Shown here: piece by piece, positions 1 to 62,854 of the stretch
How positions within the stretch are numbered: position 1 is the stretch's first letter
Layout: every line of letters begins with the position of its first letter
From: Aquipuribacter hungaricus
Lineage (GTDB): Bacteria; Actinomycetota; Actinomycetes; Actinomycetales; JBBAYJ01
Reading direction: 5' to 3'
Assembly (NCBI RefSeq): GCF_037860755.1
Contig: NZ_JBBEOI010000005.1
Span: forward strand, 1 to 62,854
Length of the DNA: 62,854 nt
Notes under the pieces: model-generated
What the model was told of the DNA's origin: nothing
The model's database searches: none
Seen by the model: the letters and a program-made list of their open reading frames with translations, nothing else
Made by a program: the position numbers and the translations under genes

Positions 1-587
1 TCGGCGCGGGCACCGGGGCGCGGGTGGCCGGGGGGACCGCGCCCGGCGGCGTCGGGGTCGCCGGACGGACCGTCGTGCCGGTCGCGGGAGGAGCGACCGG
101 CAGCGCGACCGGCACGGGTACCACCGTCCCCGGGCCGGGGGGCACCGTGGCGGGCTCCCCCGCACCGGCCCACGAGGGCTGGTCCGTCGCCGTCCTCGTC
201 GTCGCGAACGCCGCGGGGACCCCGGTCGGCGCCAGGACGACCACCGGAGGGACCACCACCGCCGACGAGACCGACGGTACCGACGAGACCACGGCCGCGC
301 AGGCACTCCCGGGCCTGCTCAACACCACCCTCGCCGTCGTGGTCACCGACGCCGCCCTGGACCCCGCGGCCGCGACCCGCCTGGCCGCCGCCGCGCACGC
401 CGGCCTCGCGCGCGCCGTCGACCCCAGCCACACCCTGGTCGACGGGGACGTCGTCCTCGCGCTGGCCACCGGGCGGGTGGCCGCCCCGACGGACGTGCGG
501 GACCGCGTGGGGCTCGAGGCGGCGGCCGCCTCGCTGGTCACCGAGGCGTTCGCCCGCGCCGTGGCCGGTGGCACCATGGCCGGATGA
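1..587 (+). CDS. P1 family peptidase (DmpA/S58-like), 5' end missing
   Basis: The frame is open from the first base, so the gene begins outside the window and only the C-terminal ~195 residues are visible. The start reads GAGTGARVAGG, like the glycine-rich loop of P1 peptidases. Further on, the segment NTTLAVVVTDA followed by AHAGLARAV and DGDVVLALATG matches the self-processing region and the end of this family, in which a Thr or Ser after the cleavage point becomes the nucleophile. Members cleave N-terminal amino acids or beta-peptides; the substrate here is unknown. The stop overlaps the next start (ATGA), so the two peptidase genes are probably translated together. Confidence 0.8.
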   Translation, partial: GAGTGARVAGGTAPGGVGVAGRTVVPVAGGATGSATGTGTTVPGPGGTVAGSPAPAHEGWSVAVLVVANAAGTPVGARTTTGGTTTADETDGTDETTAAQALPGLLNTTLAVVVTDAALDPAAATRLAAAAHAGLARAVDPSHTLVDGDVVLALATGRVAAPTDVRDRVGLEAAAASLVTEAFARAVAGGTMAG

Positions 588-2188
588 CCAGCGCGACGGA
601 CGGCACGACGGCGGCGCACGGCACGACGGGGACCACGACGGGGACCACGACGGGGACCACGACGGGGACCACGACGGGCAGCAGCACGCCCGGCCAGGCC
701 ACGGACCCGACGCAGGGGCCCGAGGGCACCGGCGCGCGCAGCCAGCGCCCGAGCTCGAAGGCGTTCCGCGAGTTCGTCGGCTCCGGCTGGGCGCCGCGAC
801 CGGACGTGCTGCCGGAGCAGGGCGAGGGGTCCCGGCACGCGGTCGCCCGCCGCGGGCGGCTGTCCGCGCGCTTCCCCGGCGAGCGCCTGGTCGTGCCCGC
901 CGGCGGCCTGCAGGTGCGCAGCAACGACACCGACCACCGCTTCCGCCCCCACACGGCCTTCGCCTACCTCACCGGCACCGGCGGCAGCACCGAGCCGGAC
1001 TGCGTCCTGGTCCTGGAGCCCACCGACGACGGCCACGACGCGGTGCTGTTCTTCCGCCCCCGCGCCGGCCGCGACACCGAGGAGTTCTACGCCGACGCGC
1101 GCTACGGCGAGCTCTGGGTCGGGACGCGGCAGTCCCTGGAGGAGGTGTCCGCGGAGACGGGCCTGGCCGCCCGGCACCTGGACGAGCTGGCCGACGCCCT
1201 CGGCAAGGACCTGGGCACCGTCGGCGTGCGGCTGGTCCGCGACGCCCACCGCGACGTCACCGACCTGCTCGACGAGGCCCGCGCCGCGGCCGGGGTCGAG
1301 CCGGTCGGGGCGCGCGCCGCCGACGCCGTGCTGGCCGACGAGGTGTCCTCGATGCGCTGCGTCAAGGACGCCTGGGAGGTCGACCAGCTGCGCGAGGCGG
1401 TGGCCGCCACCGCCCGCGGGTTCGAGGACGTCGTCCGTGCCCTGCCCCGCGCGGCCGGGCACCCCCGCGGCGAGCGGGTCGTCGAGGGCGTCTTCGGGGC
1501 CCGTGCCCGCGAGGAGGGCAACGGCGTCGGCTACGAGGTCATCGCCGCGGCGGGCGAGCACGCCTGCACGCTGCACTGGATCCGCAACGACGGCCGCGTC
1601 GACGCCGACGCCCTGGTGCTCGTCGACGCCGGGGTCGAGGTCGACTCGCTGTACACCGCCGACGTCACCCGCACCCTGCCGGTCTGCGGACGCTTCACCG
1701 AGCCGCAGCGGCGGGTCTACCAGGCCGTCCTCGACGCCGCCGACGCCGCGTTCGCGGCCGCCCGGCCCGGCGCCACCATCCGCGACGTCCACGAGGCCGC
1801 GATGGTCGTGGTCGCCGACCGGCTCGCCGTCTGGGGCCTGCTGCCGGTGACGGCCGAGGAGTCGCGGGACACCGCCACCGGCGGCCAGCACCGGCGCTGG
1901 ATGGTGCACGGCACCAGCCACCACCTGGGCCTGGACGTCCACGACTGCGCGCGCCTGAGCCGCGAGACCTACCAGGGCCAGGCGCTGGAGGAGGGCATGG
2001 TCTTCACGATCGAGCCCGGCCTCTACTTCCGCCCCGACGACCTGCTGGTCCCCGAGGAGCTGCGCGGCATCGGGGTGCGGATCGAGGACGACGTGGTCGT
2101 CACCGCCGACGGCGTGGAGAACCTGTCGGCGGCGCTGCCGCGCGACCCGGACGAGGTCGAGGCCTGGATGGCGTCCTTGCGCGGCTGA
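584..2188 (+). CDS. pepP: Xaa-Pro aminopeptidase (aminopeptidase P, M24B)
   Basis: 534 aa, predicted to remove an N-terminal residue in front of proline using two metal ions. An N-terminal aminopeptidase P domain (about 60-200) precedes the pita-bread catalytic domain (270-525). All five metal ligands look present: Asp348 and Asp360 (DAGVEV...TADVTRT), His in HGTSHHLGLDVHD, Glu in EEGMVFTIEPGLYF and Glu in GVRIEDD. The first ~50 residues are an unusual Thr/Gly low-complexity tail coded by a 12-bp tandem repeat. The ATG overlaps the stop of the upstream peptidase gene. The mycobacterial homologue has the same DAGVEVDSLYTAD wording. Confidence 0.92.
   Translation: MTSATDGTTAAHGTTGTTTGTTTGTTTGTTTGSSTPGQATDPTQGPEGTGARSQRPSSKAFREFVGSGWAPRPDVLPEQGEGSRHAVARRGRLSARFPGERLVVPAGGLQVRSNDTDHRFRPHTAFAYLTGTGGSTEPDCVLVLEPTDDGHDAVLFFRPRAGRDTEEFYADARYGELWVGTRQSLEEVSAETGLAARHLDELADALGKDLGTVGVRLVRDAHRDVTDLLDEARAAAGVEPVGARAADAVLADEVSSMRCVKDAWEVDQLREAVAATARGFEDVVRALPRAAGHPRGERVVEGVFGARAREEGNGVGYEVIAAAGEHACTLHWIRNDGRVDADALVLVDAGVEVDSLYTADVTRTLPVCGRFTEPQRRVYQAVLDAADAAFAAARPGATIRDVHEAAMVVVADRLAVWGLLPVTAEESRDTATGGQHRRWMVHGTSHHLGLDVHDCARLSRETYQGQALEEGMVFTIEPGLYFRPDDLLVPEELRGIGVRIEDDVVVTADGVENLSAALPRDPDEVEAWMASLRG
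623..682 (+). repeat. 12-bp tandem repeat inside pepP
   Basis: Four identical copies of ACGACGGGGACC (623-670) are followed by a degenerate fifth (671-682). They code for repeating Thr-Thr-Gly-Thr in the N-terminal tail of the aminopeptidase. Because 12 is a multiple of three, copy-number changes would keep the frame. Confidence 0.9.
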
Positions 2189-2205
2189 GCCCCGCGCGGG
2201 GGCTC
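2187..2205. terminator. Hairpin between convergent pepP and stress-protein genes
   Basis: GAGCCCC (2187-2193) pairs with GGGGCTC (2199-2205). The hairpin overlaps the pepP stop codon (2186-2188) and the stop of the converging gene (2204-2206), so it can serve both strands. There is no T-run, as is common in GC-rich actinobacteria. Confidence 0.6.
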
Positions 2206-2743
2206 AGGCCGTCGGCTCGCCGTAGCCCTGGAGCGGGCTGTCGTCGACCCCGGAGTTCGGCAGCTTCCGCAGCGTGTTGCGCGCCTGGTTGGCGACCTCG
2301 GCGACGGCCATCACCTGGTACTGCGACGCCACGATCTGGCTGGCGGAGGTGAAGTCGCGCCGCCCGCCGGTGAGGCTGAACGACAGCACACCGAAGAGCA
2401 TCCCGAACCCGGCACCGATGAGGACCGCCGCGAGCCACACGTCGAGCCCGCCGCCGCCGAACAGCGACAGCAGGAGCCCCACGAACAGACCCAGGTACGC
2501 CCCGGAGAACGCGCCGGCCAGGGCCACCCGGGGGTAGCTGAGCCGGCCGGTCACCCGCTCGACCATGCGGAGGTCGGTGCCGACGATGGCGACCTTCTGG
2601 ACGGGGAACTTCTCGTCCGACAGGTAGTCGACGGCCCGCTGCGCCTGCTCGTACGTCGCGTAGGAGGCGATGAGCTCGCCGTGGAACGGGGTGGGGAGGC
2701 GGGGGACGCCCCGCGCGGCCGACGTGTTTCCGCTGAAAGCCAT
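2204..2743 (-). CDS. General stress protein (GSP17M-like) with two membrane segments
   Basis: 179 aa. Residues 20-75 (ELIASYATYEQAQRAVDYLS onward, then KVAIVGTDLRMVERV) match the general stress protein 17M domain found in Bacillus and actinobacteria. Two hydrophobic helices follow at about 83-103 and 107-127, then a soluble tail. A GGAGG sits 8 nt before the ATG. In many actinobacteria this gene neighbours the MgtE-N/CBS and DUF1003 genes, which lie about 4 kb downstream here. Its molecular role is not known. Confidence 0.8.
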   Translation of the reverse strand: MAFSGNTSAARGVPRLPTPFHGELIASYATYEQAQRAVDYLSDEKFPVQKVAIVGTDLRMVERVTGRLSYPRVALAGAFSGAYLGLFVGLLLSLFGGGGLDVWLAAVLIGAGFGMLFGVLSFSLTGGRRDFTSASQIVASQYQVMAVAEVANQARNTLRKLPNSGVDDSPLQGYGEPTA

Positions 2744-2783
2744 GCCCTCATCCTCCCACCGGCCGCGCCGGCCCTCCCGACGA

Positions 2784-2819
2784 CGAGGCCGGGCACCCCT
2801 GGTGGGGTGCCCGGCCTCG
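2784..2819 (-). terminator. Strong hairpin terminator downstream of dps
   Basis: A perfect 16-bp stem (2784-2799 with 2804-2819) closes a 4-nt loop, 13 nt beyond the dps stop codon. It is the strongest simple hairpin in the first 5 kb. Confidence 0.85.
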
Positions 2820-2831
2820 GGGGGAGCTGGG

Positions 2832-3404
2832 TCAGGCCTCCTCGGCCTGCCGCGCGGCCTCGGCCGCGCCCTTCTCCGTCGTCTCGCCCTCGGTGGAGAG
2901 GGTGCCGGAGGCGCTCTCCAGGTGGGCCCGCACGAACCAGTGGAACAGCTCGAGCTTGGCGGCCTGCGCGATGAGCATGTCCTCCGTGACCGGGTCGACC
3001 TCGCTCGCGGTCTCGATCTTCTCGCGGTGGTCGGTGATGACGCCCTGGTACACGAGGTCCAGCGCGCCGAGGTGGGCGGTGGTGCCGTCGCGGCCGATGG
3101 AGTAGTCCTCCCAGGTCCGCGCGGCGACCATGGCGCCCATGGTCCCGACCGGGGACCCGCCGAGCGTGGCGATCCTCTCGGCGATGTCGTCGGTCATGTC
3201 GCGGACGGCGTCGACCTGGGGGTCGAGCATCTCGTGGACCGCGATGAAGTGGGGCCCCACGACGTTCCAGTGCACGTGCTTGAGGGTCAGGTGCAGGTCG
3301 GTCAGGGCCGTCAGACGCTCCTGCAGGTCCGCGACGAGGGTGGCCGCAGCCTCCTCCTCGAGCCCTGGGACGGTGTAGCCACCACGGGTGCTGTTGGTCG
3401 GCAC
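2832..3404 (-). CDS. dps: Dps-family DNA-protecting ferritin
   Basis: 190 aa. Dps proteins form 12-mers that oxidise and store Fe(II) with peroxide and shield DNA in stress. The ferroxidase signature is visible: KHVHWNVVG (His45), then HEMLDPQVDAVRDM with His57 and Asp61, then a DDIAER helix. The tail is acidic and alanine-rich rather than lysine-rich, so DNA binding, if any, must use another part. I chose the GTG at 3404 because a GGAG lies just upstream and homology begins shortly after; the open frame upstream of it is not protein-like. The gene is monocistronic with its own strong terminator. Confidence 0.93.
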   Translation of the reverse strand: MPTNSTRGGYTVPGLEEEAAATLVADLQERLTALTDLHLTLKHVHWNVVGPHFIAVHEMLDPQVDAVRDMTDDIAERIATLGGSPVGTMGAMVAARTWEDYSIGRDGTTAHLGALDLVYQGVITDHREKIETASEVDPVTEDMLIAQAAKLELFHWFVRAHLESASGTLSTEGETTEKGAAEAARQAEEA

Positions 3405-3490
3405 GTTCGCTCCGATCTGTCGTCTGGGCAGGGCTCGGCGACCGGGGTCGCCGCTGCTCCTCGGGTACCCGGGGCACCGCGGGGGCAAAC

Positions 3491-3516
3491 GGGCGGGGCG
3501 GGGGTCCGCCCCGCCC
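3491..3516 (-). terminator. Hairpin downstream of the DUF3099 gene
   Basis: An 11-bp stem GGGCGGGGCGG / CCGCCCCGCCC (3491-3501 with 3506-3516) with a 4-nt loop lies 10 nt past the stop of the DUF3099 gene. Confidence 0.75.
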
Positions 3517-3525
3517 CTGCGGGGT

Positions 3526-3999
3526 CTAGACCTCGCGGGTGGTGCGCAGCACGGGCAGCGGCGCCGACGCCGGGGCGACCGCCGCCGGACCGACGGGCAC
3601 GCGCTCCCCGCCCACGTTGGCCAGGACGACCGCGACGTACGGGAGCACCACGGCACCGGGCACGAACAGCCAGGCCCACCAGTGCGGGAAGGACAGGATG
3701 GCGCCGAGCACGCAGAGGGTGCGGATGCCCATGCTGATCGCGTAGGTGCGCATCCGGCGGCCGACGTCGTCGGAGTGCGAGCCGCGCGCGGAGGTCACCC
3801 GCTGCACCGACAGGTCGTGGGTGTCGACGTCCCGGGTGCTGACGACCTGGACGTCCTCGGCGGGCAGGACGAACACCTCGCCGTGGCCGGCGGTGTACGG
3901 GCTGCCGGTCTGCGGGCTGGTCTGCGGGCTGCTGCTCTGCGGGCCGTCGGGGCCCGGCTGGGAGGTGGAGAAGGAGGACGCGGTGGTGCTGGGGGACAC
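3526..3999 (-). CDS. DUF3099 family membrane protein
   Basis: 157 aa. A disordered Ser/Pro/Gln-rich N-terminus is followed by the DUF3099 core (about 60-140) with two transmembrane helices (RTYAISMGIRTLCVLGAILS and WAWLFVPGAVVLPYVAVVLA) and a short cytoplasmic tail. The GTG at 3999 is preceded by GGAG at suitable distance, while the frame continues open upstream without homology. The family is widespread in actinobacteria and has no known function. It has its own hairpin terminator. Confidence 0.75.
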   Translation of the reverse strand: MSPSTTASSFSTSQPGPDGPQSSSPQTSPQTGSPYTAGHGEVFVLPAEDVQVVSTRDVDTHDLSVQRVTSARGSHSDDVGRRMRTYAISMGIRTLCVLGAILSFPHWWAWLFVPGAVVLPYVAVVLANVGGERVPVGPAAVAPASAPLPVLRTTREV

Positions 4000-4318
4000 G
4001 TGGCGCTCCGTCTGCCGGCGTCGGGGCCGACCGCTGGGGGGTGACCGCCCGGGGCGGTCCGTCTCGGGCCTCGTGGGTGCGTGCTGGCCCACCCTGTACA
4101 ACGTCCCGGACCCCAGATCCTTCCTGCTCAGAGCCCCTCCCGCACCCCGGCCGGGGCCTGCACGGGGGTGCTGCGGCTCCCACCGGCTCGGTGCGCACCC
4201 GGCCCCACCGGGCCTGGGCCGCGCCCACCGCGACCCCGACGAGCAGGACCACGGCCAGCAGGGCGAGCCCGCTGCGCCGTCCGGATAACCGGTCCTTGGC
4301 AGTTCCGGAACTGTCCGG
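4000..4318. other. Intergenic stretch between DUF3099 and TetR genes
   Basis: About 320 bp without a gene I can defend. On the minus strand a hydrophobic stretch (GLALLAVVLLVGVAVG, near 4220-4270) could be a membrane segment of a small protein or a decayed gene. Its only ATG lies inside the tetR start region and the frame runs on without a natural end, so I do not call it. The right end carries the TetR operator. Confidence 0.4.
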
Positions 4319-4324
4319 TACCGT
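4300..4324. promoter_or_regulatory. Palindromic operator and -10 box of tetR
   Basis: CAGTTCCGGAACTG (4300-4313) is a perfect 14-bp palindrome. It is followed directly by CGGTACCG (4316-4323), another perfect palindrome that overlaps TACCGT (4319-4324), a -10 hexamer 7 nt before the tetR ATG. A regulator binding here would cover its own promoter, so autorepression is the simplest reading. Confidence 0.65.
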
Positions 4325-4331
4325 TCTGGTC

Positions 4332-5000
4332 ATGGACGCGACGGCCACCGGCAGCCCCGACCACGGGACCGGCACCCCGACCGACGCCCCGGGCGGCCCC
4401 GCCACCCGCGGGCGCCCGCGCGACCCCGGTCGCGACGCGGCCATCCTCGACGCCGCGGTCGACGTCCTCGCCGAGGTCGGCTACGCGGCCCTGACGATGG
4501 ACGCCGTCGCCCTGCGAGCACGCGCCGGCAAGGCGACCGTCTACCGCCGCTGGGCGTCCAAGGACGAGCTCGTGCTCGACGCCGTCCGGCGGCTGGAGCA
4601 CCAGCAGGTCCCGGTGGACCCGCTGCCGGACACCGGCTCGCTGCGCGGGGACCTGCTCGCCCTGTTCCGGCCCGAGCCGGCGGAGGAGACGGCCCGGCGC
4701 GACCGGGCCGCGGCCGGCCTGGTGTCCGTGCTGTCCCACCGCCCCGAGCTGGCCGGGGCGGCCCACCGGTCCCTGGTCGGGCCCTGGGCGCACGCGCACC
4801 GCACGGTCATGGCGCGCGCCGTGGCCCGCGGCGAGGTGGACCCCGGCGCGGACGTCGGCATCCTGGCGCAGGTCCTCCCGACCATGGCCGCCTACCGGGC
4901 CCTGGTCCAGCGCGCCCCGTTCGACGAGGCGTTCCTGCTCGCCGTGGTCGACGGCGTCCTGCTGCCCGCGCTGCGCCCACCGGCCGCGCCGCCCCGCTGA
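4332..5000 (+). CDS. TetR/AcrR family transcriptional regulator
   Basis: 222 aa. The N-terminal helix-turn-helix (about 28-75) reads RDAAILDAAVDVLAEVGYAA ... TVYRRWASKDELVLDAV, the classic TetR pattern. The C-terminal ligand domain resembles the TetR_C_11 type often linked to efflux control. The start is the ATG at 4332 because it follows a -10 box by 7 nt (leaderless) and falls just before the homology; earlier in-frame codons would run through the operator. No obvious target gene is adjacent, so the regulon beyond autoregulation is unknown. Confidence 0.88.
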   Translation: MDATATGSPDHGTGTPTDAPGGPATRGRPRDPGRDAAILDAAVDVLAEVGYAALTMDAVALRARAGKATVYRRWASKDELVLDAVRRLEHQQVPVDPLPDTGSLRGDLLALFRPEPAEETARRDRAAAGLVSVLSHRPELAGAAHRSLVGPWAHAHRTVMARAVARGEVDPGADVGILAQVLPTMAAYRALVQRAPFDEAFLLAVVDGVLLPALRPPAAPPR

Positions 5001-5145
5001 CCCACCCCCGGTCGACCCGTCATCACGGGCCGGGCCGCCACCCAGCCGACCCGCCGCCGCCCGGCCCGCGGGTGGGCCGCGCGTCCCCCGACGCCCGGCC
5101 GCCGCACCATGCCCACGCACCGCCGACCCTCCCGAGGAGACCGAC

Positions 5146-5589
5146 ATGACCGTCACCACGACCACCCACCTGAACTTCCGCGGCCGCGGCGCGGAGGCGC
5201 TGGCGTTCTACCGCTCCGTCTTCGGCGGGCAGGTCACCGCCCTGACCTTCGCCGACGCGCACAACCTGCGCTCCGAGGGCGGGCTGGCCACCGCGGAGGA
5301 GGCCGACCAGGTCATGTGGGGCGAGGTCCGATCCGAGGACGGCTTCCACGTCATGGTCTACGACGTCCCCTCGGCGCTGTCGTACGACCCGGGCGACCGG
5401 CCCGTCTACGTCTCCGTCCGCGGCGCGGCCGACGCCGGCGACGAGGTGACCCGGTACTGGGAGGGCCTGCGGGACGGCGGGACGGTCCAGGTCGACCTGG
5501 GTCCCGCGCCGTGGGGCGCACCGCTGTACGGGATGCTCACCGACCGGTTCGGCGTCACCTGGGTGCTGGACGTCGCAGCCGCCTGGTGA
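5146..5589 (+). CDS. VOC family protein (PhnB-like)
   Basis: 147 aa. The fold is recognised from HLNFRGRGAEALAFYRSVFGG at the start and APWGAPLYGMLTDRFGVTWVLDV at the end, the pattern of PhnB/3-demethylubiquinone-methyltransferase-like VOC proteins. These are beta-alpha-beta-beta-beta dimers; few have an assigned reaction. GAGGAG lies 6 nt before the ATG. A long imperfect hairpin follows the stop. It is probably a single-gene unit. Confidence 0.8.
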   Translation: MTVTTTTHLNFRGRGAEALAFYRSVFGGQVTALTFADAHNLRSEGGLATAEEADQVMWGEVRSEDGFHVMVYDVPSALSYDPGDRPVYVSVRGAADAGDEVTRYWEGLRDGGTVQVDLGPAPWGAPLYGMLTDRFGVTWVLDVAAAW

Positions 5590-5597
5590 CGTGCGGC

Positions 5598-5653
5598 GGG
5601 GCGGTCGGGCGGGCGGTGCGGCGGGAGCGCTCGCCCGCCCGCCGGACCGCCCC
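5598..5653 (+). terminator. Long hairpin terminator after the VOC gene
   Basis: Two 9-bp stems (5598-5606 with 5645-5653, and 5608-5616 with 5635-5643) are separated by a single G/G mismatch and close an 18-nt loop. It begins 9 nt past the VOC stop codon. Confidence 0.75.
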
Positions 5654-5723
5654 GTCCCCCGGTCGGCCCACGGGCTGCCCGGAACGCCGGACCCGGGGGT
5701 GGCCCCGCTCCTACGCTCGTGCC

Positions 5724-6062
5724 GTGGACGACCTGGACGCGCACCTGCAGGCCAACGAGGCGCTCGTGGACCAGCGCCTGGAGATGGGCGACCTGGCGGA
5801 GGTGCCGAGGCAGCTCGACCACTTCGCCCTGTTCCCGCGCAGGGCCGTGGACGCGGCCGTCGCCGAGCTGACCTCCGCCGGCTTCACGGTCGACGGTGTC
5901 CGGCGCGGCCTCCGCCGAGCCCGCGTGGAGTTCAGCCGGACCGACCGCGCCGACTTCGCGACCGCCGACGCCTTCACCCGCCAGATCGTCGGTCTCACGT
6001 CGCGGCACGGCGGCACCTACGACGGCTGGGCGGGGTTCATCGTCACCGACGCGCCGGCCTGA
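5724..6062 (+). CDS. RraB-like (RNase E inhibitor B domain) protein
   Basis: 112 aa. The pattern DLDAHLQANEALVDQRLEMG, then RQLDHFALFPRRAVDAAVAELTSAGF, then HGGTYDGWAGFIV matches the RraB domain, a ferredoxin-like fold. In E. coli RraB modulates RNase E; that role is not established in actinobacteria. The GTG at 5724 is chosen because TACGCT lies 6 nt upstream (leaderless) and the family alignment begins there; the frame is open much further upstream without homology. Confidence 0.75.
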   Translation: MDDLDAHLQANEALVDQRLEMGDLAEVPRQLDHFALFPRRAVDAAVAELTSAGFTVDGVRRGLRRARVEFSRTDRADFATADAFTRQIVGLTSRHGGTYDGWAGFIVTDAPA

Positions 6063-6093
6063 CCCGGGCGCGCGGGCGCGGAGCCCCGACGGT

Positions 6094-7014
6094 CTAGGTC
6101 GGCAGGTCCACCGGCTGCCTCCGCGCCGTCACCACCACCGCGAGCCCGGCCAGCACCAGCGCCGCGCCCGGCAGCACGAGCACGGGGGGCACGTCGCCCA
6201 GCCACAGCCAGGCGATGAGCGACGCGGTCGGCGTCTCCAGGAGGATCGCCAGGGTCACCGTGGTGGCCCCGGCCCGCAGGATCGCCCGGTTGAGCAGCGC
6301 GTGGCCGACCACCTGCGAGCACACCGCGATGACGGCGACCTCCGCCCAGGTCACCGCGGCGAAACCGGTGAGCGGCACCCCCAGGGCCAGGCACACCGCC
6401 AGCGTCAGGGCGGCGCACACCCCGTTGGCCACCGCCGAGTACGACGCGGTCGACATCTGCCGGCGGGCCGTCTCCGCGGTGAGCGAGTACCCGGCCGCGG
6501 CCGCGCCCCCCGCGAGCGCCATCGCGTCGCCGAGCAGGGCCTGCGGCGACAGCGTCGCGTCGACCCCGGTGACCAGCAGCACCCCGCCGAAGGCGACGAG
6601 CACCCCGGTCATGACGCGGCGGGACACGGGGCGCCCGCGCAGCCGCTGGACGAGGACGACCCACAGGGGCGTGGTCGTCACCAGCGCCGTCGACGCGGTC
6701 ACGCTCGTCAGCCGCAGCGACGGGATCCACAGCATGAAGTGCAGCGCGAGGAACCCGCCCGACCACAGCACGGCGGTCACGGTCCCCCGGTCCAGCGGCC
6801 CGAGCGCGGCCCGGCGGGCGCGCAGCCCCCGGACCCCGGCGGGCAGGTAGACCAGCGCCCCGACGGCCGTGCGCCAGAAGGCGACCGCGAGCGCCGGCGC
6901 CAGCGTGGCCCCGGCCACGGGCGCCGCCACCGACACCCCGACCACGCCGACGCCGAGGACGAGCAGGTCGAGGCCGGCCAGCCGGGTGCGGACGGGGTCG
7001 GGGGGCCGGCTCAC
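6094..7014 (-). CDS. EamA/DMT family transporter
   Basis: 306 aa with about ten hydrophobic helices arranged as two EamA repeats (about 15-145 and 160-295). It resembles drug/metabolite exporters of the RhaT/YdcZ superfamily; the substrate cannot be told. Typical pieces are ALAVAFWRTAVGALVYLP, LHFMLWIPSLRLTSVTAS and ILLETPTASLIAWLWLGD. It is transcribed divergently from the MgtE-N/CBS gene across a 164-bp spacer that carries three 19-bp repeats. Confidence 0.85.
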   Translation of the reverse strand: MSRPPDPVRTRLAGLDLLVLGVGVVGVSVAAPVAGATLAPALAVAFWRTAVGALVYLPAGVRGLRARRAALGPLDRGTVTAVLWSGGFLALHFMLWIPSLRLTSVTASTALVTTTPLWVVLVQRLRGRPVSRRVMTGVLVAFGGVLLVTGVDATLSPQALLGDAMALAGGAAAAGYSLTAETARRQMSTASYSAVANGVCAALTLAVCLALGVPLTGFAAVTWAEVAVIAVCSQVVGHALLNRAILRAGATTVTLAILLETPTASLIAWLWLGDVPPVLVLPGAALVLAGLAVVVTARRQPVDLPT

Positions 7015-7054
7015 GAGGAGGCACTGTGCCGCACCCCGCGGACCGGTCGCGCAC

Positions 7055-7111
7055 GGACGATGTCGCGCCCGGTGGACGACGTCGCGCCCGACGGACGACG
7101 TCGCACCGCGG
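7055..7111. repeat. Three 19-bp direct repeats between divergent genes
   Basis: Copies start at 7055, 7074 and 7093, exactly 19 bp apart, with core GGACGAYGTCGCGCCCG. A fourth half-copy (GACGTCGTGCC) follows. They lie in the 164-bp spacer between the EamA transporter and the MgtE-N/CBS gene, upstream of both promoters, like iterated binding sites. Confidence 0.8.
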
Positions 7112-7178
7112 GACGTCGTGCCCCGGACCGCCGGCAGGACGGCCCGGGCAGGCCCCGTCCTGCGGGATACTCACGATC

Positions 7179-8606
7179 ATGAGCACGTCGCCGTCCCGGG
7201 TCTTCGTCGCCCGCCTCGCCGGGCTGGCCGTGTTCGACCCCTCCGGCGACCAGGTCGGACGGGTGCGCGACGTGGTCGTCGTCATCGGCCAGACCCGGGC
7301 CCGCGCGGTCGGCATCGTCGTCGAGGTCCCTGGCCGCCGCCGGGTGTTCGTCCCGATGACCCGGATCACGTCCATGGAGCCCACGCAGGTCATCACCACG
7401 GGCCTGGTCAACATGCGCCGCTTCGAGCAGCGCGCCTCGGAGACCCTCGTCCTGGCCGAGCTGCTCGACCGCCACCTCGAGCTGGGCGACGGCAGCGGCA
7501 CGGTGAGCATCGAGGACGTCGGCCTCGAGCAGGTCCGGGGCAACGACTGGGTCGTCACCCGGCTGTTCGTCCGACGGGTCCGGCCGGGGCGGACGGGGCG
7601 CACGGCGGGCGGCATCATCCGCCGGCGCGGCGAGAGCTTCCTCGTCGAGCTCGACGAGGTCTCCAGCCTGCTCGCCGACCGGGGCGGCCCGCAGGGCGCG
7701 GCGAGCCTGCTCGCGGCCTTCGACGAGCTCAAGCCCGCCGACCTCGCCGAGATCCTCCACGCCATGGCTCCCAAGCGCCGCCGCGAGGTGGCCGCCGCCC
7801 TGGACGACGAGAAGCTCGCCGACGTCCTGGAGGAGCTGCCCGAGGACGACCAGATCGACATCGTCACCGGCCTCAAGTCCGAGCGCGCCGCCGACGTCCT
7901 GGAGGCGATGGAGCCGGACGACGCCGCGGACCTGCTGTCGGACCTGGACGAGGAGACCGCCGCCCGGCTGCTCGACATCATGGAGCCGGAGGAGGCCCGG
8001 CAGGTGCGCCGGCTGCTCGCCTACGACGAGGACACCGCCGGCGGCATCATGACCAGCGAGCCCGTCATCCTCCCCCCCGAGGCGACGGTCGCCGAGGCGC
8101 TGGCGATGGTCCGCCGCGCCGAGCTCGCCCCCGCCATGGCCGCCGCCGTGTTCGTCTGCCGTCCCCCGCTGGAGGCGCCGACCGGCCGGTTCCTCGGCCT
8201 GGTCCACATCCAGCGCCTGCTGCGCGAGCCGCCGCAGTCCCCGCTCGGCAACGCCGTCGACCGCGGCCTGGAGGCACTGCCGACCGACGCCAAGCTGCTG
8301 TCGGTCAGCCGCCACCTGGCCACGTACAACCTCGTGTCCGCCCCCGTCGTGGACGCCGACGGCCGCCTGGTCGGCGTGGTGACGGTCGACGACGTCCTCG
8401 ACCACCTGCTGCCCGACGACTGGCGCGAGCAGGAGGACCCGGCCGAGGTCGTCCGCAGCTTCGCCCGTCGCCGCGCGGCCGCGCTCGCCTCGACCACGGC
8501 GCAGGGCCTCGCCGGCCGTCGCACCGGGGGCGCCACCTCGGCGGGGTCGGCCCCGGCAGCCGAGACGGCGCCGGCACCGCGCAGCCGGAAGGGCGGCGAC
8601 CGGTGA
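7179..8606 (+). CDS. MgtE N-terminal domain and CBS-pair protein lacking the channel
   Basis: 475 aa. Residues 1-90 look like a PRC-barrel (VFVARLAGLAVFDPSGDQVG). An MgtE N domain of helical repeats (about 190-300, LKPADLAEILHAMAPKRRRE...) and two CBS motifs (about 310-430) follow. The transmembrane part of MgtE Mg2+ channels is absent, so this is a soluble sensor-like protein, not a transporter by itself. The ATG follows GATACT by 7 nt (leaderless). Its stop overlaps the next start (GTGA), tying it to the DUF1003 gene; the pair is conserved in actinobacteria and may act together. Confidence 0.85.
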   Translation: MSTSPSRVFVARLAGLAVFDPSGDQVGRVRDVVVVIGQTRARAVGIVVEVPGRRRVFVPMTRITSMEPTQVITTGLVNMRRFEQRASETLVLAELLDRHLELGDGSGTVSIEDVGLEQVRGNDWVVTRLFVRRVRPGRTGRTAGGIIRRRGESFLVELDEVSSLLADRGGPQGAASLLAAFDELKPADLAEILHAMAPKRRREVAAALDDEKLADVLEELPEDDQIDIVTGLKSERAADVLEAMEPDDAADLLSDLDEETAARLLDIMEPEEARQVRRLLAYDEDTAGGIMTSEPVILPPEATVAEALAMVRRAELAPAMAAAVFVCRPPLEAPTGRFLGLVHIQRLLREPPQSPLGNAVDRGLEALPTDAKLLSVSRHLATYNLVSAPVVDADGRLVGVVTVDDVLDHLLPDDWREQEDPAEVVRSFARRRAAALASTTAQGLAGRRTGGATSAGSAPAAETAPAPRSRKGGDR

Positions 8607-9493
8607 GCGACGTCGACGGCACCTTCGCCCCGGGCAAGGCCGACCGGGCCGAGCGCAGCGATCGTGGGGACCGCGCCGACCGGGCCGACCGGGCCGACCG
8701 GGCCGAGCGCGCGGACCGGGCCGAGCGGATGGACCGGGCGGAGCGCGCCGAGCGGGTGGACCGCAAGGGCCGCGCCGGCCTGGACACCCCCCGGACCCGC
8801 ACCGGCCACCGGCTCCGGCTGCGGCCCAACGTCGACCCCGAGAGCTTCGGCCGCGGCGCCGAGCGGTTCGCCCGGTTCATGGGCACCGCCCGGTTCCTCG
8901 TCTACATGTCCGCGTTCGTCGCGGTGTGGCTGACGTGGAACACGCTGGCGCCGGAGGACGTCCAGTTCGACCCGCGGGCGCTCAACTACACGCTGCTCAC
9001 GCTCATCCTGTCGCTGCAGGCCTCGTACGCCGCCCCGCTCATCCTGCTCGCGCAGAACCGGCAGACCGACCGCGACCGGGTGCAGAACGCCCAGGACCGG
9101 CTCGCCGGGGAGCGGGCGCTCGCCGACACCGAGTTCCTCACCCGGGAGGTCGCCGACCTCAAGATCGCCCTGCGCGAGGTCGCCACCCGCGACTTCCTCC
9201 GCTCGGAGCTCCGGTCGCTGCTGGAGGAGATCGTCGAGGCGCAGGACAGCCCCGCCCCCGAGCCCGGCACGCCCCGGGAGCGCCCCCGGGACAAGCAGCG
9301 CAAGGGCAAGGACAAGCGCGACAAGCAGCGCCAGGAGCCCCGGCCGGACGGCCGCCCCGCCGGGACCCCCGCCCCGCTCGACCAGCCGCTCGACCTGGCC
9401 TCCCGCACCGGTGCGCACGAGGACCACGACGACCTCACCGTCACCGCCGAGCCCGGACGGCCCCACCCGCAAGGCCTACAGACCAGCTCCTGA
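8603..9493 (+). CDS. DUF1003 family membrane protein with DRA/ERA-repeat N-terminus
   Basis: 296 aa. The DUF1003 core (about 80-190) has two transmembrane helices (FLVYMSAFVAVWLTWNT and LTLILSLQASYAAPLILLAQ), then a charged helix (NRQTDRDRV ... ADLKIALREV) and a long Lys/Arg/Pro-rich tail. Residues 13-55 are repeats of Asp/Glu-Arg-Ala. The GTG at 8603 overlaps the stop of the MgtE-N/CBS gene. The function of DUF1003 is unknown; the fixed pairing with a CBS/MgtE-N protein suggests a membrane partner. Confidence 0.85.
   Translation: MSDVDGTFAPGKADRAERSDRGDRADRADRADRAERADRAERMDRAERAERVDRKGRAGLDTPRTRTGHRLRLRPNVDPESFGRGAERFARFMGTARFLVYMSAFVAVWLTWNTLAPEDVQFDPRALNYTLLTLILSLQASYAAPLILLAQNRQTDRDRVQNAQDRLAGERALADTEFLTREVADLKIALREVATRDFLRSELRSLLEEIVEAQDSPAPEPGTPRERPRDKQRKGKDKRDKQRQEPRPDGRPAGTPAPLDQPLDLASRTGAHEDHDDLTVTAEPGRPHPQGLQTSS
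8641..8766 (+). repeat. 9-bp coding repeat in the DUF1003 gene
   Basis: About fourteen degenerate 9-bp units of the type GACCGGGCC / GAGCGCGCC run head to tail and code for Asp-Arg-Ala or Glu-Arg-Ala. Three adjacent copies are identical. The result is a strongly charged, probably helical or disordered segment before the membrane domain. Confidence 0.85.
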
Positions 9494-9511
9494 CCTGCCG
9501 ACAACCAGCGG

Positions 9512-11662
9512 GTGAGCCTCCTCGACACCACCGGCGGGATGCTGCCGCGTCGCGCGGCCCCGGACGACCGGCGCCGACGCCTCGGCGACCTGCTCGCCGA
9601 CGCCGGTGCCATCACCCGCGCGCAGCTGCAGCAGGCGCTGGAGGCGCAGAAGGCGCCGGGCCCGCGCCGCCGCCTGGGCGAGACGCTGATCGCGCTCGGC
9701 TTCGTCGACGAGCGCGACATCGCCGTCACCCTCGCCGAGCAGCTCGGCCTGGACACCCTCGACCTGTCGACGCTGTCCATCGACCCGGCGGTCGTCCGCC
9801 GCCTGCCGCAGCAGCTCAGCGAGCGCAGCGGCACCGTCGTGGTCCAGCAGCTCAGCGACGGCCGCTACATCGTCGCCATGTCCGACCCCACCAACGTGCT
9901 CGCCCTCGACGACGTCCGGCTCACCCTCGGCGCCGAGGTGCTGCCGATCATCGCCATCGAGTCCCAGATCCGCGACCAGCTGCGCCGGGTGTGGGGCCTG
10001 TCCGGCGGCGGTGAGCGCCTCACGGAGATGGTGTCCGGCATCGGCGAGGAGGTCCTCGAGGACATCGGCAACGCCGGTGTCGACGACGCCCCGACCGTCC
10101 AGCTCGTCACCAAGATCCTCGCCGAGGCCGTCCAGCTCGGCGCCAGCGACATCCACGTGGAGACCCAGCGGGACAGCCTGCGGATCCGCTTCCGGATCGA
10201 CGGCATCCTCCGCGACGTCATGACCGCCCCGCGCAAGGCCGCCGGCGCCGTGCTGTCGCGGATCAAGATCGTCTCGGGCCTGGACATCGCCGAGCGGCGC
10301 GTCCCCCAGGACGGCCGGACCCAGATCGTCGTGGGCGGCGCCCGGGTCGACACCCGCGTCTCGACCCTGCCCAGCCTGCACGGCGAGAAGGCCGTCATCC
10401 GGATCCTCACCAAGGGCGACGACGTCCCCGCCCTGGACGTGCTCGGCTTCGAGCCCGACCAGCTCGAGGCGTTCCGCCGCGCCCTGCACACCCCGCAGGG
10501 CCTCGTCCTCATCACCGGCCCGACCGGCTCCGGCAAGACCAACACCCTGTACGCGGGCATCGCGGAGATCCTCGACCCCGAGAAGAACATCGTCACCCTC
10601 GAGGACCCCGTCGAGGTCCAGCTGCCCGGCATCACCCAGGTGCAGGTGAACAACAAGGCCGGCATGACCTTCCAGGCCGGCCTGCGCTCGGTCCTGCGGC
10701 AGGACCCGGACATCGTCCTGGTCGGCGAGGTGCGCGACTCGGAGACCTCCGAGCTCGCGCTCAAGGCCGCCCTCACCGGGCACCTGGTCCTCACCACCCT
10801 GCACACCAACTCCGCCGCGGCGGCGCTGACCCGCCTCATCGACATGGGCTCCGACCCGTTCCTCGTGGCCAGCTCGCTCACCCTCGCCGTGGCGCAGCGG
10901 CTCGTGCGCCGCCCGTGCGCGCAGTGCGCGGTCGCCTACGTGCCCGCCGACGACCTGCTCGCCCTGCTCGGCCTGCGCCCCGACGACCTCGTCGGCGCCA
11001 CCCCCCGCAAGGGCTTCGGCTGCTCCGAGTGCGGCCACACCGGCTACAAGGGCCGCACCGCGGTGTACGAGGTCCTCACCGTCGACGCGGAGATGCGCCG
11101 CATCCTCGTCCGCGACCCCTCCGAGGACGCCGTCGTCAGCCAGGCCAAGGCCGCCGGGATGCGCTCGCTGCGCGCCTCGGCGCTGCAGAAGGCCATGGAC
11201 GGGCGGACCACGTTCGAGGAGGTCGTGCGCGTGACCACGGCCGACTCCGGCGGCGGCAGCGCCTGCCCGGCGTGCGACCGCCCGGTCGAGCGCGGCATGG
11301 TCGCCTGCCCGTACTGCGCCGCCGACCTGGAGGCGCACCGCTGCCGCAGCTGCAGCAAGGAGCTCGAGCCGGCCTGGGCGCTGTGCCCGTGGTGCCGCAC
11401 CGCCGTCGCCGAGAGCGCTCCTCCGACCGGGGCGCACGACCCCGCTGCCCACGACACCGATACCCACGACCTGGCCCACGGCACCGGCGCCCACGACCTC
11501 GCGGGCTACGGCGCCGAGGGCTGGTCGACCGAGGGGCACCCGGCGGCGGAGGCGTACCCGGCCGACGGCTGGCCCGACGGCGCGTACCCGCCCGAGGACC
11601 AGCCCGGCGACCAGGTCGCCGCAGGCTGGGCGGGGGCGGAGCCGGGGCACGGGCAGGCCTGA
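9512..11662 (+). CDS. GspE/PilB-type ATPase with extra C-terminal double zinc ribbon
   Basis: 716 aa; PilB relatives are usually about 550-570 aa. An N-terminal MshEN-like domain (20-160) precedes the type II/IV secretion ATPase with Walker A GPTGSGKT (336-343), an Asp/His-box region, GEVRDSETSELALKAALTGH and the family's own C4 zinc site (Cys469, 472, 504, 507). After 580 four further Cys-x2-Cys pairs follow (585/588, 599/602, 611/614, 625/628), a double zinc ribbon, then a His/Asp- and Pro-rich tail. No other pilus genes are nearby. The GTG start has no clear ribosome site and lies 18 bp after the DUF1003 gene. Confidence 0.88.
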   Translation: MSLLDTTGGMLPRRAAPDDRRRRLGDLLADAGAITRAQLQQALEAQKAPGPRRRLGETLIALGFVDERDIAVTLAEQLGLDTLDLSTLSIDPAVVRRLPQQLSERSGTVVVQQLSDGRYIVAMSDPTNVLALDDVRLTLGAEVLPIIAIESQIRDQLRRVWGLSGGGERLTEMVSGIGEEVLEDIGNAGVDDAPTVQLVTKILAEAVQLGASDIHVETQRDSLRIRFRIDGILRDVMTAPRKAAGAVLSRIKIVSGLDIAERRVPQDGRTQIVVGGARVDTRVSTLPSLHGEKAVIRILTKGDDVPALDVLGFEPDQLEAFRRALHTPQGLVLITGPTGSGKTNTLYAGIAEILDPEKNIVTLEDPVEVQLPGITQVQVNNKAGMTFQAGLRSVLRQDPDIVLVGEVRDSETSELALKAALTGHLVLTTLHTNSAAAALTRLIDMGSDPFLVASSLTLAVAQRLVRRPCAQCAVAYVPADDLLALLGLRPDDLVGATPRKGFGCSECGHTGYKGRTAVYEVLTVDAEMRRILVRDPSEDAVVSQAKAAGMRSLRASALQKAMDGRTTFEEVVRVTTADSGGGSACPACDRPVERGMVACPYCAADLEAHRCRSCSKELEPAWALCPWCRTAVAESAPPTGAHDPAAHDTDTHDLAHGTGAHDLAGYGAEGWSTEGHPAAEAYPADGWPDGAYPPEDQPGDQVAAGWAGAEPGHGQA

Positions 11663-11692
11663 CCCGCGCACGGGGCACCCGCGCGCGGCTCC

Positions 11693-11704
11693 TACCCTTG
11701 ACGG
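11693..11704 (+). promoter_or_regulatory. Leaderless promoter of mrp
   Basis: TACCCT (11693-11698) is followed by exactly 6 nt and the GTG start codon at 11705, so transcription is expected to begin on the start codon. Confidence 0.65.
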
Positions 11705-12850
11705 GTGACTCCCCCCTCCGCCACGCCCCCGAGCACCGACGCGGTCCGGGTGGCGCTCGCGACGGTCGACGACCCCGAGATCCGGCGCCCCGTCACCGAG
11801 CTCGGCATGGTGAAGGACGTCGTGGTGCACCCCGACGGCAGCGTCGACGTCGCGCTGTTCCTCACCGTGGCCGGCTGCCCCATGAAGGAGACGCTGACCG
11901 CGGCGGTGACCGCGGCGGTCTCCGCCCTGGACGGCGTCACGGGCGTGCAGGTCGAGCTCGACGTCATGAGCGCCGAGCAGCGCGAGCAGCTGCGCACCAT
12001 GCTGCGCGGCGGCGTCCCCGAGAAGGAGGTGCCGTTCGCCCGGGCCGGCTCGCGCACCCGGGTGTTCGCGGTGGCCTCCGGCAAGGGCGGCGTCGGCAAG
12101 TCCAGCGTGACGGTCAACCTGGCCGCCGCCATGGCGCAGCAGGGGCTGGCGGTCGGGGTCGTCGACGCGGACGTCCACGGTTTCTCGGTGCCGCGGATGC
12201 TCGGCGTCGGCCGCACCCCCACCCGGGTCGACGACATGATCCTGCCGCCGGTCGCCCTGGGCGTGAAGGTCATCTCCATCGGGATGTTCGTCCCCGGCAA
12301 CCAGGCCGTGGTGTGGCGGGGCCCGATGCTGCACCGCGCCCTCCAGCAGTTCCTCGTCGACGTGTTCTGGGGCGAGCTGGACGTGCTGCTGCTCGACCTG
12401 CCCCCCGGCACCGGCGACATCGCCATCTCGGTGGCCCAGCTGCTGCCGGGCTCGGAGCTGCTGGTCGTCACCACCCCCCAGCAGGCGGCGGCCGAGGTCG
12501 CCGAGCGGGCCGGGTCCATCGCGGCGCAGACCCGCCAGCACGTGGCCGGCGTCATCGAGAACATGTCGTGGCTGGAGCTGCCGGACGGCTCCCGCATGGA
12601 GGTCTTCGGCTCCGGCGGCGGGCGGACGGTCTCGGAGTCGCTCACCCGGGCGCTCGGGCACGACGTGCCGCTGCTGGGCCAGGTGCCGCTGGACACCGCG
12701 GTCCGCGAGGGCGGCGACTCCGGCGTCCCGGTCGTGCTCGGCGCCCCGGACTCCCCCGCCGCGACCGCGCTGCGCGGCATCGCCCGGGGGCTGTCGCGCC
12801 GTCGGCAGAGCCTGGTCGGCCGCCAGCTGGGCCTCAGCCCCGCCGTCTGA
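11705..12850 (+). CDS. mrp: Mrp/NBP35 family ATP-binding protein
   Basis: 381 aa. An N-terminal MIP18/DUF59 domain (about 12-100) is joined to a ParA/Mrp P-loop ATPase with SGKGGVGKSS (125-134) and VVDADVHGFSVPRML. Mrp proteins carry or insert Fe-S clusters. The CxxC usually found near the C-terminus in proteobacterial Mrp is replaced by MEVFGSGGG, as in other actinobacterial members, so cluster binding, if any, differs. It converges with tatB, leaving only 15 bp between the stops. Confidence 0.88.
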   Translation: MTPPSATPPSTDAVRVALATVDDPEIRRPVTELGMVKDVVVHPDGSVDVALFLTVAGCPMKETLTAAVTAAVSALDGVTGVQVELDVMSAEQREQLRTMLRGGVPEKEVPFARAGSRTRVFAVASGKGGVGKSSVTVNLAAAMAQQGLAVGVVDADVHGFSVPRMLGVGRTPTRVDDMILPPVALGVKVISIGMFVPGNQAVVWRGPMLHRALQQFLVDVFWGELDVLLLDLPPGTGDIAISVAQLLPGSELLVVTTPQQAAAEVAERAGSIAAQTRQHVAGVIENMSWLELPDGSRMEVFGSGGGRTVSESLTRALGHDVPLLGQVPLDTAVREGGDSGVPVVLGAPDSPAATALRGIARGLSRRRQSLVGRQLGLSPAV

Positions 12851-12865
12851 CCCGTCCGGCACCCC

Positions 12866-13429
12866 TCAGGTGGCGTCGGTGTCGACCCCGGCCCGCCTGG
12901 CGGCGTCGGCCCAGGTGGTGGGCGGGGGGCTCGGCCGGCGCGGCACGGCGGACGTGCTCGTGCGCACGGTCTGCGGACCGGTCTTCTCCCGGCCGCCGCG
13001 CGCGGACGCCCCCGTGGCACCGGACGAGCCCGTGGGCCGTGCCGGGGGCGCGGCGGGCGACCCCGTGGCGGCCTTGGTCAGGCTCGTCGAGCCCGACGGT
13101 CGGCCGGCCTCGGTCCGCTTGGCCGCGGCCGTGGTCGCCTTGCGGCGCTGCGAGGGGGTGTCCTCGTCGTCGAACGCGTCGCTGAGCGCGTTCTGCACGA
13201 TGCGGCGCGGGTGGTACTGGCGCGGGTCGTAGCGGCGCCAGTCGACGCCGTCGAGGTCGACGCCCATCTCGTCCTTCATCTGGGCCGAGGCGCCGGTCGC
13301 GAAGTCGCGGCCCCGCCGGACCAGCCGGGCCGCGCCGCGCGCGAGCTCGGGCAACCGGTCGGGCCCCAGCAGCAGGGCAGCGAGCAGCAGGATGACGAGG
13401 AACTCGCCGCCGTTGATGTCGAAGGGCAC
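12866..13429 (-). CDS. tatB: Twin-arginine translocase subunit TatB
   Basis: 187 aa. A short N-terminal helix (EFLVILLLAALLLGPDRLPE) with the conserved Gly-Pro hinge is followed by an amphipathic helix (LARGAARLVRRGRDF) and a long disordered tail, the TatA/B plan. Length and position (next to htrA/sigE, as in M. tuberculosis) favour TatB over TatA. TatB receives Tat substrates with TatC in the cytoplasmic membrane. It is transcribed in the same direction as sigE, the anti-sigma gene and htrA. Confidence 0.88.
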   Translation of the reverse strand: MPFDINGGEFLVILLLAALLLGPDRLPELARGAARLVRRGRDFATGASAQMKDEMGVDLDGVDWRRYDPRQYHPRRIVQNALSDAFDDEDTPSQRRKATTAAAKRTEAGRPSGSTSLTKAATGSPAAPPARPTGSSGATGASARGGREKTGPQTVRTSTSAVPRRPSPPPTTWADAARRAGVDTDAT

Positions 13430-13466
13430 CGCCCACCTCCTCCGCTGAGGGTAACCGTGCCCGGGC

Positions 13467-14951
13467 CTAGTCCTGCTCGGCCGCCTGCAGCGTGAGGTCC
13501 ACGTCGAAGACCTCCTCGCCCCGGCGGACCGTGAGGGTCACCTCGTCGCCAGGCTCCTGCGCCCGGATGGCCACGACGAGCTCGTCGGACTCCGTCACGG
13601 GCCGGCCCTCGAAGGCGAGGATGGTGTCCCCGGCCTGCAGGCCCGCCTCGGCCGCCGGCCCGCCCGGGGTGACCGGCGGGTTCTCGGCGGTGGCGTCCTG
13701 CTCGGTGACGATCCGGACCCCCTCGCCGGTGTAGGTGCGGTCGAGCAGCACGCCGACGACGGGGAACGTCGCCACGCCGGTCTCGATGAGCTCGGTCGCC
13801 GTGCGCTGGGCCTGGTTGCTCGGGATGGAGAAGCCGAGACCGATGCTGCCGCCGGCCTGCCCGCCCGGGGCCTGGGCGATGGCGGAGTTCACGCCGACGA
13901 CCTCCCCGCGCATGTTGACCAGCGGGCCGCCGGAGTTGCCGGGGTTGATCGCCGCGTCGGTCTGGATGGCGTTGATGAAGGCCGTCTGCTGCGCGTCGCC
14001 GGCGGACACGGGCCGGTTGAGGGCGCTGACGATGCCGGTGGTCACCGTGGAGTCCAGCCCGAGGGGCGCGCCGATGGCGACGACCTGCTCCCCCACGACG
14101 ACGGAGTCGGAGTCCCCGAACGGCAGCGCCACCAGGGGGGCGCCGGCCTCGGCGGGGTCGATGCGGAGCACGGCGATGTCGTAGGACGGCTCGACGCCGA
14201 CGACCTCGGCGGTGGCCTGCGAGCCGTTGGCGAGCTCGACGACGATGTCCTCGGCCGGCTCGTCGCCGCCCGCGGCCACGACGTGGTTGTTGGTGACGAC
14301 GAGACCCTCCTCGTCGATGACGAAGCCCGAGCCGGTGCCCTCGCCCTGGCCTGCGACCACGCGGATGGACACCACGCTGGGCAGGACGCGCGCGGCGATC
14401 TCGGCCACGGACCCGACCTCGCCGACCTCGGCCGGCTCGTCGGCGACGCCGGTGCTGCCGCCGGTGCCCGCGGCGCTGCCGTCGCTGGAGGCGGCCCCGC
14501 GGTCGTCGTCGCCCAGCCCGACGCGGCCGGCCAGGTCGGTGCCGTCGGCCACGAGGGACCCGAGCAGCCCGCCCAGCAGGCCCGCGATGAGCGACAGCAC
14601 GACGGCGAGGGTGACGAGACCGCCGCCGCCCCGGCGCCGGGAAGGACGGCCGAGGGTGTCGACGTCCGGGGACTGGTGGGGGCGGCCGTCCCACGGCTGC
14701 GCCTCGGCCCAGGCGACCTGCCCGGACGGGGCGGCGGGCGGCAGCGGCCGCTCCTGCACGCTCGTCACGGGCTGGGTGTCCGCGTACCAGGTGGGCACCG
14801 GCGACGGCTGCTGCTGGGCCGGCTGCTGCGGCGCCTGCTGCTGCTGCCACGAGGGCTCCTGCGGCCGCTGGTCGCGGGCCCAGGGGTCGCTGCCGGGGGC
14901 GGGTGCGGGGGGCCGGCCGTAGGGGTCGGCGCCGTTGCTCTGGTCAGTCAT
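13467..14951 (-). CDS. htrA: HtrA-like membrane serine protease with PDZ domain
   Basis: 494 aa. A Gln/Pro-rich cytoplasmic tail (1-100) precedes one transmembrane helix (111-136), then a trypsin-like domain with the triad His223 (TNNHVVA), Asp258 (YDIAVLRID) and Ser340 (NPGNSGGP), and a C-terminal PDZ domain (about 400-490). Such DegP/HtrA-type proteases degrade or refold damaged envelope proteins. The gene lies directly downstream of the anti-sigma factor in the sigE operon and is expected to be under SigE control. Confidence 0.93.
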   Translation of the reverse strand: MTDQSNGADPYGRPPAPAPGSDPWARDQRPQEPSWQQQQAPQQPAQQQPSPVPTWYADTQPVTSVQERPLPPAAPSGQVAWAEAQPWDGRPHQSPDVDTLGRPSRRRGGGGLVTLAVVLSLIAGLLGGLLGSLVADGTDLAGRVGLGDDDRGAASSDGSAAGTGGSTGVADEPAEVGEVGSVAEIAARVLPSVVSIRVVAGQGEGTGSGFVIDEEGLVVTNNHVVAAGGDEPAEDIVVELANGSQATAEVVGVEPSYDIAVLRIDPAEAGAPLVALPFGDSDSVVVGEQVVAIGAPLGLDSTVTTGIVSALNRPVSAGDAQQTAFINAIQTDAAINPGNSGGPLVNMRGEVVGVNSAIAQAPGGQAGGSIGLGFSIPSNQAQRTATELIETGVATFPVVGVLLDRTYTGEGVRIVTEQDATAENPPVTPGGPAAEAGLQAGDTILAFEGRPVTESDELVVAIRAQEPGDEVTLTVRRGEEVFDVDLTLQAAEQD

Positions 14952-14963
14952 CTCGACCTCTCG

Positions 14964-15575
14964 TCATGGACGCGCACCATCATCGACCGGGCGCACCGAC
15001 GGCGCACCGCCAGGCGGGTCCGGGGGGAACAGCCGCGGCACCACCGTGTGCACCGAGGCGCGGCCCACGGCCGCGGACCAGGGCAGGGGGGTGCCCGTCA
15101 CCACGGCGCCCGCCCCGACGGTCCCCACCATGACGGCCGCCGCGACGAGCACGCCGGCTGCACCGACTGCCGGCCGCTCGTGCGGGCCGCGGCCGGCCGG
15201 GTGGGCCACGACGGAGGCGCCCGCGAGCGACAGGTGGGGCGGGACGTCGGGCGGGGCGTCGGGCGGGAGCACGGGGACGGGCGGAGCCCCGGGTGCTGAG
15301 CCGGTGCCGGGCTGCTCCTGCGGTCCTGCCGCCGGGTCGGCAGCGGGGCCGGCGTCGCCGAGGGCGAGGAGGCGGTCGAGCAGGGCGTCGGACGGCCCGG
15401 GGACCGGGGGCGGGGCCTGCCGCAGCGCCTGGGTGAGCGCACGGGTCCGCGCCACCTCCACCGCGCACCGGGTGCAGCCGCGCAGGTGCCGGCGCACGAC
15501 GGCACGCTGCCAGGCGGGCAGCCGACGGTCGGCGTACCCGCTCAGCGCGGTCCGGGGGTGGGGCAGGCGGAGCAC
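14964..15575 (-). CDS. rseA: Anti-sigma factor with zinc-binding (ZAS-like) domain
   Basis: About 203 aa. The HLRGCTRC motif (His-x3-Cys-x2-Cys) near residue 35 is the mark of zinc-containing anti-sigma factors. A single transmembrane helix lies near 150-170 (GVLVAAAVMVGTVGAGAVV), followed by an extracytoplasmic tail. It overlaps or abuts the sigE stop and precedes htrA, as with RseA. The start is uncertain: the GTG at 15575 is the nearest codon after the sigE stop, and no strong ribosome site is visible. Expected role: hold SigE inactive at the membrane until a stress signal arrives. Confidence 0.78.
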   Translation of the reverse strand: MLRLPHPRTALSGYADRRLPAWQRAVVRRHLRGCTRCAVEVARTRALTQALRQAPPPVPGPSDALLDRLLALGDAGPAADPAAGPQEQPGTGSAPGAPPVPVLPPDAPPDVPPHLSLAGASVVAHPAGRGPHERPAVGAAGVLVAAAVMVGTVGAGAVVTGTPLPWSAAVGRASVHTVVPRLFPPDPPGGAPSVRPVDDGARP

Positions 15576-15585
15576 CGGGGCGACC

Positions 15586-16290
15586 TCAGACGAGGCCGCC
15601 GGTGAGCAGGGGCGCCACCGCGCCCCGCCCGGGACGGCGGTGCTCCAGCGAGCGGCGCAGCTGGGCGCGGCCGCGGTGGATGCGGGAGCGGACCGTGCCG
15701 AGCTTGACGCCCAGCGTGGTCGCGATCTCCTCGTAGGTGAGGCCCTCGATGTCGCTGAGGACGACGGCGGCGCGGAAGTCCGGGCTGAGCGCGTCCAGGG
15801 CGGCCTGCACGTCGTCGGCGAGGTGGCGGAACTCGAACTCCCGCTCCGGGCCGGGCTCGCGGCCGGGCAGCCGCTCGGCGGCGTCCTCGGACAGGGCGTC
15901 GGTGCGCTGGCGCTGCTTGCGCCGGACGCTGTCGAGGAACAGGTTGGTCGTGATCCGGTGCAGCCAGCCCTCGAAGGTCCCCGGGCGGTAGGAGTCCAGG
16001 GAGCGGAACACCCGGACGAACACCTCCTGGGTGATGTCCTCGGCGTCGTGCGGGTTCCCGGTGAGCCGGTAGGCCAGGCGGTACACCCGCGCGGAGTGGT
16101 CGCGGACGACCTCCTCCCACGTGGGCTTGACCCACACCTCGCCGGACGCGTCGAGCAGGACGTCGTGGAGGGCGTCGTGAGGCTGGTCGGGAGCCCCCGC
16201 GGGCCCGTCGGACGGCACGACGGCACGGGGCAGCCCGGCCGCGGTGCTCGGGGTGGGGACGGTGGTGCTCGGCGACGGGCTCGTGCTCAT
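15586..16290 (-). CDS. sigE: ECF sigma factor, SigE-like
   Basis: 234 aa. Region 2 (about 75-145, [20 protein letters not shown] then [20 protein letters not shown]) and region 4 (about 180-225, [20 protein letters not shown]) are clear. The ATG at 16290 follows GGAGGT by 6 nt, better than an ATG 15 codons upstream. The N-terminal Ser/Pro-rich extension resembles SigE of mycobacteria. The order sigE, anti-sigma, htrA, tatB is the conserved envelope-stress operon of actinobacteria. Confidence 0.92.
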
Positions 16291-16412
16291 GGTGTGACCT
16301 CCTGTGCCCATGGTTCCCCGGCAACCTGGAGACAACCTGTGAGCCGGCGGTGCGTCCGGTGGTCGTCCACGGAGGTCCTCGGTCCGTCGGTACCCGCGGG
16401 CGCGCGCGTCAC

Positions 16413-16424
16413 TACTGTGTCCGG
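16413..16424 (+). promoter_or_regulatory. Leaderless promoter of the O-methyltransferase gene
   Basis: TACTGT (16413-16418) lies 6 nt before the ATG at 16425. The promoter faces away from sigE, which starts 134 bp to the left. Confidence 0.65.
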
Positions 16425-17060
16425 ATGACCGCCTCCAAAGCCGCCAGCTGGACCTGGACCGAGAGCTGGGTCGAGGAGTCGCCGGCCGTCCTCGACGCGC
16501 GCACCCGCGCCGCCGAGCTCGGCGTCGTCGCCGTGTCCCCCGGGACCGGCTCGCTGCTCGCCGTGCTCGCCGCCTCGCTGCCCGGCCGGGCCGTCGTCGA
16601 CGTCGGCACGGGGACCGGGGTGGCCGCGCTGCGCATGCTCGAGGCGATGCCCGAGAACGGGGTGCTGACGAGCATCGACGTCGAGGTCGAGCACCAGGGC
16701 GCCGCGCGCACCGCGCTGCAGGCCGCGGGCATCCGCGGCAACCGGGCGCGCATCATCCACGGCGACGCGGCGGACGTCCTGCCCCGGCTGGCCGACGGCG
16801 GGTACGACCTCGTCCACGTCGACGTCGACGACCCCCGGGTGAGCGCGCTCGTGCTCACCGAGGCGCTGCGCCTGCTGCGGGCCGGCGGCGTGCTCGTCGT
16901 CTCCGACGCCCTCGCGCAGGACCGCGTGCCGGACCCGGCCCAGCGCGACCAGCGGACCACCGCGGCGCGCGAGCTGCTGCGCGCGGTCGCCGACGACGAC
17001 CGGCTCGTCCGCACCGTCGTGCCCGTGGGCGACGGCGTCCTGCTGGCCGTCAAGCGCTGA
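16425..17060 (+). CDS. Class I SAM-dependent O-methyltransferase
   Basis: 211 aa. The SAM site is [16 protein letters not shown], followed by acidic loop [15 protein letters not shown] and [10 protein letters not shown]. It belongs to the methyltransferase_3/caffeoyl-CoA type. A homologue (Rv1220c in M. tuberculosis) is divergent from sigE in the same way. The substrate is not known. The ATG is leaderless. A 15-bp hairpin ends the unit. Confidence 0.87.
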
Positions 17061-17089
17061 GAGCACCCGCACCACGACGACCCACGACG

Positions 17090-17130
17090 ACCGACGACCC
17101 GCCGGGCGGCTGCCGCGGCGGGTCGTCGGT
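17090..17130. terminator. Hairpin between convergent O-methyltransferase and DUF3117 genes
   Basis: A perfect 15-bp stem (17090-17104 with 17116-17130) closes an 11-nt loop midway between the two stop codons, so it can end transcription from both sides. Confidence 0.85.
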
Positions 17131-17185
17131 CTGGCTGATGCGGGTCTGGCAGGTGCGGGGCTGACCGTACGGGTCGGCCGGAGCC

Positions 17186-17353
17186 TCAGACGACGACGGC
17201 CTTGAGCGCGTCGCCGAGCTCGCCGGCCTCGGTGGGGGTCATCTCGACGACGAGACGCCCGCCACCCTCCAGCGGCACCCTCATGACGATCCCGCGCCCC
17301 TCCTTGGTGACCTCCAGCGGACCGTCACCGGTGCGGGGCTTCATCGCGGCCAT
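17186..17353 (-). CDS. DUF3117 microprotein (55 aa)
   Basis: A 55-aa gene reading MAAMKPRTGDGPLEVTKEGR at the start and ending GELGDALKAVVV, nearly the same as DUF3117 proteins across actinobacteria (Rv1211 in M. tuberculosis). AAGGAG lies 7 nt before the ATG; another ATG 4 bp upstream is out of frame. The protein is basic at the N-terminus and has no membrane segment. Function is unknown, but its conservation in length and sequence is striking. Confidence 0.92.
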   Translation of the reverse strand: MAAMKPRTGDGPLEVTKEGRGIVMRVPLEGGGRLVVEMTPTEAGELGDALKAVVV

Positions 17354-17554
17354 CCATGTGCTCCTTCTGGTCTGTGGCCCCGGTGGGCCACACTCGCGCG
17401 GCCGACCGCGGGGTGCGGACGGCAGCTGTCGCCTCCATTATCCCCCTACCGCGCTGGTAGGTCGGGAAGACAGCCGGGTTCACCCTCCGACCGGCTAGCG
17501 TCACGCAGGGCCGCAGCCGCCGGGGACTGCGGCCGGGAGCCGCCGAGGAGCGCC

Positions 17555-18361
17555 GTGAGCGAGCAGCCAGACCACGCGGGGGTGCGGGTCGAGGTCGACG
17601 GTGCCGTCGCGACCGTCGTCCTCGACCGGCCCGCCGCGATGAACTCCCTGACCACCCCGACCAAGGTCGCGCTGCTCGCCGCGCTGGAGCGGGTGGCCGC
17701 CGACGACGCCGTCCGCTGCGTCGTCCTCACCGGCACGGGGCGCGCGTTCTCCGTCGGCCAGGACCTGCGCGAGCACGCGGACGTGCTCGCCTCGGGCGAC
17801 CTGTCCTCGCTCTGGTCGACGGTGCCCGAGCACTACAACCCGGTGAGCACGCTGCTGGCGACCATGCCCAAGCCGGTGATCGCGGCGGTCAACGGGGTGG
17901 CCGCCGGGGCCGGGGCGTCGTTCGCCATGGCTGCCGACCTGCGGCTGGTGGGGGCGTCGGCGGGCTTCAACCTGGCCTTCACCGGCATCGGGCTGTCCGC
18001 GGACTCCGGCGCCACCTGGTACCTGCCCCGCCTGGTCGGCACCGGCCGGGCGATGGACCTGCTGCTGCGGCCGCGGACCGTGCACGCGCAGGAGGCGCTC
18101 GACATCGGCCTGGCCACCGAGGTGGTCCCGGACGCCGACCTGCCGACCCGGGCCGCCGAGGTCGCCGCGTCGCTGGCCGCCGGGCCGACCCTGGCCTACG
18201 CCGCCGTCCGCCGCGCCGTCGCGTTCTCCGCCGCGCACGACCTGCCCGCCTCCCTGGCGCACGAGTCCGACGCGATGTCCGCGACGGGCGCCACGCAGGA
18301 CCACGCCGACGCCGTCCGGTCGTTCCTGGCCAAGGAGCGGCCGACGTTCCACGCCCGCTGA
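17555..18361 (+). CDS. Enoyl-CoA hydratase/isomerase family protein
   Basis: 268 aa, a crotonase fold. The CoA-binding and oxyanion-hole segments GRAFSVGQDLREHADV and GVAAGAGASFAMAADLRLV are clear, and LAFTGIGLSADSGATWYLPRLVG resembles the PaaG/EchA group. Catalytic acids typical of hydratases are not both obvious, so isomerase activity is as likely. GAGGAG lies just before the GTG. Upstream TAGCGT (17497-17502) may be the -10 box with a conventional leader. No pathway partners are adjacent. Confidence 0.87.
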   Translation: MSEQPDHAGVRVEVDGAVATVVLDRPAAMNSLTTPTKVALLAALERVAADDAVRCVVLTGTGRAFSVGQDLREHADVLASGDLSSLWSTVPEHYNPVSTLLATMPKPVIAAVNGVAAGAGASFAMAADLRLVGASAGFNLAFTGIGLSADSGATWYLPRLVGTGRAMDLLLRPRTVHAQEALDIGLATEVVPDADLPTRAAEVAASLAAGPTLAYAAVRRAVAFSAAHDLPASLAHESDAMSATGATQDHADAVRSFLAKERPTFHAR

Positions 18362-18383
18362 GCGCCGCTCCCCCGGTCCCCGC

Positions 18384-18458
18384 GCGGTGCGGGCCCGGGC
18401 GGTGCGGGCTCAGGCGGTGCGGGCTCAGGCGGTGCGGGCTCAGGCGGTGCGGGTGCCC
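18384..18458. repeat. Five 15-bp tandem repeats at the 3' end of tag
   Basis: Unit GCGGTGCGGGCTCAG occurs three times exactly (18399-18443), flanked by one variant copy on each side (18384-18398, 18444-18458). On the minus strand each exact unit contains an in-frame TGA, so the first one met ends tag and the others lie beyond it. Confidence 0.9.
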
Positions 18459-19039
18459 GGGGCGGGCCGCACGTGGCAGCCCTGGACGTGGTCGTCGACC
18501 AGGCCGCTCGCCTGCATGAGGGCGTACGCCGTCGTCGGCCCGACGAACCGGAACCCGGCCCCCTTGAGGGCGCGCGCGAGCGCCACCGACCCCGGCGTCG
18601 TGGCGGGGACCTCGGCGAGCGAGCCGTGCCGGGGGCCAGCCGCCGGCGGCGGACGGTGCGCCTCGACGAGCCCGTCCAGCCCGCCGGCGTCCCGCAGCGC
18701 CAGCACGGCCCGGGCGTTGGCGACCGTCGCGCGGATCTTGGCCCCGTTGCGGACGATCGCCGCGTCGCCGAGCAGCCGGGCGACGTCGTCCTCGTCGTAG
18801 CCTGCGACGACCTCGGGGTCGAACCCGGCGAACGCCGCGCGGAACCCCTCGCGCTTGCGGAGGACGACCAGCCACGACAGGCCCGACTGGAACGCCTCCA
18901 GGCTCACCCGCTCGAACAGGGCGTGCTCACCGGTGACGGGCCGGCCCCACTCGGTGTCGTGGTAGTCGCGGTACTCCGGCGGCGCGTCCCCCCAGGGGCA
19001 GCGCCCGAGCCCGTCGTCGCCGACGACGGCGCCGCTCAC
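18440..19039 (-). CDS. tag: DNA-3-methyladenine glycosylase I
   Basis: 199 aa. Tag removes 3-methyladenine from DNA. The zinc ligands of the E. coli enzyme are all matched with the same spacing: Cys14 and His27 (CPWG ... YHDTEWG) and His184 and Cys188 (DDHVQGCHV). Other family blocks are LFERVSLEAFQSGLSWLVVL and FRFVGPTTAYALMQASGLV. The GTG start overlaps the stop of the SRPBCC gene (GTGA). The last codons run into a 15-bp repeat array that supplies the stop. Confidence 0.94.
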   Translation of the reverse strand: MSGAVVGDDGLGRCPWGDAPPEYRDYHDTEWGRPVTGEHALFERVSLEAFQSGLSWLVVLRKREGFRAAFAGFDPEVVAGYDEDDVARLLGDAAIVRNGAKIRATVANARAVLALRDAGGLDGLVEAHRPPPAAGPRHGSLAEVPATTPGSVALARALKGAGFRFVGPTTAYALMQASGLVDDHVQGCHVRPAPGTRTA

Positions 19040-19533
19040 GGCCTGCGCTGCTCCGCCTCGAGCTCGCGCGCCATGGACCGCAGCGCCGCGGAGTAGGCGA
19101 GCCGGCCCGCGAGCGCGACCAGGGGCGCGAGCAGCCGGGTGACCGGGCGGGGGGGCAGGTCGAGGTCCCCCTCCCACAGCACCCGGGTGAGCGGTCGTCC
19201 GGTGCCGCCCCCGGGCAGGGCCACCACGTCGAAGGCGGCGCTGCCGCGCACGAGCCGGCCGAGCTTGCGGATGCCGCACCGGCCCGGCAGGCCGTCGGCC
19301 GGCGGGAGCCAGGCGGTGACCTCCATCGGGTCGTCGAAGCCGAGCCGGTCCAGCCCCGCGGCGGACAGCGAGGTCCGCCCGACGAAGCGCGCGCCTACGC
19401 CCGTGGCCAGGGGGGTGAGGACGCGGACCGTGGTGAACGGCACCCAGCGGGTGTGGCTCGGCCAGTCCGTGAGCCGGTCCCAGACGTCCTGGACCGGGGC
19501 GTCGACGTCGACGACCGCGACGAAGCGGGTCAC
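19036..19533 (-). CDS. SRPBCC (START/Bet v 1-like) family protein
   Basis: 165 aa. The start VTRFVAVVDVDAPVQDVWDR and a WPSHTRWVPF segment follow the pattern of polyketide-cyclase/START-like proteins, which hold hydrophobic ligands in a deep pocket. GGAGG precedes the GTG by 5 nt. Both ends overlap neighbouring genes (GTGA), so it is cotranslated with the DivIVA-like gene and tag. The ligand is unknown. Confidence 0.78.
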   Translation of the reverse strand: MTRFVAVVDVDAPVQDVWDRLTDWPSHTRWVPFTTVRVLTPLATGVGARFVGRTSLSAAGLDRLGFDDPMEVTAWLPPADGLPGRCGIRKLGRLVRGSAAFDVVALPGGGTGRPLTRVLWEGDLDLPPRPVTRLLAPLVALAGRLAYSAALRSMARELEAEQRRP

Positions 19534-20033
19534 GCGTGCCTCCTGGCTGCGGGGTCGGCGAGCGGGGCGTCGACAGCGTCCACGGGGTCGATGCCGACGG
19601 GCTCGACGGGGGCGACGGGGTCGACGGGGTCGACCAGGTCGGTGGGGTCCAGGTGCGCGTCGTCCTCGCCGGCCAGCGGGGCGGGCACCGGGGGCGGCGT
19701 GCCCTCGGGGACGGGGTCCTGCACGTCGCCGGGCTCGGCCAGGTGGGCTCCGGCGTGGCCGACGAGCCCCCGCAGCCGCGCGATCTCGGCGTCCCGGGCC
19801 TCGAGCAGGTCGCGCGCCTCGTCGAGCACCGCGTCGACCTGGTCCATCCGGTAGCCGCGAAGCGCCAGGGTGAAGCGCGCCCGGTCCAGGTCGTCGGCGT
19901 GCTCCAGCGGCCCGGCCAGCGGGGGCGGCAGCGTCTCCGTGACAGGCGCCATCCCGCCGCGCACCGCGCCGAGCGCCACGGCGACGACGCCCGCGACGGA
20001 CAGCAGGAGGAGGGCGACCAGGAGGAGGTCCAC
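19530..20033 (-). CDS. DivIVA-domain membrane protein
   Basis: 167 aa. One N-terminal transmembrane helix (LLLVALLLLSVAGVVAVALG) is followed by a short DivIVA motif (FTLALRGYRMDQVDAVLDEA) and a coiled coil (RDLLEARDAEIARLRGLV), then an acidic Pro/Val/Asp-rich tail with repeated VDPV units. It corresponds to the gene next to gpgS in M. tuberculosis (Rv1209). DivIVA proteins mark curved membranes and growth poles. The GTG follows CAGGAT by 7 nt, so it may be leaderless. Confidence 0.8.
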   Translation of the reverse strand: MDLLLVALLLLSVAGVVAVALGAVRGGMAPVTETLPPPLAGPLEHADDLDRARFTLALRGYRMDQVDAVLDEARDLLEARDAEIARLRGLVGHAGAHLAEPGDVQDPVPEGTPPPVPAPLAGEDDAHLDPTDLVDPVDPVAPVEPVGIDPVDAVDAPLADPAARRHA

Positions 20034-20139
20034 GGGGGCGATCCTGCCAGGCGGGCGCCGGCCCCCCGACGCCCCCCGACGACGCCCCCGGCCGCACCCC
20101 TGACGTCTCCTCCGACGTGACCCCGGACCATGCCGCGGC

Positions 20140-21222
20140 TCAGGCGGAGCGCCGCTGCCCGCCGTCCGCCCGGGCGGCCGCGCGCAGGGAGGCCAGCACC
20201 TCGGCCATGGGCGGGCGGTCGTGGACCACGACGTGCGTGGTGCCGGGGCGCCACCGCCCGTCCGCGGCCTGGTCGAACTGGACGAGGTCGACGCCGCCGG
20301 CGGCCCCCGGACCACCGTGCGCCACGGCGCGCACCAGGTCCGTCCCGGCGGTGCGCCGGGCGATGGTCAGCATGATCTCCTGGGCGGCCACGCCGAGGCT
20401 CAGCAGGTCGCGGTGCCGGTGCTTGCGGACCCCCACGTCGACCTGGGCGATCGCGTCCAGGCCGAGCAGCGCGAGGGTGTCCAGGAGCAGGCCCACCTCG
20501 ATGCCGTAGCCGCCGGCGAACGGGACCTGCTCGAGCAGCTCCCGGGTGCCCGCGTACTCCCCGCCGAGCGGCTGCACCACGCCCCCGAGCTGCGGCGCGA
20601 AGGTCGCGAGCGCCGGCCTGGCGAGCAGCTCGGTGACGCGGCCCCCGCCGGACTTCTCGGTCGTCGTCTCCAGCCGCAGCGGCCGGGCGTAGAAGGCCTT
20701 GACCAGGTGGACGCCCTCCTCCCGCAGGATCGGCCCGAGCAGGCCGACGACGAGGCTGGCGTGCACGTCGACCAGGTCGGAGTCGGCGTAGACCACGATG
20801 TCGGCGTCCGTCGCGGCGAGCGCGCGCCACAGCACCTCGCCCTTGCCGGGGCGCACCGGCACCCCCGGCAGCGCCTCCTCCCGGGTGACCACGCGCGCCC
20901 CGGCGGCGCGGGCGACGGCGACCGTGGCGTCCGTGGACCCGGAGTCGACGACGAGGACCTCGTCCACGAGCGGCGGCATGCCCGGTCCCTGGCGGCGGGT
21001 GAGCGGCAGGAACGCCCGGACCACCCCGCCCACCGTGGTCTCCTCGTCCAGGGCGGGCAGGACGACGGCGACACGGCGGCCCTCCTTGCCGCGGACCAGG
21101 TCCTGCGCGGACCACGTGACGTCGTGCCAGGTGCGGGTGCGGTACCAGGCGCCCAGGCCGGGCACGCCCAGGGCGTCCACGGGAGCCGGGCCGGTGCCCG
21201 GGGCGCGTACGGGTGCGTTCAT
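20140..21222 (-). CDS. gpgS: Glucosyl-3-phosphoglycerate synthase
   Basis: 360 aa, a GT-A glycosyltransferase. It should join glucose from a nucleotide sugar to 3-phosphoglycerate, the first step to glucosylglycerate and, in mycobacteria, methylglucose lipopolysaccharide. The GT81 pattern is visible: VAVVLPALDEETTVG, VVDSGSTDAT and the metal-binding YADSDLVD (Asp147-x-Asp149), then GKGEVLWRAL. The ATG overlaps the stop of the folP-like gene, an arrangement also seen in M. tuberculosis (Rv1207-Rv1208). Confidence 0.9.
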   Translation of the reverse strand: MNAPVRAPGTGPAPVDALGVPGLGAWYRTRTWHDVTWSAQDLVRGKEGRRVAVVLPALDEETTVGGVVRAFLPLTRRQGPGMPPLVDEVLVVDSGSTDATVAVARAAGARVVTREEALPGVPVRPGKGEVLWRALAATDADIVVYADSDLVDVHASLVVGLLGPILREEGVHLVKAFYARPLRLETTTEKSGGGRVTELLARPALATFAPQLGGVVQPLGGEYAGTRELLEQVPFAGGYGIEVGLLLDTLALLGLDAIAQVDVGVRKHRHRDLLSLGVAAQEIMLTIARRTAGTDLVRAVAHGGPGAAGGVDLVQFDQAADGRWRPGTTHVVVHDRPPMAEVLASLRAAARADGGQRRSA

Positions 21223-22166
21223 GCCAGACCTCTCAGGGCTCGTGGGGGGACCAGGTCGCCGCGCACGGCCTCGACGACGTCGAGGGCGCGGCGGGTGGCG
21301 CGGGCGTCGTGGCAGCGGAACACCGTGGCGCCCAGCCAGGCGGCGACGGCGGTGGCGGCGAGGGTGCCCTCGAGCCGCTCGTCGGGCGGCAGGTCGAGGG
21401 TCTCCCCGACGAAGTCCTTGCGGCTCAGCGCCATGAGCACCGGGAGGCCGAGGGCCACCACCGCATCGGTGCGCCGGACCAGCGCGAGGCTGTGCCACGT
21501 GTTCTTGCCGAAGTCGTGGGTGGGGTCGACGAGGACCGAGCGGGGGTCGACCCCGGCCCCGACGGCCCGGGCGGCACCGGCGCGCAGCGTGGCGAGCACG
21601 TCGTCGACCACCCCCTCGGCGGTCGTGCCGTAGGTGACGCGGTGGGGGCGGGTGCGCGGCCGGGCACCGCCGGTGTGCGAGACGACGTAGCCGGCGCCGT
21701 GGCGGGCGGCGACGTGGACGAGGTCGGGGTCGTGGCCGGCCCAGGTGTCGTTGACCAGCGCCGCCCCGGCCGCGCAGGCCTGCCCGGCGACCTCGGCGCG
21801 CCAGGTGTCGACGGACACCACGACGTCCGGGTGCCGCTCGCGCACGGCGGCGACGAAGCCGACCACCCGGTCGAGCTCCTGCTGCGGCGGCACGTCCTCC
21901 CCCGGCCCGGCCTTGACCCCGCCGACGTCGACGACGTCCGCGCCGGCGTCGACCGCCTCGTCCACCGCGGCCAGGGCCACCCGGTCGTCCAGCTGCCGGG
22001 CGCCGGAGAAGAAGGAGTCCGGAGTCCGGTTGACCACGGCCATGACCACCGTGCGACCCGGCGGGAACGACCGGCCGCCCAGCCGCAGGCCGGTCCCTGT
22101 GCCCGTGCCGGGACCTCCGCCGAGACCGGGGGCCTCGCCGGGGGCCTGCTCGGGGTGGGGGCGCAT
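21219..22166 (-). CDS. folP: Dihydropteroate synthase-like protein (FolP2 type)
   Basis: 315 aa from the ATG at 22166, which follows CACGCT by 6 nt; a GTG at 22232 would add 22 residues. The TIM-barrel and DHPS blocks are present (NRTPDSFF, VSVDTWRAEVA, NDTW, LMALSRKDFVG). However, the usual DIGGESTRPG is DVGGVKAGPGE and the DPGFGFGK block is DPTHDFGKNT, the wording of the second actinobacterial copy (FolP2). As I recall, mycobacterial FolP2 lacks normal DHPS activity. Position upstream of gpgS supports FolP2. Confidence 0.85.
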   Translation of the reverse strand: MRPHPEQAPGEAPGLGGGPGTGTGTGLRLGGRSFPPGRTVVMAVVNRTPDSFFSGARQLDDRVALAAVDEAVDAGADVVDVGGVKAGPGEDVPPQQELDRVVGFVAAVRERHPDVVVSVDTWRAEVAGQACAAGAALVNDTWAGHDPDLVHVAARHGAGYVVSHTGGARPRTRPHRVTYGTTAEGVVDDVLATLRAGAARAVGAGVDPRSVLVDPTHDFGKNTWHSLALVRRTDAVVALGLPVLMALSRKDFVGETLDLPPDERLEGTLAATAVAAWLGATVFRCHDARATRRALDVVEAVRGDLVPPRALRGLA

Positions 22167-22286
22167 GGCGGCAGCGTGCCAGCCTGCCGTCGCACCGCCA
22201 GGGCCCTGCGGGGACGGGCGGGCGATCGTCACACCGGGGGCGGGGTCGTCACGGCGTCGAAACGGCGCGGACCCGGCCCCGTCACC

Positions 22287-23090
22287 TCACGAGGTCGGGT
22301 GCTGCTCCCGGGCCGCCACCATGAGCGCGACGGCCTCGGCGGGGTCGTCGGTGAGCGTCACCAGGTCGAGGTCCTGGGTGGAGATGGTCCCCGCGTCCAG
22401 CTGGGTGCCGCGGACCCAGTCGAGCAGCCCGCCCCAGTACTCGGTGCCGACCAGGCAGACGGGGAAGGCGCGGACCTTCCCGGTCTGGACCAGGGTGAGC
22501 GCCTCGAACAGCTCGTCGAGGGTGCCCCAGCCGCCCGGCAGGACGACGAAGCCCTGGCTGTACTTGAGGAACATCGTCTTGCGGGCGAAGAAGTAGCGGA
22601 AGTTGACGGCCAGGTCGACCCAGTCGTTCATGCCCTGCTCGTGCGGCAGCTCGATCCCCAGGCCCACCGACGTCCCGCCGGCCTCGCAGGCGCCGCGGTT
22701 GGCGGCCTCCATGAGGCCCGGCCCGCCGCCGGTGATGACGGCGAACCCCTCGGCCACGAGCCGCCGGCCGATGTCCATGCCCGTGCGGTAGACCTCGGTG
22801 TCGACCGCGGTGCGCGCCGAGCCGAACACCGACACCGCGGGACCGAGCTCGGCGAGGGCACCGAAGCCCTCGACGAACTCGCTCTGGATCCGGAGCACGC
22901 GCCACGGGTCGGAGTGCACCCAGTCGGCCTCGCCCCGGTTCTCCAGCAGGCGCGTGTCGGTGGTGGACGTCGGCGTCTGCCCGCGCCGGAACCCCACCGG
23001 GCCCTGCCGGTGCCAAGCAGACGCATCGTCGGTGACCAGGGGGCCGACCGACCCGCCACTCCCCGCGTCGCCAGGCTCTGAATCTGTCAC
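22287..23090 (-). CDS. LOG family protein (cytokinin riboside monophosphate phosphoribohydrolase-like)
   Basis: 267 aa. The LOG/TIGR00730 signature is clear: VSVFGSARTAV, ITGGGPGLMEAANRGACEAG and the catalytic PGGWGTLDELFEAL. Such enzymes release adenine-type bases from nucleoside monophosphates. The GTG at 23090 follows TAGGCT by 6 nt (leaderless). A 103-bp part of its 5' region (22902-23004) recurs almost exactly at 25797-25899 inside a truncated second copy, so the promoter and first ~30 codons may have been supplied by the inserted DNA on its right. Confidence 0.9.
   Translation of the reverse strand: MTDSEPGDAGSGGSVGPLVTDDASAWHRQGPVGFRRGQTPTSTTDTRLLENRGEADWVHSDPWRVLRIQSEFVEGFGALAELGPAVSVFGSARTAVDTEVYRTGMDIGRRLVAEGFAVITGGGPGLMEAANRGACEAGGTSVGLGIELPHEQGMNDWVDLAVNFRYFFARKTMFLKYSQGFVVLPGGWGTLDELFEALTLVQTGKVRAFPVCLVGTEYWGGLLDWVRGTQLDAGTISTQDLDLVTLTDDPAEAVALMVAAREQHPTS
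22902..23004. repeat. Left copy of the 103-bp duplication (possible attachment site)
   Basis: This segment matches 25797-25899 at 101 of 103 positions by eye, in the same orientation. It codes for the PVGFRRGQTPTSTTD to DWVHSDPWR part of the LOG protein. Similarity falls off sharply on both sides. Confidence 0.88.
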
Positions 23091-23286
23091 GCAGGCAGCC
23101 TAGAGCCTTCGATGTAGACGCCCATGAGCACCGGTTGCACTCCGTAGTGCACGCATCGTCACAGACGCTGAGCGACTGCCCTGGCTCCAACGGGCGGCAG
23201 ACAGACAAGCCCCGCGACTAGGTCGACAAGCGGGTCACAATCCTTTCAGCGATGCAGGACTCCCGACGACTAGGGGAGGGGTCAGC

Positions 23287-23567
23287 ATGACCAACACCGG
23301 AGCCGAGAACGCAGCTGCGGCGCCGAAGCGCGTCCGCGTGAGCCAGACAGAGGTCCCGAGACACATTCTCGCTGCGGCCCTGCGAGTCGCCCAGGCGCTG
23401 GAGGATCGCCACGACGGCAACGCTTCCGCTCCGATCATGGTGGCCGAGAGCGTCGGTAACACCCCCCTGCCTCATCCTGGCGTCGCACTATCACCGGCGC
23501 GGCCGTCGCTCGCGGCATCACGAACGGATCGAGATCGTCCGTGAACCCACCGGGGTCTCGGTCTGGT
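23287..23567 (+). pseudogene. Frameshifted remnant of a small actinobacterial protein
   Basis: GGGAGG stands 7 nt before the ATG. The first frame reads MTNTGAENAAAAPKRVRVSQ, then HILAAALRVAQALEDRHDG. After about residue 55 the family-like continuation TITGAAVARGITNG appears in a shifted frame, and IEIVREPTGVSVWCR in another. The order resembles a small uncharacterised actinobacterial protein (…TGAAIAYGLT…G…) that I remember but cannot name. At least two frameshifts make it a probable pseudogene. Confidence 0.5.
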
Positions 23568-23572
23568 GCAGA

Positions 23573-23831
23573 TCACACCCGTTGGCTAATCACCTGCTCA
23601 CCGCTTTCCTGGGCGAAGGCGGGTGCACCTAGGCGAAGTCCGAGCGCTGCGGCCACTCGACCGGCGGTGTCCACGATCACCCCCTGGCGACGTTCGATCA
23701 AGCCAAGGCTGGTGCGGAAGGCCTAGAAGATCCGCCACCTCATCCAGCGACATGCCTGATTGCGGCCGCTCGGCCGCGAAGGCGTCGGCTGAGGCTCGCG
23801 CAGAGGGACGGACGACGGCACGCTCGTTGAC
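23573..23831 (-). pseudogene. Decayed XRE-type helix-turn-helix regulator
   Basis: On the minus strand one frame reads SADAFAAERPQSGMSLDEVA followed by DLLG; after a frameshift the reading continues RTSLGLIERRQGVIVDTAGR and VAAALGLRLGAPAFAQESG to a stop at 23573. Together they match the XRE pattern (SLDELA...IERG...TLxRIAxALGL). No single frame covers it and no good start is visible. It may once have been the regulator of the inserted element. Confidence 0.45.
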
Positions 23832-24137
23832 CGCACGTGCACGGCAGAGGACCGGACGATGCCCGGCGGGCTAGGGGTCAGCGCCCTTGTCTTCGGTGCC
23901 GGGCCACCTTGGGAGCGCCGTCCTCTTGATCAGCCTCGACGGCCCATCCTGGGTGATGCCCCAATTGGCGTTCAGGCGTGCGCGCACAACCGCGAGGCCC
24001 ACTGTACGAACCTCGCCCGTGTCGGCGCTCGGAACGCTCTCGACACGGCCACCGCCTACCCGCCGCTCAGCTGCCGGATCTTCCCATCGAGTTCCCCTGC
24101 CCCCCGGGTGCCGATTCCCGAACACCGGACATGAAGA
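23832..24137. other. Unassigned stretch within the insertion
   Basis: About 300 bp. A minus-strand frame (ending at 23871) reads VGLAVVRARLNANWGITQDG before its stop, but it begins inside the hairpin terminator to the right and has no ribosome site. I could not recognise it. It may be another fragment. Confidence 0.4.
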
Positions 24138-24167
24138 GGCCCCCTCGCCCGGAAGAGCGAGGGGGCC
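24138..24167 (-). terminator. Strong hairpin terminator of the secreted/membrane protein unit
   Basis: A perfect 11-bp stem (24138-24148 with 24157-24167) closes an 8-nt loop, 15 nt past the stop of the 92-aa membrane protein gene. Confidence 0.85.
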
Positions 24168-24182
24168 GGGTCCTGCGGACAA

Positions 24183-24461
24183 TCAGACGTCGACGGTACG
24201 TCTACGCCAGGCCTGCCGCAGCAGCGACAGGGCTGGAGGTCCTACCAGGAAGCCCACCAAGCCCATCATGGCTGCCAGCGCCAAGGCTTCGCCCTCGGCA
24301 GCGTCGAGCCCGCCCCGGGCCATCACGTACAGGACCACGAAGTACGGGACGAGCAAGGCGAACGTGAACAGCGGCAGCGCGAACCGGGGCGGGAGGGCCT
24401 GGTAGGCCAGGCCGACGCCGAGGCTGACGATCAGGACGCCGAGCAGCACGACCCCCAGCAT
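24183..24461 (-). CDS. Small three-helix membrane protein in the insertion
   Basis: 92 aa, not assigned to a family. Three hydrophobic helices are visible (about 2-22, 28-48 and 57-77, e.g. ALPLFTFALLVPYFVVLYVM), followed by a basic C-terminus (LLRQAWRRRTV). The ATG at 24461 lies one base after the stop of the secreted protein gene (TGACATG), so the two are surely cotranscribed and probably translationally coupled. With a secreted cysteine-containing partner, an immunity or export helper role is a reasonable guess only. A strong terminator follows. Confidence 0.7.
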   Translation of the reverse strand: MLGVVLLGVLIVSLGVGLAYQALPPRFALPLFTFALLVPYFVVLYVMARGGLDAAEGEALALAAMMGLVGFLVGPPALSLLRQAWRRRTVDV

Positions 24462-24462
24462 G

Positions 24463-25296
24463 TCAGCAGGTCCCGAACCACGGGTACATGGCATTGCCGG
24501 GGAGGGGGTGGTGGTTGACCCGCAGGCACTTCCCACCGGCCAGCTGACCGGTGCTGATTCCGGCGAACACCCCACAACCGAGGGCGAGCGCCTTACCCGC
24601 GGGGTGCGGGGACTTGTTCAGCAGGCCCACGCAGCCCAACGCGTTCCCCATCATGATGTAGGACTCGTTCTTGGTGAAGTACCAGGTGAAGCCATACCAG
24701 CGGGTCTTGACGGTCGGGTCGGCGACGACCGGGAAGGCCGTGTTGGCGTCGGTCTCAACGACCTGGATGAGCTTGGGCCCGCGCACCTCGTAGTGCGTGG
24801 GGACCGCGACGCCGTTGGCGTCCACGGCCCAGGGGGCTTCGATGGTGCCGACGAGCTCGTTGTCCTTGACCACTGAGATTGTCTGGATGCCCGCCTCTGT
24901 GAAGGTCTGCAGCTCAGCGCCGCGGAAAGTCCAGCTGGCCCTGGCACTGGAGTTCTGCAGCACTGCAGACAGGCGGGCGTTCCCCTCGCCCAGGTCGTCC
25001 GCGGCATAGGTCATGCTCGACCCGCCGGACAGCAGCAGCTCGCCGCTCGTGCTGGTTGCACCGCCGCCGTCGAAGGCGACGTCGAGGCCGCCGAGCCTGA
25101 CCCCGGCACCCGCGGGCGCGGGGGCGACGGAGGTGATGTCGGGGGTGACCGTGGCGGCCGGGACGGCTGCCTCGGCTGCGCTGATGGTGCTGTGGATGCT
25201 TGTCGTCGATGCTTGTGCCGGCGTCACGAGCATCGTCGCGGTGACGGCGACCGCCGCAAGCATGACGCCCGCACGTCGACTGGTCCTCAGGTACAT
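24463..25296 (-). CDS. Secreted protein with VVADP motif and four-cysteine C-terminus
   Basis: 277 aa. A Sec signal peptide (1-29: RTSRR, then VMLAAVAVTATMLVTPAQA, cleavage likely after AQA) is followed by a beta-rich middle (65-185), then FPVVADPTV (188-196), a motif I have seen in many small exported actinobacterial proteins. The last 65 residues are glycine-rich with Cys222, Cys241, Cys257 and the final residue Cys277. The cysteine count and hydrophobic GCGVFAGISTG stretch would suit a disulfide-stabilised toxin or bacteriocin released after cleavage, but this is inference. A purine-rich GAGGGG precedes the ATG. Confidence 0.75.
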   Translation of the reverse strand: MYLRTSRRAGVMLAAVAVTATMLVTPAQASTTSIHSTISAAEAAVPAATVTPDITSVAPAPAGAGVRLGGLDVAFDGGGATSTSGELLLSGGSSMTYAADDLGEGNARLSAVLQNSSARASWTFRGAELQTFTEAGIQTISVVKDNELVGTIEAPWAVDANGVAVPTHYEVRGPKLIQVVETDANTAFPVVADPTVKTRWYGFTWYFTKNESYIMMGNALGCVGLLNKSPHPAGKALALGCGVFAGISTGQLAGGKCLRVNHHPLPGNAMYPWFGTC

Positions 25297-25772
25297 GTCG
25301 TTCCCCTCGTCCCCCCCCGAACCCGTTGTTCGGGAACCAGCGGACCGTACTGGCAAAGTTGGACCCCTGTCAGTACCCGTCAGCGCGTGCTGACAAGGTC
25401 GTTGACGAAGCCGGGCAGACCGGGCGCCCCACCCGGCAACAGTCGCGTAGATGCCCCGAGTCAGATGACTCCCCGGAAGACCCCCGTGCCGAAGCTGCGC
25501 GAACATGGCGCCCGCCCAGGTGCCCTGGAGAGGCTGGCTGTCAAGCGCCTAGAAGACCGTGAGCGATACCGCCGGGCCCCCCCGCCCTGGAGTCTCACAA
25601 GCCGCGAGCTGAGCGGCGGCGGCTGTGCGCTCGCTCTGGCGCAAGACACAGAGCCGTCGACGCTGACCCATGGTCGACGGGAACTGGAGCACAACTAGGC
25701 CGCACTCGAAGAGTGGCTACGACCCGATCACCGACGAAGGGCCGTTGAGACGAAGGCCGTTGACCTGCGAAA
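25297..25772. other. Non-coding or decayed right part of the insertion
   Basis: About 475 bp. It should contain the promoter of the secreted protein gene. A plus-strand frame from 25465 (MTPRKTPVPKLREHGARPG...) and an opposing minus-strand frame exist but lack ribosome sites and recognisable homology. I do not call a gene here. Confidence 0.4.
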
Positions 25773-25961
25773 CTAATTGGCGCGCGTCACAGACCTCCAC
25801 GGGTCGGAGTGCACCCAGTCGGCCTCGCCCCGGTTCTCCAGCAGGCGCGTGTCGGTGGTGGACGTAGGCGTCTGCCCGCGCCGGAAGCCCACCGGGCCCG
25901 GCCTGTGCCAGTCCTTCTCGTCCGGCCCCGGTCGGGTGGTCGCACCAGCCTCGTCGCTCAC
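25773..25961 (-). pseudogene. Truncated 5' end of a LOG family gene
   Basis: 62 codons. The start MSDEAGATTRPGPDEKDWHR differs from the intact copy, then PVGFRRGQTPTSTTD to DWVHSDPWR is the same, and the frame ends after SVTRAN where the insertion begins. The intact LOG gene (22287-23090) continues at exactly this point with VLRIQSEFVEGFG. TAGGGT lies 6 nt before the GTG, so the fragment still has a leaderless-type promoter. It is most simply the original 5' end of the LOG gene left behind by the insertion; a 62-aa peptide may still be made. Confidence 0.8.
25797..25899. repeat. Right copy of the 103-bp duplication
   Basis: Matches 22902-23004 except for two substitutions seen by eye. Beyond its left end the insertion-specific sequence starts; beyond its right end the N-terminal codons differ from those of the intact gene although the proteins stay similar (WHRPG versus WHRQG). 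Confidence 0.88.
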
Positions 25962-26050
25962 CCGCCCACCCTAGGCGCGGCGGGCCCGGGCGCCTCGGCC
26001 GCGCCGGGCGGGCCACCCGGTCCACCGGGAGCCCTGTGGCTGTAGGCGCC

Positions 26051-27181
26051 TCAGCCGCGCAGCCAGGCGACGAGGCCCTCGGTGCAGGCGACGAGCTGCG
26101 CGACCGGCACCCGCTCGTCGTCCGCGTGGGCCAGCTGCGGGTCACCGGGGCCGAAGTTCACGGCGGGCACGCCGAGCGCGGAGAACCGGGCCACGTCGGT
26201 CCAGCCGAGCTTGGCGCGAGGCGCGCCGCCCGCGACCGGGCCGACGGCCTCGACGAACGCGCGGGCGGCGGGCAGGTCCAGACCCGGGCGGGCGCCCTCG
26301 GCGACGTCGAGCAGCTCGAGCTCCACGTCGAGGCCGGCGAAGACCTCCTGCACGTGGGCGAACGCCTCCGCTGAGCTGCGGTCGGGGGCGAAGCGGTGGT
26401 TGACGTGCACGGTGCAGACGTCCGGGACCATGTTGCCCGCGATGCCGCCGCGGATCCCGACCGCCTGCAGGCCCTCGTGGTACTCCAGCCCGTCGACGAC
26501 CGGGCGGCGGGGCTCGTACGCCTGCAGCCGCGCCAGCACGTCCCCGACGGCGTGGATCGCGTTGACCCCGCGCCAGGCGCGCGCGGAGTGCGCGGTGCGG
26601 CCGCGCACGGTGACGTCGACCCGGAGCGTGCCCTGGCAGCCGCCCTCGACCAGGCCCCCGGTCGGCTCCCCCAGCACGGCCAGGTCGGCGGCGAGCCAGC
26701 CGGGCAGCGTCCGCGCGAGCCGACCGAGGCCGTTGCGCTCGGACTCGACCTCCTCGCAGTCGTAGAACACGTACGTCACGTCGCGGACCGGCTCGGGGAC
26801 GGTGCAGGCGGCGACCAGCGCCATCGCCACGCCGCCCTTCATGTCCGTCGTCCCGCGGCCCCACAGCACGTCCCCGCCGTCGGGGTCGTCGCCCTCCCCG
26901 GGCGCCTCGAGGCGGCCGGGGACGTTGTCGGCGACCGGGACGGTGTCGATGTGCCCCGCGACGAGCACCCGCTCGGGCCGGTCGAGCGAGGTCCGCGCGA
27001 GCACGGCGTCGCCGTCCCGGACGACCTCCAGGTGCGCCTGGGCGCGCAGCAGCGCCTCGACGGCGTCCGCGACCGCGCCCTCGTCGCCGGACACGCTGGG
27101 GATGTCGACGAGCGCCCGGGTGAGGGCGACCGGGTCGGGCAGCGGCAGGGCGGCGGGCGGGAAGAACGAGGAGCTGGTCAT
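26051..27181 (-). CDS. dapE: Succinyl-diaminopimelate desuccinylase
   Basis: 376 aa, an M20 metallopeptidase-fold enzyme. It releases succinate to give LL-diaminopimelate for lysine and peptidoglycan. Metal and catalytic blocks are visible: [41 protein letters not shown] and the late ligand region [22 protein letters not shown] lies 6 nt before the ATG (leaderless). dapD lies about 550 bp to its right on the other strand, so the two steps flank each other divergently with a cupin gene between. Confidence 0.93.
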
Positions 27182-27187
27182 CCGTCG

Positions 27188-27262
27188 ACGGTACCGACGC
27201 CGCGGTCCTGGTCGTGGTGGCGGTCGTGGTCGTGGTGGTGGTGGTGCTGGTCGTGGCAGCGT
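27188..27262. promoter_or_regulatory. Divergent leaderless promoters between dapE and the cupin gene
   Basis: TACCGT on the minus strand (27188-27193) serves dapE and CAGCGT on the plus strand (27257-27262) may serve the cupin gene, each 6 nt from its ATG. The DNA between is rich in GTGGT repeats on the plus strand (27206-27250). Confidence 0.5.
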
Positions 27263-27268
27263 GCGGGC

Positions 27269-27724
27269 ATGAGCATCGACCTGGACGTCGTGGTGGGCGC
27301 GGCCGGCGAGGGCGAGCGGCTCGTGCTGCCGTTCGGCGAGGTGCTGGTGCGCCTGTCGGGGGCGGACACCGAGGGGGCCCTGTCGGTCGTGGAGATGCGG
27401 CTGGCCCCGCGCACGGTCGGCGCCGCCCTGCACGTGCACCACGACCACCAGGAGTACTTCGAGGTCCGTGAGGGCGAGCTCACCGTCGACCTCGCCGCGG
27501 GCAGCCGGACGGTCGGTCCCGACGGGATCGTCTCGGTTCCGCGCGGGCACGCGCACGGCTTCCGCAACGGCACCGACCGGTGGACGACGTTCGTCGGCCT
27601 GTTCACCCCGGCGGGCTACGAGGACTACTTCCGCGAGGTCGCCCGCCTGGCCGCGACGGGTGCGGCTGTGACGCCGGACGTGCTGGCCGGGCTGCGCGCC
27701 GGGTACGGCACCGAGGCTGTCTAG
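27269..27724 (+). CDS. Cupin domain protein
   Basis: 151 aa. A single cupin barrel with metal-binding pattern [20 protein letters not shown] and a second motif [13 protein letters not shown] is clear. Cupins of this kind may be isomerases, dioxygenases or binding proteins; the substrate cannot be told. The ATG at 27269 is the first start after the GT-rich spacer. Its TAG stop forms the first three bases of the -10 box of dapD. Confidence 0.82.
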
Positions 27725-27734
27725 GCTCACCCCC
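27722..27734 (+). promoter_or_regulatory. Leaderless promoter of dapD overlapping the cupin stop codon
   Basis: TAGGCT (27722-27727) is followed by 7 nt and the ATG at 27735. The first three bases are also the cupin stop codon. Confidence 0.65.
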
Positions 27735-28712
27735 ATGAGCCGACCTGCCTCCGGGACCGCACTCGTCAGCGTCGTCGACGGGCAGGTGCACGGGTCAGAC
27801 GCCGACGGCCGCGTGCTGGACGCCTGGTTCCCCGCCCCCCGCCTGGGCGAGGCCGGCGTGGACGCCGCGTGGGAGGAGCGCCTGCTCCCGCTCGCCGGGC
27901 TCGACGAGGCGCGCGGGGTGCGCCGCGAGGTCCGCGACGTCGTCGTCGACCTGGACACCGCCCCGGCCGACGCCGTCGACGCCTACCTTCGCCTGCACCT
28001 GCTGAGCCACCGGCTCGTCGCGCCCCACGAGGTCAACCTCGACGGGCTGTTCGGGACGCTGACCACGGTGGTGTGGACCAACCACGGCCCCGCCCCCGTC
28101 GAAGACTTCGCCGAGACCCGCATCCGGCTGCTGGCCGCGCACCCCGGCGACCGGGTCGTCGTCACCTCCGTCGACAAGTTCCCCCGCATGACGGACTACG
28201 TCGTGCCCTCCGGCGTCCGGATCGGCGACGCGGACCGGGTCCGCCTGGGTGCGCACCTGGCCGAGGGGACCGTCGTCATGCACGAGGGCTTCGTCAACTT
28301 CAACGCCGGCACGCTCGGCACGTCGATGGTCGAGGGCCGGGTGAGCGCGGGCGTCGTCGTCGGCGAGGGCTCGGACGTCGGTGGCGGCGCGTCCATCATG
28401 GGCACGCTGTCCGGCGGCGGCACCGAGGTGATCCGGGTCGGGGCGCGCTGCCTGATCGGCGCCAACGCCGGCCTCGGCATCTCGCTCGGTGACGACTGCG
28501 TCGTCGAGGCGGGGCTGTACCTCACGGCCGCCACCAAGGTCGCGCTGCTGCCGGGGACGCTGCCGGGCAAGGCGTCACAGACCCTGGTCAAGGCCAGCGA
28601 GCTCACCGGCGCCAGCGGCCTGCTGTTCCGCCGCAACTCGGTGACCGGCCAGGTGGAGGCCCTGCCCCGCAACGGTGTCGGGGTCCACCTCAACCCCGCC
28701 CTGCACTCCTGA
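27735..28712 (+). CDS. dapD: 2,3,4,5-tetrahydropyridine-2,6-dicarboxylate N-succinyltransferase
   Basis: 325 aa. It adds succinate to tetrahydrodipicolinate in lysine/DAP synthesis. The C-terminal half is a left-handed beta-helix of hexapeptide repeats ([57 protein letters not shown]). Its length and the [20 protein letters not shown] block are typical of the actinobacterial type. The start is leaderless. The next gene may begin at a CTG overlapping its stop. Confidence 0.94.
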
Positions 28713-29704
28713 GGACGCTGTCCCCGCCGCCGACGGCGGGCGCCCGGGCGGTCCGCCTGCTCGTCGCGCTCGTCGTCGTCGTGCTGCTGGTCGTCGGCCT
28801 CGTGGTGGGCCTGGTGGCGCTGGCGTCCCGGTGGACCCGTGCCCCCGAGCCCGTCGCGCAGCCGGTGTGCCGCGCCGAGGTGCCCGCGCCGGACGACGGC
28901 GGCGTGCTGCGCGCCGAGTTCTCCCCCGAGCGCACGGCCAACGCCGCGCTGGTCGTCGGCATGGCGGACCGCCGTGGCCTGCCGGCGCGCGCGGCGACGA
29001 TCGGCATCGCCACCGCCATCCAGGAGTCCGGCCTGGTCAACATCGACTACGGCGACCGCGACTCGCTCGGGCTGTTCCAGCAGCGCCCGTCGCAGGGCTG
29101 GGGCACGGAGGAGCAGGTCCAGGACCCGGTGTACGCCACGGGCGCCTTCTACGACGCCCTGGTCGAGATCGACGGGTACACCGAGCTGGAGATCACCGAC
29201 GCCGCCCAGCAGGTCCAGCGCAGCGGCTTCCCCGAGGCCTACGCCGACCACGAGGGCGAGGGCCGCGCGCTGGCCAGCAGCCTGTACGGGCTGTCCCCGG
29301 CCACGCTGGTCTGCGAGCTGCCGCCGCTGGAGCGGGCCGGCGGCGAGCAGCCGGCCGACGCTGCCGCGGCCGACATGGTGTCCGCGCTGCAGACCTGGGC
29401 GACCGAGGGCTGGCAGGCCTCCGCGGTCGAGGCCGGGGCGCCGGCCGAGGGCGAGGAGGCGGACCCCTCGAGCGCAGCGACCGTCGTGCTGGACGCCGCC
29501 GGTGCCGCCGAGCCCGGCCGGACGGCGTGGGCGCTGGCCCACTCGGCCGTCGCGCTCGCCGAGCGGCACCGCGTGGTCCGGGTCGAGGTGGACGGTCGTG
29601 TCTGGGACCGGGGCGAGGCCGAGGCCGGCTGGTCCGTGGTCGAGACCGGCGAGGGCGGGGCACCCGCGGCCGGGGACGGGCGGGTCCGGGTCACGACCGG
29701 CTGA
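28709..29704 (+). CDS. Membrane-anchored lysozyme-like protein
   Basis: About 331 aa if it starts at the CTG overlapping the dapD stop (CTGA), or 307 aa from the GTG at 28781. The earlier start gives a proper anchor: basic residues then [20 protein letters not shown], which the GTG would cut in half. The extracytoplasmic part has [20 protein letters not shown] and [16 protein letters not shown], like lytic transglycosylase/lysozyme folds with a catalytic Glu in QES. This family is common in actinobacteria and may act on peptidoglycan; its place after dapD fits. The C-terminal part has no clear domain. Confidence 0.72.
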
Positions 29705-29711
29705 CGCGGGG

Positions 29712-29787
29712 CCGACGATCTCGGGCCCGCTCGCACCTGACCCGACCGGAGCCGCGACCCCGCCCGACGATCTCGGGCCCGCTCGCA
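29712..29787. repeat. Pair of 24-bp direct repeats downstream of the lysozyme-like gene
   Basis: CCGACGATCTCGGGCCCGCTCGCA occurs at 29712-29735 and 29764-29787, identical, 52 bp apart. It includes the 8-bp palindrome CGGGCCCG. It lies in the convergent gap before gltA. Confidence 0.88.
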
Positions 29788-29840
29788 GGTCCTCTACGCG
29801 GGAGGGGCGGGGACGGTTGCAGCGAGGCCGGGTACAGCGA

Positions 29841-29870
29841 GGGCCGGCCGGGATGTCCCCCGACCGGCCC
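29841..29870 (-). terminator. Hairpin downstream of gltA
   Basis: GGGCCGGCCGG (29841-29851) pairs with CCGACCGGCCC (29860-29870) with one mismatch and an 8-nt loop, followed toward gltA by a CTG run. It lies 34 nt past the gltA stop. Confidence 0.6.
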
Positions 29871-29903
29871 AGTGCTGCTGCTGCTGCTGGCTGCTCCGCA
29901 GTC

Positions 29904-31196
<1,293 letters not shown>

Positions 31197-31319
31197 CGGT
31201 GCTCCTGCGGTCGGCGGCTGTGTCGTCTCGCTCGTCGTGCTGTGCGGTCCCCGCGGTGGGGCTGCGGGACGTCGTGCTCACCGGGCGCCTGCCGGGGCCG
31301 GCTCCGGAGGGTGCCGAGG

Positions 31320-32477
31320 CTACCCGCTGGTACGGGGGGCGGCGTCATGCAGGCGCCGGGCCGCGGCCTGGACGCGCTCGTCGGTCGCGGTGAGCGCGAC
31401 GCGCACGTGGCCTGCCCCGGAGGCGCCGTAGAAGCTGCCGGGGGCCACGAGGACACCGAGGTACGCCAGGCGCCCGACGGTCGACCAGCAGTCCGCCGGC
31501 CCGTCGGAGGAGGCCGGGGTGGCCCACAGGTACAGGCCCGCCTCGGAGTGGTCGACCCGCAGCCCGGCCGCCTCGAGCGCCGGCAGCAGCACGGCCCGCC
31601 GCGCGGCGTACCGGGCCTTCTGCTCGGCCACGTGGGAGTCCTCGCCGAGGGAGGCCGCGAGCACGGCCTGGACCGGCGCGGGCACGATCATGCCCAGGTG
31701 CTTCCGGAGGCCGACGAGGTGCTGCACGAGCACCGGGTCCCCGGCGACGAAGCCCGCCCGGTAGCCGGCGAGGTTGGACCGCTTGGACGCCGAGCAGACG
31801 GCCAGGACGCCCGTGAGGTCCCCGCCGGTGACCCGGGGGTCCAGCACGCTCGGCACCCGCTCGCCGCCGGCGGCCGGGTCCCACCGCTCGGTCCAGCCCA
31901 GGTCGCAGTAGCACTCGTCGGACGCGACGACCGCGCCGCGGGCCCGCGCCCACGCGACGACCTTGGCCAGGTGCTCGACCGGGAGCACCTTCCCGGTGGG
32001 GTTGGCCGGGCTGTTGAGCCAGACCAGCCGCACCGCCCCGTCCGGTCCCAGCGACGTCGTGGAGTCCGACGGCACCGGCCTCGCGCCGGCGATCCGGGCT
32101 CCCACGTCGTAGGTCGGGTACGCGGTCTCCGGGTGCACGACGACGTCCCCCGCGCCCAGTCCCAGCAGGGACGGCAGCCAGGCGACGAGCTCCTTGGACC
32201 CGACCACCGGCATGACGCCGAGGCCCGGCAGCGGACCGGTGCCGCGCACCCGCTCGAACCACGCGGCCACCGCCCGGTGCACCTCGGCGGTGCCGGCGAC
32301 GGTCGGGTACCCGGGCGCGTCCGCGGCGGCGGCGAGCGCCTCCTGCAGCAGCGGAGGCGTGCTGTCGACCGGCGTGCCGACGCTCAGGTCGACGATGCCG
32401 TCCGGGTGCGCCCGCGCCCGCTCCCCGTACGGGGCGAGCGCGTCCCAGGGGAAATCGGGCAGACCGGTGAAGGGCAT
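31320..32477 (-). CDS. dapC: N-succinyldiaminopimelate aminotransferase
   Basis: 385 aa, a fold-type I PLP enzyme. The Schiff-base lysine is in CSASKRSNLAGYRAGF. Substrate and cofactor blocks include LSVGTPVDSTP, YPTVAG, VWLNSPANPTGKVLP and SDECYCDLGW. In actinobacteria this aminotransferase sits directly after the 7Fe ferredoxin gene (Rv1177-Rv1178 in M. tuberculosis), as here, and is assigned to DapC. With dapD and dapE nearby, the succinylase route is represented apart from dapA/B/F. Confidence 0.92.
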   Translation of the reverse strand: MPFTGLPDFPWDALAPYGERARAHPDGIVDLSVGTPVDSTPPLLQEALAAAADAPGYPTVAGTAEVHRAVAAWFERVRGTGPLPGLGVMPVVGSKELVAWLPSLLGLGAGDVVVHPETAYPTYDVGARIAGARPVPSDSTTSLGPDGAVRLVWLNSPANPTGKVLPVEHLAKVVAWARARGAVVASDECYCDLGWTERWDPAAGGERVPSVLDPRVTGGDLTGVLAVCSASKRSNLAGYRAGFVAGDPVLVQHLVGLRKHLGMIVPAPVQAVLAASLGEDSHVAEQKARYAARRAVLLPALEAAGLRVDHSEAGLYLWATPASSDGPADCWSTVGRLAYLGVLVAPGSFYGASGAGHVRVALTATDERVQAAARRLHDAAPRTSG

Positions 32478-32514
32478 CGGGCGGCTGCTCCGGGTCCTCC
32501 GGCGGGTCCTGCTG

Positions 32515-32841
32515 TCAGCTGCCCTCGGCCTGGGGCGGCAGCGCAGCGACCGTGGGGTGGTCGTAGTCCAGCGCACCCGTCTTGGCGGCGCCGCCGGGGC
32601 TGCCCAGCTCGGAGAAGAACTCGACGTTGGCGTCGTAGAACGGCTTCCACTGCTCGGGGACGTCGTCCTCGTAGTAGATCGCCTCGACGGGGCAGACCGG
32701 CTCGCAGGCACCGCAGTCGACGCACTCGTCGGGGTGGATGTACAGCGACCGCTTGCCCTCGTAGATGCAGTCGACCGGGCACTCCTCGATGCAGGCCTTG
32801 TCCTTGAGGTCGACGCACGGCTGGGCGATGACGTAGGTCAC
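32515..32841 (-). CDS. fdxC: 7Fe ferredoxin (3Fe-4S / 4Fe-4S)
   Basis: 108 aa. Cys9, Cys17 and Cys21 (QPCVDLKDKACIEECPVDCIY) and the second set ECVDCGACEPVCPVEAIYYE are the cluster ligands of the seven-iron ferredoxins of mycobacteria and Streptomyces. It is a soluble one-electron carrier, for P450s or other redox enzymes. GGAG lies 8 nt before the GTG. dapC follows 37 bp downstream on the same strand. Confidence 0.94.
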   Translation of the reverse strand: MTYVIAQPCVDLKDKACIEECPVDCIYEGKRSLYIHPDECVDCGACEPVCPVEAIYYEDDVPEQWKPFYDANVEFFSELGSPGGAAKTGALDYDHPTVAALPPQAEGS

Positions 32842-32890
32842 GGTGAGGGCTCCTCGGGTGGTGGCAGGCGGGTCAGGTGGTGCTCGTCCC

Positions 32891-32903
32891 TAGGATGCCG
32901 GAC
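32891..32903 (+). promoter_or_regulatory. Leaderless promoter of the 87-aa gene
   Basis: TAGGAT (32891-32896) is followed by 7 nt and the GTG at 32904. fdxC starts 63 bp away on the other strand. Confidence 0.6.
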
Positions 32904-33167
32904 GTGGACCCGTCTGTCGCAGCCGGTCTCCCGGGCTGGGTGGGTCGGCGTGTCGTGGTGCGCCACCTGCTGCCCGACGGGCGCGCCACCGACGTCCTCG
33001 GCACGCTCGTGGCCGTCGACGGGACCCGGCTCGAGGTCCGTCGCGACAGGCTGCACGCCGGCGAGGACGAGTCCGCCCGCGTCGTGCGGGTCGCCCTCGG
33101 TGCCGTCCTGCTGGCGAAGCCCGTCCCCCCGCCGCCGGTCAGGCGGCCGGCCGGGGACCGCAGATGA
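32904..33167 (+). CDS. Small protein resembling the N-terminal domain of a GNAT protein
   Basis: 87 aa. The sequence VGRRVVVRHLLPDGRATDVL to LLAKPVPPPP reads like the small beta-rich domain found in front of GNAT acetyltransferases encoded next to fdxC/fdxA in other actinobacteria. Here the acetyltransferase part is missing and the frame ends soon after. It overlaps the converging VanW gene by 29 bp. Either a shortened gene or an independent small protein; the intact leaderless promoter argues that it is expressed. Confidence 0.6.
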   Translation: MDPSVAAGLPGWVGRRVVVRHLLPDGRATDVLGTLVAVDGTRLEVRRDRLHAGEDESARVVRVALGAVLLAKPVPPPPVRRPAGDRR

Positions 33168-34866
33168 TCCGGTCGGCGGGGATGTAGCGCCAGGTCTCGG
33201 TCTCCCGCTTGACCTCGGCGCCGCCCTGCCGCCAGATCCGCGTGGTGTCGATGGTGAACCCGTCGATCGGGCTCTGGCCGCGGCAGTCTGACGACGGGTC
33301 GTACACGGTGGTGCCCGAGGTCGCGGAGTAGCGGCCGGAGCTCACGGCCTCCACGTCCCACGTCTTGGTGCCCCAGAAGGTCACGGTGATCTGGCCGCCG
33401 CCGACCCCGGCCTGGATCAGGATCGCCGTGCTGGTGTCGTTGCGGAACGCCATGTCGACCCGGGGGCTGTAGTTGAGCGTCGACTCGCGCCCGGCGGGGT
33501 AGCGCGGGATGTAGAGGCTGTGCGGCTTGAACGCCGTGATCTCCAGGCCGGCGAAGAAGGCGGCGTTGTAGGTCGTGGTGGCCACCTGCGACACCCCGCC
33601 CCCGACGCCCTCGGACAGGATGCCGTTGCTGATGACGCCCGCGGCGCGGTAGCCCTTCGCCGTCGTCCGCTCGCCGAGCGCGTCGTTGAGGCTGAACTCC
33701 TCGCCCGGCAGGACGAGGGTCCCGTCGATGGTGCGCGAGGCGACCGCGAGGTTGTTGGTCCGGTCGGGGTTGTCCGGGTAGTTCGTCGAGAAGGTGGACA
33801 CGACCTCCTTGACGCCGAGCGCCTGCGCCTCCTCGGTGGTGAGCTCCGGCTCGACGACGGCGCCCTCGACCACGGCCCGGCGGTCGGTGCCCGGCTGGAG
33901 GGCGGCCACCGACGCCTGCGACAGCGGTCCGGCCGGCAGCGAGCGGCCGAGCGCGCCGGGGACCACGGTGGGCGCGCCGCCGGCGAGCTCGATGCGCGCG
34001 TCCGCGGGGGCCTGCTCCAGGGCCGGGTCGACCGCCAGGGTCGCGGCACGCAGGGCGTCGCCGTCGACAGCGAGGCCCAGGGTGCCGCCCTCGCCCGGGT
34101 CCATCGCCAGGGTGGGCCCGAACTGCTCGGGGGCGAGCCCGACCTCGCGGTCGCCGACGACGACGACGAGCGGCGCCGCGACCGCGGCCTGGGCCAGCTC
34201 CATGCCGGCGTCGACGTCCTCCTGGCCGACCTGCACCGCGCGGGTGTCCGCGGGCAGCGGGACGGGCCCGTCGGTGGCCAGCCACATGGCGCGGACGGCG
34301 GCCGCGGCACCGGCGACGTCGACCTCGCGGCCCTCGACCGGCTCGACGCGGGTCGGCACGCCGCCGGGGAACGTGACGTCCCCGTCGACCGGCTCGACGC
34401 CCAGCCGGCCCGCGACCTCGGCGAGCGCCGCCTCGAGGGCGGGCTCGTCGACGTCGGTGGCCACCGAGAGGTCACCGGCGCCGACGACGTGACGCCACAT
34501 CCGCGCCGGCTCGAGCGAGAAGCCCGTCACCGAACCGACCGTGCTCGCCAGGTCGACGCCCAGGCCCGCGGCGGCGGGGTCGAGGGAGTCGACGTCCTCG
34601 CCGACCGAGACCTCGACGGGGTCCTCGGCGCGGGGGGCGACCTCGGCCTCGAGCAGGGCGACGGCGTCGTCGGCGGACCGGCCGCCGATGTCGACCCCGG
34701 CCGCCGAGGTGCCGAAGGGGACACGGTCGGCCAGCGCGTACGCGGCGCCGACGTAGACCCCGACGACGACCACGGCGACGGCCAGCAGGGCGAGCAGCGG
34801 CCCGACCCAGCCACGGCCGCCGGCCGAGCCGACGGTCTCCGGACGGGAGGTGGTGCTCGTGCTCAT
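33139..34866 (-). CDS. VanW family membrane protein (YoaR-like)
   Basis: 575 aa. A cytoplasmic N-terminus and one transmembrane helix (LLALLAVAVVVVGVYVGAAY) are followed by two putative peptidoglycan-binding YoaR-like domains (about 75-330) and a VanW domain (about 345-510: FSTNYPDNPDRTNNLAVAS, LNDALGERTTAKGYRAAGV, GGGVSQVATTTYNAAFFAGL). The family is linked to cell-wall and glycopeptide contexts but has no proven reaction. The ATG is at the boundary of a hairpin that ends the flavin reductase unit. Confidence 0.87.
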   Translation of the reverse strand: MSTSTTSRPETVGSAGGRGWVGPLLALLAVAVVVVGVYVGAAYALADRVPFGTSAAGVDIGGRSADDAVALLEAEVAPRAEDPVEVSVGEDVDSLDPAAAGLGVDLASTVGSVTGFSLEPARMWRHVVGAGDLSVATDVDEPALEAALAEVAGRLGVEPVDGDVTFPGGVPTRVEPVEGREVDVAGAAAAVRAMWLATDGPVPLPADTRAVQVGQEDVDAGMELAQAAVAAPLVVVVGDREVGLAPEQFGPTLAMDPGEGGTLGLAVDGDALRAATLAVDPALEQAPADARIELAGGAPTVVPGALGRSLPAGPLSQASVAALQPGTDRRAVVEGAVVEPELTTEEAQALGVKEVVSTFSTNYPDNPDRTNNLAVASRTIDGTLVLPGEEFSLNDALGERTTAKGYRAAGVISNGILSEGVGGGVSQVATTTYNAAFFAGLEITAFKPHSLYIPRYPAGRESTLNYSPRVDMAFRNDTSTAILIQAGVGGGQITVTFWGTKTWDVEAVSSGRYSATSGTTVYDPSSDCRGQSPIDGFTIDTTRIWRQGGAEVKRETETWRYIPADRIICGPRPAA

Positions 34867-34883
34867 GGGTACCCCGCAGTGGA

Positions 34884-34911
34884 CGCCGGGCGGGGGTCCC
34901 CCCGCCCGGCG
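34884..34911 (-). terminator. Hairpin between flavin reductase and VanW genes
   Basis: A 12-bp stem (34884-34895 with 34900-34911) with a 4-nt loop lies 74 nt past the flavin reductase stop and just upstream of the VanW start. Confidence 0.75.
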
Positions 34912-34984
34912 CCAGGATAGGTGCCGGACGGCGCATCCCTCGTGGGTCCGCGGCAGGCCGTCGGGAACGAATGGGTAACGGGGG

Positions 34985-35614
34985 TCAGAGCGGGCCGGTC
35001 AGGCCCCGGTACCCGCTGGCGAACCAGACGAGCGGGGCGGCGTCCTCGACGTCGCCGTCGAGCTCGAGGCCCCGGACGGCGCCGACGACGATGGTGTGGT
35101 CGCCCGCGGGGTGGGCGGCCTCGACCTCGCACTCCATCCGGACCAGGCTGCCCCGGACCAGCGGCAGCCCGAGCACGGCGCCCGTGACCGTGGGCACCCG
35201 GGACAGCTGGCCGACCAGCGGCCGGCCCCGGCTGGCGAGCCACGAGCTGACCCGGGTCTGGTCGGCGGCGAGGACGGACACCCCGAACCGGCCGTCGTCC
35301 AGCACGGCGTCGTGCACGCGGGAGTCCTGCTCGAGGCAGACCAACAAGGTGGGCGGGTCCAGGCTCACCGAGGTGACCGAGTTGGCCGTCATGGCGTGCG
35401 GGTGCCGGCCCCGGGCGGTGACCACCGTGACGCCGGTCGGGTAGCGCGACATCGCGGCGCGGAAGCCGTCGCGGTCGACGGGGACGGCGGGCTGCGGGCC
35501 GTCGGCCTGTGGCGCGTCGGTCTGTGGTGCGCCGGTCTGTGGCGCTCCGGTCTGTGGCGCGTCGGACTGCGGGCCGTCGGTCACCGGGCCGTCGGTTACG
35601 GGGCCGTCGGTCAC
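34985..35614 (-). CDS. Flavin reductase family protein with pentapeptide-repeat N-terminus
   Basis: 209 aa from the GTG overlapping the upstream stop (GTGA). The flavin reductase domain (about 50-205) shows FRAAMSRYPTGVTVVTARGR, HAMTANSVTSVSLDPPTLLV and the end VWFASGYRGL. It should bind FMN/FAD and supply reduced flavin to a monooxygenase or act as a stand-alone reductase. The first 45 residues are nine pentapeptides of the type VTDGP/QTGAP, coded by a 15-bp repeat. Further GTG codons lie within the repeat, so the true N-terminus may be shorter. Confidence 0.85.
   Translation of the reverse strand: MTDGPVTDGPVTDGPQSDAPQTGAPQTGAPQTDAPQADGPQPAVPVDRDGFRAAMSRYPTGVTVVTARGRHPHAMTANSVTSVSLDPPTLLVCLEQDSRVHDAVLDDGRFGVSVLAADQTRVSSWLASRGRPLVGQLSRVPTVTGAVLGLPLVRGSLVRMECEVEAAHPAGDHTIVVGAVRGLELDGDVEDAAPLVWFASGYRGLTGPL
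35480..35614 (-). repeat. 15-bp coding repeats at the start of the flavin reductase gene
   Basis: Nine 15-bp units code for VTDGP, VTDGP, VTDGP, QSDAP, QTGAP, QTGAP, QTDAP, QADGP and QPAVP. Two of them begin with a GTG codon in frame, so repeat number could change the translation start as well as length. Confidence 0.88.
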
Positions 35615-36090
35615 CGGGTGGCCCCCGCCCGGGCGCGCGCCGGGCCGCCGGCCGACCGCTGCCGGGCGCGCAGGCCGACTGCCGTGGCCATCGGGGCGGC
35701 GAAGGCGGGCAGCAGCACCGCGAGCAGGATCCAGGCGGTCGACTCCGGCAGCCCGGTGAGGACGAGGTCGCCCTCGGCGGTGGGGAGCAGGAGCAGGCCC
35801 AGGACCACGCCCCGCCCGGCCGCCACCGCGAGCAGGGCGTGCCCGGGACCCGGCCGCCTGCCCAGGCTGGCCGCCGCGACCATGACGTCGCAGGCGAGCA
35901 CCATGCCCAGCGCCAGCAGCACCCCGTACGGGACGAGGACGCCGAGCACGCCCTCCCGGGCCAGGTGGACGGCGGTGCCGAGCAGACCGGTCAGGGCGCC
36001 GAGCAGGAGCAGGGCCACGGTAGGACCGGCCGTCGCCCGGAGGACGGACCTCCCGCCACGGCGGCGGGCGTCGTCCCCGGCGGTCGGCAC
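35611..36090 (-). CDS. Small membrane protein with four hydrophobic segments
   Basis: 159 aa. Four hydrophobic segments are seen (VALLLLGALTGLLGTAV, LVPYGVLLALGMVLACDVMV, LLAVAAGRGVVLGLLLL, AWILLAVLLPAFAAPMATAV) with a basic C-terminus. I recognise no conserved domain. The GTG at 36090 is preceded by TACCCT and 6 nt (leaderless). Its stop overlaps the flavin reductase start, so the pair forms one transcript. A homologous pattern (small membrane protein beside mshB) exists in other actinobacteria. Confidence 0.7.
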   Translation of the reverse strand: MPTAGDDARRRGGRSVLRATAGPTVALLLLGALTGLLGTAVHLAREGVLGVLVPYGVLLALGMVLACDVMVAAASLGRRPGPGHALLAVAAGRGVVLGLLLLPTAEGDLVLTGLPESTAWILLAVLLPAFAAPMATAVGLRARQRSAGGPARARAGATR

Positions 36091-36122
36091 CGGCCCAGGG
36101 TAGGGCCGTCGTCGGGACCCGG

Positions 36123-38093
36123 TCAGCGGGTCCGGGTCCCGACGACGGAGCGCAGGTCGACCACCTCGACGGCGGCCGGCTGGAGGTCCGGGACGTCGCC
36201 CAGCGGCGACGGGCCCTGGGCCGCGGCGGCCTCGAGGACGTCCGTGATCTCGTGGCCGACGAGCTCGTGCCGCTCGAGCAGCGCGTCGCGCAGCGCCTCG
36301 ACCAGGTGGCGGTGCTGCACGAGCAGGCCGCGGACGGCGCCCTTCTGCTCGTGCAGCAGGGCCTCGACCTCCGCGCGCGCCGACCGGTCGCCGAGCACCT
36401 GCGACACGAGCCCGCCGCCGAACGGCCCGCCGCCGGCACCGACGAGGGACACCAGCGACTCGCCCATCCCGGCCGCGCCGACCATCTGCGCCGCCGTGGC
36501 CGTCGCGAAGGCCAGGTCTCCCCCGGGCCCGGTCGACACGTCGCCGAAGAACAGCTCCTCGGCCACCTGGCCGCCGAAGGCGATCTGCACCATGCCGGCC
36601 AGCTCCGAGCGGGAGCGGGTGTAGACGTCCTCGCGGTCCCCGTGCGCGAGCAGCCCGAGGGAGCCGGCGCGCTTGATGATCGTGAGGATCTCCAGCCGGC
36701 GGGCGGGCGCCACGAGCCAGGCGACGGTCGCGTGCCCCGCCTCGTGGGTGGCGATGAGGCGCTCCTCGTGGGCGGTGTAGCCGACGGGGTGGCCGAGGCC
36801 GACCTCGACGAGCATGCGGGCCCGCTCGAGGTCCTTCCAGCCCATCCGTCCGCCACCGCGCGCCATGGCGCCGATGAGCGCCTCGTCGAGCAGGTTCTCG
36901 ATCATCACGGGGGTGTAGCCCTGGGTGACCCCGGCCAGCGCGTCGCGGCGCTCCGGGTCGTCGAGCTCGGGGGCGTGGCGCTTGGTCGCCAGGTAGAAGT
37001 CGATGATCTCGCGGCGGCCGCCCTTGTCCGGGGCGTCGAAGGCGAGACGCCGGTCGAAGCGGCCGGGGCGCAGGAGCGCCGGGTCGAGGGCGTCGGCGCG
37101 GTTGGTCGCGGCGATGAGGAGGATGTCGGCCGTCGGCGTGCGGGGCCGCGCGAGGCGACGGTGCTCCGGCAGCACGAGGTTGAGGGTGTCGACGACCCAG
37201 CGGTGCACCCGCTGCGACGGCGACGGGGTGTCGAAGGACTGCATCTGCACGAGGAGCTCGTTGACGACGCCGCCGACGCCCTCGCTGGTCATCGCCGTGG
37301 TGACGCTGCCGGCCGGGTGCACGAGGCCCGCCGTGCTCGTGCCGGTGGCCGCCCCGGACAGCACGGTCCCGCCGAGGCCGGCCAGGCCGCCGCAGGACAC
37401 GTGGTGGGAGCCGACGGGGTGCCAGGCCGTGCTGGCCTGCATGCCGCCGCGCACCGTGGCGATCGCGTCGATCTCCTCGATGAAGCCGATGGCGCCGCCC
37501 TCGGCGCGGGCGGCCTTCCGCAGCGCGGCGAAGTAGCTGCGGATCTTGCCCGCGGTCGCGCCGTAGTACATGGACTGGAACGAGGTCGCGGAGACGAAGA
37601 GGAACGGGACGCCGGCCTCGCGGGCCATCGCCTTGGCGGTGTACGTCTTGCCGGTACCGGGGGGGCCCTCGAAGAGCACGCCCCGGCGGGGGGTCCCGCC
37701 CAGCTCTTCGCGGAACGAGCGGCCGCCGAGGAACAGGTCGAGGGTGCGCTCCACCTCGTCGCGCACCGGGCCGAGACCCTTGACGTCGTCGAGGGTGACG
37801 TCGATGTCCTCGGGGCGGTAGGTGACGTGCGGGCTCCGCCGGGCGGCGACCTGGGTGCCGATCAGGGCCAGCAGCATGACGAGGAAGAACACCCCGACGA
37901 TGAGGTACAGCGGGTCGACCACGGGCATGGCCGGCAGCAGCGGCTGGTCGGTCACCGCACGCCACGACGCCCACGCCAGGACCGGCAGCAGGACCAGCGC
38001 GAGGCGTCCGAGCCGGCGCTGGCGCAGCCGCTCGCGGGCGACGCCGACGTCCCGGCCGGACCGCGCGCGGACCATGGGCGCTCGTCTGCTCAT
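36123..38093 (-). CDS. FtsH-like AAA+ zinc metalloprotease, divergent paralogue
   Basis: 656 aa. Two N-terminal helices (about 30-45, 61-80) precede the AAA domain: Walker A GPPGTGKT (143-150), Walker B FIEEIDAIA (204-212; FIDEIDAIG in ordinary FtsH) and AATNRADALDPALLRPGRFD. The protease motif HEAGH is at 450-454 with the third-ligand region GGDLAFAT. Compared with FtsH there are two insertions, about 213-275 (Gly/Ser/Thr/Ala-rich) and 287-322. GGAGG lies before the ATG at 38093. Expected to degrade membrane or cytoplasmic proteins; a function distinct from the housekeeping FtsH is likely. Confidence 0.85.
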   Translation of the reverse strand: MSRRAPMVRARSGRDVGVARERLRQRRLGRLALVLLPVLAWASWRAVTDQPLLPAMPVVDPLYLIVGVFFLVMLLALIGTQVAARRSPHVTYRPEDIDVTLDDVKGLGPVRDEVERTLDLFLGGRSFREELGGTPRRGVLFEGPPGTGKTYTAKAMAREAGVPFLFVSATSFQSMYYGATAGKIRSYFAALRKAARAEGGAIGFIEEIDAIATVRGGMQASTAWHPVGSHHVSCGGLAGLGGTVLSGAATGTSTAGLVHPAGSVTTAMTSEGVGGVVNELLVQMQSFDTPSPSQRVHRWVVDTLNLVLPEHRRLARPRTPTADILLIAATNRADALDPALLRPGRFDRRLAFDAPDKGGRREIIDFYLATKRHAPELDDPERRDALAGVTQGYTPVMIENLLDEALIGAMARGGGRMGWKDLERARMLVEVGLGHPVGYTAHEERLIATHEAGHATVAWLVAPARRLEILTIIKRAGSLGLLAHGDREDVYTRSRSELAGMVQIAFGGQVAEELFFGDVSTGPGGDLAFATATAAQMVGAAGMGESLVSLVGAGGGPFGGGLVSQVLGDRSARAEVEALLHEQKGAVRGLLVQHRHLVEALRDALLERHELVGHEITDVLEAAAAQGPSPLGDVPDLQPAAVEVVDLRSVVGTRTR

Positions 38094-38213
38094 GCTGACC
38101 TCCTGGGTGACGGGGAGGGGTCTCCCACCCGCGGGCACCAGCCTCACCCCGACGAGCCGGTCGCGACAGCCCGCAGATGCTCTGACCTGCGGGTATGCAC
38201 CCCGGTTCACCCG

Positions 38214-38232
38214 CGCGGGGCAGCGCCCCGCG
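38214..38232 (-). terminator. Hairpin downstream of mshB
   Basis: CGCGGGGC (38214-38221) pairs with GCCCCGCG (38225-38232) around a 3-nt loop, 30 nt past the mshB stop and upstream of the FtsH-like gene. Confidence 0.6.
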
Positions 38233-38261
38233 ACGGCCCCGCACTCAGCGTGAGCGGGCCG

Positions 38262-39275
38262 TCACCCGTGCGGCGGAGCGGCGGGGCGGGTGCCCGCAGG
38301 GAGCAGGAGGGCGCGCAGCGGGTCGTCCACCGCGAGCGCGAGGGGCTCCGCGGCGGGTGCCACCGGACGGAGGAGCTGTCCCGCCTCGTCGCCGGTGAGC
38401 GGCTGGGGCACGTCGTTGGAGAGGGCGAGGGCGGCTGAGCCCGGCGCGTCGTCGAGCACGGTCGCCTGGCTGGGCAGCGCCCGCAGCGCGGCGGCCTTGG
38501 ACGCCAGCCAGGCGCCGGCGCGGACGGTGGCGTCGATGTCGGCGGGCGGGACGAACAGGTGCGGCAGCGGGCCGTCGGGGTCCCACGCGGCGGGGTCGGC
38601 GCGGTGACGGAGCCAGGACCGGAGCGCGTCGGCGTCCGCAGCGGCGCCGTAGACCCAGGGGACGGTCCAGGCGGCGGCCTTCGCGGGGGCGGCGTCAGCG
38701 GCGCCGTCCGTGTCGGTGGCGGTGTCGGCGGCCAGGTCGAGCGCCCTCAGGGTCACCCGGTGCGCCATCACGTGGTCGGGGTGCCCGTAGCCCCCGTGGG
38801 GGCCGTAGGTGAGCACGACGTGCGGCCGGCGCCGCCTGACCAGACCGGCCAGCCGTGCCGCTGCCTCGTCGAGGTCGGCCACCGCGAAGCAGTCCGGGCG
38901 GACGTCGGGCGGCACCGCGGCGCGCCCGCCGGGCAGCACCACCATCCCGCTGTCGCGGTACCGGTCCGCCTGCCTCCGGGTTCCCGCCGCCGCCGGGAGC
39001 CCGTCGAGGTACGTGTGCGCGACCCGTCCGCCGGTCCCCGCCGCCAGGGCGTCGAGCGCGGCGGCGAGCTCGGCCTCGCGGAGCTCGGCGAGGGTGTCGT
39101 CCCGGTGGCTGGTGCGGTGCTGCTCGGCGTCGCCGATCACCTCGCCCTCCTCGCCCCGGGTGCACGTGACGAGGTCGACCTCGTGGCCGTGGGCCAGCGC
39201 GGCGGCGACGGTGGCGCCGTGGGTGAGCGTCTCGTCGTCGGGGTGGGCATGGACGAGGAGGAGCCGGAGGGTCAC
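38262..39275 (-). CDS. mshB: N-acetyl-1-D-myo-inositol-2-amino-2-deoxyglucopyranoside deacetylase
   Basis: 337 aa. It removes acetate from GlcNAc-inositol in mycothiol synthesis. Zinc motifs are VHAHPDDE near the start and YGHPDHVMAH (GYGHPDH). The LmbE-like core spans about 1-190; the C-terminal part is variable and alanine-rich. CAGACT lies 6 nt before the GTG at 39275, so it may be leaderless. The gene order typA ... mshB ... fdxC is kept with M. tuberculosis. Confidence 0.9.
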   Translation of the reverse strand: MTLRLLLVHAHPDDETLTHGATVAAALAHGHEVDLVTCTRGEEGEVIGDAEQHRTSHRDDTLAELREAELAAALDALAAGTGGRVAHTYLDGLPAAAGTRRQADRYRDSGMVVLPGGRAAVPPDVRPDCFAVADLDEAAARLAGLVRRRRPHVVLTYGPHGGYGHPDHVMAHRVTLRALDLAADTATDTDGAADAAPAKAAAWTVPWVYGAAADADALRSWLRHRADPAAWDPDGPLPHLFVPPADIDATVRAGAWLASKAAALRALPSQATVLDDAPGSAALALSNDVPQPLTGDEAGQLLRPVAPAAEPLALAVDDPLRALLLPAGTRPAAPPHG

Positions 39276-39352
39276 GGCGACAGTCTGGCGCGGCGGTCGT
39301 GGCGCAGCCGGACTGGCCCGGGGACCGAGGTCCCCGGGCCCGCCCCGGCCGG

Positions 39353-42300
39353 TCAGCTCCTGCAGTCGCGCGCGGGGTGCGGCACCTCCCGGGTCGTCGT
39401 GACCTCGGCACCGTCCAGCTCGCCCGTGATCGTCACGGTGCTGCTGCCGGCAGGCACCGTCGCCGTCCGGGTGGCGAAGACCCGGAACGCGGACCCCCCG
39501 GGCTGCACGGCGCGCAGGGTCCGGCTGCCGTACGGGGTGACGACCGCGACCGACACGGGGCTCTCGCCGCGGTTGGTGACGGTGACCCGCAGGACGCCCG
39601 TCCGTGCCGCGAGGCACCGGACCTCGGCCGCGACGTCCACGGCGAGCTCCGCCGGGACGTCGAGCTCGGCGGTCGCGACGGACGCCTCGAGGATGCCGTA
39701 CCCGAGGAACTCGGCCGTGACCGTCTGCCGCCCGGGGACGCTCGGCAGGGTGACGGTCGCCCGCCCGTCCTCCAGGTACACCGTCTCCGACCACGGGCCG
39801 ACGGTGAACCTGACCTGGCCGCCGGTCTCGAAGGTGTCCTGCGCTGCCACGACCGCCGTGGCGGTCGCGGTCCCCCCGACCGGGTCGCGGTCGACGGTGA
39901 GCGCGGTGGTGGTGGCGACGTCCTCGTTGGGGATGCCCCGGATGTCGTTCCACTCCCGCAGCGTGATCGGGATGACGGTCCCGTGCCGCGGCCGCGGGAC
40001 ACCGGCGTTGGTCATGGTGATGGTCTTCGGCTCCCAGGTCGGTGCCTCGATGTCGGCCGAGCAGGCACCCTGGTAGCCGCCGCCGTCGGAGTACCGGTCC
40101 CCCCACAGGTAGAACTGGCCGGGGCAGGCGGTGTCGCCGGGGTTCGCCCGGAACACCACGGGACCCTCGTAGGCCTGCTCGGCCACCCACGTCGTCCGGC
40201 CCAGGGCCGGGGCGACGAGGGTCCACGCGTCGAGGTCGGTCTCGAGGAAGTCGGTGTTCTTCTCGGAGAAGATGTCCGACCCGGCGTTGCCCGCCTCGTT
40301 CTTGGTGAAGCGGTAGTACTGGTCGCCCACCTTGATCGCGGTGGTGTCGATGCGCGACAGGGGTGCCGGGTCCTGCCAGACCCTCGCCTCGGAGAAGGTC
40401 TGGAAGTCGCGGGTCAGGGCGTACCACATCTGGGCGTTGCCCTGGCCGGTCCGGTTGACAGGGTCGTCCCACAGCGACTGAGCCCAGAACACGGCGTAGG
40501 CCCCGATCTCCTCGATCCACAGCGACTCCGGCGCGAACGCGTTGCCGGCGTCGTCGGGCGCGACCTCGACGTGGCGCTGGGGCGTCCAGGTCACGAGGTC
40601 GTGGGACTCGAACACCTCGATGTACTGGGTGTCGTTGATGTCGTACCCGCCCTGGTCGTACCAGTTGAGGTCCGTGGCGATCATGTAGAACGTGTCGCCG
40701 TCCGGGGAGCGGACGATGTGCGGGTCGCGCAGGCCCTGGTCGCCCAGCTGCGAGACGAGGGACGGCCGTCCGCCGGTGAGCCCCGTCCAGTTCAGGGCGT
40801 CGTTCCCGTCCGACGTGGCGAACATGATCTGCTCGCCGTCGGCGATGTTCTCGCCCTTGAAGTAGCCGAGGAAGTAGCGCTCGTCCTCCTCCTCGCGGGG
40901 CAGGGCCCGGACGGTGACCGGGAAGGTCCGGGTCGAGGCCGCGTCGCCGCGCCGCACCGTGGCGGTCAGGGTGCCCTCGACGGCCGGACGCCCGTAGCCC
41001 GGGCGCGTGACCTCGCCGGTCGGGGTGATGAGGTCGGTCGTCGAGGACCAGGTGACGGCGGACCCGAAGCCGCCCTCGGCGGGAAGGTCGAGGTCGCCGC
41101 GGACGTCGTCGGTGGAGTACAGGACCAGGTCGGCGCTGTCGCGGGCCACGGCGTCGGCGTCGTCGAACTCGGCCTCCACGGTGACCTGGATCTCGCGCAC
41201 GGTGACGTCCTGCGCACCCTTGCGGAGAGTGGCGGTGAGGGTCACCGTGGCGTCGGGCTGACCGGACGCCGGTCGGGTGACGCGGCCGACGACGGGCACC
41301 TTCGGGGCGGTGGCGGGCGGGGTGGAGACGTCGACCACGGACGGGTCGGAGCTCGTCCACGTGATCGAGGACCCGGCGACCGACCCCAGCTCGGGCAGGA
41401 CGAGGTCCCGGACGACCGAGCCGGTGTCGCCCAGGTCGATGGCCGCCGCATCGGCGCGCACCCCGGTCGACACGGTCTCCTCCGCCAGGGCCAGCACCTC
41501 GTCCACGCCGACCGCCCGGTCGTAGACCCGGAAGTCCGCGATCGTGCCGCGGAAGGAGTAGTGGCCGGCGACCTGCGACCGCGCCAGGAAGTTGCAGCCG
41601 GTGCCCTCGGGGCTGACCGACGGCGGGGTGGTGAGGCCCGTGGCCTGCGCGTACCGCACGCCGTCGACGTACACCGTCCCGGTCCAGGTGGTGCCGCCGG
41701 CCTCGAGCGCCTGCGTGTAGGTGACGTGCTTCCAGGCACCCTCGAGCAGGCGGCCACCGGCCTGCATGATGCTGCGGTCGCCGACCACGACGCGGAAGCG
41801 CGAGCCGGGGCGCGGTGCCGTGTTCGAGGCCCAGATCGAGCCCTGCGCGCCGGTGCCGACGTCGCACGAGCCCGTCCCGCCGCCGAAGCCGAACATCTGG
41901 TGGTTGCCGACGTTCGCCGGGTCCACCCGCACCTCGTAGTCGACGGTGAGCTCGCGCATGCCGGCCGTGATGTCGTCCGGCAGCCGGACGTACGCACCGG
42001 TGAGCGAGCTCTCGTAGGAGCCCGGGTTGAAGCGCACGCCCCGCCCAGTGAGCTCGGCCTTGTCCGGGTTGACCAGGGTGGCCGCGACGCCGGACGAGCC
42101 GGTGTTGGCCAGCGTAGTACCGCTGGTCTCGTCGAGCTCGAACTCGTGCACCAGGCCCGCCCGCAGCTGGGCGTCGGGGATGTCGACGCGCGGGAGCACC
42201 GTGACGACGAACGACCGGGCGGCTGTCGCACCCCGCTGGGTGACGGTGGCGGTCAGGGTGGCCGTCGCGGCCGGCGCACCCACGGCGGGGCGGGTGGCGC

Positions 42301-43264
42301 GACCGGTGGCCGAGACGACGGCCGGGTCGCTGGATGTCCAGGTCAGGCCCGGCGCAGCCGGGAGCGCGAGGTCCTCCCTGACCCCGGACAGGTCCCCGAG
42401 GCTCAGGCTGTCGACGACCTCCTGCACGTTGCCGGGGGCGAGCGCGTCCGACAGGGCGCGCAGCTCGTCGGCGGGCAGGACGCCCGAGTAGACCCGCACG
42501 TCCTTCACCGTGCCGGTGAACTGGCGCACGTTCCCGCTCGTCACCGGGGACCGACCGAGGTAGCCGACCGGCGAGGTGATGGCGTCCAGGGCTGCGTCTA
42601 CCGAGGTCTCCCCCACCGGCCGACCGTCCTCGTGGAGCGTCAGGCGCCCGAGGGAGCCGTCGTCCCCTCCGTCCACCGTGACGGCGACGTGGGTCCAGGC
42701 ACCCCGGACGAGGCCCGTGGGCGCGGCGGCGGTCGCGGGCGCGGCCCCGGGCGCCGCCAGGGAGGCCTGGTGGCGGGCCGTCGTGGACCCGGCGGCCCCT
42801 GGGGCCGCGCTCAGGTACCCGCCGGCGGCGTCGCCGAAGCTGAAGACAGGACCGCTGGGGCCGGTACCCGGGAGGAGGACGTCGTAGGCGACGGTGACGT
42901 CGTCGAGCCCGGCCAGCAGGCCGTCCGGCAGCCGCACCGCCGGGAAGGCGCCGGGGTCCGTGCTCGCCCCGCCCGGCAGACGGAGCCCGCGCCCGCCCTG
43001 CCACGTCGCCGTCCCCGCACCGCCGACGACCTGGGCGTCCCTGCCGTTCCCGGACGAGTCCGCAGCCACCGTCCCGCCCGTCTCGTCGAGCCGGTAGTGG
43101 GCGAGGAGCTCCACGACAGGCTCGTCGGGCGCGACGGGGCCGGCGGCTGCCGGGCCGGTGGAGGCCACCAGGGCGCTGAGGCCCAGGGTGACGGCGGTGA
43201 CGGCGGTGACGGCGCCCAGGGCCCGGGGCGGCCCGGTCCTCGACGCGGTGGGAGCTTCTCTCAT
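39353..43264 (-). CDS. Secreted multidomain LamG / Ig-like / GH43-like protein
   Basis: 1303 aa from the ATG at 43264 (a GTG four codons earlier is possible). A signal peptide ends near ASTGPAAAG. Domains: LamG-like (about 50-260), atrophied bacterial Ig-like (265-370), second LamG (375-585), two more Ig-like (590-785), a five-bladed GH43-type glycosidase (795-1100: GLRDPHIVRSPDGDTFYMIA with the general-base Asp) and a C-terminal Ig-like region. No sortase or membrane anchor is seen, so it should be released. Likely acts on arabinose- or xylose-containing glycans. It stands alone between mshB and the HNH gene, interrupting the conserved backbone. Confidence 0.82.
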   Translation of the reverse strand: MREAPTASRTGPPRALGAVTAVTAVTLGLSALVASTGPAAAGPVAPDEPVVELLAHYRLDETGGTVAADSSGNGRDAQVVGGAGTATWQGGRGLRLPGGASTDPGAFPAVRLPDGLLAGLDDVTVAYDVLLPGTGPSGPVFSFGDAAGGYLSAAPGAAGSTTARHQASLAAPGAAPATAAAPTGLVRGAWTHVAVTVDGGDDGSLGRLTLHEDGRPVGETSVDAALDAITSPVGYLGRSPVTSGNVRQFTGTVKDVRVYSGVLPADELRALSDALAPGNVQEVVDSLSLGDLSGVREDLALPAAPGLTWTSSDPAVVSATGRATRPAVGAPAATATLTATVTQRGATAARSFVVTVLPRVDIPDAQLRAGLVHEFELDETSGTTLANTGSSGVAATLVNPDKAELTGRGVRFNPGSYESSLTGAYVRLPDDITAGMRELTVDYEVRVDPANVGNHQMFGFGGGTGSCDVGTGAQGSIWASNTAPRPGSRFRVVVGDRSIMQAGGRLLEGAWKHVTYTQALEAGGTTWTGTVYVDGVRYAQATGLTTPPSVSPEGTGCNFLARSQVAGHYSFRGTIADFRVYDRAVGVDEVLALAEETVSTGVRADAAAIDLGDTGSVVRDLVLPELGSVAGSSITWTSSDPSVVDVSTPPATAPKVPVVGRVTRPASGQPDATVTLTATLRKGAQDVTVREIQVTVEAEFDDADAVARDSADLVLYSTDDVRGDLDLPAEGGFGSAVTWSSTTDLITPTGEVTRPGYGRPAVEGTLTATVRRGDAASTRTFPVTVRALPREEEDERYFLGYFKGENIADGEQIMFATSDGNDALNWTGLTGGRPSLVSQLGDQGLRDPHIVRSPDGDTFYMIATDLNWYDQGGYDINDTQYIEVFESHDLVTWTPQRHVEVAPDDAGNAFAPESLWIEEIGAYAVFWAQSLWDDPVNRTGQGNAQMWYALTRDFQTFSEARVWQDPAPLSRIDTTAIKVGDQYYRFTKNEAGNAGSDIFSEKNTDFLETDLDAWTLVAPALGRTTWVAEQAYEGPVVFRANPGDTACPGQFYLWGDRYSDGGGYQGACSADIEAPTWEPKTITMTNAGVPRPRHGTVIPITLREWNDIRGIPNEDVATTTALTVDRDPVGGTATATAVVAAQDTFETGGQVRFTVGPWSETVYLEDGRATVTLPSVPGRQTVTAEFLGYGILEASVATAELDVPAELAVDVAAEVRCLAARTGVLRVTVTNRGESPVSVAVVTPYGSRTLRAVQPGGSAFRVFATRTATVPAGSSTVTITGELDGAEVTTTREVPHPARDCRS

Positions 43265-43514
43265 GACGACGCACACCCCTCGGTGGTCCTGGCCTCTGCC
43301 GGCGGCGGCAGCCGGGCCACCTCGCCCGCCTGCCGGAAGGACGCCCGGGGCTGCACGCGCCTGCCTCCGTCTGCATCGACGAGGAAGGAGCGCGTCACCG
43401 GACGTGACCGAGTGTGCCCGGTAACATCGGGTGGGTCAACGAATCGGGTGAGGTGGACATACCGGCTCAGACGGCACCCCTGTTGATGCGGAGGGTTGTG
43501 TCCGGGGTCCTCCC

Positions 43515-43526
43515 TAACGTCTCCCC
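43515..43526 (+). promoter_or_regulatory. Leaderless promoter of the DUF222-HNH gene
   Basis: TAACGT (43515-43520) lies 6 nt before the ATG at 43527. The 260-bp gap to the left also holds the divergent start of the LamG/GH43 gene. Confidence 0.65.
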
Positions 43527-45125
43527 ATGTCCTCAGGAGAGCTCGCGGCGCACGTGCTCGCGCTCACCGGGGTGCTCACCGACCTCCAGGGGTCGCTCGC
43601 CCCGGAGCAGGTGTGGCACGCCTCGGACGACGAGGTGCTGCAGGCCTGCCGTGACATCGCTGCGCAGCGCGCCCGCGCCGACGCCGCCTACCTGTCTCTC
43701 GTCGCCGAGGTGGACCGTCGGCGCGCGGCGTCCGGCGCCCGCACCGGGACCGGCGGCGGGACCTCCCTCGGCTCGACGACCGAAGGCTTGCTCCGGAGCG
43801 CCGCCCTGCTGTCCGCGGGCCAGGCTCGGCGCGACGTCGCCGCCGCCCACGCGCTGCACGGGCACTCGACCGACCGCGGCACCACCGAGCCGCCGGTGCT
43901 GCCGGTGCTCGCCTCCCAGCTGGCCGACGGGTCCATCACCCGCGAGCACGTGGACGTCGCTGTCCGCTGCCTCGACCGCATCCCCCGACACCTGCGGGGC
44001 ACCCCCGGCGACGCCTCCCCGGTGACCAGCGAGCAGCTGGGTGCCACGGTCCGGGACGTCGTCGTCACGCTCGTCTCCGAGGTGGCCGGCACCGGGACCG
44101 CGCGGGACCTCGACCGGGCCTGCCGTGCCGTCCTCGACCACCTCGACCCCGACGGCGGGGACCGGTACGACCCCGTGGCGTACGAGCGCCGCTACCTCGA
44201 CATGTCGACGGACTCCACGGGGATGCTGCTCGGGCGGTTCCAGCTCGACGCGGCAGCCGGGCTGGCGCTGCGGGCCGCCGTCGACGCGCACAGCGCCCCC
44301 TCCCCCACCGTGGACGGGCTCCGCGACCCGCGCTCCGCCCGCCAGCGGCGCGCGGACGCGCTCGTGCTGGTCGCCGAGGCGGCCCGCGGCACGTCGGCGC
44401 CCGTGCGGGGAGAGCCGCCGCGCGTGGTCGTCCACGTCACGCCGGAGCAGCTCGCCGGAGGGGCGTCGACGTGGGCGGGCTCAGCCTGGTCGGAGTCGGG
44501 CGAGACGGTCGGCCGTGCCAGCGCACGCCGGCTGTCGTGCGACGCCGTCCTGCACCGTGTCGTCGTCCCGCCGGCGGCAGGCCCGCTCGAGCTGGGCCGC
44601 GAGGAACGGCTCGCGAGCCGGACGCAGCGCCGGGCGCTGGCGTCCCGGGACCGTGGGTGCGTGGTGCCCGGGTGCGGCGCCCCGCCGGCCGCGTGCGACG
44701 CCCACCACCTCGTCCACTGGGCCGACGGCGGGTCGACGGACCTCGACAACCTCGTCCTGCTCTGCGGCTCCCACCACACGGCGGTCCACGCGGGCGTGTG
44801 GGCCGTCGCCGTCTGCGCCGACGGCATCCCAGAGGTCATTCCCCCGCGGTGGGTCGACCCCGAGCAGCGACCACGGCGCCTGGCGCACCACCTGGTGGCT
44901 GCCGTCGCGCGGGCTGCGGCCACGGCTACCGCGGCGTCCGGACGTCCGGCCACCGCTGATGCCGCGGATCACGCATCCCCCGACGAACCCACCGCATCGG
45001 CCTCGGGACGCCCCAGGTTGACGCTCGTCCACCCGCTTCTCGACCTGTACGCCCACCCGGCGCCGCCGTCCGCGCCGGCCGGTGCGGTGGAGCTGCACCT
45101 GACCCGGCTGCTCGACACCGGGTAG
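43527..45125 (+). CDS. DUF222 / 13E12-type protein with HNH endonuclease domain
   Basis: 532 aa. A long helical DUF222 domain (about 20-330) precedes an HNH nuclease: RDRGCVVPGCGAPPAACDAH, HLVHWADGGSTDLDNLVLLC and GSHHTAVHAG, with two Cys pairs for structural zinc. This is the 13E12 repeat family, which occurs in many copies in actinobacterial genomes; its role is unclear (mobile, defensive or repair). The start is leaderless. It converges with the DUF1801 gene, leaving only 7 bp. Confidence 0.9.
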   Translation: MSSGELAAHVLALTGVLTDLQGSLAPEQVWHASDDEVLQACRDIAAQRARADAAYLSLVAEVDRRRAASGARTGTGGGTSLGSTTEGLLRSAALLSAGQARRDVAAAHALHGHSTDRGTTEPPVLPVLASQLADGSITREHVDVAVRCLDRIPRHLRGTPGDASPVTSEQLGATVRDVVVTLVSEVAGTGTARDLDRACRAVLDHLDPDGGDRYDPVAYERRYLDMSTDSTGMLLGRFQLDAAAGLALRAAVDAHSAPSPTVDGLRDPRSARQRRADALVLVAEAARGTSAPVRGEPPRVVVHVTPEQLAGGASTWAGSAWSESGETVGRASARRLSCDAVLHRVVVPPAAGPLELGREERLASRTQRRALASRDRGCVVPGCGAPPAACDAHHLVHWADGGSTDLDNLVLLCGSHHTAVHAGVWAVAVCADGIPEVIPPRWVDPEQRPRRLAHHLVAAVARAAATATAASGRPATADAADHASPDEPTASASGRPRLTLVHPLLDLYAHPAPPSAPAGAVELHLTRLLDTG

Positions 45126-45132
45126 CGACGGC

Positions 45133-45528
45133 TCAGGCCTGGACCCACCGGCGGACGAGGTCGACCAGCGCGTCGTGCTGCTCGTCGAGGTGCAGGGCAT
45201 CGACGACGGTGACGACGCCTCGGTCGGGTGTGCGCCACACCACGAGGCCGGACGGGTCGTCGAACCGGAACGTCGCCGAGTCCGACCGGACCTTCGCGCC
45301 ACGGTGGAGCACGAGCTGCAGCTGGTCCCCCGGCTGCAGCCGCATGGTGACCCTGTCCACGCCGTCGACGACGAGGCTAGGAGCGTTCCAACGGACGTGC
45401 TCGCCGATGCTCGCGTCCGCCGACAGCACGAGTGCCCGCAGGGCCCTGACCTCGGGCAGCCGGGCGTGGGTCGACCCGTCGAGGTAGGCCTCGACGGCCA
45501 CGGACCCGCGCTCCGGCGTCCCTGGCAT
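45133..45528 (-). CDS. DUF1801 family protein
   Basis: 131 aa. VEAYLDGSTHARLPEVRALR, then IGEHVRWNAPSLVVDG and the end HDALVDLVRRWV follow the DUF1801/YdhG pattern, a small alpha/beta fold without a proven reaction. The ATG shares a base with the typA stop (TGATG), so the gene is cotranslated downstream of typA. Confidence 0.78.
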   Translation of the reverse strand: MPGTPERGSVAVEAYLDGSTHARLPEVRALRALVLSADASIGEHVRWNAPSLVVDGVDRVTMRLQPGDQLQLVLHRGAKVRSDSATFRFDDPSGLVVWRTPDRGVVTVVDALHLDEQHDALVDLVRRWVQA

Positions 45529-47447
45529 CAGATCTTCTTGGACTTGCCCTTCACACGACCGCGCTCGGTCGCGTCGAGGATGACCTTGCGCAGCCGGATC
45601 GCCTCCGGGGTGATCTCCACGCACTCGTCGTCGCGGAGGAACTCCAGGGCCTGCTCCAGGCTCAGCAGGCGCGGGGGCACCAGGCGCTCGAACTCCTCGG
45701 AGGTGGCCGAGCGCATGTTGGTGAGCTTCTTCTCCTTGGTGATGTTGACGTCCATGTCGTCGGTGCGGGCGTTCTCACCGATGATCATGCCCTCGTACAC
45801 CTCGGTGGTCGGCGCGACGAACATCGAGCCGCGCTCCTGCAGGTTGACCATCGCGAAGCTGGTCGCGACGCCCGTGCGGTCGGCGACGAGGGAGCCGTTC
45901 TGCCGCGTCACCATGTCGCCGGCCCACGGCTGGTAGGAGTCGAAGACGTGGTGGGCGATGCCCGTGCCGCGGGTGTCGGTGAGGAACTGCGTCCGGAACC
46001 CGATGAGGCCACGGGCCGGGACCTTGAACTCCATCCGCACCCAGCCGGTGCCGTGGTTGCTCATCTGCTCCATGCGGCCCTTGCGGATGGCCAGCAGCTG
46101 CGTGACCGCGCCGAGGTACTCCTCGGGCACGTCGATGGTCATCTGCTCGAACGGCTCGTAGGTCTTGCCGTCGACCTCGCGCGTGACGACCTGCGGCTTG
46201 CCGACGGTGAGCTCGTAGCCCTCGCGGCGCATCTGCTCGACGAGCACGGCCAGGGCGAGCTCTCCGCGGCCCTGGACCTCCCAGGCGTCGGGGCGCTCGG
46301 TGGGCAGGATGCGGAGCGAGACGTTGCCGACGAGCTCCTTGTCCAGGCGGTCCTTCACCAGGCGGGCGGTCACCTTGGTGCCGCGGGCGCGACCGGTCAG
46401 CGGGGAGGTGTTGGTCCCGATGGTCATGGAGATCGCGGGCTCGTCGACGGTGATGAGCGGCAGCGGCTCGGGGTTGTCCGGGTCGGCCAGCGTCTCGCCG
46501 ATCATGATGTCCGCGATGCCGGCGATGGCGATCAGGTCGCCCGCCCCCGCCTCGGCGACCGGGACGCGCTCGAGCGCCTCGGTCATGAGGAGCTCGGAGA
46601 CCTTGACGCGCTGGAACGAGCCGTCGGTGCGGCACCAGGTGACCTGGTCGTTCTTCTTGATGGTGCCCGAGCGGACGCGGCACATGGCGATGCGGCCGAG
46701 GAACGGCGAGGCGTCCAGGTTGGTCACGTGCGCCTGCAGCGGCTGGTCCCGGGTGTCCAGGGGGGCCGGGATGTGGTCCAGCAGCACCTGGAAGAGGGGC
46801 TCGAGGGTCTCGCCGTCGATGGGCGTCCGGTCCTCGGGGCGCGTCATGGAGGCCTTGCCGTCGCGGGCCACGGCGTAGACGACGGGGATCTCGAGGAGGG
46901 ACTCCTCGTCCACCCCGGTGCCGTCGGCGACGTCGAGGATCAGGTCGAACGTCTCGTCGACCACCTCGGCGATGCGGGAGTCGGGGCGGTCGACCTTGTT
47001 GACGACGACCACGATGGGCAGGTGCGCCTGCAGCGCCTTGCGCAGCACGAAGCGCGTCTGGGGCAGCGGGCCCTCGGAGGCGTCCACGAGGAGCACCACG
47101 CCGTCGACCATGGACAGCCCGCGCTCGACCTCGCCGCCGAAGTCCGCGTGGCCGGGGGTGTCGATGATGTTGATCGTCACGCCGTCCGGGGCGCCGGACT
47201 TCGCGGCCGCGGGGCCGGTGTACCGGACCGCGGTGTTCTTCGCGAGGATCGTGATGCCCTTCTCGCGCTCCAGGTCGCCGGAGTCCATCACGCGCTCGCG
47301 CACGGAGTCGTTCTCGGCCTGGTGGGCGGTGAAGGACCCGGACTGCCAGAGCATGGCGTCGACGAGGGTCGTCTTCCCGTGGTCGACGTGCGCGACGATC
47401 GCGACGTTACGGAGGTCCTGGCGCAGAGCTGTCGTCGCGGTGGTCAC
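45528..47447 (-). CDS. typA: Translational GTPase TypA/BipA
   Basis: 639 aa. The EF-G-like G domain has AHVDHGKTT, DTPGHADFGGEVERGLS and NKVDRPDSRI, followed by domain 2, an EF-G III/V-like part and the TypA C-terminal domain. It binds ribosomes and aids assembly and stress adaptation. The GTG at 47447 gives the usual RQDLRNVAIVAHVDHGKT beginning; an upstream GTG would add ten unlikely residues. CAGACT lies 8 nt before it. The mutT-like gene upstream runs 41 bp into typA. Confidence 0.95.
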   Translation of the reverse strand: MTTATTALRQDLRNVAIVAHVDHGKTTLVDAMLWQSGSFTAHQAENDSVRERVMDSGDLEREKGITILAKNTAVRYTGPAAAKSGAPDGVTINIIDTPGHADFGGEVERGLSMVDGVVLLVDASEGPLPQTRFVLRKALQAHLPIVVVVNKVDRPDSRIAEVVDETFDLILDVADGTGVDEESLLEIPVVYAVARDGKASMTRPEDRTPIDGETLEPLFQVLLDHIPAPLDTRDQPLQAHVTNLDASPFLGRIAMCRVRSGTIKKNDQVTWCRTDGSFQRVKVSELLMTEALERVPVAEAGAGDLIAIAGIADIMIGETLADPDNPEPLPLITVDEPAISMTIGTNTSPLTGRARGTKVTARLVKDRLDKELVGNVSLRILPTERPDAWEVQGRGELALAVLVEQMRREGYELTVGKPQVVTREVDGKTYEPFEQMTIDVPEEYLGAVTQLLAIRKGRMEQMSNHGTGWVRMEFKVPARGLIGFRTQFLTDTRGTGIAHHVFDSYQPWAGDMVTRQNGSLVADRTGVATSFAMVNLQERGSMFVAPTTEVYEGMIIGENARTDDMDVNITKEKKLTNMRSATSEEFERLVPPRLLSLEQALEFLRDDECVEITPEAIRLRKVILDATERGRVKGKSKKI

Positions 47448-48093
47448 GGGATACCAGTCTGCCGCATCCTGCACCACCCCCGGACCAACGGCCGTCCTCC
47501 CGTGCGGCCCCGGGCTCCCGCTGCTGCGCGCCGTGGGCCCGCCCGCCCGCGAGCAGGACCGTGAGCGCGTCTACCGCGGCGGCGTCCGCGGGGAGCCACG
47601 GCACCGAGCGGAGCTCGTCGGCGGCGAGCCACCGGACGTCGTCGTGGTCCTCGCGCGGCACGGGCAGCGCGGGTGCGACCGGCTCGTCCATCCGGGCCAG
47701 CCACAGGCGCATCACGAGCCCTGGGACGAGCCGCCAGACCCGGCCGTGGTCCGGGTCGTCGACCCCGGGGCCGTCCGCACCCGGGCCGTCCGCACCAGCG
47801 TCGTCGGCCCGGCCGGGCACGACCTCCTCGCCGAGCACCGCCCGCACGCCGAGCTCCTCGCGCAGCTCGCGGTGCAGCGCCTGCTCGGGCGTCTCGCCGG
47901 GCTCCACCTTGCCGCCGGGGAACTCCCACAGGCCCGCCAGCGCCGGCGGCGCGCTGCGGCGGGCGGCCAGCAGCAGCTGCGGGCGCTCGAGGGAGTCCAC
48001 GATCGCGGCACCGACGACCAGCCGTGCCGGGGTCCGCCCCTGCTCCGCAGCTCCATACCCGGGCAGGACCTCGCCGGGGCCGCTGTCGTCCAT
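47407..48093 (-). CDS. Nudix (MutT-like) hydrolase
   Basis: 228 aa. The Nudix box is complete: GLWEFPGGKVEPGETPEQAL then HRELREELGV, fitting GX5EX7REUXEEXGU. The flanking sequence RLVVGAAIVDSLERPQLLLA resembles 8-oxo-dGTP phosphatases. A 20-residue insertion of GADGP-type repeats sits in the middle. The C-terminus is unusually long because the frame reads through the typA promoter and its first codons. The ATG follows CACGCT by 7 nt, and that box overlaps the one of the divergent PCD-VOC gene. Confidence 0.85.
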   Translation of the reverse strand: MDDSGPGEVLPGYGAAEQGRTPARLVVGAAIVDSLERPQLLLAARRSAPPALAGLWEFPGGKVEPGETPEQALHRELREELGVRAVLGEEVVPGRADDAGADGPGADGPGVDDPDHGRVWRLVPGLVMRLWLARMDEPVAPALPVPREDHDDVRWLAADELRSVPWLPADAAAVDALTVLLAGGRAHGAQQREPGAAREDGRWSGGGAGCGRLVSRDHRDDSSAPGPP

Positions 48094-48112
48094 CCCGCGT
48101 AGCGTGGCACGG
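48094..48112. promoter_or_regulatory. Bidirectional leaderless promoter with overlapping -10 boxes
   Basis: Plus strand: TAGCGT (48100-48105), 7 nt, GTG 48113. Minus strand: CACGCT (48106-48101), 7 nt, ATG 48093. The two hexamers share five base pairs, and only 19 bp separate the two start codons. Confidence 0.6.
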
Positions 48113-48865
48113 GTGAGCATCACTCCCCCGGGCGGTCCCGGGACGCCGACCCCGTCCGCGGCCGGACGGCCGCCCCGGCCCCGGCTGCTCGCGCACGCCG
48201 ACGTCGTCGACCAGCTCGCCGACCTGCCCGGCTGGGCGCACACGGGCGGCGCCCTGCACGCCCGGTACCGCGCGCAGTCCGTCCCCGAGGCGGTCGAGCT
48301 GGTTCGCCAGGCCTTCGACGTCGCCGAGGAGATGGACCACCACCCGGACACCGACGTCCGCTGGCGCGAGGTCCGGTTCGCGCTGAGCACCCACGACCGG
48401 GGCGGGGTGACGCAGCTGGACGTCGAGCTCGCCCACCGCCTGGTGCAGGCCGCGGCGGCTGTCGGCGCCGAGCAGCTCGCTGCCCTCGCGGACGTCGTCG
48501 AGCTCGGCATCGACACCACCGACGCGGCCCGTCTGGCGCCGTTCTGGCGGGCGGCGCTGGGCTACCGGTCCGGGACCGACGGGGTCGACGACGTGCTGGT
48601 CGACCCCCACGGCCGGGGCCCGCAGGTGTGGTTCCAGGAGACGCCGACCCCGGCCTCGCCCGCGGGCGTCCGGGGCCGTGCGCACGTCGACGTCACGGTG
48701 GCCGACCTGGACGAGGCCGCCCGCCGCCGCGAGGCCGTCGAGGCCGCGGGCGGCCGGCTGCTCAGCGACGCCCACGCACCGTCGTGGTGGGTCTACGCCG
48801 ACCCCGACGGCAACGAGCTGTGCATCTGCACGCTGTTCGGCCGCGAGGGGCAGGAGGACCGGTGA
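48113..48865 (+). CDS. Pterin-carbinolamine dehydratase-like and VOC fusion protein
   Basis: 250 aa. Residues about 28-115 match 4a-hydroxytetrahydrobiopterin dehydratase (VVDQLADLPGWAHTGGALHA, then MDHHPDTDVRWREVRFALST and VTQLDVELAHRL with the His-His and Asp of the active site). From about 125 a VOC/glyoxalase-like domain follows (VELGIDTTDAARLAPFWRAA to VYADPDGNELCICTLFG). The fusion suggests a pterin-related or broad detoxification role, but no partner enzyme is near. The GTG start is leaderless; the stop overlaps the next gene (GTGA). Confidence 0.83.
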   Translation: MSITPPGGPGTPTPSAAGRPPRPRLLAHADVVDQLADLPGWAHTGGALHARYRAQSVPEAVELVRQAFDVAEEMDHHPDTDVRWREVRFALSTHDRGGVTQLDVELAHRLVQAAAAVGAEQLAALADVVELGIDTTDAARLAPFWRAALGYRSGTDGVDDVLVDPHGRGPQVWFQETPTPASPAGVRGRAHVDVTVADLDEAARRREAVEAAGGRLLSDAHAPSWWVYADPDGNELCICTLFGREGQEDR

Positions 48866-49725
48866 CCGGGAGCGCCACCGGGACCAGCGCGACGACGGAG
48901 GGCACGGGGACGACGGACGGCAGCCCGACCAGCGCCGCCACGTCGAAGGACGTAGCGGCGACCGCGGGGGCAGCAACGACCGACGACACCAGGACGACCC
49001 TCGGCACGCCGGTCGCAGCAGAGCCGGGGCACGCCCCGGAGTCGTCCTTGGCCCAGGTGACGGCCAAGCTCAGCTGGCTGCGCGCCGGCGTGCTCGGGGC
49101 CAACGACGGCATCGTGTCGACGGCCGGCCTGGTCGTCGGCGTCGCGGGTGCCACCACCGACCGCACAGCCCTGCTCGTCGCCGGGGCGGCCGGGCTCGTG
49201 GCCGGCGCGCTGTCCATGGCGGGCGGGGAGTACGTCTCGGTCAGCACGCAGCGCGACACCGAGACGGCGCTGCTCCGCAAGGAGGCGCGCGAGCTGGAGG
49301 AGACGCCCGACGAGGAGCTCGCCGAGCTGGCCGGCTTCTACCGGGACAAGGGCCTGAGCGAGGAGACCGCGCTGCAGGTGGCCGAGGAGCTCACCGCGCA
49401 CGACGCCCTGCGCGCGCACGCCGAGATCGAGCTGGGGATCGACGGCGAGAGCCTCGTCGACCCATGGCAGGCGGCGCTGGCCTCGCTGCTCTCGTTCACC
49501 CTGGGGGCGCTCCTGCCCCTGCTGGCGATCGTCCTGCCGCCGGCCGGGGGGCGCCTGCCCGTGACGGTGCTGGCCGTGGTCGTCGCGCTCACCCTGACCG
49601 GGACGATCAGCGCGCGCCTGGGCGGGTCGGCCGTGCGGCCGGCGGTCCTGCGGAACGTCGGGGTGGGGCTGCTGGCCATGCTGCTGACGTTCCTCGTCGG
49701 GACGCTCGTCGGTGGAGCCCTCTGA
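48862..49725 (+). CDS. VIT1/CCC1 family iron/manganese transporter
   Basis: 287 aa. After a disordered Thr/Ser/Gly-rich N-terminus (1-65) the VIT pattern appears: LRAGVLGANDGIVSTAGLVV (TM1), AGALSMAGGEYVSVSTQRDT (TM2), a cytoplasmic metal-binding helical domain rich in Glu (RELEETPDEELAELAGFYRD) and three C-terminal helices. Relatives move Fe(II) or Mn(II) out of the cytoplasm. The GTG start overlaps the PCD-VOC stop. An array of 25-bp repeats follows. Confidence 0.88.
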   Translation: MTGSATGTSATTEGTGTTDGSPTSAATSKDVAATAGAATTDDTRTTLGTPVAAEPGHAPESSLAQVTAKLSWLRAGVLGANDGIVSTAGLVVGVAGATTDRTALLVAGAAGLVAGALSMAGGEYVSVSTQRDTETALLRKEARELEETPDEELAELAGFYRDKGLSEETALQVAEELTAHDALRAHAEIELGIDGESLVDPWQAALASLLSFTLGALLPLLAIVLPPAGGRLPVTVLAVVVALTLTGTISARLGGSAVRPAVLRNVGVGLLAMLLTFLVGTLVGGAL

Positions 49726-49818
49726 CCCACCCGGTCCGGCTGGGACGTCTGTCCGCGCCGGGCGGTGCAGCTACCTGAGCCACCGGTCTGGTCGGGTCGG
49801 CCGGCCCGGGCGGGTCCT

Positions 49819-49917
49819 AGCACCCCGGCCCAGGCGGGGTCGTAGCACCCCGGCCCAGGCGGGTCCCAGCACCCCGACCCAGGCGGGGTCGGAGCACCCC
49901 GGCCCAGGCTGGGTCCC
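49819..49917. repeat. Array of four 24-25-bp hairpin-forming repeats
   Basis: Units start at 49819, 49844, 49868 and 49893; consensus AGCACCCCGGCCCAGGCGGGGTC plus 1-2 bases, with degenerate copies on both sides. Each can fold ACCCCG with CGGGGT around GCCCAGG, some more weakly. The array fills the gap between the converging VIT1 and oppF genes, where a terminator would be expected. Confidence 0.85.
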
Positions 49918-49963
49918 ACCACCTCCGCCGGGCGAGGTGGACCACCCCGGCCCGGGCGGCGGG

Positions 49964-51016
49964 TCAGAAGCCGGTCGGCCCGTCCTCCGGGAAGTGGCAC
50001 GCCACGCGGTGGCCCGGGGCGAGTTCGGCCAGCGGCGGTGTCTCCTGGGCGCAGATGTCCTGCGCCTTCCAGCAGCGCGTCCGGAACCGGCACCCGCTCG
50101 GCGGGTTGAGCGGGCTGGGCACGTCGCCGGTCAGCGTGATCCGCTCGCGGCGTCGCTCCTTGACCGGGTCCGCGACGGGGGCGGCCGACAGCAGCGCCCG
50201 GGTGTACGGGTGCTTGGCATAGGAGTAGAGCTGGTCGCGCGGTGCGAGCTCGACGATGTGGCCGAGGTACATGACGGCCACGCGGTCGGAGATGTGCCGC
50301 ACGATCGACAGGTCGTGGGCGATGAACAGGTAACCCAGGTTCATCCGCTGCTGGAGGTCCTCGAGCAGGTTGACCACGCCGGCCTGCACGGACACGTCGA
50401 GGGCCGACACAGGCTCGTCGAGCACGAGCATCTTGGGCTCCAGCGCGAGCGAGCGGGCGATGCCGATCCGCTGGCGCTGGCCGCCGGAGAACTCGTGCGG
50501 GAAGCGGTTGCCGTGCTCGGGGTTGAGGCCCACGAGGCGCAGCAGCTCGGCCACGCGCTCGGGCCCGCTGCGCCGACCCCACTCCTTGTGGATCTTGAGG
50601 GGCTCGGCGATGATGTCGTTGACCGGCAGCTTCGGGTTGAGCGAGGCGTACGGGTCCTGGAAGACGATCTGCAGGTCGCGGCGGTAGGGCCGCAGCTGCG
50701 CGGTCGACAGCGACGTGAGCTCGGTGCCCTCGAACTTCACTGAGCCCGACGTGGGCCGGTGCAGCTGCAGGACCGCGCGGCCGGTCGTGGACTTGCCGCA
50801 GCCGGACTCCCCGACGATGCCGAGCGTCTCGCCCGCGTCGACGCCGAAGCTGACCCCGCTGACCGCCTGGACCTGCCCGACCGTGCGGCGGAACAGGCCG
50901 CCGCCCCGGACCGGGAAGTTCATGACGAGGTCGTTGACCTCGAGCAGGTGCTTCCTGGCGGTGCTGTCCTCGGACGTCGGCTGGGTGCGCCCGGTGACCA
51001 GGCTGTCGCTGCTCAT
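49964..51016 (-). CDS. oppF: Oligopeptide ABC transporter ATP-binding protein OppF
   Basis: 350 aa. Walker [10 protein letters not shown], signature [20 protein letters not shown], Walker [15 protein letters not shown] and the C-terminal oligopeptide extension with its Cys cluster ([18 protein letters not shown]) are present. With OppD it powers uptake of peptides. GGAG precedes the ATG, which overlaps the oppD stop (ATGA). It is the last gene of the operon. Confidence 0.92.
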
Positions 51017-52284
51017 GCGTGCTCTCCTGCGGCGGTGCTGCCGGACCGGGTGCCCGGGCCGGACGTCGTGGTGCCGGGCGTCGTGGTGCCGGGCGTCGTG
51101 GTGCCGGGCGTCGTGGTCGCGTCGAGCTCCTCGGGACGGATGCCCGGGAGCACGAGGTCGTCGGTCTCCTCCGCGGCCAGGCCGACGGTCTCGCCGGGGG
51201 CGACCCGGAACATCGCGGTGGCGTCGTCGTAGGCGGCGACGTCGTCCCAGCGGTGGCAGGCCGCGCGGTGGTCGCGCCGGTCGGTCTCGTACAGCGGCGG
51301 CTCGGTCGTCGCGCACTCGTGCACGGCGATCGGGCAGCGCGGCCGGAACGGGCAGCCGGTCGGCAGGTTGATGAGCGAGGGCGGCGTCCCCTGGATCGGG
51401 CGCAGCCGCTCGCCGATGAGGTCGACGGTGGGCATGGAGCCCAGCAGCCCCGCGGTGTAGGGCATCCGCGGCTCGGTGAAGATCTCGTCGATCCCGGCGG
51501 TCTCGACCGGCTTGCCCGCGTACATGACGAGGACCCGGTCGGCGACGCTGGCGATGACGCCGAGGTCGTGGGTGATGAAGACGATGGCCGCGTCGACCTC
51601 GTCCTTGACCTCCATGAGCGTGTCGAGGATCTGCGCCTGGACGGTGACGTCCAGGGCGGTCGTCGGCTCGTCGGCGAAGATGACGTCCGGCCGGTTGATG
51701 ACCGCCATGGCGATCATCGCGCGCTGCCGCATGCCGCCGGAGAACTCGTGGGGGTAGCTGCGCAGCCGGTCCTTGGCCTGCGGGATCCCGACCAGGTCGA
51801 GCATCTCCCGGGCGCGCACCAGGGCCGCGGTGTGCGAGATGTGCTCGTGCGACCGGACCGCCTCGGCCAGCTGCGCGCCGATGGTGAGCACCGGGTTCAG
51901 CGACGTCATGGCGTCCTGGAAGATCATGCCGATCTTCCGCCCGCGCAGGCTGCGCTGCTGGTCCGCGCGCATCTTCAGCACGTCGTCGCCGCGGAACAGG
52001 ATCCGGCCGTCGATCCGGGCGGTCCGGGGCAGCAGCCCCATGACGGCCATGCTCGACACGGACTTGCCCGAGCCGGACTCACCGACGATGCCGAGCACCT
52101 CGCGGGGGTGCAGCACGTAGCTGACGCCGCGCACGGCGTTGACCATGCCGTCGTCGGTGGGGAAGCGGACGGTGAGGTCCTCGACGCGGAGGATCTCCGT
52201 CGTCGGGTCCAGCGGCGCCGCGGCCACCTCGCCGACCACGCCGGACGGGTCGGGGGTGACGGGCGTGCTGCCGGCTCTGCTCAT
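51013..52284 (-). CDS. oppD: Oligopeptide ABC transporter ATP-binding protein OppD
   Basis: 423 aa. Walker [10 protein letters not shown], signature [13 protein letters not shown], Walker [14 protein letters not shown] and the OPP C-terminal motif with Cys residues ([18 protein letters not shown]). The protein is longer than usual: after the OPP domain an acidic tail follows, ending with repeats of PGTTT coded by a 15-bp tandem repeat (about 51050-51125). The gene overlaps oppF (ATGA) and follows oppC by 20 bp. Confidence 0.92.
51060..51125 (-). repeat. 15-bp coding repeat at the end of oppD
   Basis: About four copies of a 15-bp unit (GTGCCGGGCGTCGTG on the plus strand) code for repeated Pro-Gly-Thr-Thr-Thr in the C-terminal tail of OppD. 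Confidence 0.85.
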
Positions 52285-52304
52285 GCGGGGCTCCCGGGTG
52301 CGGC

Positions 52305-53336
52305 TCACGCGCGGACCTTGTTCTGGCGCGGGTCGAAGGCGTCGCGCAGCCCGTCGCCGATGAAGTTGACGCTCAGCGCGATGCCGATGATGAACAGGCC
52401 GGGGAACCAGAACAGCCAGGGGCGGGTGGCGAACGCGGTCTGGTAGTCGCTGATGAGGCGACCCAGGCTGGTGTCGGGCGGCCGGACCCCGAAGCCGAGA
52501 AAGCTGAGCGCGGTCTCGATGAGGATCGCCGCGGCGATGGTGAGCGTCGCGCTGACGATGATCGTCGAGATGATGTTGGGGAGGATGTGCCGGGTGATGA
52601 TCCGGGCAGGGCTCGCGCCCATGGCGCGGGCGGCCTCGACGAACTCGCGCTCCTTGATGGACAGCACCTCGCCGCGCACCAGCCGGGACAGGCTCGTCCA
52701 GGACACCAGGCCGAGCAGCAGGCCCAGGATGAGGGCGGAGCCGTCCGTCGCCCGGGCCACCACGGCCGCGAGCAGGAGGAGCGGGATGGTGATGATGACG
52801 TCGACGAAGCGCATGAGGACGTTCTCGACGAGGCCGCCGAAGTAGCCGGCGACGGAGCCGACCACGGTGCCGATGACGGTGGCGACCAGGCCGACGATGA
52901 GCGCGATCGTCAGCGACAGCTGCGCCCCGCGCATGGTGGTGGCGAAGTAGTCGCGCCCGATCGAGTCCTGGCCGAACGGGTTCTCCCCGATCGCCATGCC
53001 GTCCCCGTCGAGGAACCCGGGGAAGACGTCGAGCGTCGGGCGGCCGCCGTCGACGACGCTGCCGGTGCCGGTGTAGCTCTTGTCCCACCAGCCGGGGATC
53101 GGGCCCATGCCGATGCTCGTCACGGCCAGCACGATGATCGCCAGGAAGAAGAACAGCCCGATCATCGCGCCGCGGTGGCGGACGAAGCGGCGGAAGACGA
53201 GCTCGCCCTGGGTGCGGGCCTTGATCGACAGCCCCGCCGCGGCGGTGCCGTCGGCGTCGCGGCCGTCGCGGGGGTCGAGGTCGCCTCCCGCAGGCGCGGT
53301 GCCCGGGCGGCCCGGCTCGATGTTGGCGGCGGTCAT
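52305..53336 (-). CDS. oppC: Oligopeptide ABC transporter permease OppC
   Basis: 343 aa. A cytoplasmic N-terminus with the OppC_N helix (HRGAMIGLFFFLAIIVLAVT) is followed by a periplasmic loop and the permease domain (about 140-335) with the EAA motif EAARAMGASPARIITRHILP that contacts the ATPases. GGAGG lies before the ATG. The gene follows oppB by 76 bp and precedes oppD. Confidence 0.92.
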   Translation of the reverse strand: MTAANIEPGRPGTAPAGGDLDPRDGRDADGTAAAGLSIKARTQGELVFRRFVRHRGAMIGLFFFLAIIVLAVTSIGMGPIPGWWDKSYTGTGSVVDGGRPTLDVFPGFLDGDGMAIGENPFGQDSIGRDYFATTMRGAQLSLTIALIVGLVATVIGTVVGSVAGYFGGLVENVLMRFVDVIITIPLLLLAAVVARATDGSALILGLLLGLVSWTSLSRLVRGEVLSIKEREFVEAARAMGASPARIITRHILPNIISTIIVSATLTIAAAILIETALSFLGFGVRPPDTSLGRLISDYQTAFATRPWLFWFPGLFIIGIALSVNFIGDGLRDAFDPRQNKVRA

Positions 53337-53412
53337 CGTGCCTCCTCGACGGTCCTGCTGGTCCTGCTGGTCCTGGTGCGGGGGCGCTCGGTCGTGCGGC
53401 CCGGGACGAGGC

Positions 53413-54939
53413 TCACGAGAGCCGGATCCGGGGGTCGAGGTAGGCGTACGCGACGTCGGCCACGAGGTTGAACACGACGACCAGGGCGCCGGTGACCAGG
53501 AAGAAGCCCATGACCGGGTTCGGGTCGGGGATGAGGAGGCCGTTGCGGAACAGCGCGCCCATGCCGGACCAGCCGAAGACCGTCTCGGTGATGACGGCAC
53601 CGCCGATCACGGCACCGAAGTCGAAGGCCGCGAGCGTGGTCACCGGGATCAGGGCGTTGCGGAACGCGTGCCGCACCGTGACGGTGCGCTCGGTGAGGCC
53701 CTTGGCGCGCGCGGTGCGGACGTAGTCCATGTTGAGCACCTCGAGCATGGACGCCCGGGTGTAGCGCACGTACGTCGCGAAGCTGATGAGGATGAGCGCC
53801 GTCGTCGGCAGCACGAGCGACAGCCCGCGGTCGAGGAAGACCTCCCAGAAGGTGCCCTGGAAGTTGGGCGTCCCGGAGCCGATCGTCTTGACGACGACGC
53901 CGCTCACCCGCCGCGAGTATCCGGCGAAGGCGACGAGGACGTAGTCGGTGAAGATGGTGGTCCCGGCGAGCAGCCCGCTGACGACGGCGGCGCGCACGGC
54001 CAGCGGCCGGTCCAGGCCGCCCAGCAGGTAGCCCGACAGGACGCCGGCGACGACGATCCCCAGGACGCAGAGGCCGATGACGGTCCACGACGGGTCACGG
54101 AGCACCCCCGCGAGCAGGATGCTGCCGACCAGGGTGACGGCGGTGGCCGCCACGGCCGACAGCAGGACGCCGCGGTTGCGCAGGCCGGCGAGCAGGAACG
54201 TCACGCCGACCGCCCACGCGAGGCTGATGAGGACCACGAGCACCGGGCCGAGCGCCGGGCGGGCGAACCACTGCGAGGTGGACAGGCCGACGAGCACCGA
54301 GGCGGTGGCGACCGCCGCTACCAGCGCCGTCAGCGCGCGGCGGCGCCGGCTCCCGCCGAGGATCGCCTGCCAGGCCAGGGCCGCCAGGAGCGTGAGGGCG
54401 ACGATCACCGTCGTGGGGATCGTCGGCTCCCGCAGCCAGCCGTTGACGCGGATCGCGCCGAACTCCTTGAGCAGGACCGCGACCCAGAAGATCGGCAGGG
54501 AGAAGAAGAGGAAGGCGAAGAACGTCACGACGTAGTCGAAGCCGGTGTACTGCCGCAGCGCCGAGACGATGCCGATGGTCACGCCGAAGAGGATCGCGAC
54601 GACGGTCGAGACCGCCACCAGGCGCAGCGTCGAGCCCATGGCGGTCAGCGTCAGGGACGCGACGTCCTGCTGGAGGACGTTCTGGCCCAGGTCGCAGGAG
54701 CCGATGAAGCACCCGGCGGCGCCGCTCAACCAGCCGAGGTAGCGGGTGATGAGCGGGTCGTCGAGATTGAGCAGCTCCGTCCGGACGGCGATCGCCGCGT
54801 CCTTGGCGGACTGCTCCTGGATGCCCTGCAGCTCCTCGAGCGGGCTGCCGGCGTTCGCCAGCAGCACGTAGACGACGAAGGTCGCCGCCAGCAGCGTGAA
54901 GAACGAGATGATGATGCGACGCACGATGAAGACGCCCAC
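53413..54939 (-). CDS. oppB: Oligopeptide ABC transporter permease OppB, enlarged
   Basis: 508 aa against about 310-340 for usual OppB. The N-terminal block (VRRIIISFFTLLAATFVVYV; GSTLRLVAVSTVVAILFGV) and the C-terminal block (YTRASMLEVLNMDYVRTARA, RHAFRNALIPVTTLAAFDFG, GMGALFRNGL) are standard. Between them, about residues 180-330, lies an inserted hydrophobic region with roughly five extra helices. GGAGG precedes the GTG at 54939. It heads the oppBCDF operon, which has its own promoter region behind the oppA terminator. Confidence 0.88.
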   Translation of the reverse strand: MGVFIVRRIIISFFTLLAATFVVYVLLANAGSPLEELQGIQEQSAKDAAIAVRTELLNLDDPLITRYLGWLSGAAGCFIGSCDLGQNVLQQDVASLTLTAMGSTLRLVAVSTVVAILFGVTIGIVSALRQYTGFDYVVTFFAFLFFSLPIFWVAVLLKEFGAIRVNGWLREPTIPTTVIVALTLLAALAWQAILGGSRRRRALTALVAAVATASVLVGLSTSQWFARPALGPVLVVLISLAWAVGVTFLLAGLRNRGVLLSAVAATAVTLVGSILLAGVLRDPSWTVIGLCVLGIVVAGVLSGYLLGGLDRPLAVRAAVVSGLLAGTTIFTDYVLVAFAGYSRRVSGVVVKTIGSGTPNFQGTFWEVFLDRGLSLVLPTTALILISFATYVRYTRASMLEVLNMDYVRTARAKGLTERTVTVRHAFRNALIPVTTLAAFDFGAVIGGAVITETVFGWSGMGALFRNGLLIPDPNPVMGFFLVTGALVVVFNLVADVAYAYLDPRIRLS

Positions 54940-55040
54940 CGCAGACCTCCTGACGACTGTGGCCGACGACCCCGGGGACCGCGCCCGGCTCGTGACGGGG
55001 CGGGGCCTCGGGGGCCGACCGGCTGGTGCGACACGGTAGC

Positions 55041-55052
55041 CACACCTGTGTG
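55041..55052. promoter_or_regulatory. Palindrome upstream of oppBCDF
   Basis: CACACCTGTGTG (5-bp arms, 2-bp centre) lies within a larger GGT...ACC symmetry about 100 bp before oppB and next to a minus-strand TACCGT. It may be an operator for the permease operon. Confidence 0.4.
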
Positions 55053-55116
55053 ACCGGGGTGTTTCGGGCCGAGCGGGCAGCAGCGTACGACCTGCTGGGC
55101 GCTGCCCGGGCACGAC

Positions 55117-55148
55117 ACGGGGCCCCGCCCGGATGAGCGGGGCCCCGT
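55117..55148 (-). terminator. Hairpin terminator downstream of oppA
   Basis: A perfect 12-bp stem (55117-55128 with 55137-55148) closes an 8-nt loop, 50 nt past the oppA stop. Read-through would allow a reduced level of oppBCDF, a common way to make more binding protein than transporter. Confidence 0.85.
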
Positions 55149-55197
55149 CTGGTGCCGGTGGTTCAGGTGGTCCAGGTGGTGCTGTGCGGGGGGTGGG

Positions 55198-56940
55198 TCA
55201 CTCCGCGGAGCGGGTCCACTCCTGCATGTTCCAGGTCAGGCCGGACTGGGTCGGGTTGTACTCGACACCCTGCGCGTCGGCCGTGGTGGCCAGCACGCCC
55301 GGGAAGGCGAAGCCGGGGATCGTGGCCAGGTCCTCCCAGAGGATGGTCTCGATCTGGATGACCAGCTCGGTCTGGGCGTCGGGGTCGGTCTCGGCATTGA
55401 GCTGGTTGACCAGCTCGTCGACCTGCGGGTTGGTGTACTGCCCGTTGTTGTTGCCGCCGCCGGTCTGGAAGGTCGAGGCGGAGCCCGACTTCAGGGGCGA
55501 GCCGGACCAGGCGAACTGCGCGACGTCGTAGGCGCCGGTGTTGAGGGCGCCCTCCGGCTCGAAGAAGTTCGCGTTGCCGATGTCCTGGACCTCGAAGCCG
55601 GCGCCGTTGGGGCCGCAGGCCTCGACGATCAGGGCCGCCTCCTGGGTGCGACGGGCGTTGGCGTTGTGGCCCAGACGGAGCACGGTGCCGGTCTGGCCGT
55701 TGGCCTCGAGCAGCGCGCGCGCCGCCGGGATGTCCTGCTCGGACTGGTCGGCGTAGGACGCCTCGACGACCGCGTCGTAGTCCTCCTCGAACGGGAAGCT
55801 GTAGCGGCTGTTGAGGACGTTGGCCTCGGGGTTGAGCGGCTTGATGAGGTTGTCGACCATCGTCTGGCGCGGGATGCACAGGGCGAAGGCCTCGCGCAGG
55901 TTGCGGTCGGCGAAGGGGCCGGCGAAGTTGAAGTCCCAGTGCTCGTACGTGTACTGGTCCTGCGGCTCCACGCTGACGGTGTCGCCGATCGCCTCGAGCT
56001 GGGCGAGCAGGTCGGGGCTGGGCTGGGGGTCCATGGCCTGGACCTCGCCGTTCTGCAGCGCCTGCGCCTGGGCGTCCTGGGCGATGTAGCGGATGACGAC
56101 CTGCTCGGTGGCCGGCGGCTCGCCCCACCACTCGGGGTTGGCGACCAGGGTGATCGACTGCGTGGCCTCCCAGGTCTCGACCTGGTACGGGCCCGCGGAC
56201 AGCGCGACCGCCGGGTCGTACTCGCCCGGGTTGAAGTTGAAGCCGGTGTTCCAGAACGTCGCGGCACCCGAGAGCGCGGCGGGGTCGCCGGCGCGGACGG
56301 CGGCGATGATGTCCTCGACGCCACCGTTCTGCTCGACGATGTGGGCCGGCACGAACGCGCCGTACATCGAGGTGTAGTCACCGAACGGGGTGTCGTACAC
56401 GATCGTGAAGGTCTTGTCGCCGTCCTCGCAGGCGGGGGCCTGCTGGTTCTCGTAGCCGGTGGTGCCGGCCGGGAGGAACTCGGGGAACTTGCCGGACAGC
56501 GCCGCCCAGGCCAGGACCGCGTCGTCGCAGTCGATGGGCTCGCCGTCGGACCAGACGGCCTCCTCGGCGAAGGTGTACTCCACCGTCAGGGGCTCCTCGG
56601 AGGTCACCTCGAAGGTGCCGAACTCCTCGTCGGGGACCACGGAGCCGTCGGGCCCGAAGTACCAGAAACCACGCTTGATCTGGTTGAGCACGATCGCGTT
56701 GGCCGAGGCGTTGGTGTCCGCGGTGTCGTTGTTGTAGGAGAAGAACTCCTGCTCGTAGGCGTAGGTGAAGACGGCGTCGGAGCCGCCGTCGGGTGCGCCG
56801 CTCGCGGCAGGCGCCGCGCCGCCACCGGTCGTGGCCTCGCTCTCGCCGGCAGGCTCCTCGGACGTCGCGCAAGCGGCGAGGACGAGGGCCGAGCCGGTGA
56901 GCAGCGCGACGAGCTTCGCGCTTCTCCGGGTGTTGATCAC
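55198..56940 (-). CDS. oppA: Oligopeptide ABC transporter substrate-binding lipoprotein
   Basis: 580 aa, SBP_bac_5 family. The signal peptide ends in a lipobox (LVLAAC, lipidated Cys24), followed by a Gly/Ala/Ser linker and the binding domain (about 55-575; YEQEFFSYNNDTADTNASAN, FNFNPGEYDPAVALSAGPYQ, FADRNLREAFALCIPRQTMV). Position between typA and ychF recalls lpqW of mycobacteria, a related fold with another job, but here the complete oppBCDF follows, so transport is likely. GGAGG lies 7 nt before the GTG. Confidence 0.92.
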   Translation of the reverse strand: MINTRRSAKLVALLTGSALVLAACATSEEPAGESEATTGGGAAPAASGAPDGGSDAVFTYAYEQEFFSYNNDTADTNASANAIVLNQIKRGFWYFGPDGSVVPDEEFGTFEVTSEEPLTVEYTFAEEAVWSDGEPIDCDDAVLAWAALSGKFPEFLPAGTTGYENQQAPACEDGDKTFTIVYDTPFGDYTSMYGAFVPAHIVEQNGGVEDIIAAVRAGDPAALSGAATFWNTGFNFNPGEYDPAVALSAGPYQVETWEATQSITLVANPEWWGEPPATEQVVIRYIAQDAQAQALQNGEVQAMDPQPSPDLLAQLEAIGDTVSVEPQDQYTYEHWDFNFAGPFADRNLREAFALCIPRQTMVDNLIKPLNPEANVLNSRYSFPFEEDYDAVVEASYADQSEQDIPAARALLEANGQTGTVLRLGHNANARRTQEAALIVEACGPNGAGFEVQDIGNANFFEPEGALNTGAYDVAQFAWSGSPLKSGSASTFQTGGGNNNGQYTNPQVDELVNQLNAETDPDAQTELVIQIETILWEDLATIPGFAFPGVLATTADAQGVEYNPTQSGLTWNMQEWTRSAE

Positions 56941-57142
56941 TAGGGATCCTCCAACGGGGTTCGTCGCTGCGCCACGGATGAGCGGCAGCAGCGTGATGAC
57001 CGACGAAACATGCCGCAGACCGGACAGGAGGTGCAAGAAGCGAGCCCCGGCGTTATCCGAATGCAACCGTTGTGCGTCCAGCCCCGTTACCGGCGGGTAG
57101 CAGCCCTCCGGCTGCCACGGGTGCGGGGCCGCCGGTCGGTGG

Positions 57143-57154
57143 CACGCTCGGACG
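57143..57154 (+). promoter_or_regulatory. Leaderless promoter of the YdcF-like gene
   Basis: CACGCT (57143-57148) lies 6 nt before the GTG at 57155, the same hexamer as seen before the Nudix and folP genes. Confidence 0.5.
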
Positions 57155-57937
57155 GTGCCCCCTGCCGCCGACGGTGACGCCGCTCCCGGCGACGCTGCCG
57201 CGGTGCGCGCGGACCTCGACCTCGTCGCGGCGTACCTCGCGCGGCGGGACGTCGCCGACCTCGACGAGGTCGACCAGGTCGACGGGCCGTTCGACGTGGT
57301 CGTGCTCCTGGGCAGCGCGCTGCTGGGGCCCGAGCGCACCGCGGCCCGGGTGCTCGCCGGCGGCACGGCGCGCCGGCTGCTCGTGTGCGGCGGCGTCGGG
57401 CACTCGACGGAGCTGCTGTGGCGTGCCGTGGAGGCCGACCCGGCGCTGTCCGGCGTCCGCACGCGGGGCCGCCCGGAGGCCCACGTCCTCGTCGACGTGC
57501 TCGTGGAGCACCTGGATGTGCCCCGCGAGGGCCTGCTCGTCGAGGACCGGTCGACCACGTGCGGCTCCAACGCCACCGAGGCGAGGCGCGTGCTCGCGGA
57601 GCACGGCGTGCCGTCCGACCGGGTGCTCCTGCTGCAGGACCCGACCATGCAGCGCCGCAGCCACGCCTGCTTCGTCCGGGCCTGGGGCGACGACCGGCCG
57701 TTCACGAGCTTCGCCCCGTCGGTCCCGCGGGTGGCGGGCCTCGGGGAGGACGTCGAGGGCGGCTGGACGTTCGACCGCTTCGTCGGCCTGCTGCTCGGCG
57801 AGGTGCGCCGGCTGCACGACGACGAGGACGGCTACGGCCCGCGCGGCGCCGGGTTCATCGACCACGTCGACGTGCCGGAGGAGGTGCTGGCCGCCGCCCG
57901 CCGGCTCCGGTCGCGCTACCCGGACCTCGTGCGCTGA
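57155..57937 (+). CDS. YdcF/DUF218 family protein
   Basis: 260 aa. The core DVVVLLGSALLGPERTAARV, LLVCGGVGHSTELLWRAV and the motif LLVEDRSTTCGSNATEARRV match DUF218 (YdcF/ElyC) proteins; the soluble YdcF type binds SAM in E. coli, whereas ElyC types act in envelope metabolism. No membrane helix is present. The reaction is unknown. It converges with ychF over a shared hairpin. Confidence 0.82.
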   Translation: MPPAADGDAAPGDAAAVRADLDLVAAYLARRDVADLDEVDQVDGPFDVVVLLGSALLGPERTAARVLAGGTARRLLVCGGVGHSTELLWRAVEADPALSGVRTRGRPEAHVLVDVLVEHLDVPREGLLVEDRSTTCGSNATEARRVLAEHGVPSDRVLLLQDPTMQRRSHACFVRAWGDDRPFTSFAPSVPRVAGLGEDVEGGWTFDRFVGLLLGEVRRLHDDEDGYGPRGAGFIDHVDVPEEVLAAARRLRSRYPDLVR

Positions 57938-57945
57938 GGTCCGGG
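57919..57945. terminator. Hairpin shared by convergent ydcF-like and ychF genes
   Basis: CCCGGACCTC (57919-57928) pairs perfectly with GAGGTCCGGG (57936-57945) with a 7-nt loop. It covers the stop codon of the YdcF-like gene and ends 7 nt short of ychF. Confidence 0.75.
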
Positions 57946-57951
57946 CGCGCG

Positions 57952-59049
57952 TCAGACGTTGAAGCGGAACTCCACCACGTCGCCGTCGGCCATGACGTAC
58001 TCCTTGCCCTCGATCCGGGCCTTGCCGCGGGCCTTCGCCTCGGCCATGGACCCGGCCTCGACGAGGTCGTCGAAGGACACCACCTCGGCCTTGATGAAGC
58101 CGCGCTGGAAGTCGGTGTGGATGACGCCGGCGGCCTCGGGCGCGGTCGCACCCTGCTTGATCGTCCAGGCGCGCGACTCCTTGGGCCCGGCGGTCAGGTA
58201 GGTCTGCAGGCCGAGGGTGGCGAACCCGACGCGGGCGAGCTGGTGCAGGCCCGGCTCGTCCTGCCCGGACTCCGCGAGCAGCTCGGCGGCGTCGGCGTCG
58301 TCCAGCCCGGCGAGCTCGGACTCCAGCTGCGCGTCGAGGAAGATCGCCTCGGCCGGGGCGACCAGGGCCGCGAGCTCCTGGCGCCGGGCGACCGCCTGCG
58401 GGCTGTCGCCGAGGGCGTCGGCGTCGACGTTGAAGACGTAGATGAACGGCTTGGTCGTCAGCAGGCCGAGCTCCCTGAGCCCCGCCGGGTCCAGCTTCTT
58501 CTGCGCCACCGCCGCCGACAGGGGGATGCCCTCGGACAGCACAGCCTCGGCGGCGCGCGCGGCCTCGAGGACGGAGGCGTCGACCTTCTTGCCGCGCACC
58601 TCCTTCTCCAGGCGCGGGACCGCGTTCTCGACCGTCTGCAGGTCGGCGAGGACGAGCTCGGTGTTGATGGTCTCGATGTCGTCGGCGGGGTCGACCCGGC
58701 CGTCGACGTGCACCACGTCGTCGTCGACGAAGGCACGGATGACCTGGCAGATGGCGTCGGCCTCGCGGATCGTGGCGAGGAACTTGTTGCCCAGGCCCTG
58801 GCCCTCGCTGGCCCCGCGGACGATGCCGGCGATGTCGACGAACGACACGACGGCGGGCACGGTCCGCTCGCTGGAGAACACCTCGGCCAGGCGGCCCAGG
58901 CGGGGGTCCGGCAGCGGGACCACCCCGACGTTCGGCTCGATCGTCGCGAACGGGTAGTTCGCCGCGAGCACCTCGTTCTTGGTCAGGGCGTTGAAGAGGG
59001 TGGACTTGCCCACGTTCGGCAGGCCGACGATCCCGATGGTGAGAGCCAC
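57952..59049 (-). CDS. ychF: Redox-regulated ATPase/GTPase YchF
   Basis: 365 aa, OLA1/YchF family of Obg-like P-loop proteins. GLPNVGKSTLFNALTKNEV is the P-loop; ANYPFATIEPNVG, FVDIAGIVRGASEGQGLGNK and the C-terminal TGS-like domain (REDOX-type FIKAEVVSFDDLVEAGSMAE) are clear. YchF prefers ATP and is tied to ribosomes and oxidative stress. The GTG at 59049 gives the usual LTIGIVG start; TAGACT lies 8 nt before it. Confidence 0.95.
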   Translation of the reverse strand: MALTIGIVGLPNVGKSTLFNALTKNEVLAANYPFATIEPNVGVVPLPDPRLGRLAEVFSSERTVPAVVSFVDIAGIVRGASEGQGLGNKFLATIREADAICQVIRAFVDDDVVHVDGRVDPADDIETINTELVLADLQTVENAVPRLEKEVRGKKVDASVLEAARAAEAVLSEGIPLSAAVAQKKLDPAGLRELGLLTTKPFIYVFNVDADALGDSPQAVARRQELAALVAPAEAIFLDAQLESELAGLDDADAAELLAESGQDEPGLHQLARVGFATLGLQTYLTAGPKESRAWTIKQGATAPEAAGVIHTDFQRGFIKAEVVSFDDLVEAGSMAEAKARGKARIEGKEYVMADGDVVEFRFNV

Positions 59050-59183
59050 GTGCGGGGAGTCTACGCGGGCGCCGGCGCCCGGCCGGGGCGTCGACCTGCT
59101 GGTGCACGGCCCGAGCGGGGCGCAGGCGGCGGTTGCGGTGCGGCGGCGGCGTTGTGTCCGGGGGGCGGCGCAGTCTGTGCGGC

Positions 59184-60428
59184 ATGGCGACGACGGACGT
59201 GCTCCTCCTGCTCGGTGCGCTGCTGCTGGGCGTGCTGCTCGGGGCGGCGCTGGCGACCGTGCTCGTCCGTGCCCGCGCTGCTGCCGTGCGCGCCCGCGTC
59301 GAGGCCGAGCGGGACGTGCTGCGCGCGCGGACGGTCGAGCTGACGGCTGCCGTGCGCCTGCAGGACGAGCACGACGCGGCGCTGGCACCGCTGGGCTCGG
59401 CCCTGCGCCGTATGGAGTCGCAGGTGGCGGTGCTGGAGCGGGACCGGGTGGCGCAGTACGCGGGCCTGCGCGAGCAGCTGAGCGGCCTCGCCCAGACCAA
59501 CGAGGCCCTCCGCTCGCAGACCGCCGCGCTGGCCGGGGCGCTCCGCTCCCCCAACGCGCGCGGCTCCTGGGGCGAGGTGCAGCTGCGGCGGGTCGTCGAG
59601 CACGCGGGCATGCTCGCCCGGGTCGACTTCGCCGAGCAGGTCCCGGGGACCAGCGCCAGCGGCGCCGCCGTCCGCCCGGACATGGTGATCACGCTCCCCG
59701 GCGGCAAGCACGTGGTCGTCGACGCCAAGGCGCCCATGGCGGCGTTCCTCGAGCAGCGCTACGACGCCCACGCCGCGGCGGTCCGCCGGCACGTCGACAC
59801 CCTGGCGGCCAAGGAGTACTGGACGGCCTTCCCCGACACCCCCGAGCTCGTCGTCTGCTTCGTCCCGGGCGAGGCCTTCCTGGCCGCGGCGTGCGAGCAG
59901 GACCCGTCGCTCATGGACGCCGCGATGGCCAAGCGGGTCGTGCTCGCCACCCCGACCACCCTGCTCGCGCTGCTGCGCACGGTGGCGCTCACCTGGCAGC
60001 AGGACGCGCTGGCCGGCTCGGCCCGGGAGCTGTTCGACGTGGGCCGCGAGCTGCACGCCCGGCTGTCGACGCTGGGCTCGCACGCCGGCAAGCTCGGGCG
60101 CGACCTGCGCCGCGCGGTCGAGGACTACAACGCCATGGTGGCCTCGTTGGAGACCCGGGTGCTCGTCACTGCCCGCCGCATGAAGGACCTGTCGGTGGTC
60201 GGCGACGACATCCCCGTCGTCGAGCCGGTGGACGCCGCGCCGCGTCCGCTCACGGCTGCCGAGCTGGTGGGCGGCGGCAGCGGGGTCGACGAGGACCGGG
60301 GTGGGAGGGGCGCCCTCGAGGACCAGCGCGCGCGAGGCGCCCTCGACGAGGTCGACGAGCTGGCCGCCGCGCTCGGGGAGGGACCGGACCGGCGCCCGCC
60401 GGCCCGGCGGGACGGCACGGCGGGGTGA
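59184..60428 (+). CDS. rmuC: DNA recombination protein RmuC
   Basis: 414 aa. An N-terminal membrane helix (DVLLLLGALLLGVLLGAALA) and a coiled coil (about 35-130) precede the RmuC nuclease-like domain (SPNARGSWGEVQLRRVVEHA, VRPDMVITLPGGKHVVVDAK, AFPDTPELVVCFVPGEAFLA). RmuC limits inversions at short inverted repeats; PD-(D/E)XK-like residues D and K appear in PDMVI...DAK. CAGTCT lies 7 nt before the ATG. The C-terminal ~60 residues are variable. Confidence 0.93.
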   Translation: MATTDVLLLLGALLLGVLLGAALATVLVRARAAAVRARVEAERDVLRARTVELTAAVRLQDEHDAALAPLGSALRRMESQVAVLERDRVAQYAGLREQLSGLAQTNEALRSQTAALAGALRSPNARGSWGEVQLRRVVEHAGMLARVDFAEQVPGTSASGAAVRPDMVITLPGGKHVVVDAKAPMAAFLEQRYDAHAAAVRRHVDTLAAKEYWTAFPDTPELVVCFVPGEAFLAAACEQDPSLMDAAMAKRVVLATPTTLLALLRTVALTWQQDALAGSARELFDVGRELHARLSTLGSHAGKLGRDLRRAVEDYNAMVASLETRVLVTARRMKDLSVVGDDIPVVEPVDAAPRPLTAAELVGGGSGVDEDRGGRGALEDQRARGALDEVDELAAALGEGPDRRPPARRDGTAG

Positions 60429-60442
60429 GGGAGCGCGTGGCA

Positions 60443-60468
60443 CCTGGCGACCGGGTGGTGGCGCCAGG
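60443..60468. terminator. Weak hairpin between rmuC and the 118-aa gene
   Basis: CCTGGCG (60443-60449) pairs with CGCCAGG (60462-60468), 7 bp with a 12-nt loop, in the convergent gap. Confidence 0.35.
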
Positions 60469-60534
60469 CGTCCCTGCGTCGCGCGCCCGCGCCCCGCGGT
60501 CAGTGGCCGACGATCGGTGCCCGACGGTCGCGGG

Positions 60535-60891
60535 TCAGTCGCCGAAGGTCGCGAGCGCCTCGGCGAGGACCCGCTCGGCCGCGACCTTGAGGTCTGCGTC
60601 GACCTCGCCCCCGACGCCACGGGGGTTGCGGGCCGCCAGCGCAGTAGGCGCCGCAGGCACGGCAGCACCGAGGTCGGCGCCGCTGGCGCTTCCTGGACTA
60701 AGAGGACCGGGTGCGGCTCCAGCACGCCGCCTGCGCCAGGCCGCCTCGAGCGCCGCCCGCGCCTGCGCCGGCGTCGTGCCGGGCGCCAGCTCGAGGACCG
60801 CGGGCACGAGCCAGTCGACGTCCACCGTCCCGGGCGGCGGGGCGAAGACGCGCTCCCCCGACACCCAGTCCGACGGTGTCCCCGGGCTCAT
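60535..60891 (-). CDS. Hypothetical protein coupled to ispH
   Basis: 118 aa, not recognised. The ATG overlaps the ispH stop (ATGA). The N-terminal part ([40 protein letters not shown]) looks folded; the middle is a Pro/Gly/Ala linker and the end a helix ([17 protein letters not shown]). No signal peptide or membrane helix. Coupling to ispH suggests coexpression but not a shared reaction. Confidence 0.6.
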
Positions 60892-61874
60892 GACCGGGCG
60901 GCCGCCTGCGCCTGCTGCTTGGCGATCTTGATGTCCTTGCGGAGCTCCTTGGGCAGGGAGAAGAGCAGGTCCTCCTCGGCCGTGACGACCTCCTCGCAGT
61001 CGCCGTAGCCGCGCTCGGCCAGCATCTCGATGACCTCGCGGACGAGGATCTCCGGCACCGAGGCACCCGAGGTCACACCGACCGTCGTCACGCCGTCGAG
61101 CCAGCGCTCGTCGATCTCGCGCACGTTGTCCACGCGGTAGGACGCGGCGGCGCCGTTCTCCAGTGCCACCTCGACGAGGCGGACGCTGTTGGAGGAGTTC
61201 GCCGAGCCCACGACGATGACCAGCTCGGACTCGCGGGCGATCTTCTTCACGGCCACCTGGCGGTTCTGGGTGGCGTAGCAGATGTCGTCGCTGGGCGGGT
61301 CGGCCAGCAGCGGGAAGCGCTCGCGCAGGCGGCGGACCGTGTCCATGGTCTCGTCGACGCTCAGCGTGGTCTGCGACAGCCAGACGACGCGGGAGGGGTC
61401 CCGGACCACGACGTTGTCCACGTCCTCCGGGCCGTCGACGAGCTGGATGCGCTCGGGCGCCTCGCCGGCGGTGCCCTCGACCTCCTCGTGGCCCTCGTGG
61501 CCGATGAGGAGGATGTCGTAGTCGTCGTCGGCGAAGCGGACGGCCTCGCGGTGCACCTTGGTCACCAGCGGGCACGTCGCGTCGATCGTCTGCAGCATCC
61601 GCCGGGCGGCGTCGGCGTGCACCTGCGGGGACACCCCGTGGGCGCTGAAGACCACGCGTGCGCCCTCGGGCACCTCGTCGGTGTCGTCGACGAAGATCGC
61701 CCCCCGGGCCGCCAGGGTCTCCACGACGTGCTTGTTGTGGACGATCTGCTTGCGGACGTACACCGGCGGGCCGTACAGCTCCAGGGCCTTCTCGACCGCG
61801 ACGACGGCACGGTCCACACCGGCGCAGTAGCCGCGCGGCGCAGCGAGCAGGACACGCTTGCTCTGTTCGGTCAC
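60888..61874 (-). CDS. ispH: 4-hydroxy-3-methylbut-2-enyl diphosphate reductase
   Basis: 328 aa. The last enzyme of the MEP isoprenoid pathway, making IPP and DMAPP with a 4Fe-4S cluster. Cluster cysteines are in [27 protein letters not shown] and [11 protein letters not shown]; the catalytic TxxE-like and [10 protein letters not shown] regions are present. The GTG at 61874 follows TACGAT by 6 nt (leaderless), and this box overlaps that of the divergent xseA. Confidence 0.95.
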
Positions 61875-61897
61875 CCCCCCATCGTAGGTTGGCGTCG
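61875..61897. promoter_or_regulatory. Bidirectional leaderless promoter of ispH and xseA
   Basis: Minus strand: TACGAT (61886-61881) then six bases and the ispH GTG (61874). Plus strand: TAGGTT (61885-61890) then seven bases and the xseA ATG (61898). The hexamers share two base pairs, and only 23 bp separate the start codons. Confidence 0.7.
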
Positions 61898-62854
61898 ATG
61901 TCCCCCGCCCCTGCCTCCGAGCCGGCCACCCGTACGGTGCCCGAGCGCGCCTCGGACACGACGCCGGACTCCCCCTGGCCGCTGCGCCTGCTCACCCACA
62001 ACATGGGCATCTACGTGGCCCGGATGCCCGCGCTGTGGGTCGAGACGCAGATCGTGTCGCTCAAGCGCCGGCCCGGTGCGTCGCTGGTCTTCCTCGACCT
62101 GCGCGACACCGACGTCGAGATGTCGATGTCCGCCACCTGCCCCACCACGACGCTGGACGCGGCCGGGCCGGCGGTGCGGGAGGGCGCCCGCGTGGTCATG
62201 CGGGTCGAGCCGCGCTTCTACCCCAAGCGGGGCACGCTCTCGCTCTGGGTCTCCGTCGTCCGCCCGCTCGGCGAGGGCGAGCTGCTCGCCCGCGTCGAGC
62301 AGCTCAAGCGGACGCTCGCCGGCGAGGGCCTGTTCGCCCTGGACCGCAAGAAGCCGCTGCCGTTCCTGCCGCGGACGGTCGGCCTGGTGTGCGGTCGCGG
62401 CAGCGCGGCGGAGCACGACGTCGTCGAGAACGCCCGCCGGCGCTGGCCCGCCGTCCGGATCGAGGTCCGCGAGGTCGCCGTGCAGGGGCCGACCGCGGTG
62501 CAGCAGGTCGGCGAGGCCGTCACCGAGCTGGACGGGCTGGCCCACGTCGACGTCATCGTGGTCGCGCGCGGCGGCGGCTCGACCGAGGACCTGCTGCCGT
62601 TCAGCAACGAGTCGCTGCTGCGCACGGTCGCCGCCTGCCGCACCCCGGTGGTGTCGGCCATCGGGCACGAGGAGGACTCCCCCCTCCTGGACCTCGTCGC
62701 CGACGTCCGCGCCTCGACACCGACGGACGCGGCCCGACGCATCGTGCCCGACGCGGCGCACGAGCAGCAGGTGGTCGGCGCCGCCCGCGAGCGCGGCCGG
62801 GCCGCCGTGCACCGCCGGGTCGACCGGGAGCGCGAGCTGCTGCGCGCGCTGCGG
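61898..62854 (+). CDS. xseA: Exodeoxyribonuclease VII large subunit, 3' end missing
   Basis: 319 codons are visible before the window ends. An N-terminal OB-fold (about 25-125: [54 protein letters not shown]) is followed by the catalytic core ([60 protein letters not shown]). With XseB it degrades single-stranded DNA from both ends. The ATG is leaderless and shares its promoter with ispH. Confidence 0.95.

Follow-up and report, generated by a model that had tools for sequence, protein, structure and literature searches.

Two adjacent minus-strand genes of Aquipuribacter hungaricus most probably encode a secreted bacteriocin and its membrane immunity protein, with a prodomain that would be cut off at Asp193-Pro194 and a released domain that would act at the membrane of relatives. 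They lie in a window of 62,854 nucleotides, the whole stretch of DNA that was analysed (contig NZ_JBBEOI010000005.1). The first gene (P0001; 24463..25296) encodes a 277-aa protein that reads as a bacteriocin/toxin preproprotein, with a signal peptide at residues 1-29 (by inspection MYLRTSRRAGVMLAAVAVTATMLVTPAQA|S, ending in AQA|S), a beta-rich prodomain at about residues 55-193 and a mature domain at residues 194-277. The second gene (P0002; 24183..24461) encodes a 92-aa three-helix membrane protein, which its three hydrophobic segments and its homologues mark as the probable cognate immunity protein. The toxin stop codon (TGA) is at 24463-24465 and the ATG of the 92-aa gene follows one base further on. 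An earlier note on this DNA had described a Sec-exported protein and a three-helix membrane protein one base apart, and both open reading frames (ORFs) are as claimed.

The 277-aa protein would be exported by the Sec pathway, and once it is outside the cell, a cut between Asp193 and Pro194 in the VVADP motif would remove its beta-sandwich prodomain. An 84-aa cationic domain (+6), held by two disulfides, would be released and would most likely insert into the cytoplasmic membrane of related bacteria or act there. The 92-aa membrane protein, co-transcribed with the toxin, would bind the mature domain in the membrane of the producer, giving self-protection. The prodomain would be a shared carrier, with other bacteria putting different toxin domains behind the junction, each with a partner gene of its own. 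What comparison and prediction show is the layout of the precursor, its conserved junction, the exchange of C-terminal domains, the pairing pattern of the cysteines, and partner genes that are linked to the toxin and co-vary with it. We infer killing, cleavage, the membrane target and protection alike.

The gene pair and its insertion

Both ORFs of the pair are coding, but they are foreign in composition. Third-position G+C is 0.88 in each, and two host genes in the same window have values of 0.96-0.99. Because this composition is of the coding type and homologues exist for both, the ORFs are genes and not chance frames. A G+C-rich hairpin with a 13-bp stem (-34.3 kcal/mol, z -3.4) lies 3' of the pair (24138..24167, minus strand) and is a likely transcription terminator. 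The strong hairpin that had been assigned to the pair is real, though it has no U-tract, which is why a simple terminator scan missed it. The promoter/terminator scan found no E. coli-type promoter or U-tract terminator at the pair, an absence that is expected for a high-G+C actinobacterium. Just 5' of the toxin ATG is a palindrome, CCCGAAC-AACGG-GTTCGGG (25300-25335), which has a spacer of 5, is not a standard SOS box and is not common to the relatives. An SOS/LexA operator was considered as a shared regulator and was rejected after the regions 5' of 84 relatives were checked, since it is not common to them.

The pair sits in an insertion of about 2.9 kb at the 5' end of a LOG-family gene. 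In both sister (congeneric) genomes this site is empty, and the LOG gene is uninterrupted and has the same peptidase gene as its neighbour. The insertion is flanked by direct repeats of 114 bp, which are 96% identical overall and fully identical over their first 69 bp. The left copy (22902-23015) is inside the intact LOG-family gene (PF03641, 22287-23090) and the right copy (25797-25910) is a remnant of the native LOG-gene 5' end. The G+C content is 67-69% in the insertion compared to 76.5% in the flanks. Given the uninterrupted gene in the sisters and the repeat copies, the element appears to have integrated into the 5' end of the LOG gene and to have supplied a replacement start. The arrangement as a whole, with its 114-bp target repeat, resembles the outcome of site-specific integration within a coding gene by an element whose integrase has been lost. 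A domain search of the remaining open frames of the insertion found no integrase or other known domain. The empty sites, the bounding repeat and the G+C contrast confirm the insertion that the earlier note had proposed. That the pair comprises its only intact genes is also right as far as is visible; there is no further intact recognisable gene inside it, and the rest consists of broken frames. The note's idea that selection may have kept the pair is a conjecture, as all homologues are too distant for a dN/dS comparison. One frameshifted remnant at about 23560-23780 (minus strand) reads as a small helix-turn-helix regulator (LDEVADLLGLP and RTSLGLIERRQGV, in two frames) and has no Pfam match.

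This setting raises another explanation, namely that the pair used to function as a bacteriocin locus and is now a relic, decaying inside a defunct mobile element, and that its ORFs are open only since the insertion is recent. The broken frames in the remainder of the insertion, a G+C content still unlike that of the host and the lack of the insertion in both sister genomes all fit a relic. However, both ORFs are intact, the signal peptide, junction, four cysteines and partner gene are all in place, and the toxin retains every conserved family feature. We regard a relic as improbable.

Relatives, junction and C-terminal domains

Relatives were found by tblastn in 66 of 396 genomes of the order, in 21 plasmid records and in two phages, Microbacterium phage Min1 and Paenibacillus phage BN12. 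The BN12 relative is annotated as a 'putative closticin'. A profile of the middle domain (A1) had matches in 48 of 222 genomes of one actinobacterial family and in 22 of 396 genomes of a phylum sample. A viral contig scan gave no relative. Neither protein of the pair matched a curated family in Pfam, NCBIfam or PADLOC, and PHROGs gave no usable family. NCBIfam models matched none of the 50 members of the P0001 class, and PDB sequence searches gave no match. Matches of the pair's proteins to SpoVAB and AI-2E were below the cut-off and were dropped. In phage Min1, a member and a 61-aa membrane partner (orf64/orf65; L038 2521-3655) are located just after the holin region, possibly as a phage-carried bacteriocin.

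The comparison set consisted of 92 non-redundant relatives sharing the prodomain. In the 277-aa protein, the conserved part of this prodomain (24718..25017, minus strand) has the pattern APWAxDAxG...VPTxYxxxGxxLxQxV...[FY]PVVAD, which is common to all 92 relatives, and it is predicted by AlphaFold2 with a pLDDT of about 80-97. The prodomain ends in the junction [FY]P[VI]xxDP in 92/92 relatives, 90 of which have ADP. The middle part of the 277-aa protein ends accordingly in TAFPVVADP, with Pro194 as the last residue of VVADP. The motif and Cys222, Cys241, Cys257 and Cys277 in the 84-aa tail are where the earlier note had placed them, and conservation of the junction, which it had asked about, extends to every relative.

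The junction is followed by a C-terminal domain of 55-150 aa in 91 of the 92 relatives, and this domain varies. After filtering, 53 relatives have a hydrophobic, Cys-terminal tail like that of P0001, 17 have a DUF2599-like tail, five a closticin-like tail, three EndoU and three DUF4258. A Rhodococcus plasmid protein with the same module carries a TNT domain. Unrelated C-termini were found in 27 of 45 pairs with similar prodomains, and clearly divergent prodomains were found in 11 of 23 pairs with similar C-termini. Judged from sequence, a prodomain with swapped tails is the pattern of polymorphic toxins. There is no DUF2599 domain in P0001. Microbacterium sp. MYb66 has a second apparent member (L004 3078-3539, minus strand) with a DUF2599-like tail after YPVVADP and its own membrane ORF, arranged back to back with the P0001 homologue.

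The cleavage point had been placed after VVADP. It is more likely to be before the proline of this motif (AD|P), which in the 277-aa protein makes Asp193-Pro194 the likely site. This placement was chosen because a closticin-like bacteriocin from Bacillus altitudinis is assumed to begin with proline (Pro-Asp-Trp-Ser-Lys) and because closticin 574 is cut outside the cell (PMC10888436). The preprotein of closticin 574 has 309 aa, of which 27 form the signal peptide, and the cut yields an 82-aa bacteriocin (PMC10888436). By the same reasoning, the predicted mature domain of P0001 would be the 84 residues from P194 to C277 (24466..24717, minus strand), with four cysteines and a net charge of +6, arranged as a strand hairpin, helices and a second strand hairpin.

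Partner genes

To quantify the linkage of the two genes, ORFs that start between 40 bases before and 60 bases after the toxin stop were counted as partners, and the other ORF ends in the same loci served as controls under an identical selection rule. Small ORFs with two or more membrane helices lie 3' of 35 of 59 relatives, compared to 2.1% of 765 control ORF ends. With at least one membrane helix, the numbers are 45 of 59 relatives and 5.6% of controls. In the P0001-like class, a membrane-protein gene adjoins 46 of 53 members; loci L020, L032, L053 and L059 have no obvious membrane partner. The earlier note had held that the pairing would be in doubt if the toxin were commonly found without the membrane gene, and this is not the case among homologues of the same subfamily.

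The type of partner follows the type of toxin. Cys-class toxins are paired with small membrane proteins, and the enzyme-type domains have soluble partners: DUF4258 toxins are paired with a DUF2283 protein (E 5.7e-14) and EndoU toxins with soluble proteins of 177-187 aa. Across 51 loci, partner similarity correlates with C-terminal similarity (rho 0.20, or 0.19 as a partial correlation given the prodomain; Mantel p 0.001), compared to a rho of 0.08 with prodomain similarity; in this correlation, species relatedness is controlled through the prodomain only. The toxins nearest to P0001 by tail are L005 and L004, and their three-helix partners align with P0002 at 30-32% identity. Identity between P0002 and the partners that align to it is only 27-32% in general. 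These data suggest that the 92-aa protein is probably a cognate immunity protein that would protect the producer.

The earlier note had left two options, a toxin with its immunity protein or a secreted factor with its receptor. A peptide signal, too, could be secreted, have a conserved processing junction and be linked to a membrane protein, and the pair could in principle consist of an exported signal or cell-surface factor and the membrane receptor for it, with no toxin. A signalling pair does not predict EndoU, TNT and DUF4258 behind this prodomain and junction in other proteins. The partners are also very short, mostly 60-120 aa, no signalling domain was found in those scanned, and the module is present in two phages. 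We therefore disfavour the signalling explanation and consider it very improbable. The toxin and immunity reading is supported by the partner linkage, the pairing of the cysteines, the kept junction and the known toxin domains behind the same module.

The mature domain and comparison with known systems

The number of cysteines is even in 90 of 91 C-termini. Within the P0001 class, there are four cysteines in 38 members, only the last two in 14 and six in one. The earlier note had proposed the conservation of the four cysteines as a point to check, with non-conservation speaking against it. Cys257 and Cys277 hardly vary, and Cys222 and Cys241 form a pair that is either kept whole or missing. 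Because of this pattern, the mature domain probably contains two disulfides, 222-241 and 257-277. Beyond P194, conservation is limited to Cys257, Cys277 and a partly kept E-T/S. The mature domains of the class have a mean net charge of +5.7, and their helices are hydrophobic and rich in Ala/Gly.

With 48 family members, AlphaFold2 gave a mostly confident prodomain, rich in beta strands (pLDDT, averaged over ten residues, mostly 75-97), and a tail of strand, helix hairpin and strand. The tail alone, modelled with 50 members, had a mean pLDDT of 84.5 and a pTM of 0.70, with two strand hairpins around two to three helices. In this model, the proposed disulfides would join two helices (222-241) and close the second strand hairpin (257-277). 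In a structure search, the prodomain weakly resembled beta-sandwiches of the sugar-enzyme type (best Z 9.1, rmsd 3.1 over 138 residues). No solved fold matched the mature domain convincingly in this search (the best hit, at Z 4.9, resembled ribosomal L11), an absence that does not prove a new fold.

The membrane is our best guess for the target of the mature domain, because of its hydrophobic helices, its charge, its membrane partner and an analogy with the ionophore toxins of contact-dependent inhibition (CDI) systems. CDI ionophore toxins have a hydrophobic domain, and their immunity proteins are small, polymorphic, hydrophobic membrane proteins of 72-100 residues with about 30% identity within groups (PMC11630599). 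The A. hungaricus pair likewise combines a hydrophobic toxin domain with a small membrane protein. However, the CDI toxins are five-helix bundles delivered by CdiA, in contrast to the predicted strand hairpins around helices and the two putative disulfides of the P0001 domain. A CDI ionophore toxin was rejected as the identity of P0001, which is a 277-aa protein with a predicted beta-alpha-beta mature domain and no CdiA region.

Another possible explanation is that the mature domain blocks a surface target (a cell-wall precursor or a membrane enzyme) and that the membrane partner shields this target, which would leave the logic of bacteriocin and immunity unchanged. Membrane-protein partners also fit a membrane-bound target, and the predicted fold, in which the putative disulfides would fix two strand hairpins around the helices, is not a plain pore-forming bundle. 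However, the few residues conserved beyond P194 include none that look catalytic, and the hydrophobic helices and mean charge favour action at the membrane. A surface target is possible but unlikely, and we prefer membrane action.

Closticin 574 reportedly comes from Clostridium tyrobutyricum, in work said to be that of Kemperman et al. from 2003. Like the 277-aa protein, closticin 574 and the BN12 closticin are Sec-type preproproteins of about 300 aa with a VVADP or IVADP junction and a C-terminal mature part of 82-84 aa. The prodomain and junction of the BN12 protein are homologous to those of P0001 (44% identity over 73 aa), and a small multi-helix membrane ORF adjoins its gene, as in the P0001/P0002 pair. 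In contrast, by profile comparison, closticin-like mature domains are unrelated to the P0001-class domain (class A, A7 vs A8; hhalign probability 0.2%). The closticin type has one cysteine near each end of the mature domain, whereas P0001 has four cysteines and a strand/helix/strand plan. When the mature peptide of the closticin-like B. altitudinis bacteriocin was made in vitro, it did not inhibit two indicator strains (PMC10888436).

Polymorphic toxin systems (e.g., WapA/Rhs, LXG and CDI) are described as one conserved N-terminal module with many exchangeable C-terminal toxin domains and a neighbouring immunity gene for each (Zhang et al. 2012, PMC3482391). The P0001 family shares the conserved N-terminal module, the exchangeable toxin tails and the cognate partner gene directly 3'. 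It differs in its short precursor, which has a Sec signal peptide only and from which a freely diffusing protein is probably released, with no large contact-dependent stalk or secretion system. The available part of PMC3482391 does not mention 'closticin' or 'DUF2599'. Taken from sequence comparison, the pair would be a processed bacteriocin of the closticin type with the modular build of polymorphic toxins, closticin-like by layout and junction and not by mature domain.

There is about an even chance that these genes represent a large unnamed system of Sec-secreted polymorphic bacteriocins across Actinomycetota and some Firmicutes. Such a system would combine one beta-sandwich prodomain and its Asp-Pro release site with many exchangeable warheads. 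The commonest warhead would be a new fold, braced by disulfides and active at membranes, and small membrane proteins matched to it would confer immunity. The comparison suggests that closticin 574, so far apparently an isolated oddity among bacteriocins, is perhaps one warhead of a common delivery module. The motif [FY]P[VI]xADP, as a single sequence hook, would let many candidate antibacterial proteins of Gram-positive bacteria and their immunity genes be found and paired. It also points to a likely role for orphan domains, among them DUF2599; 17 relatives have DUF2599-like tails behind the prodomain that they share with P0001. In Streptomyces proteins of 700-900 aa (L108 1096-4139; L083), the prodomain and a closticin-like tail follow a large extra N-terminal region, and the module is therefore also built into bigger proteins.
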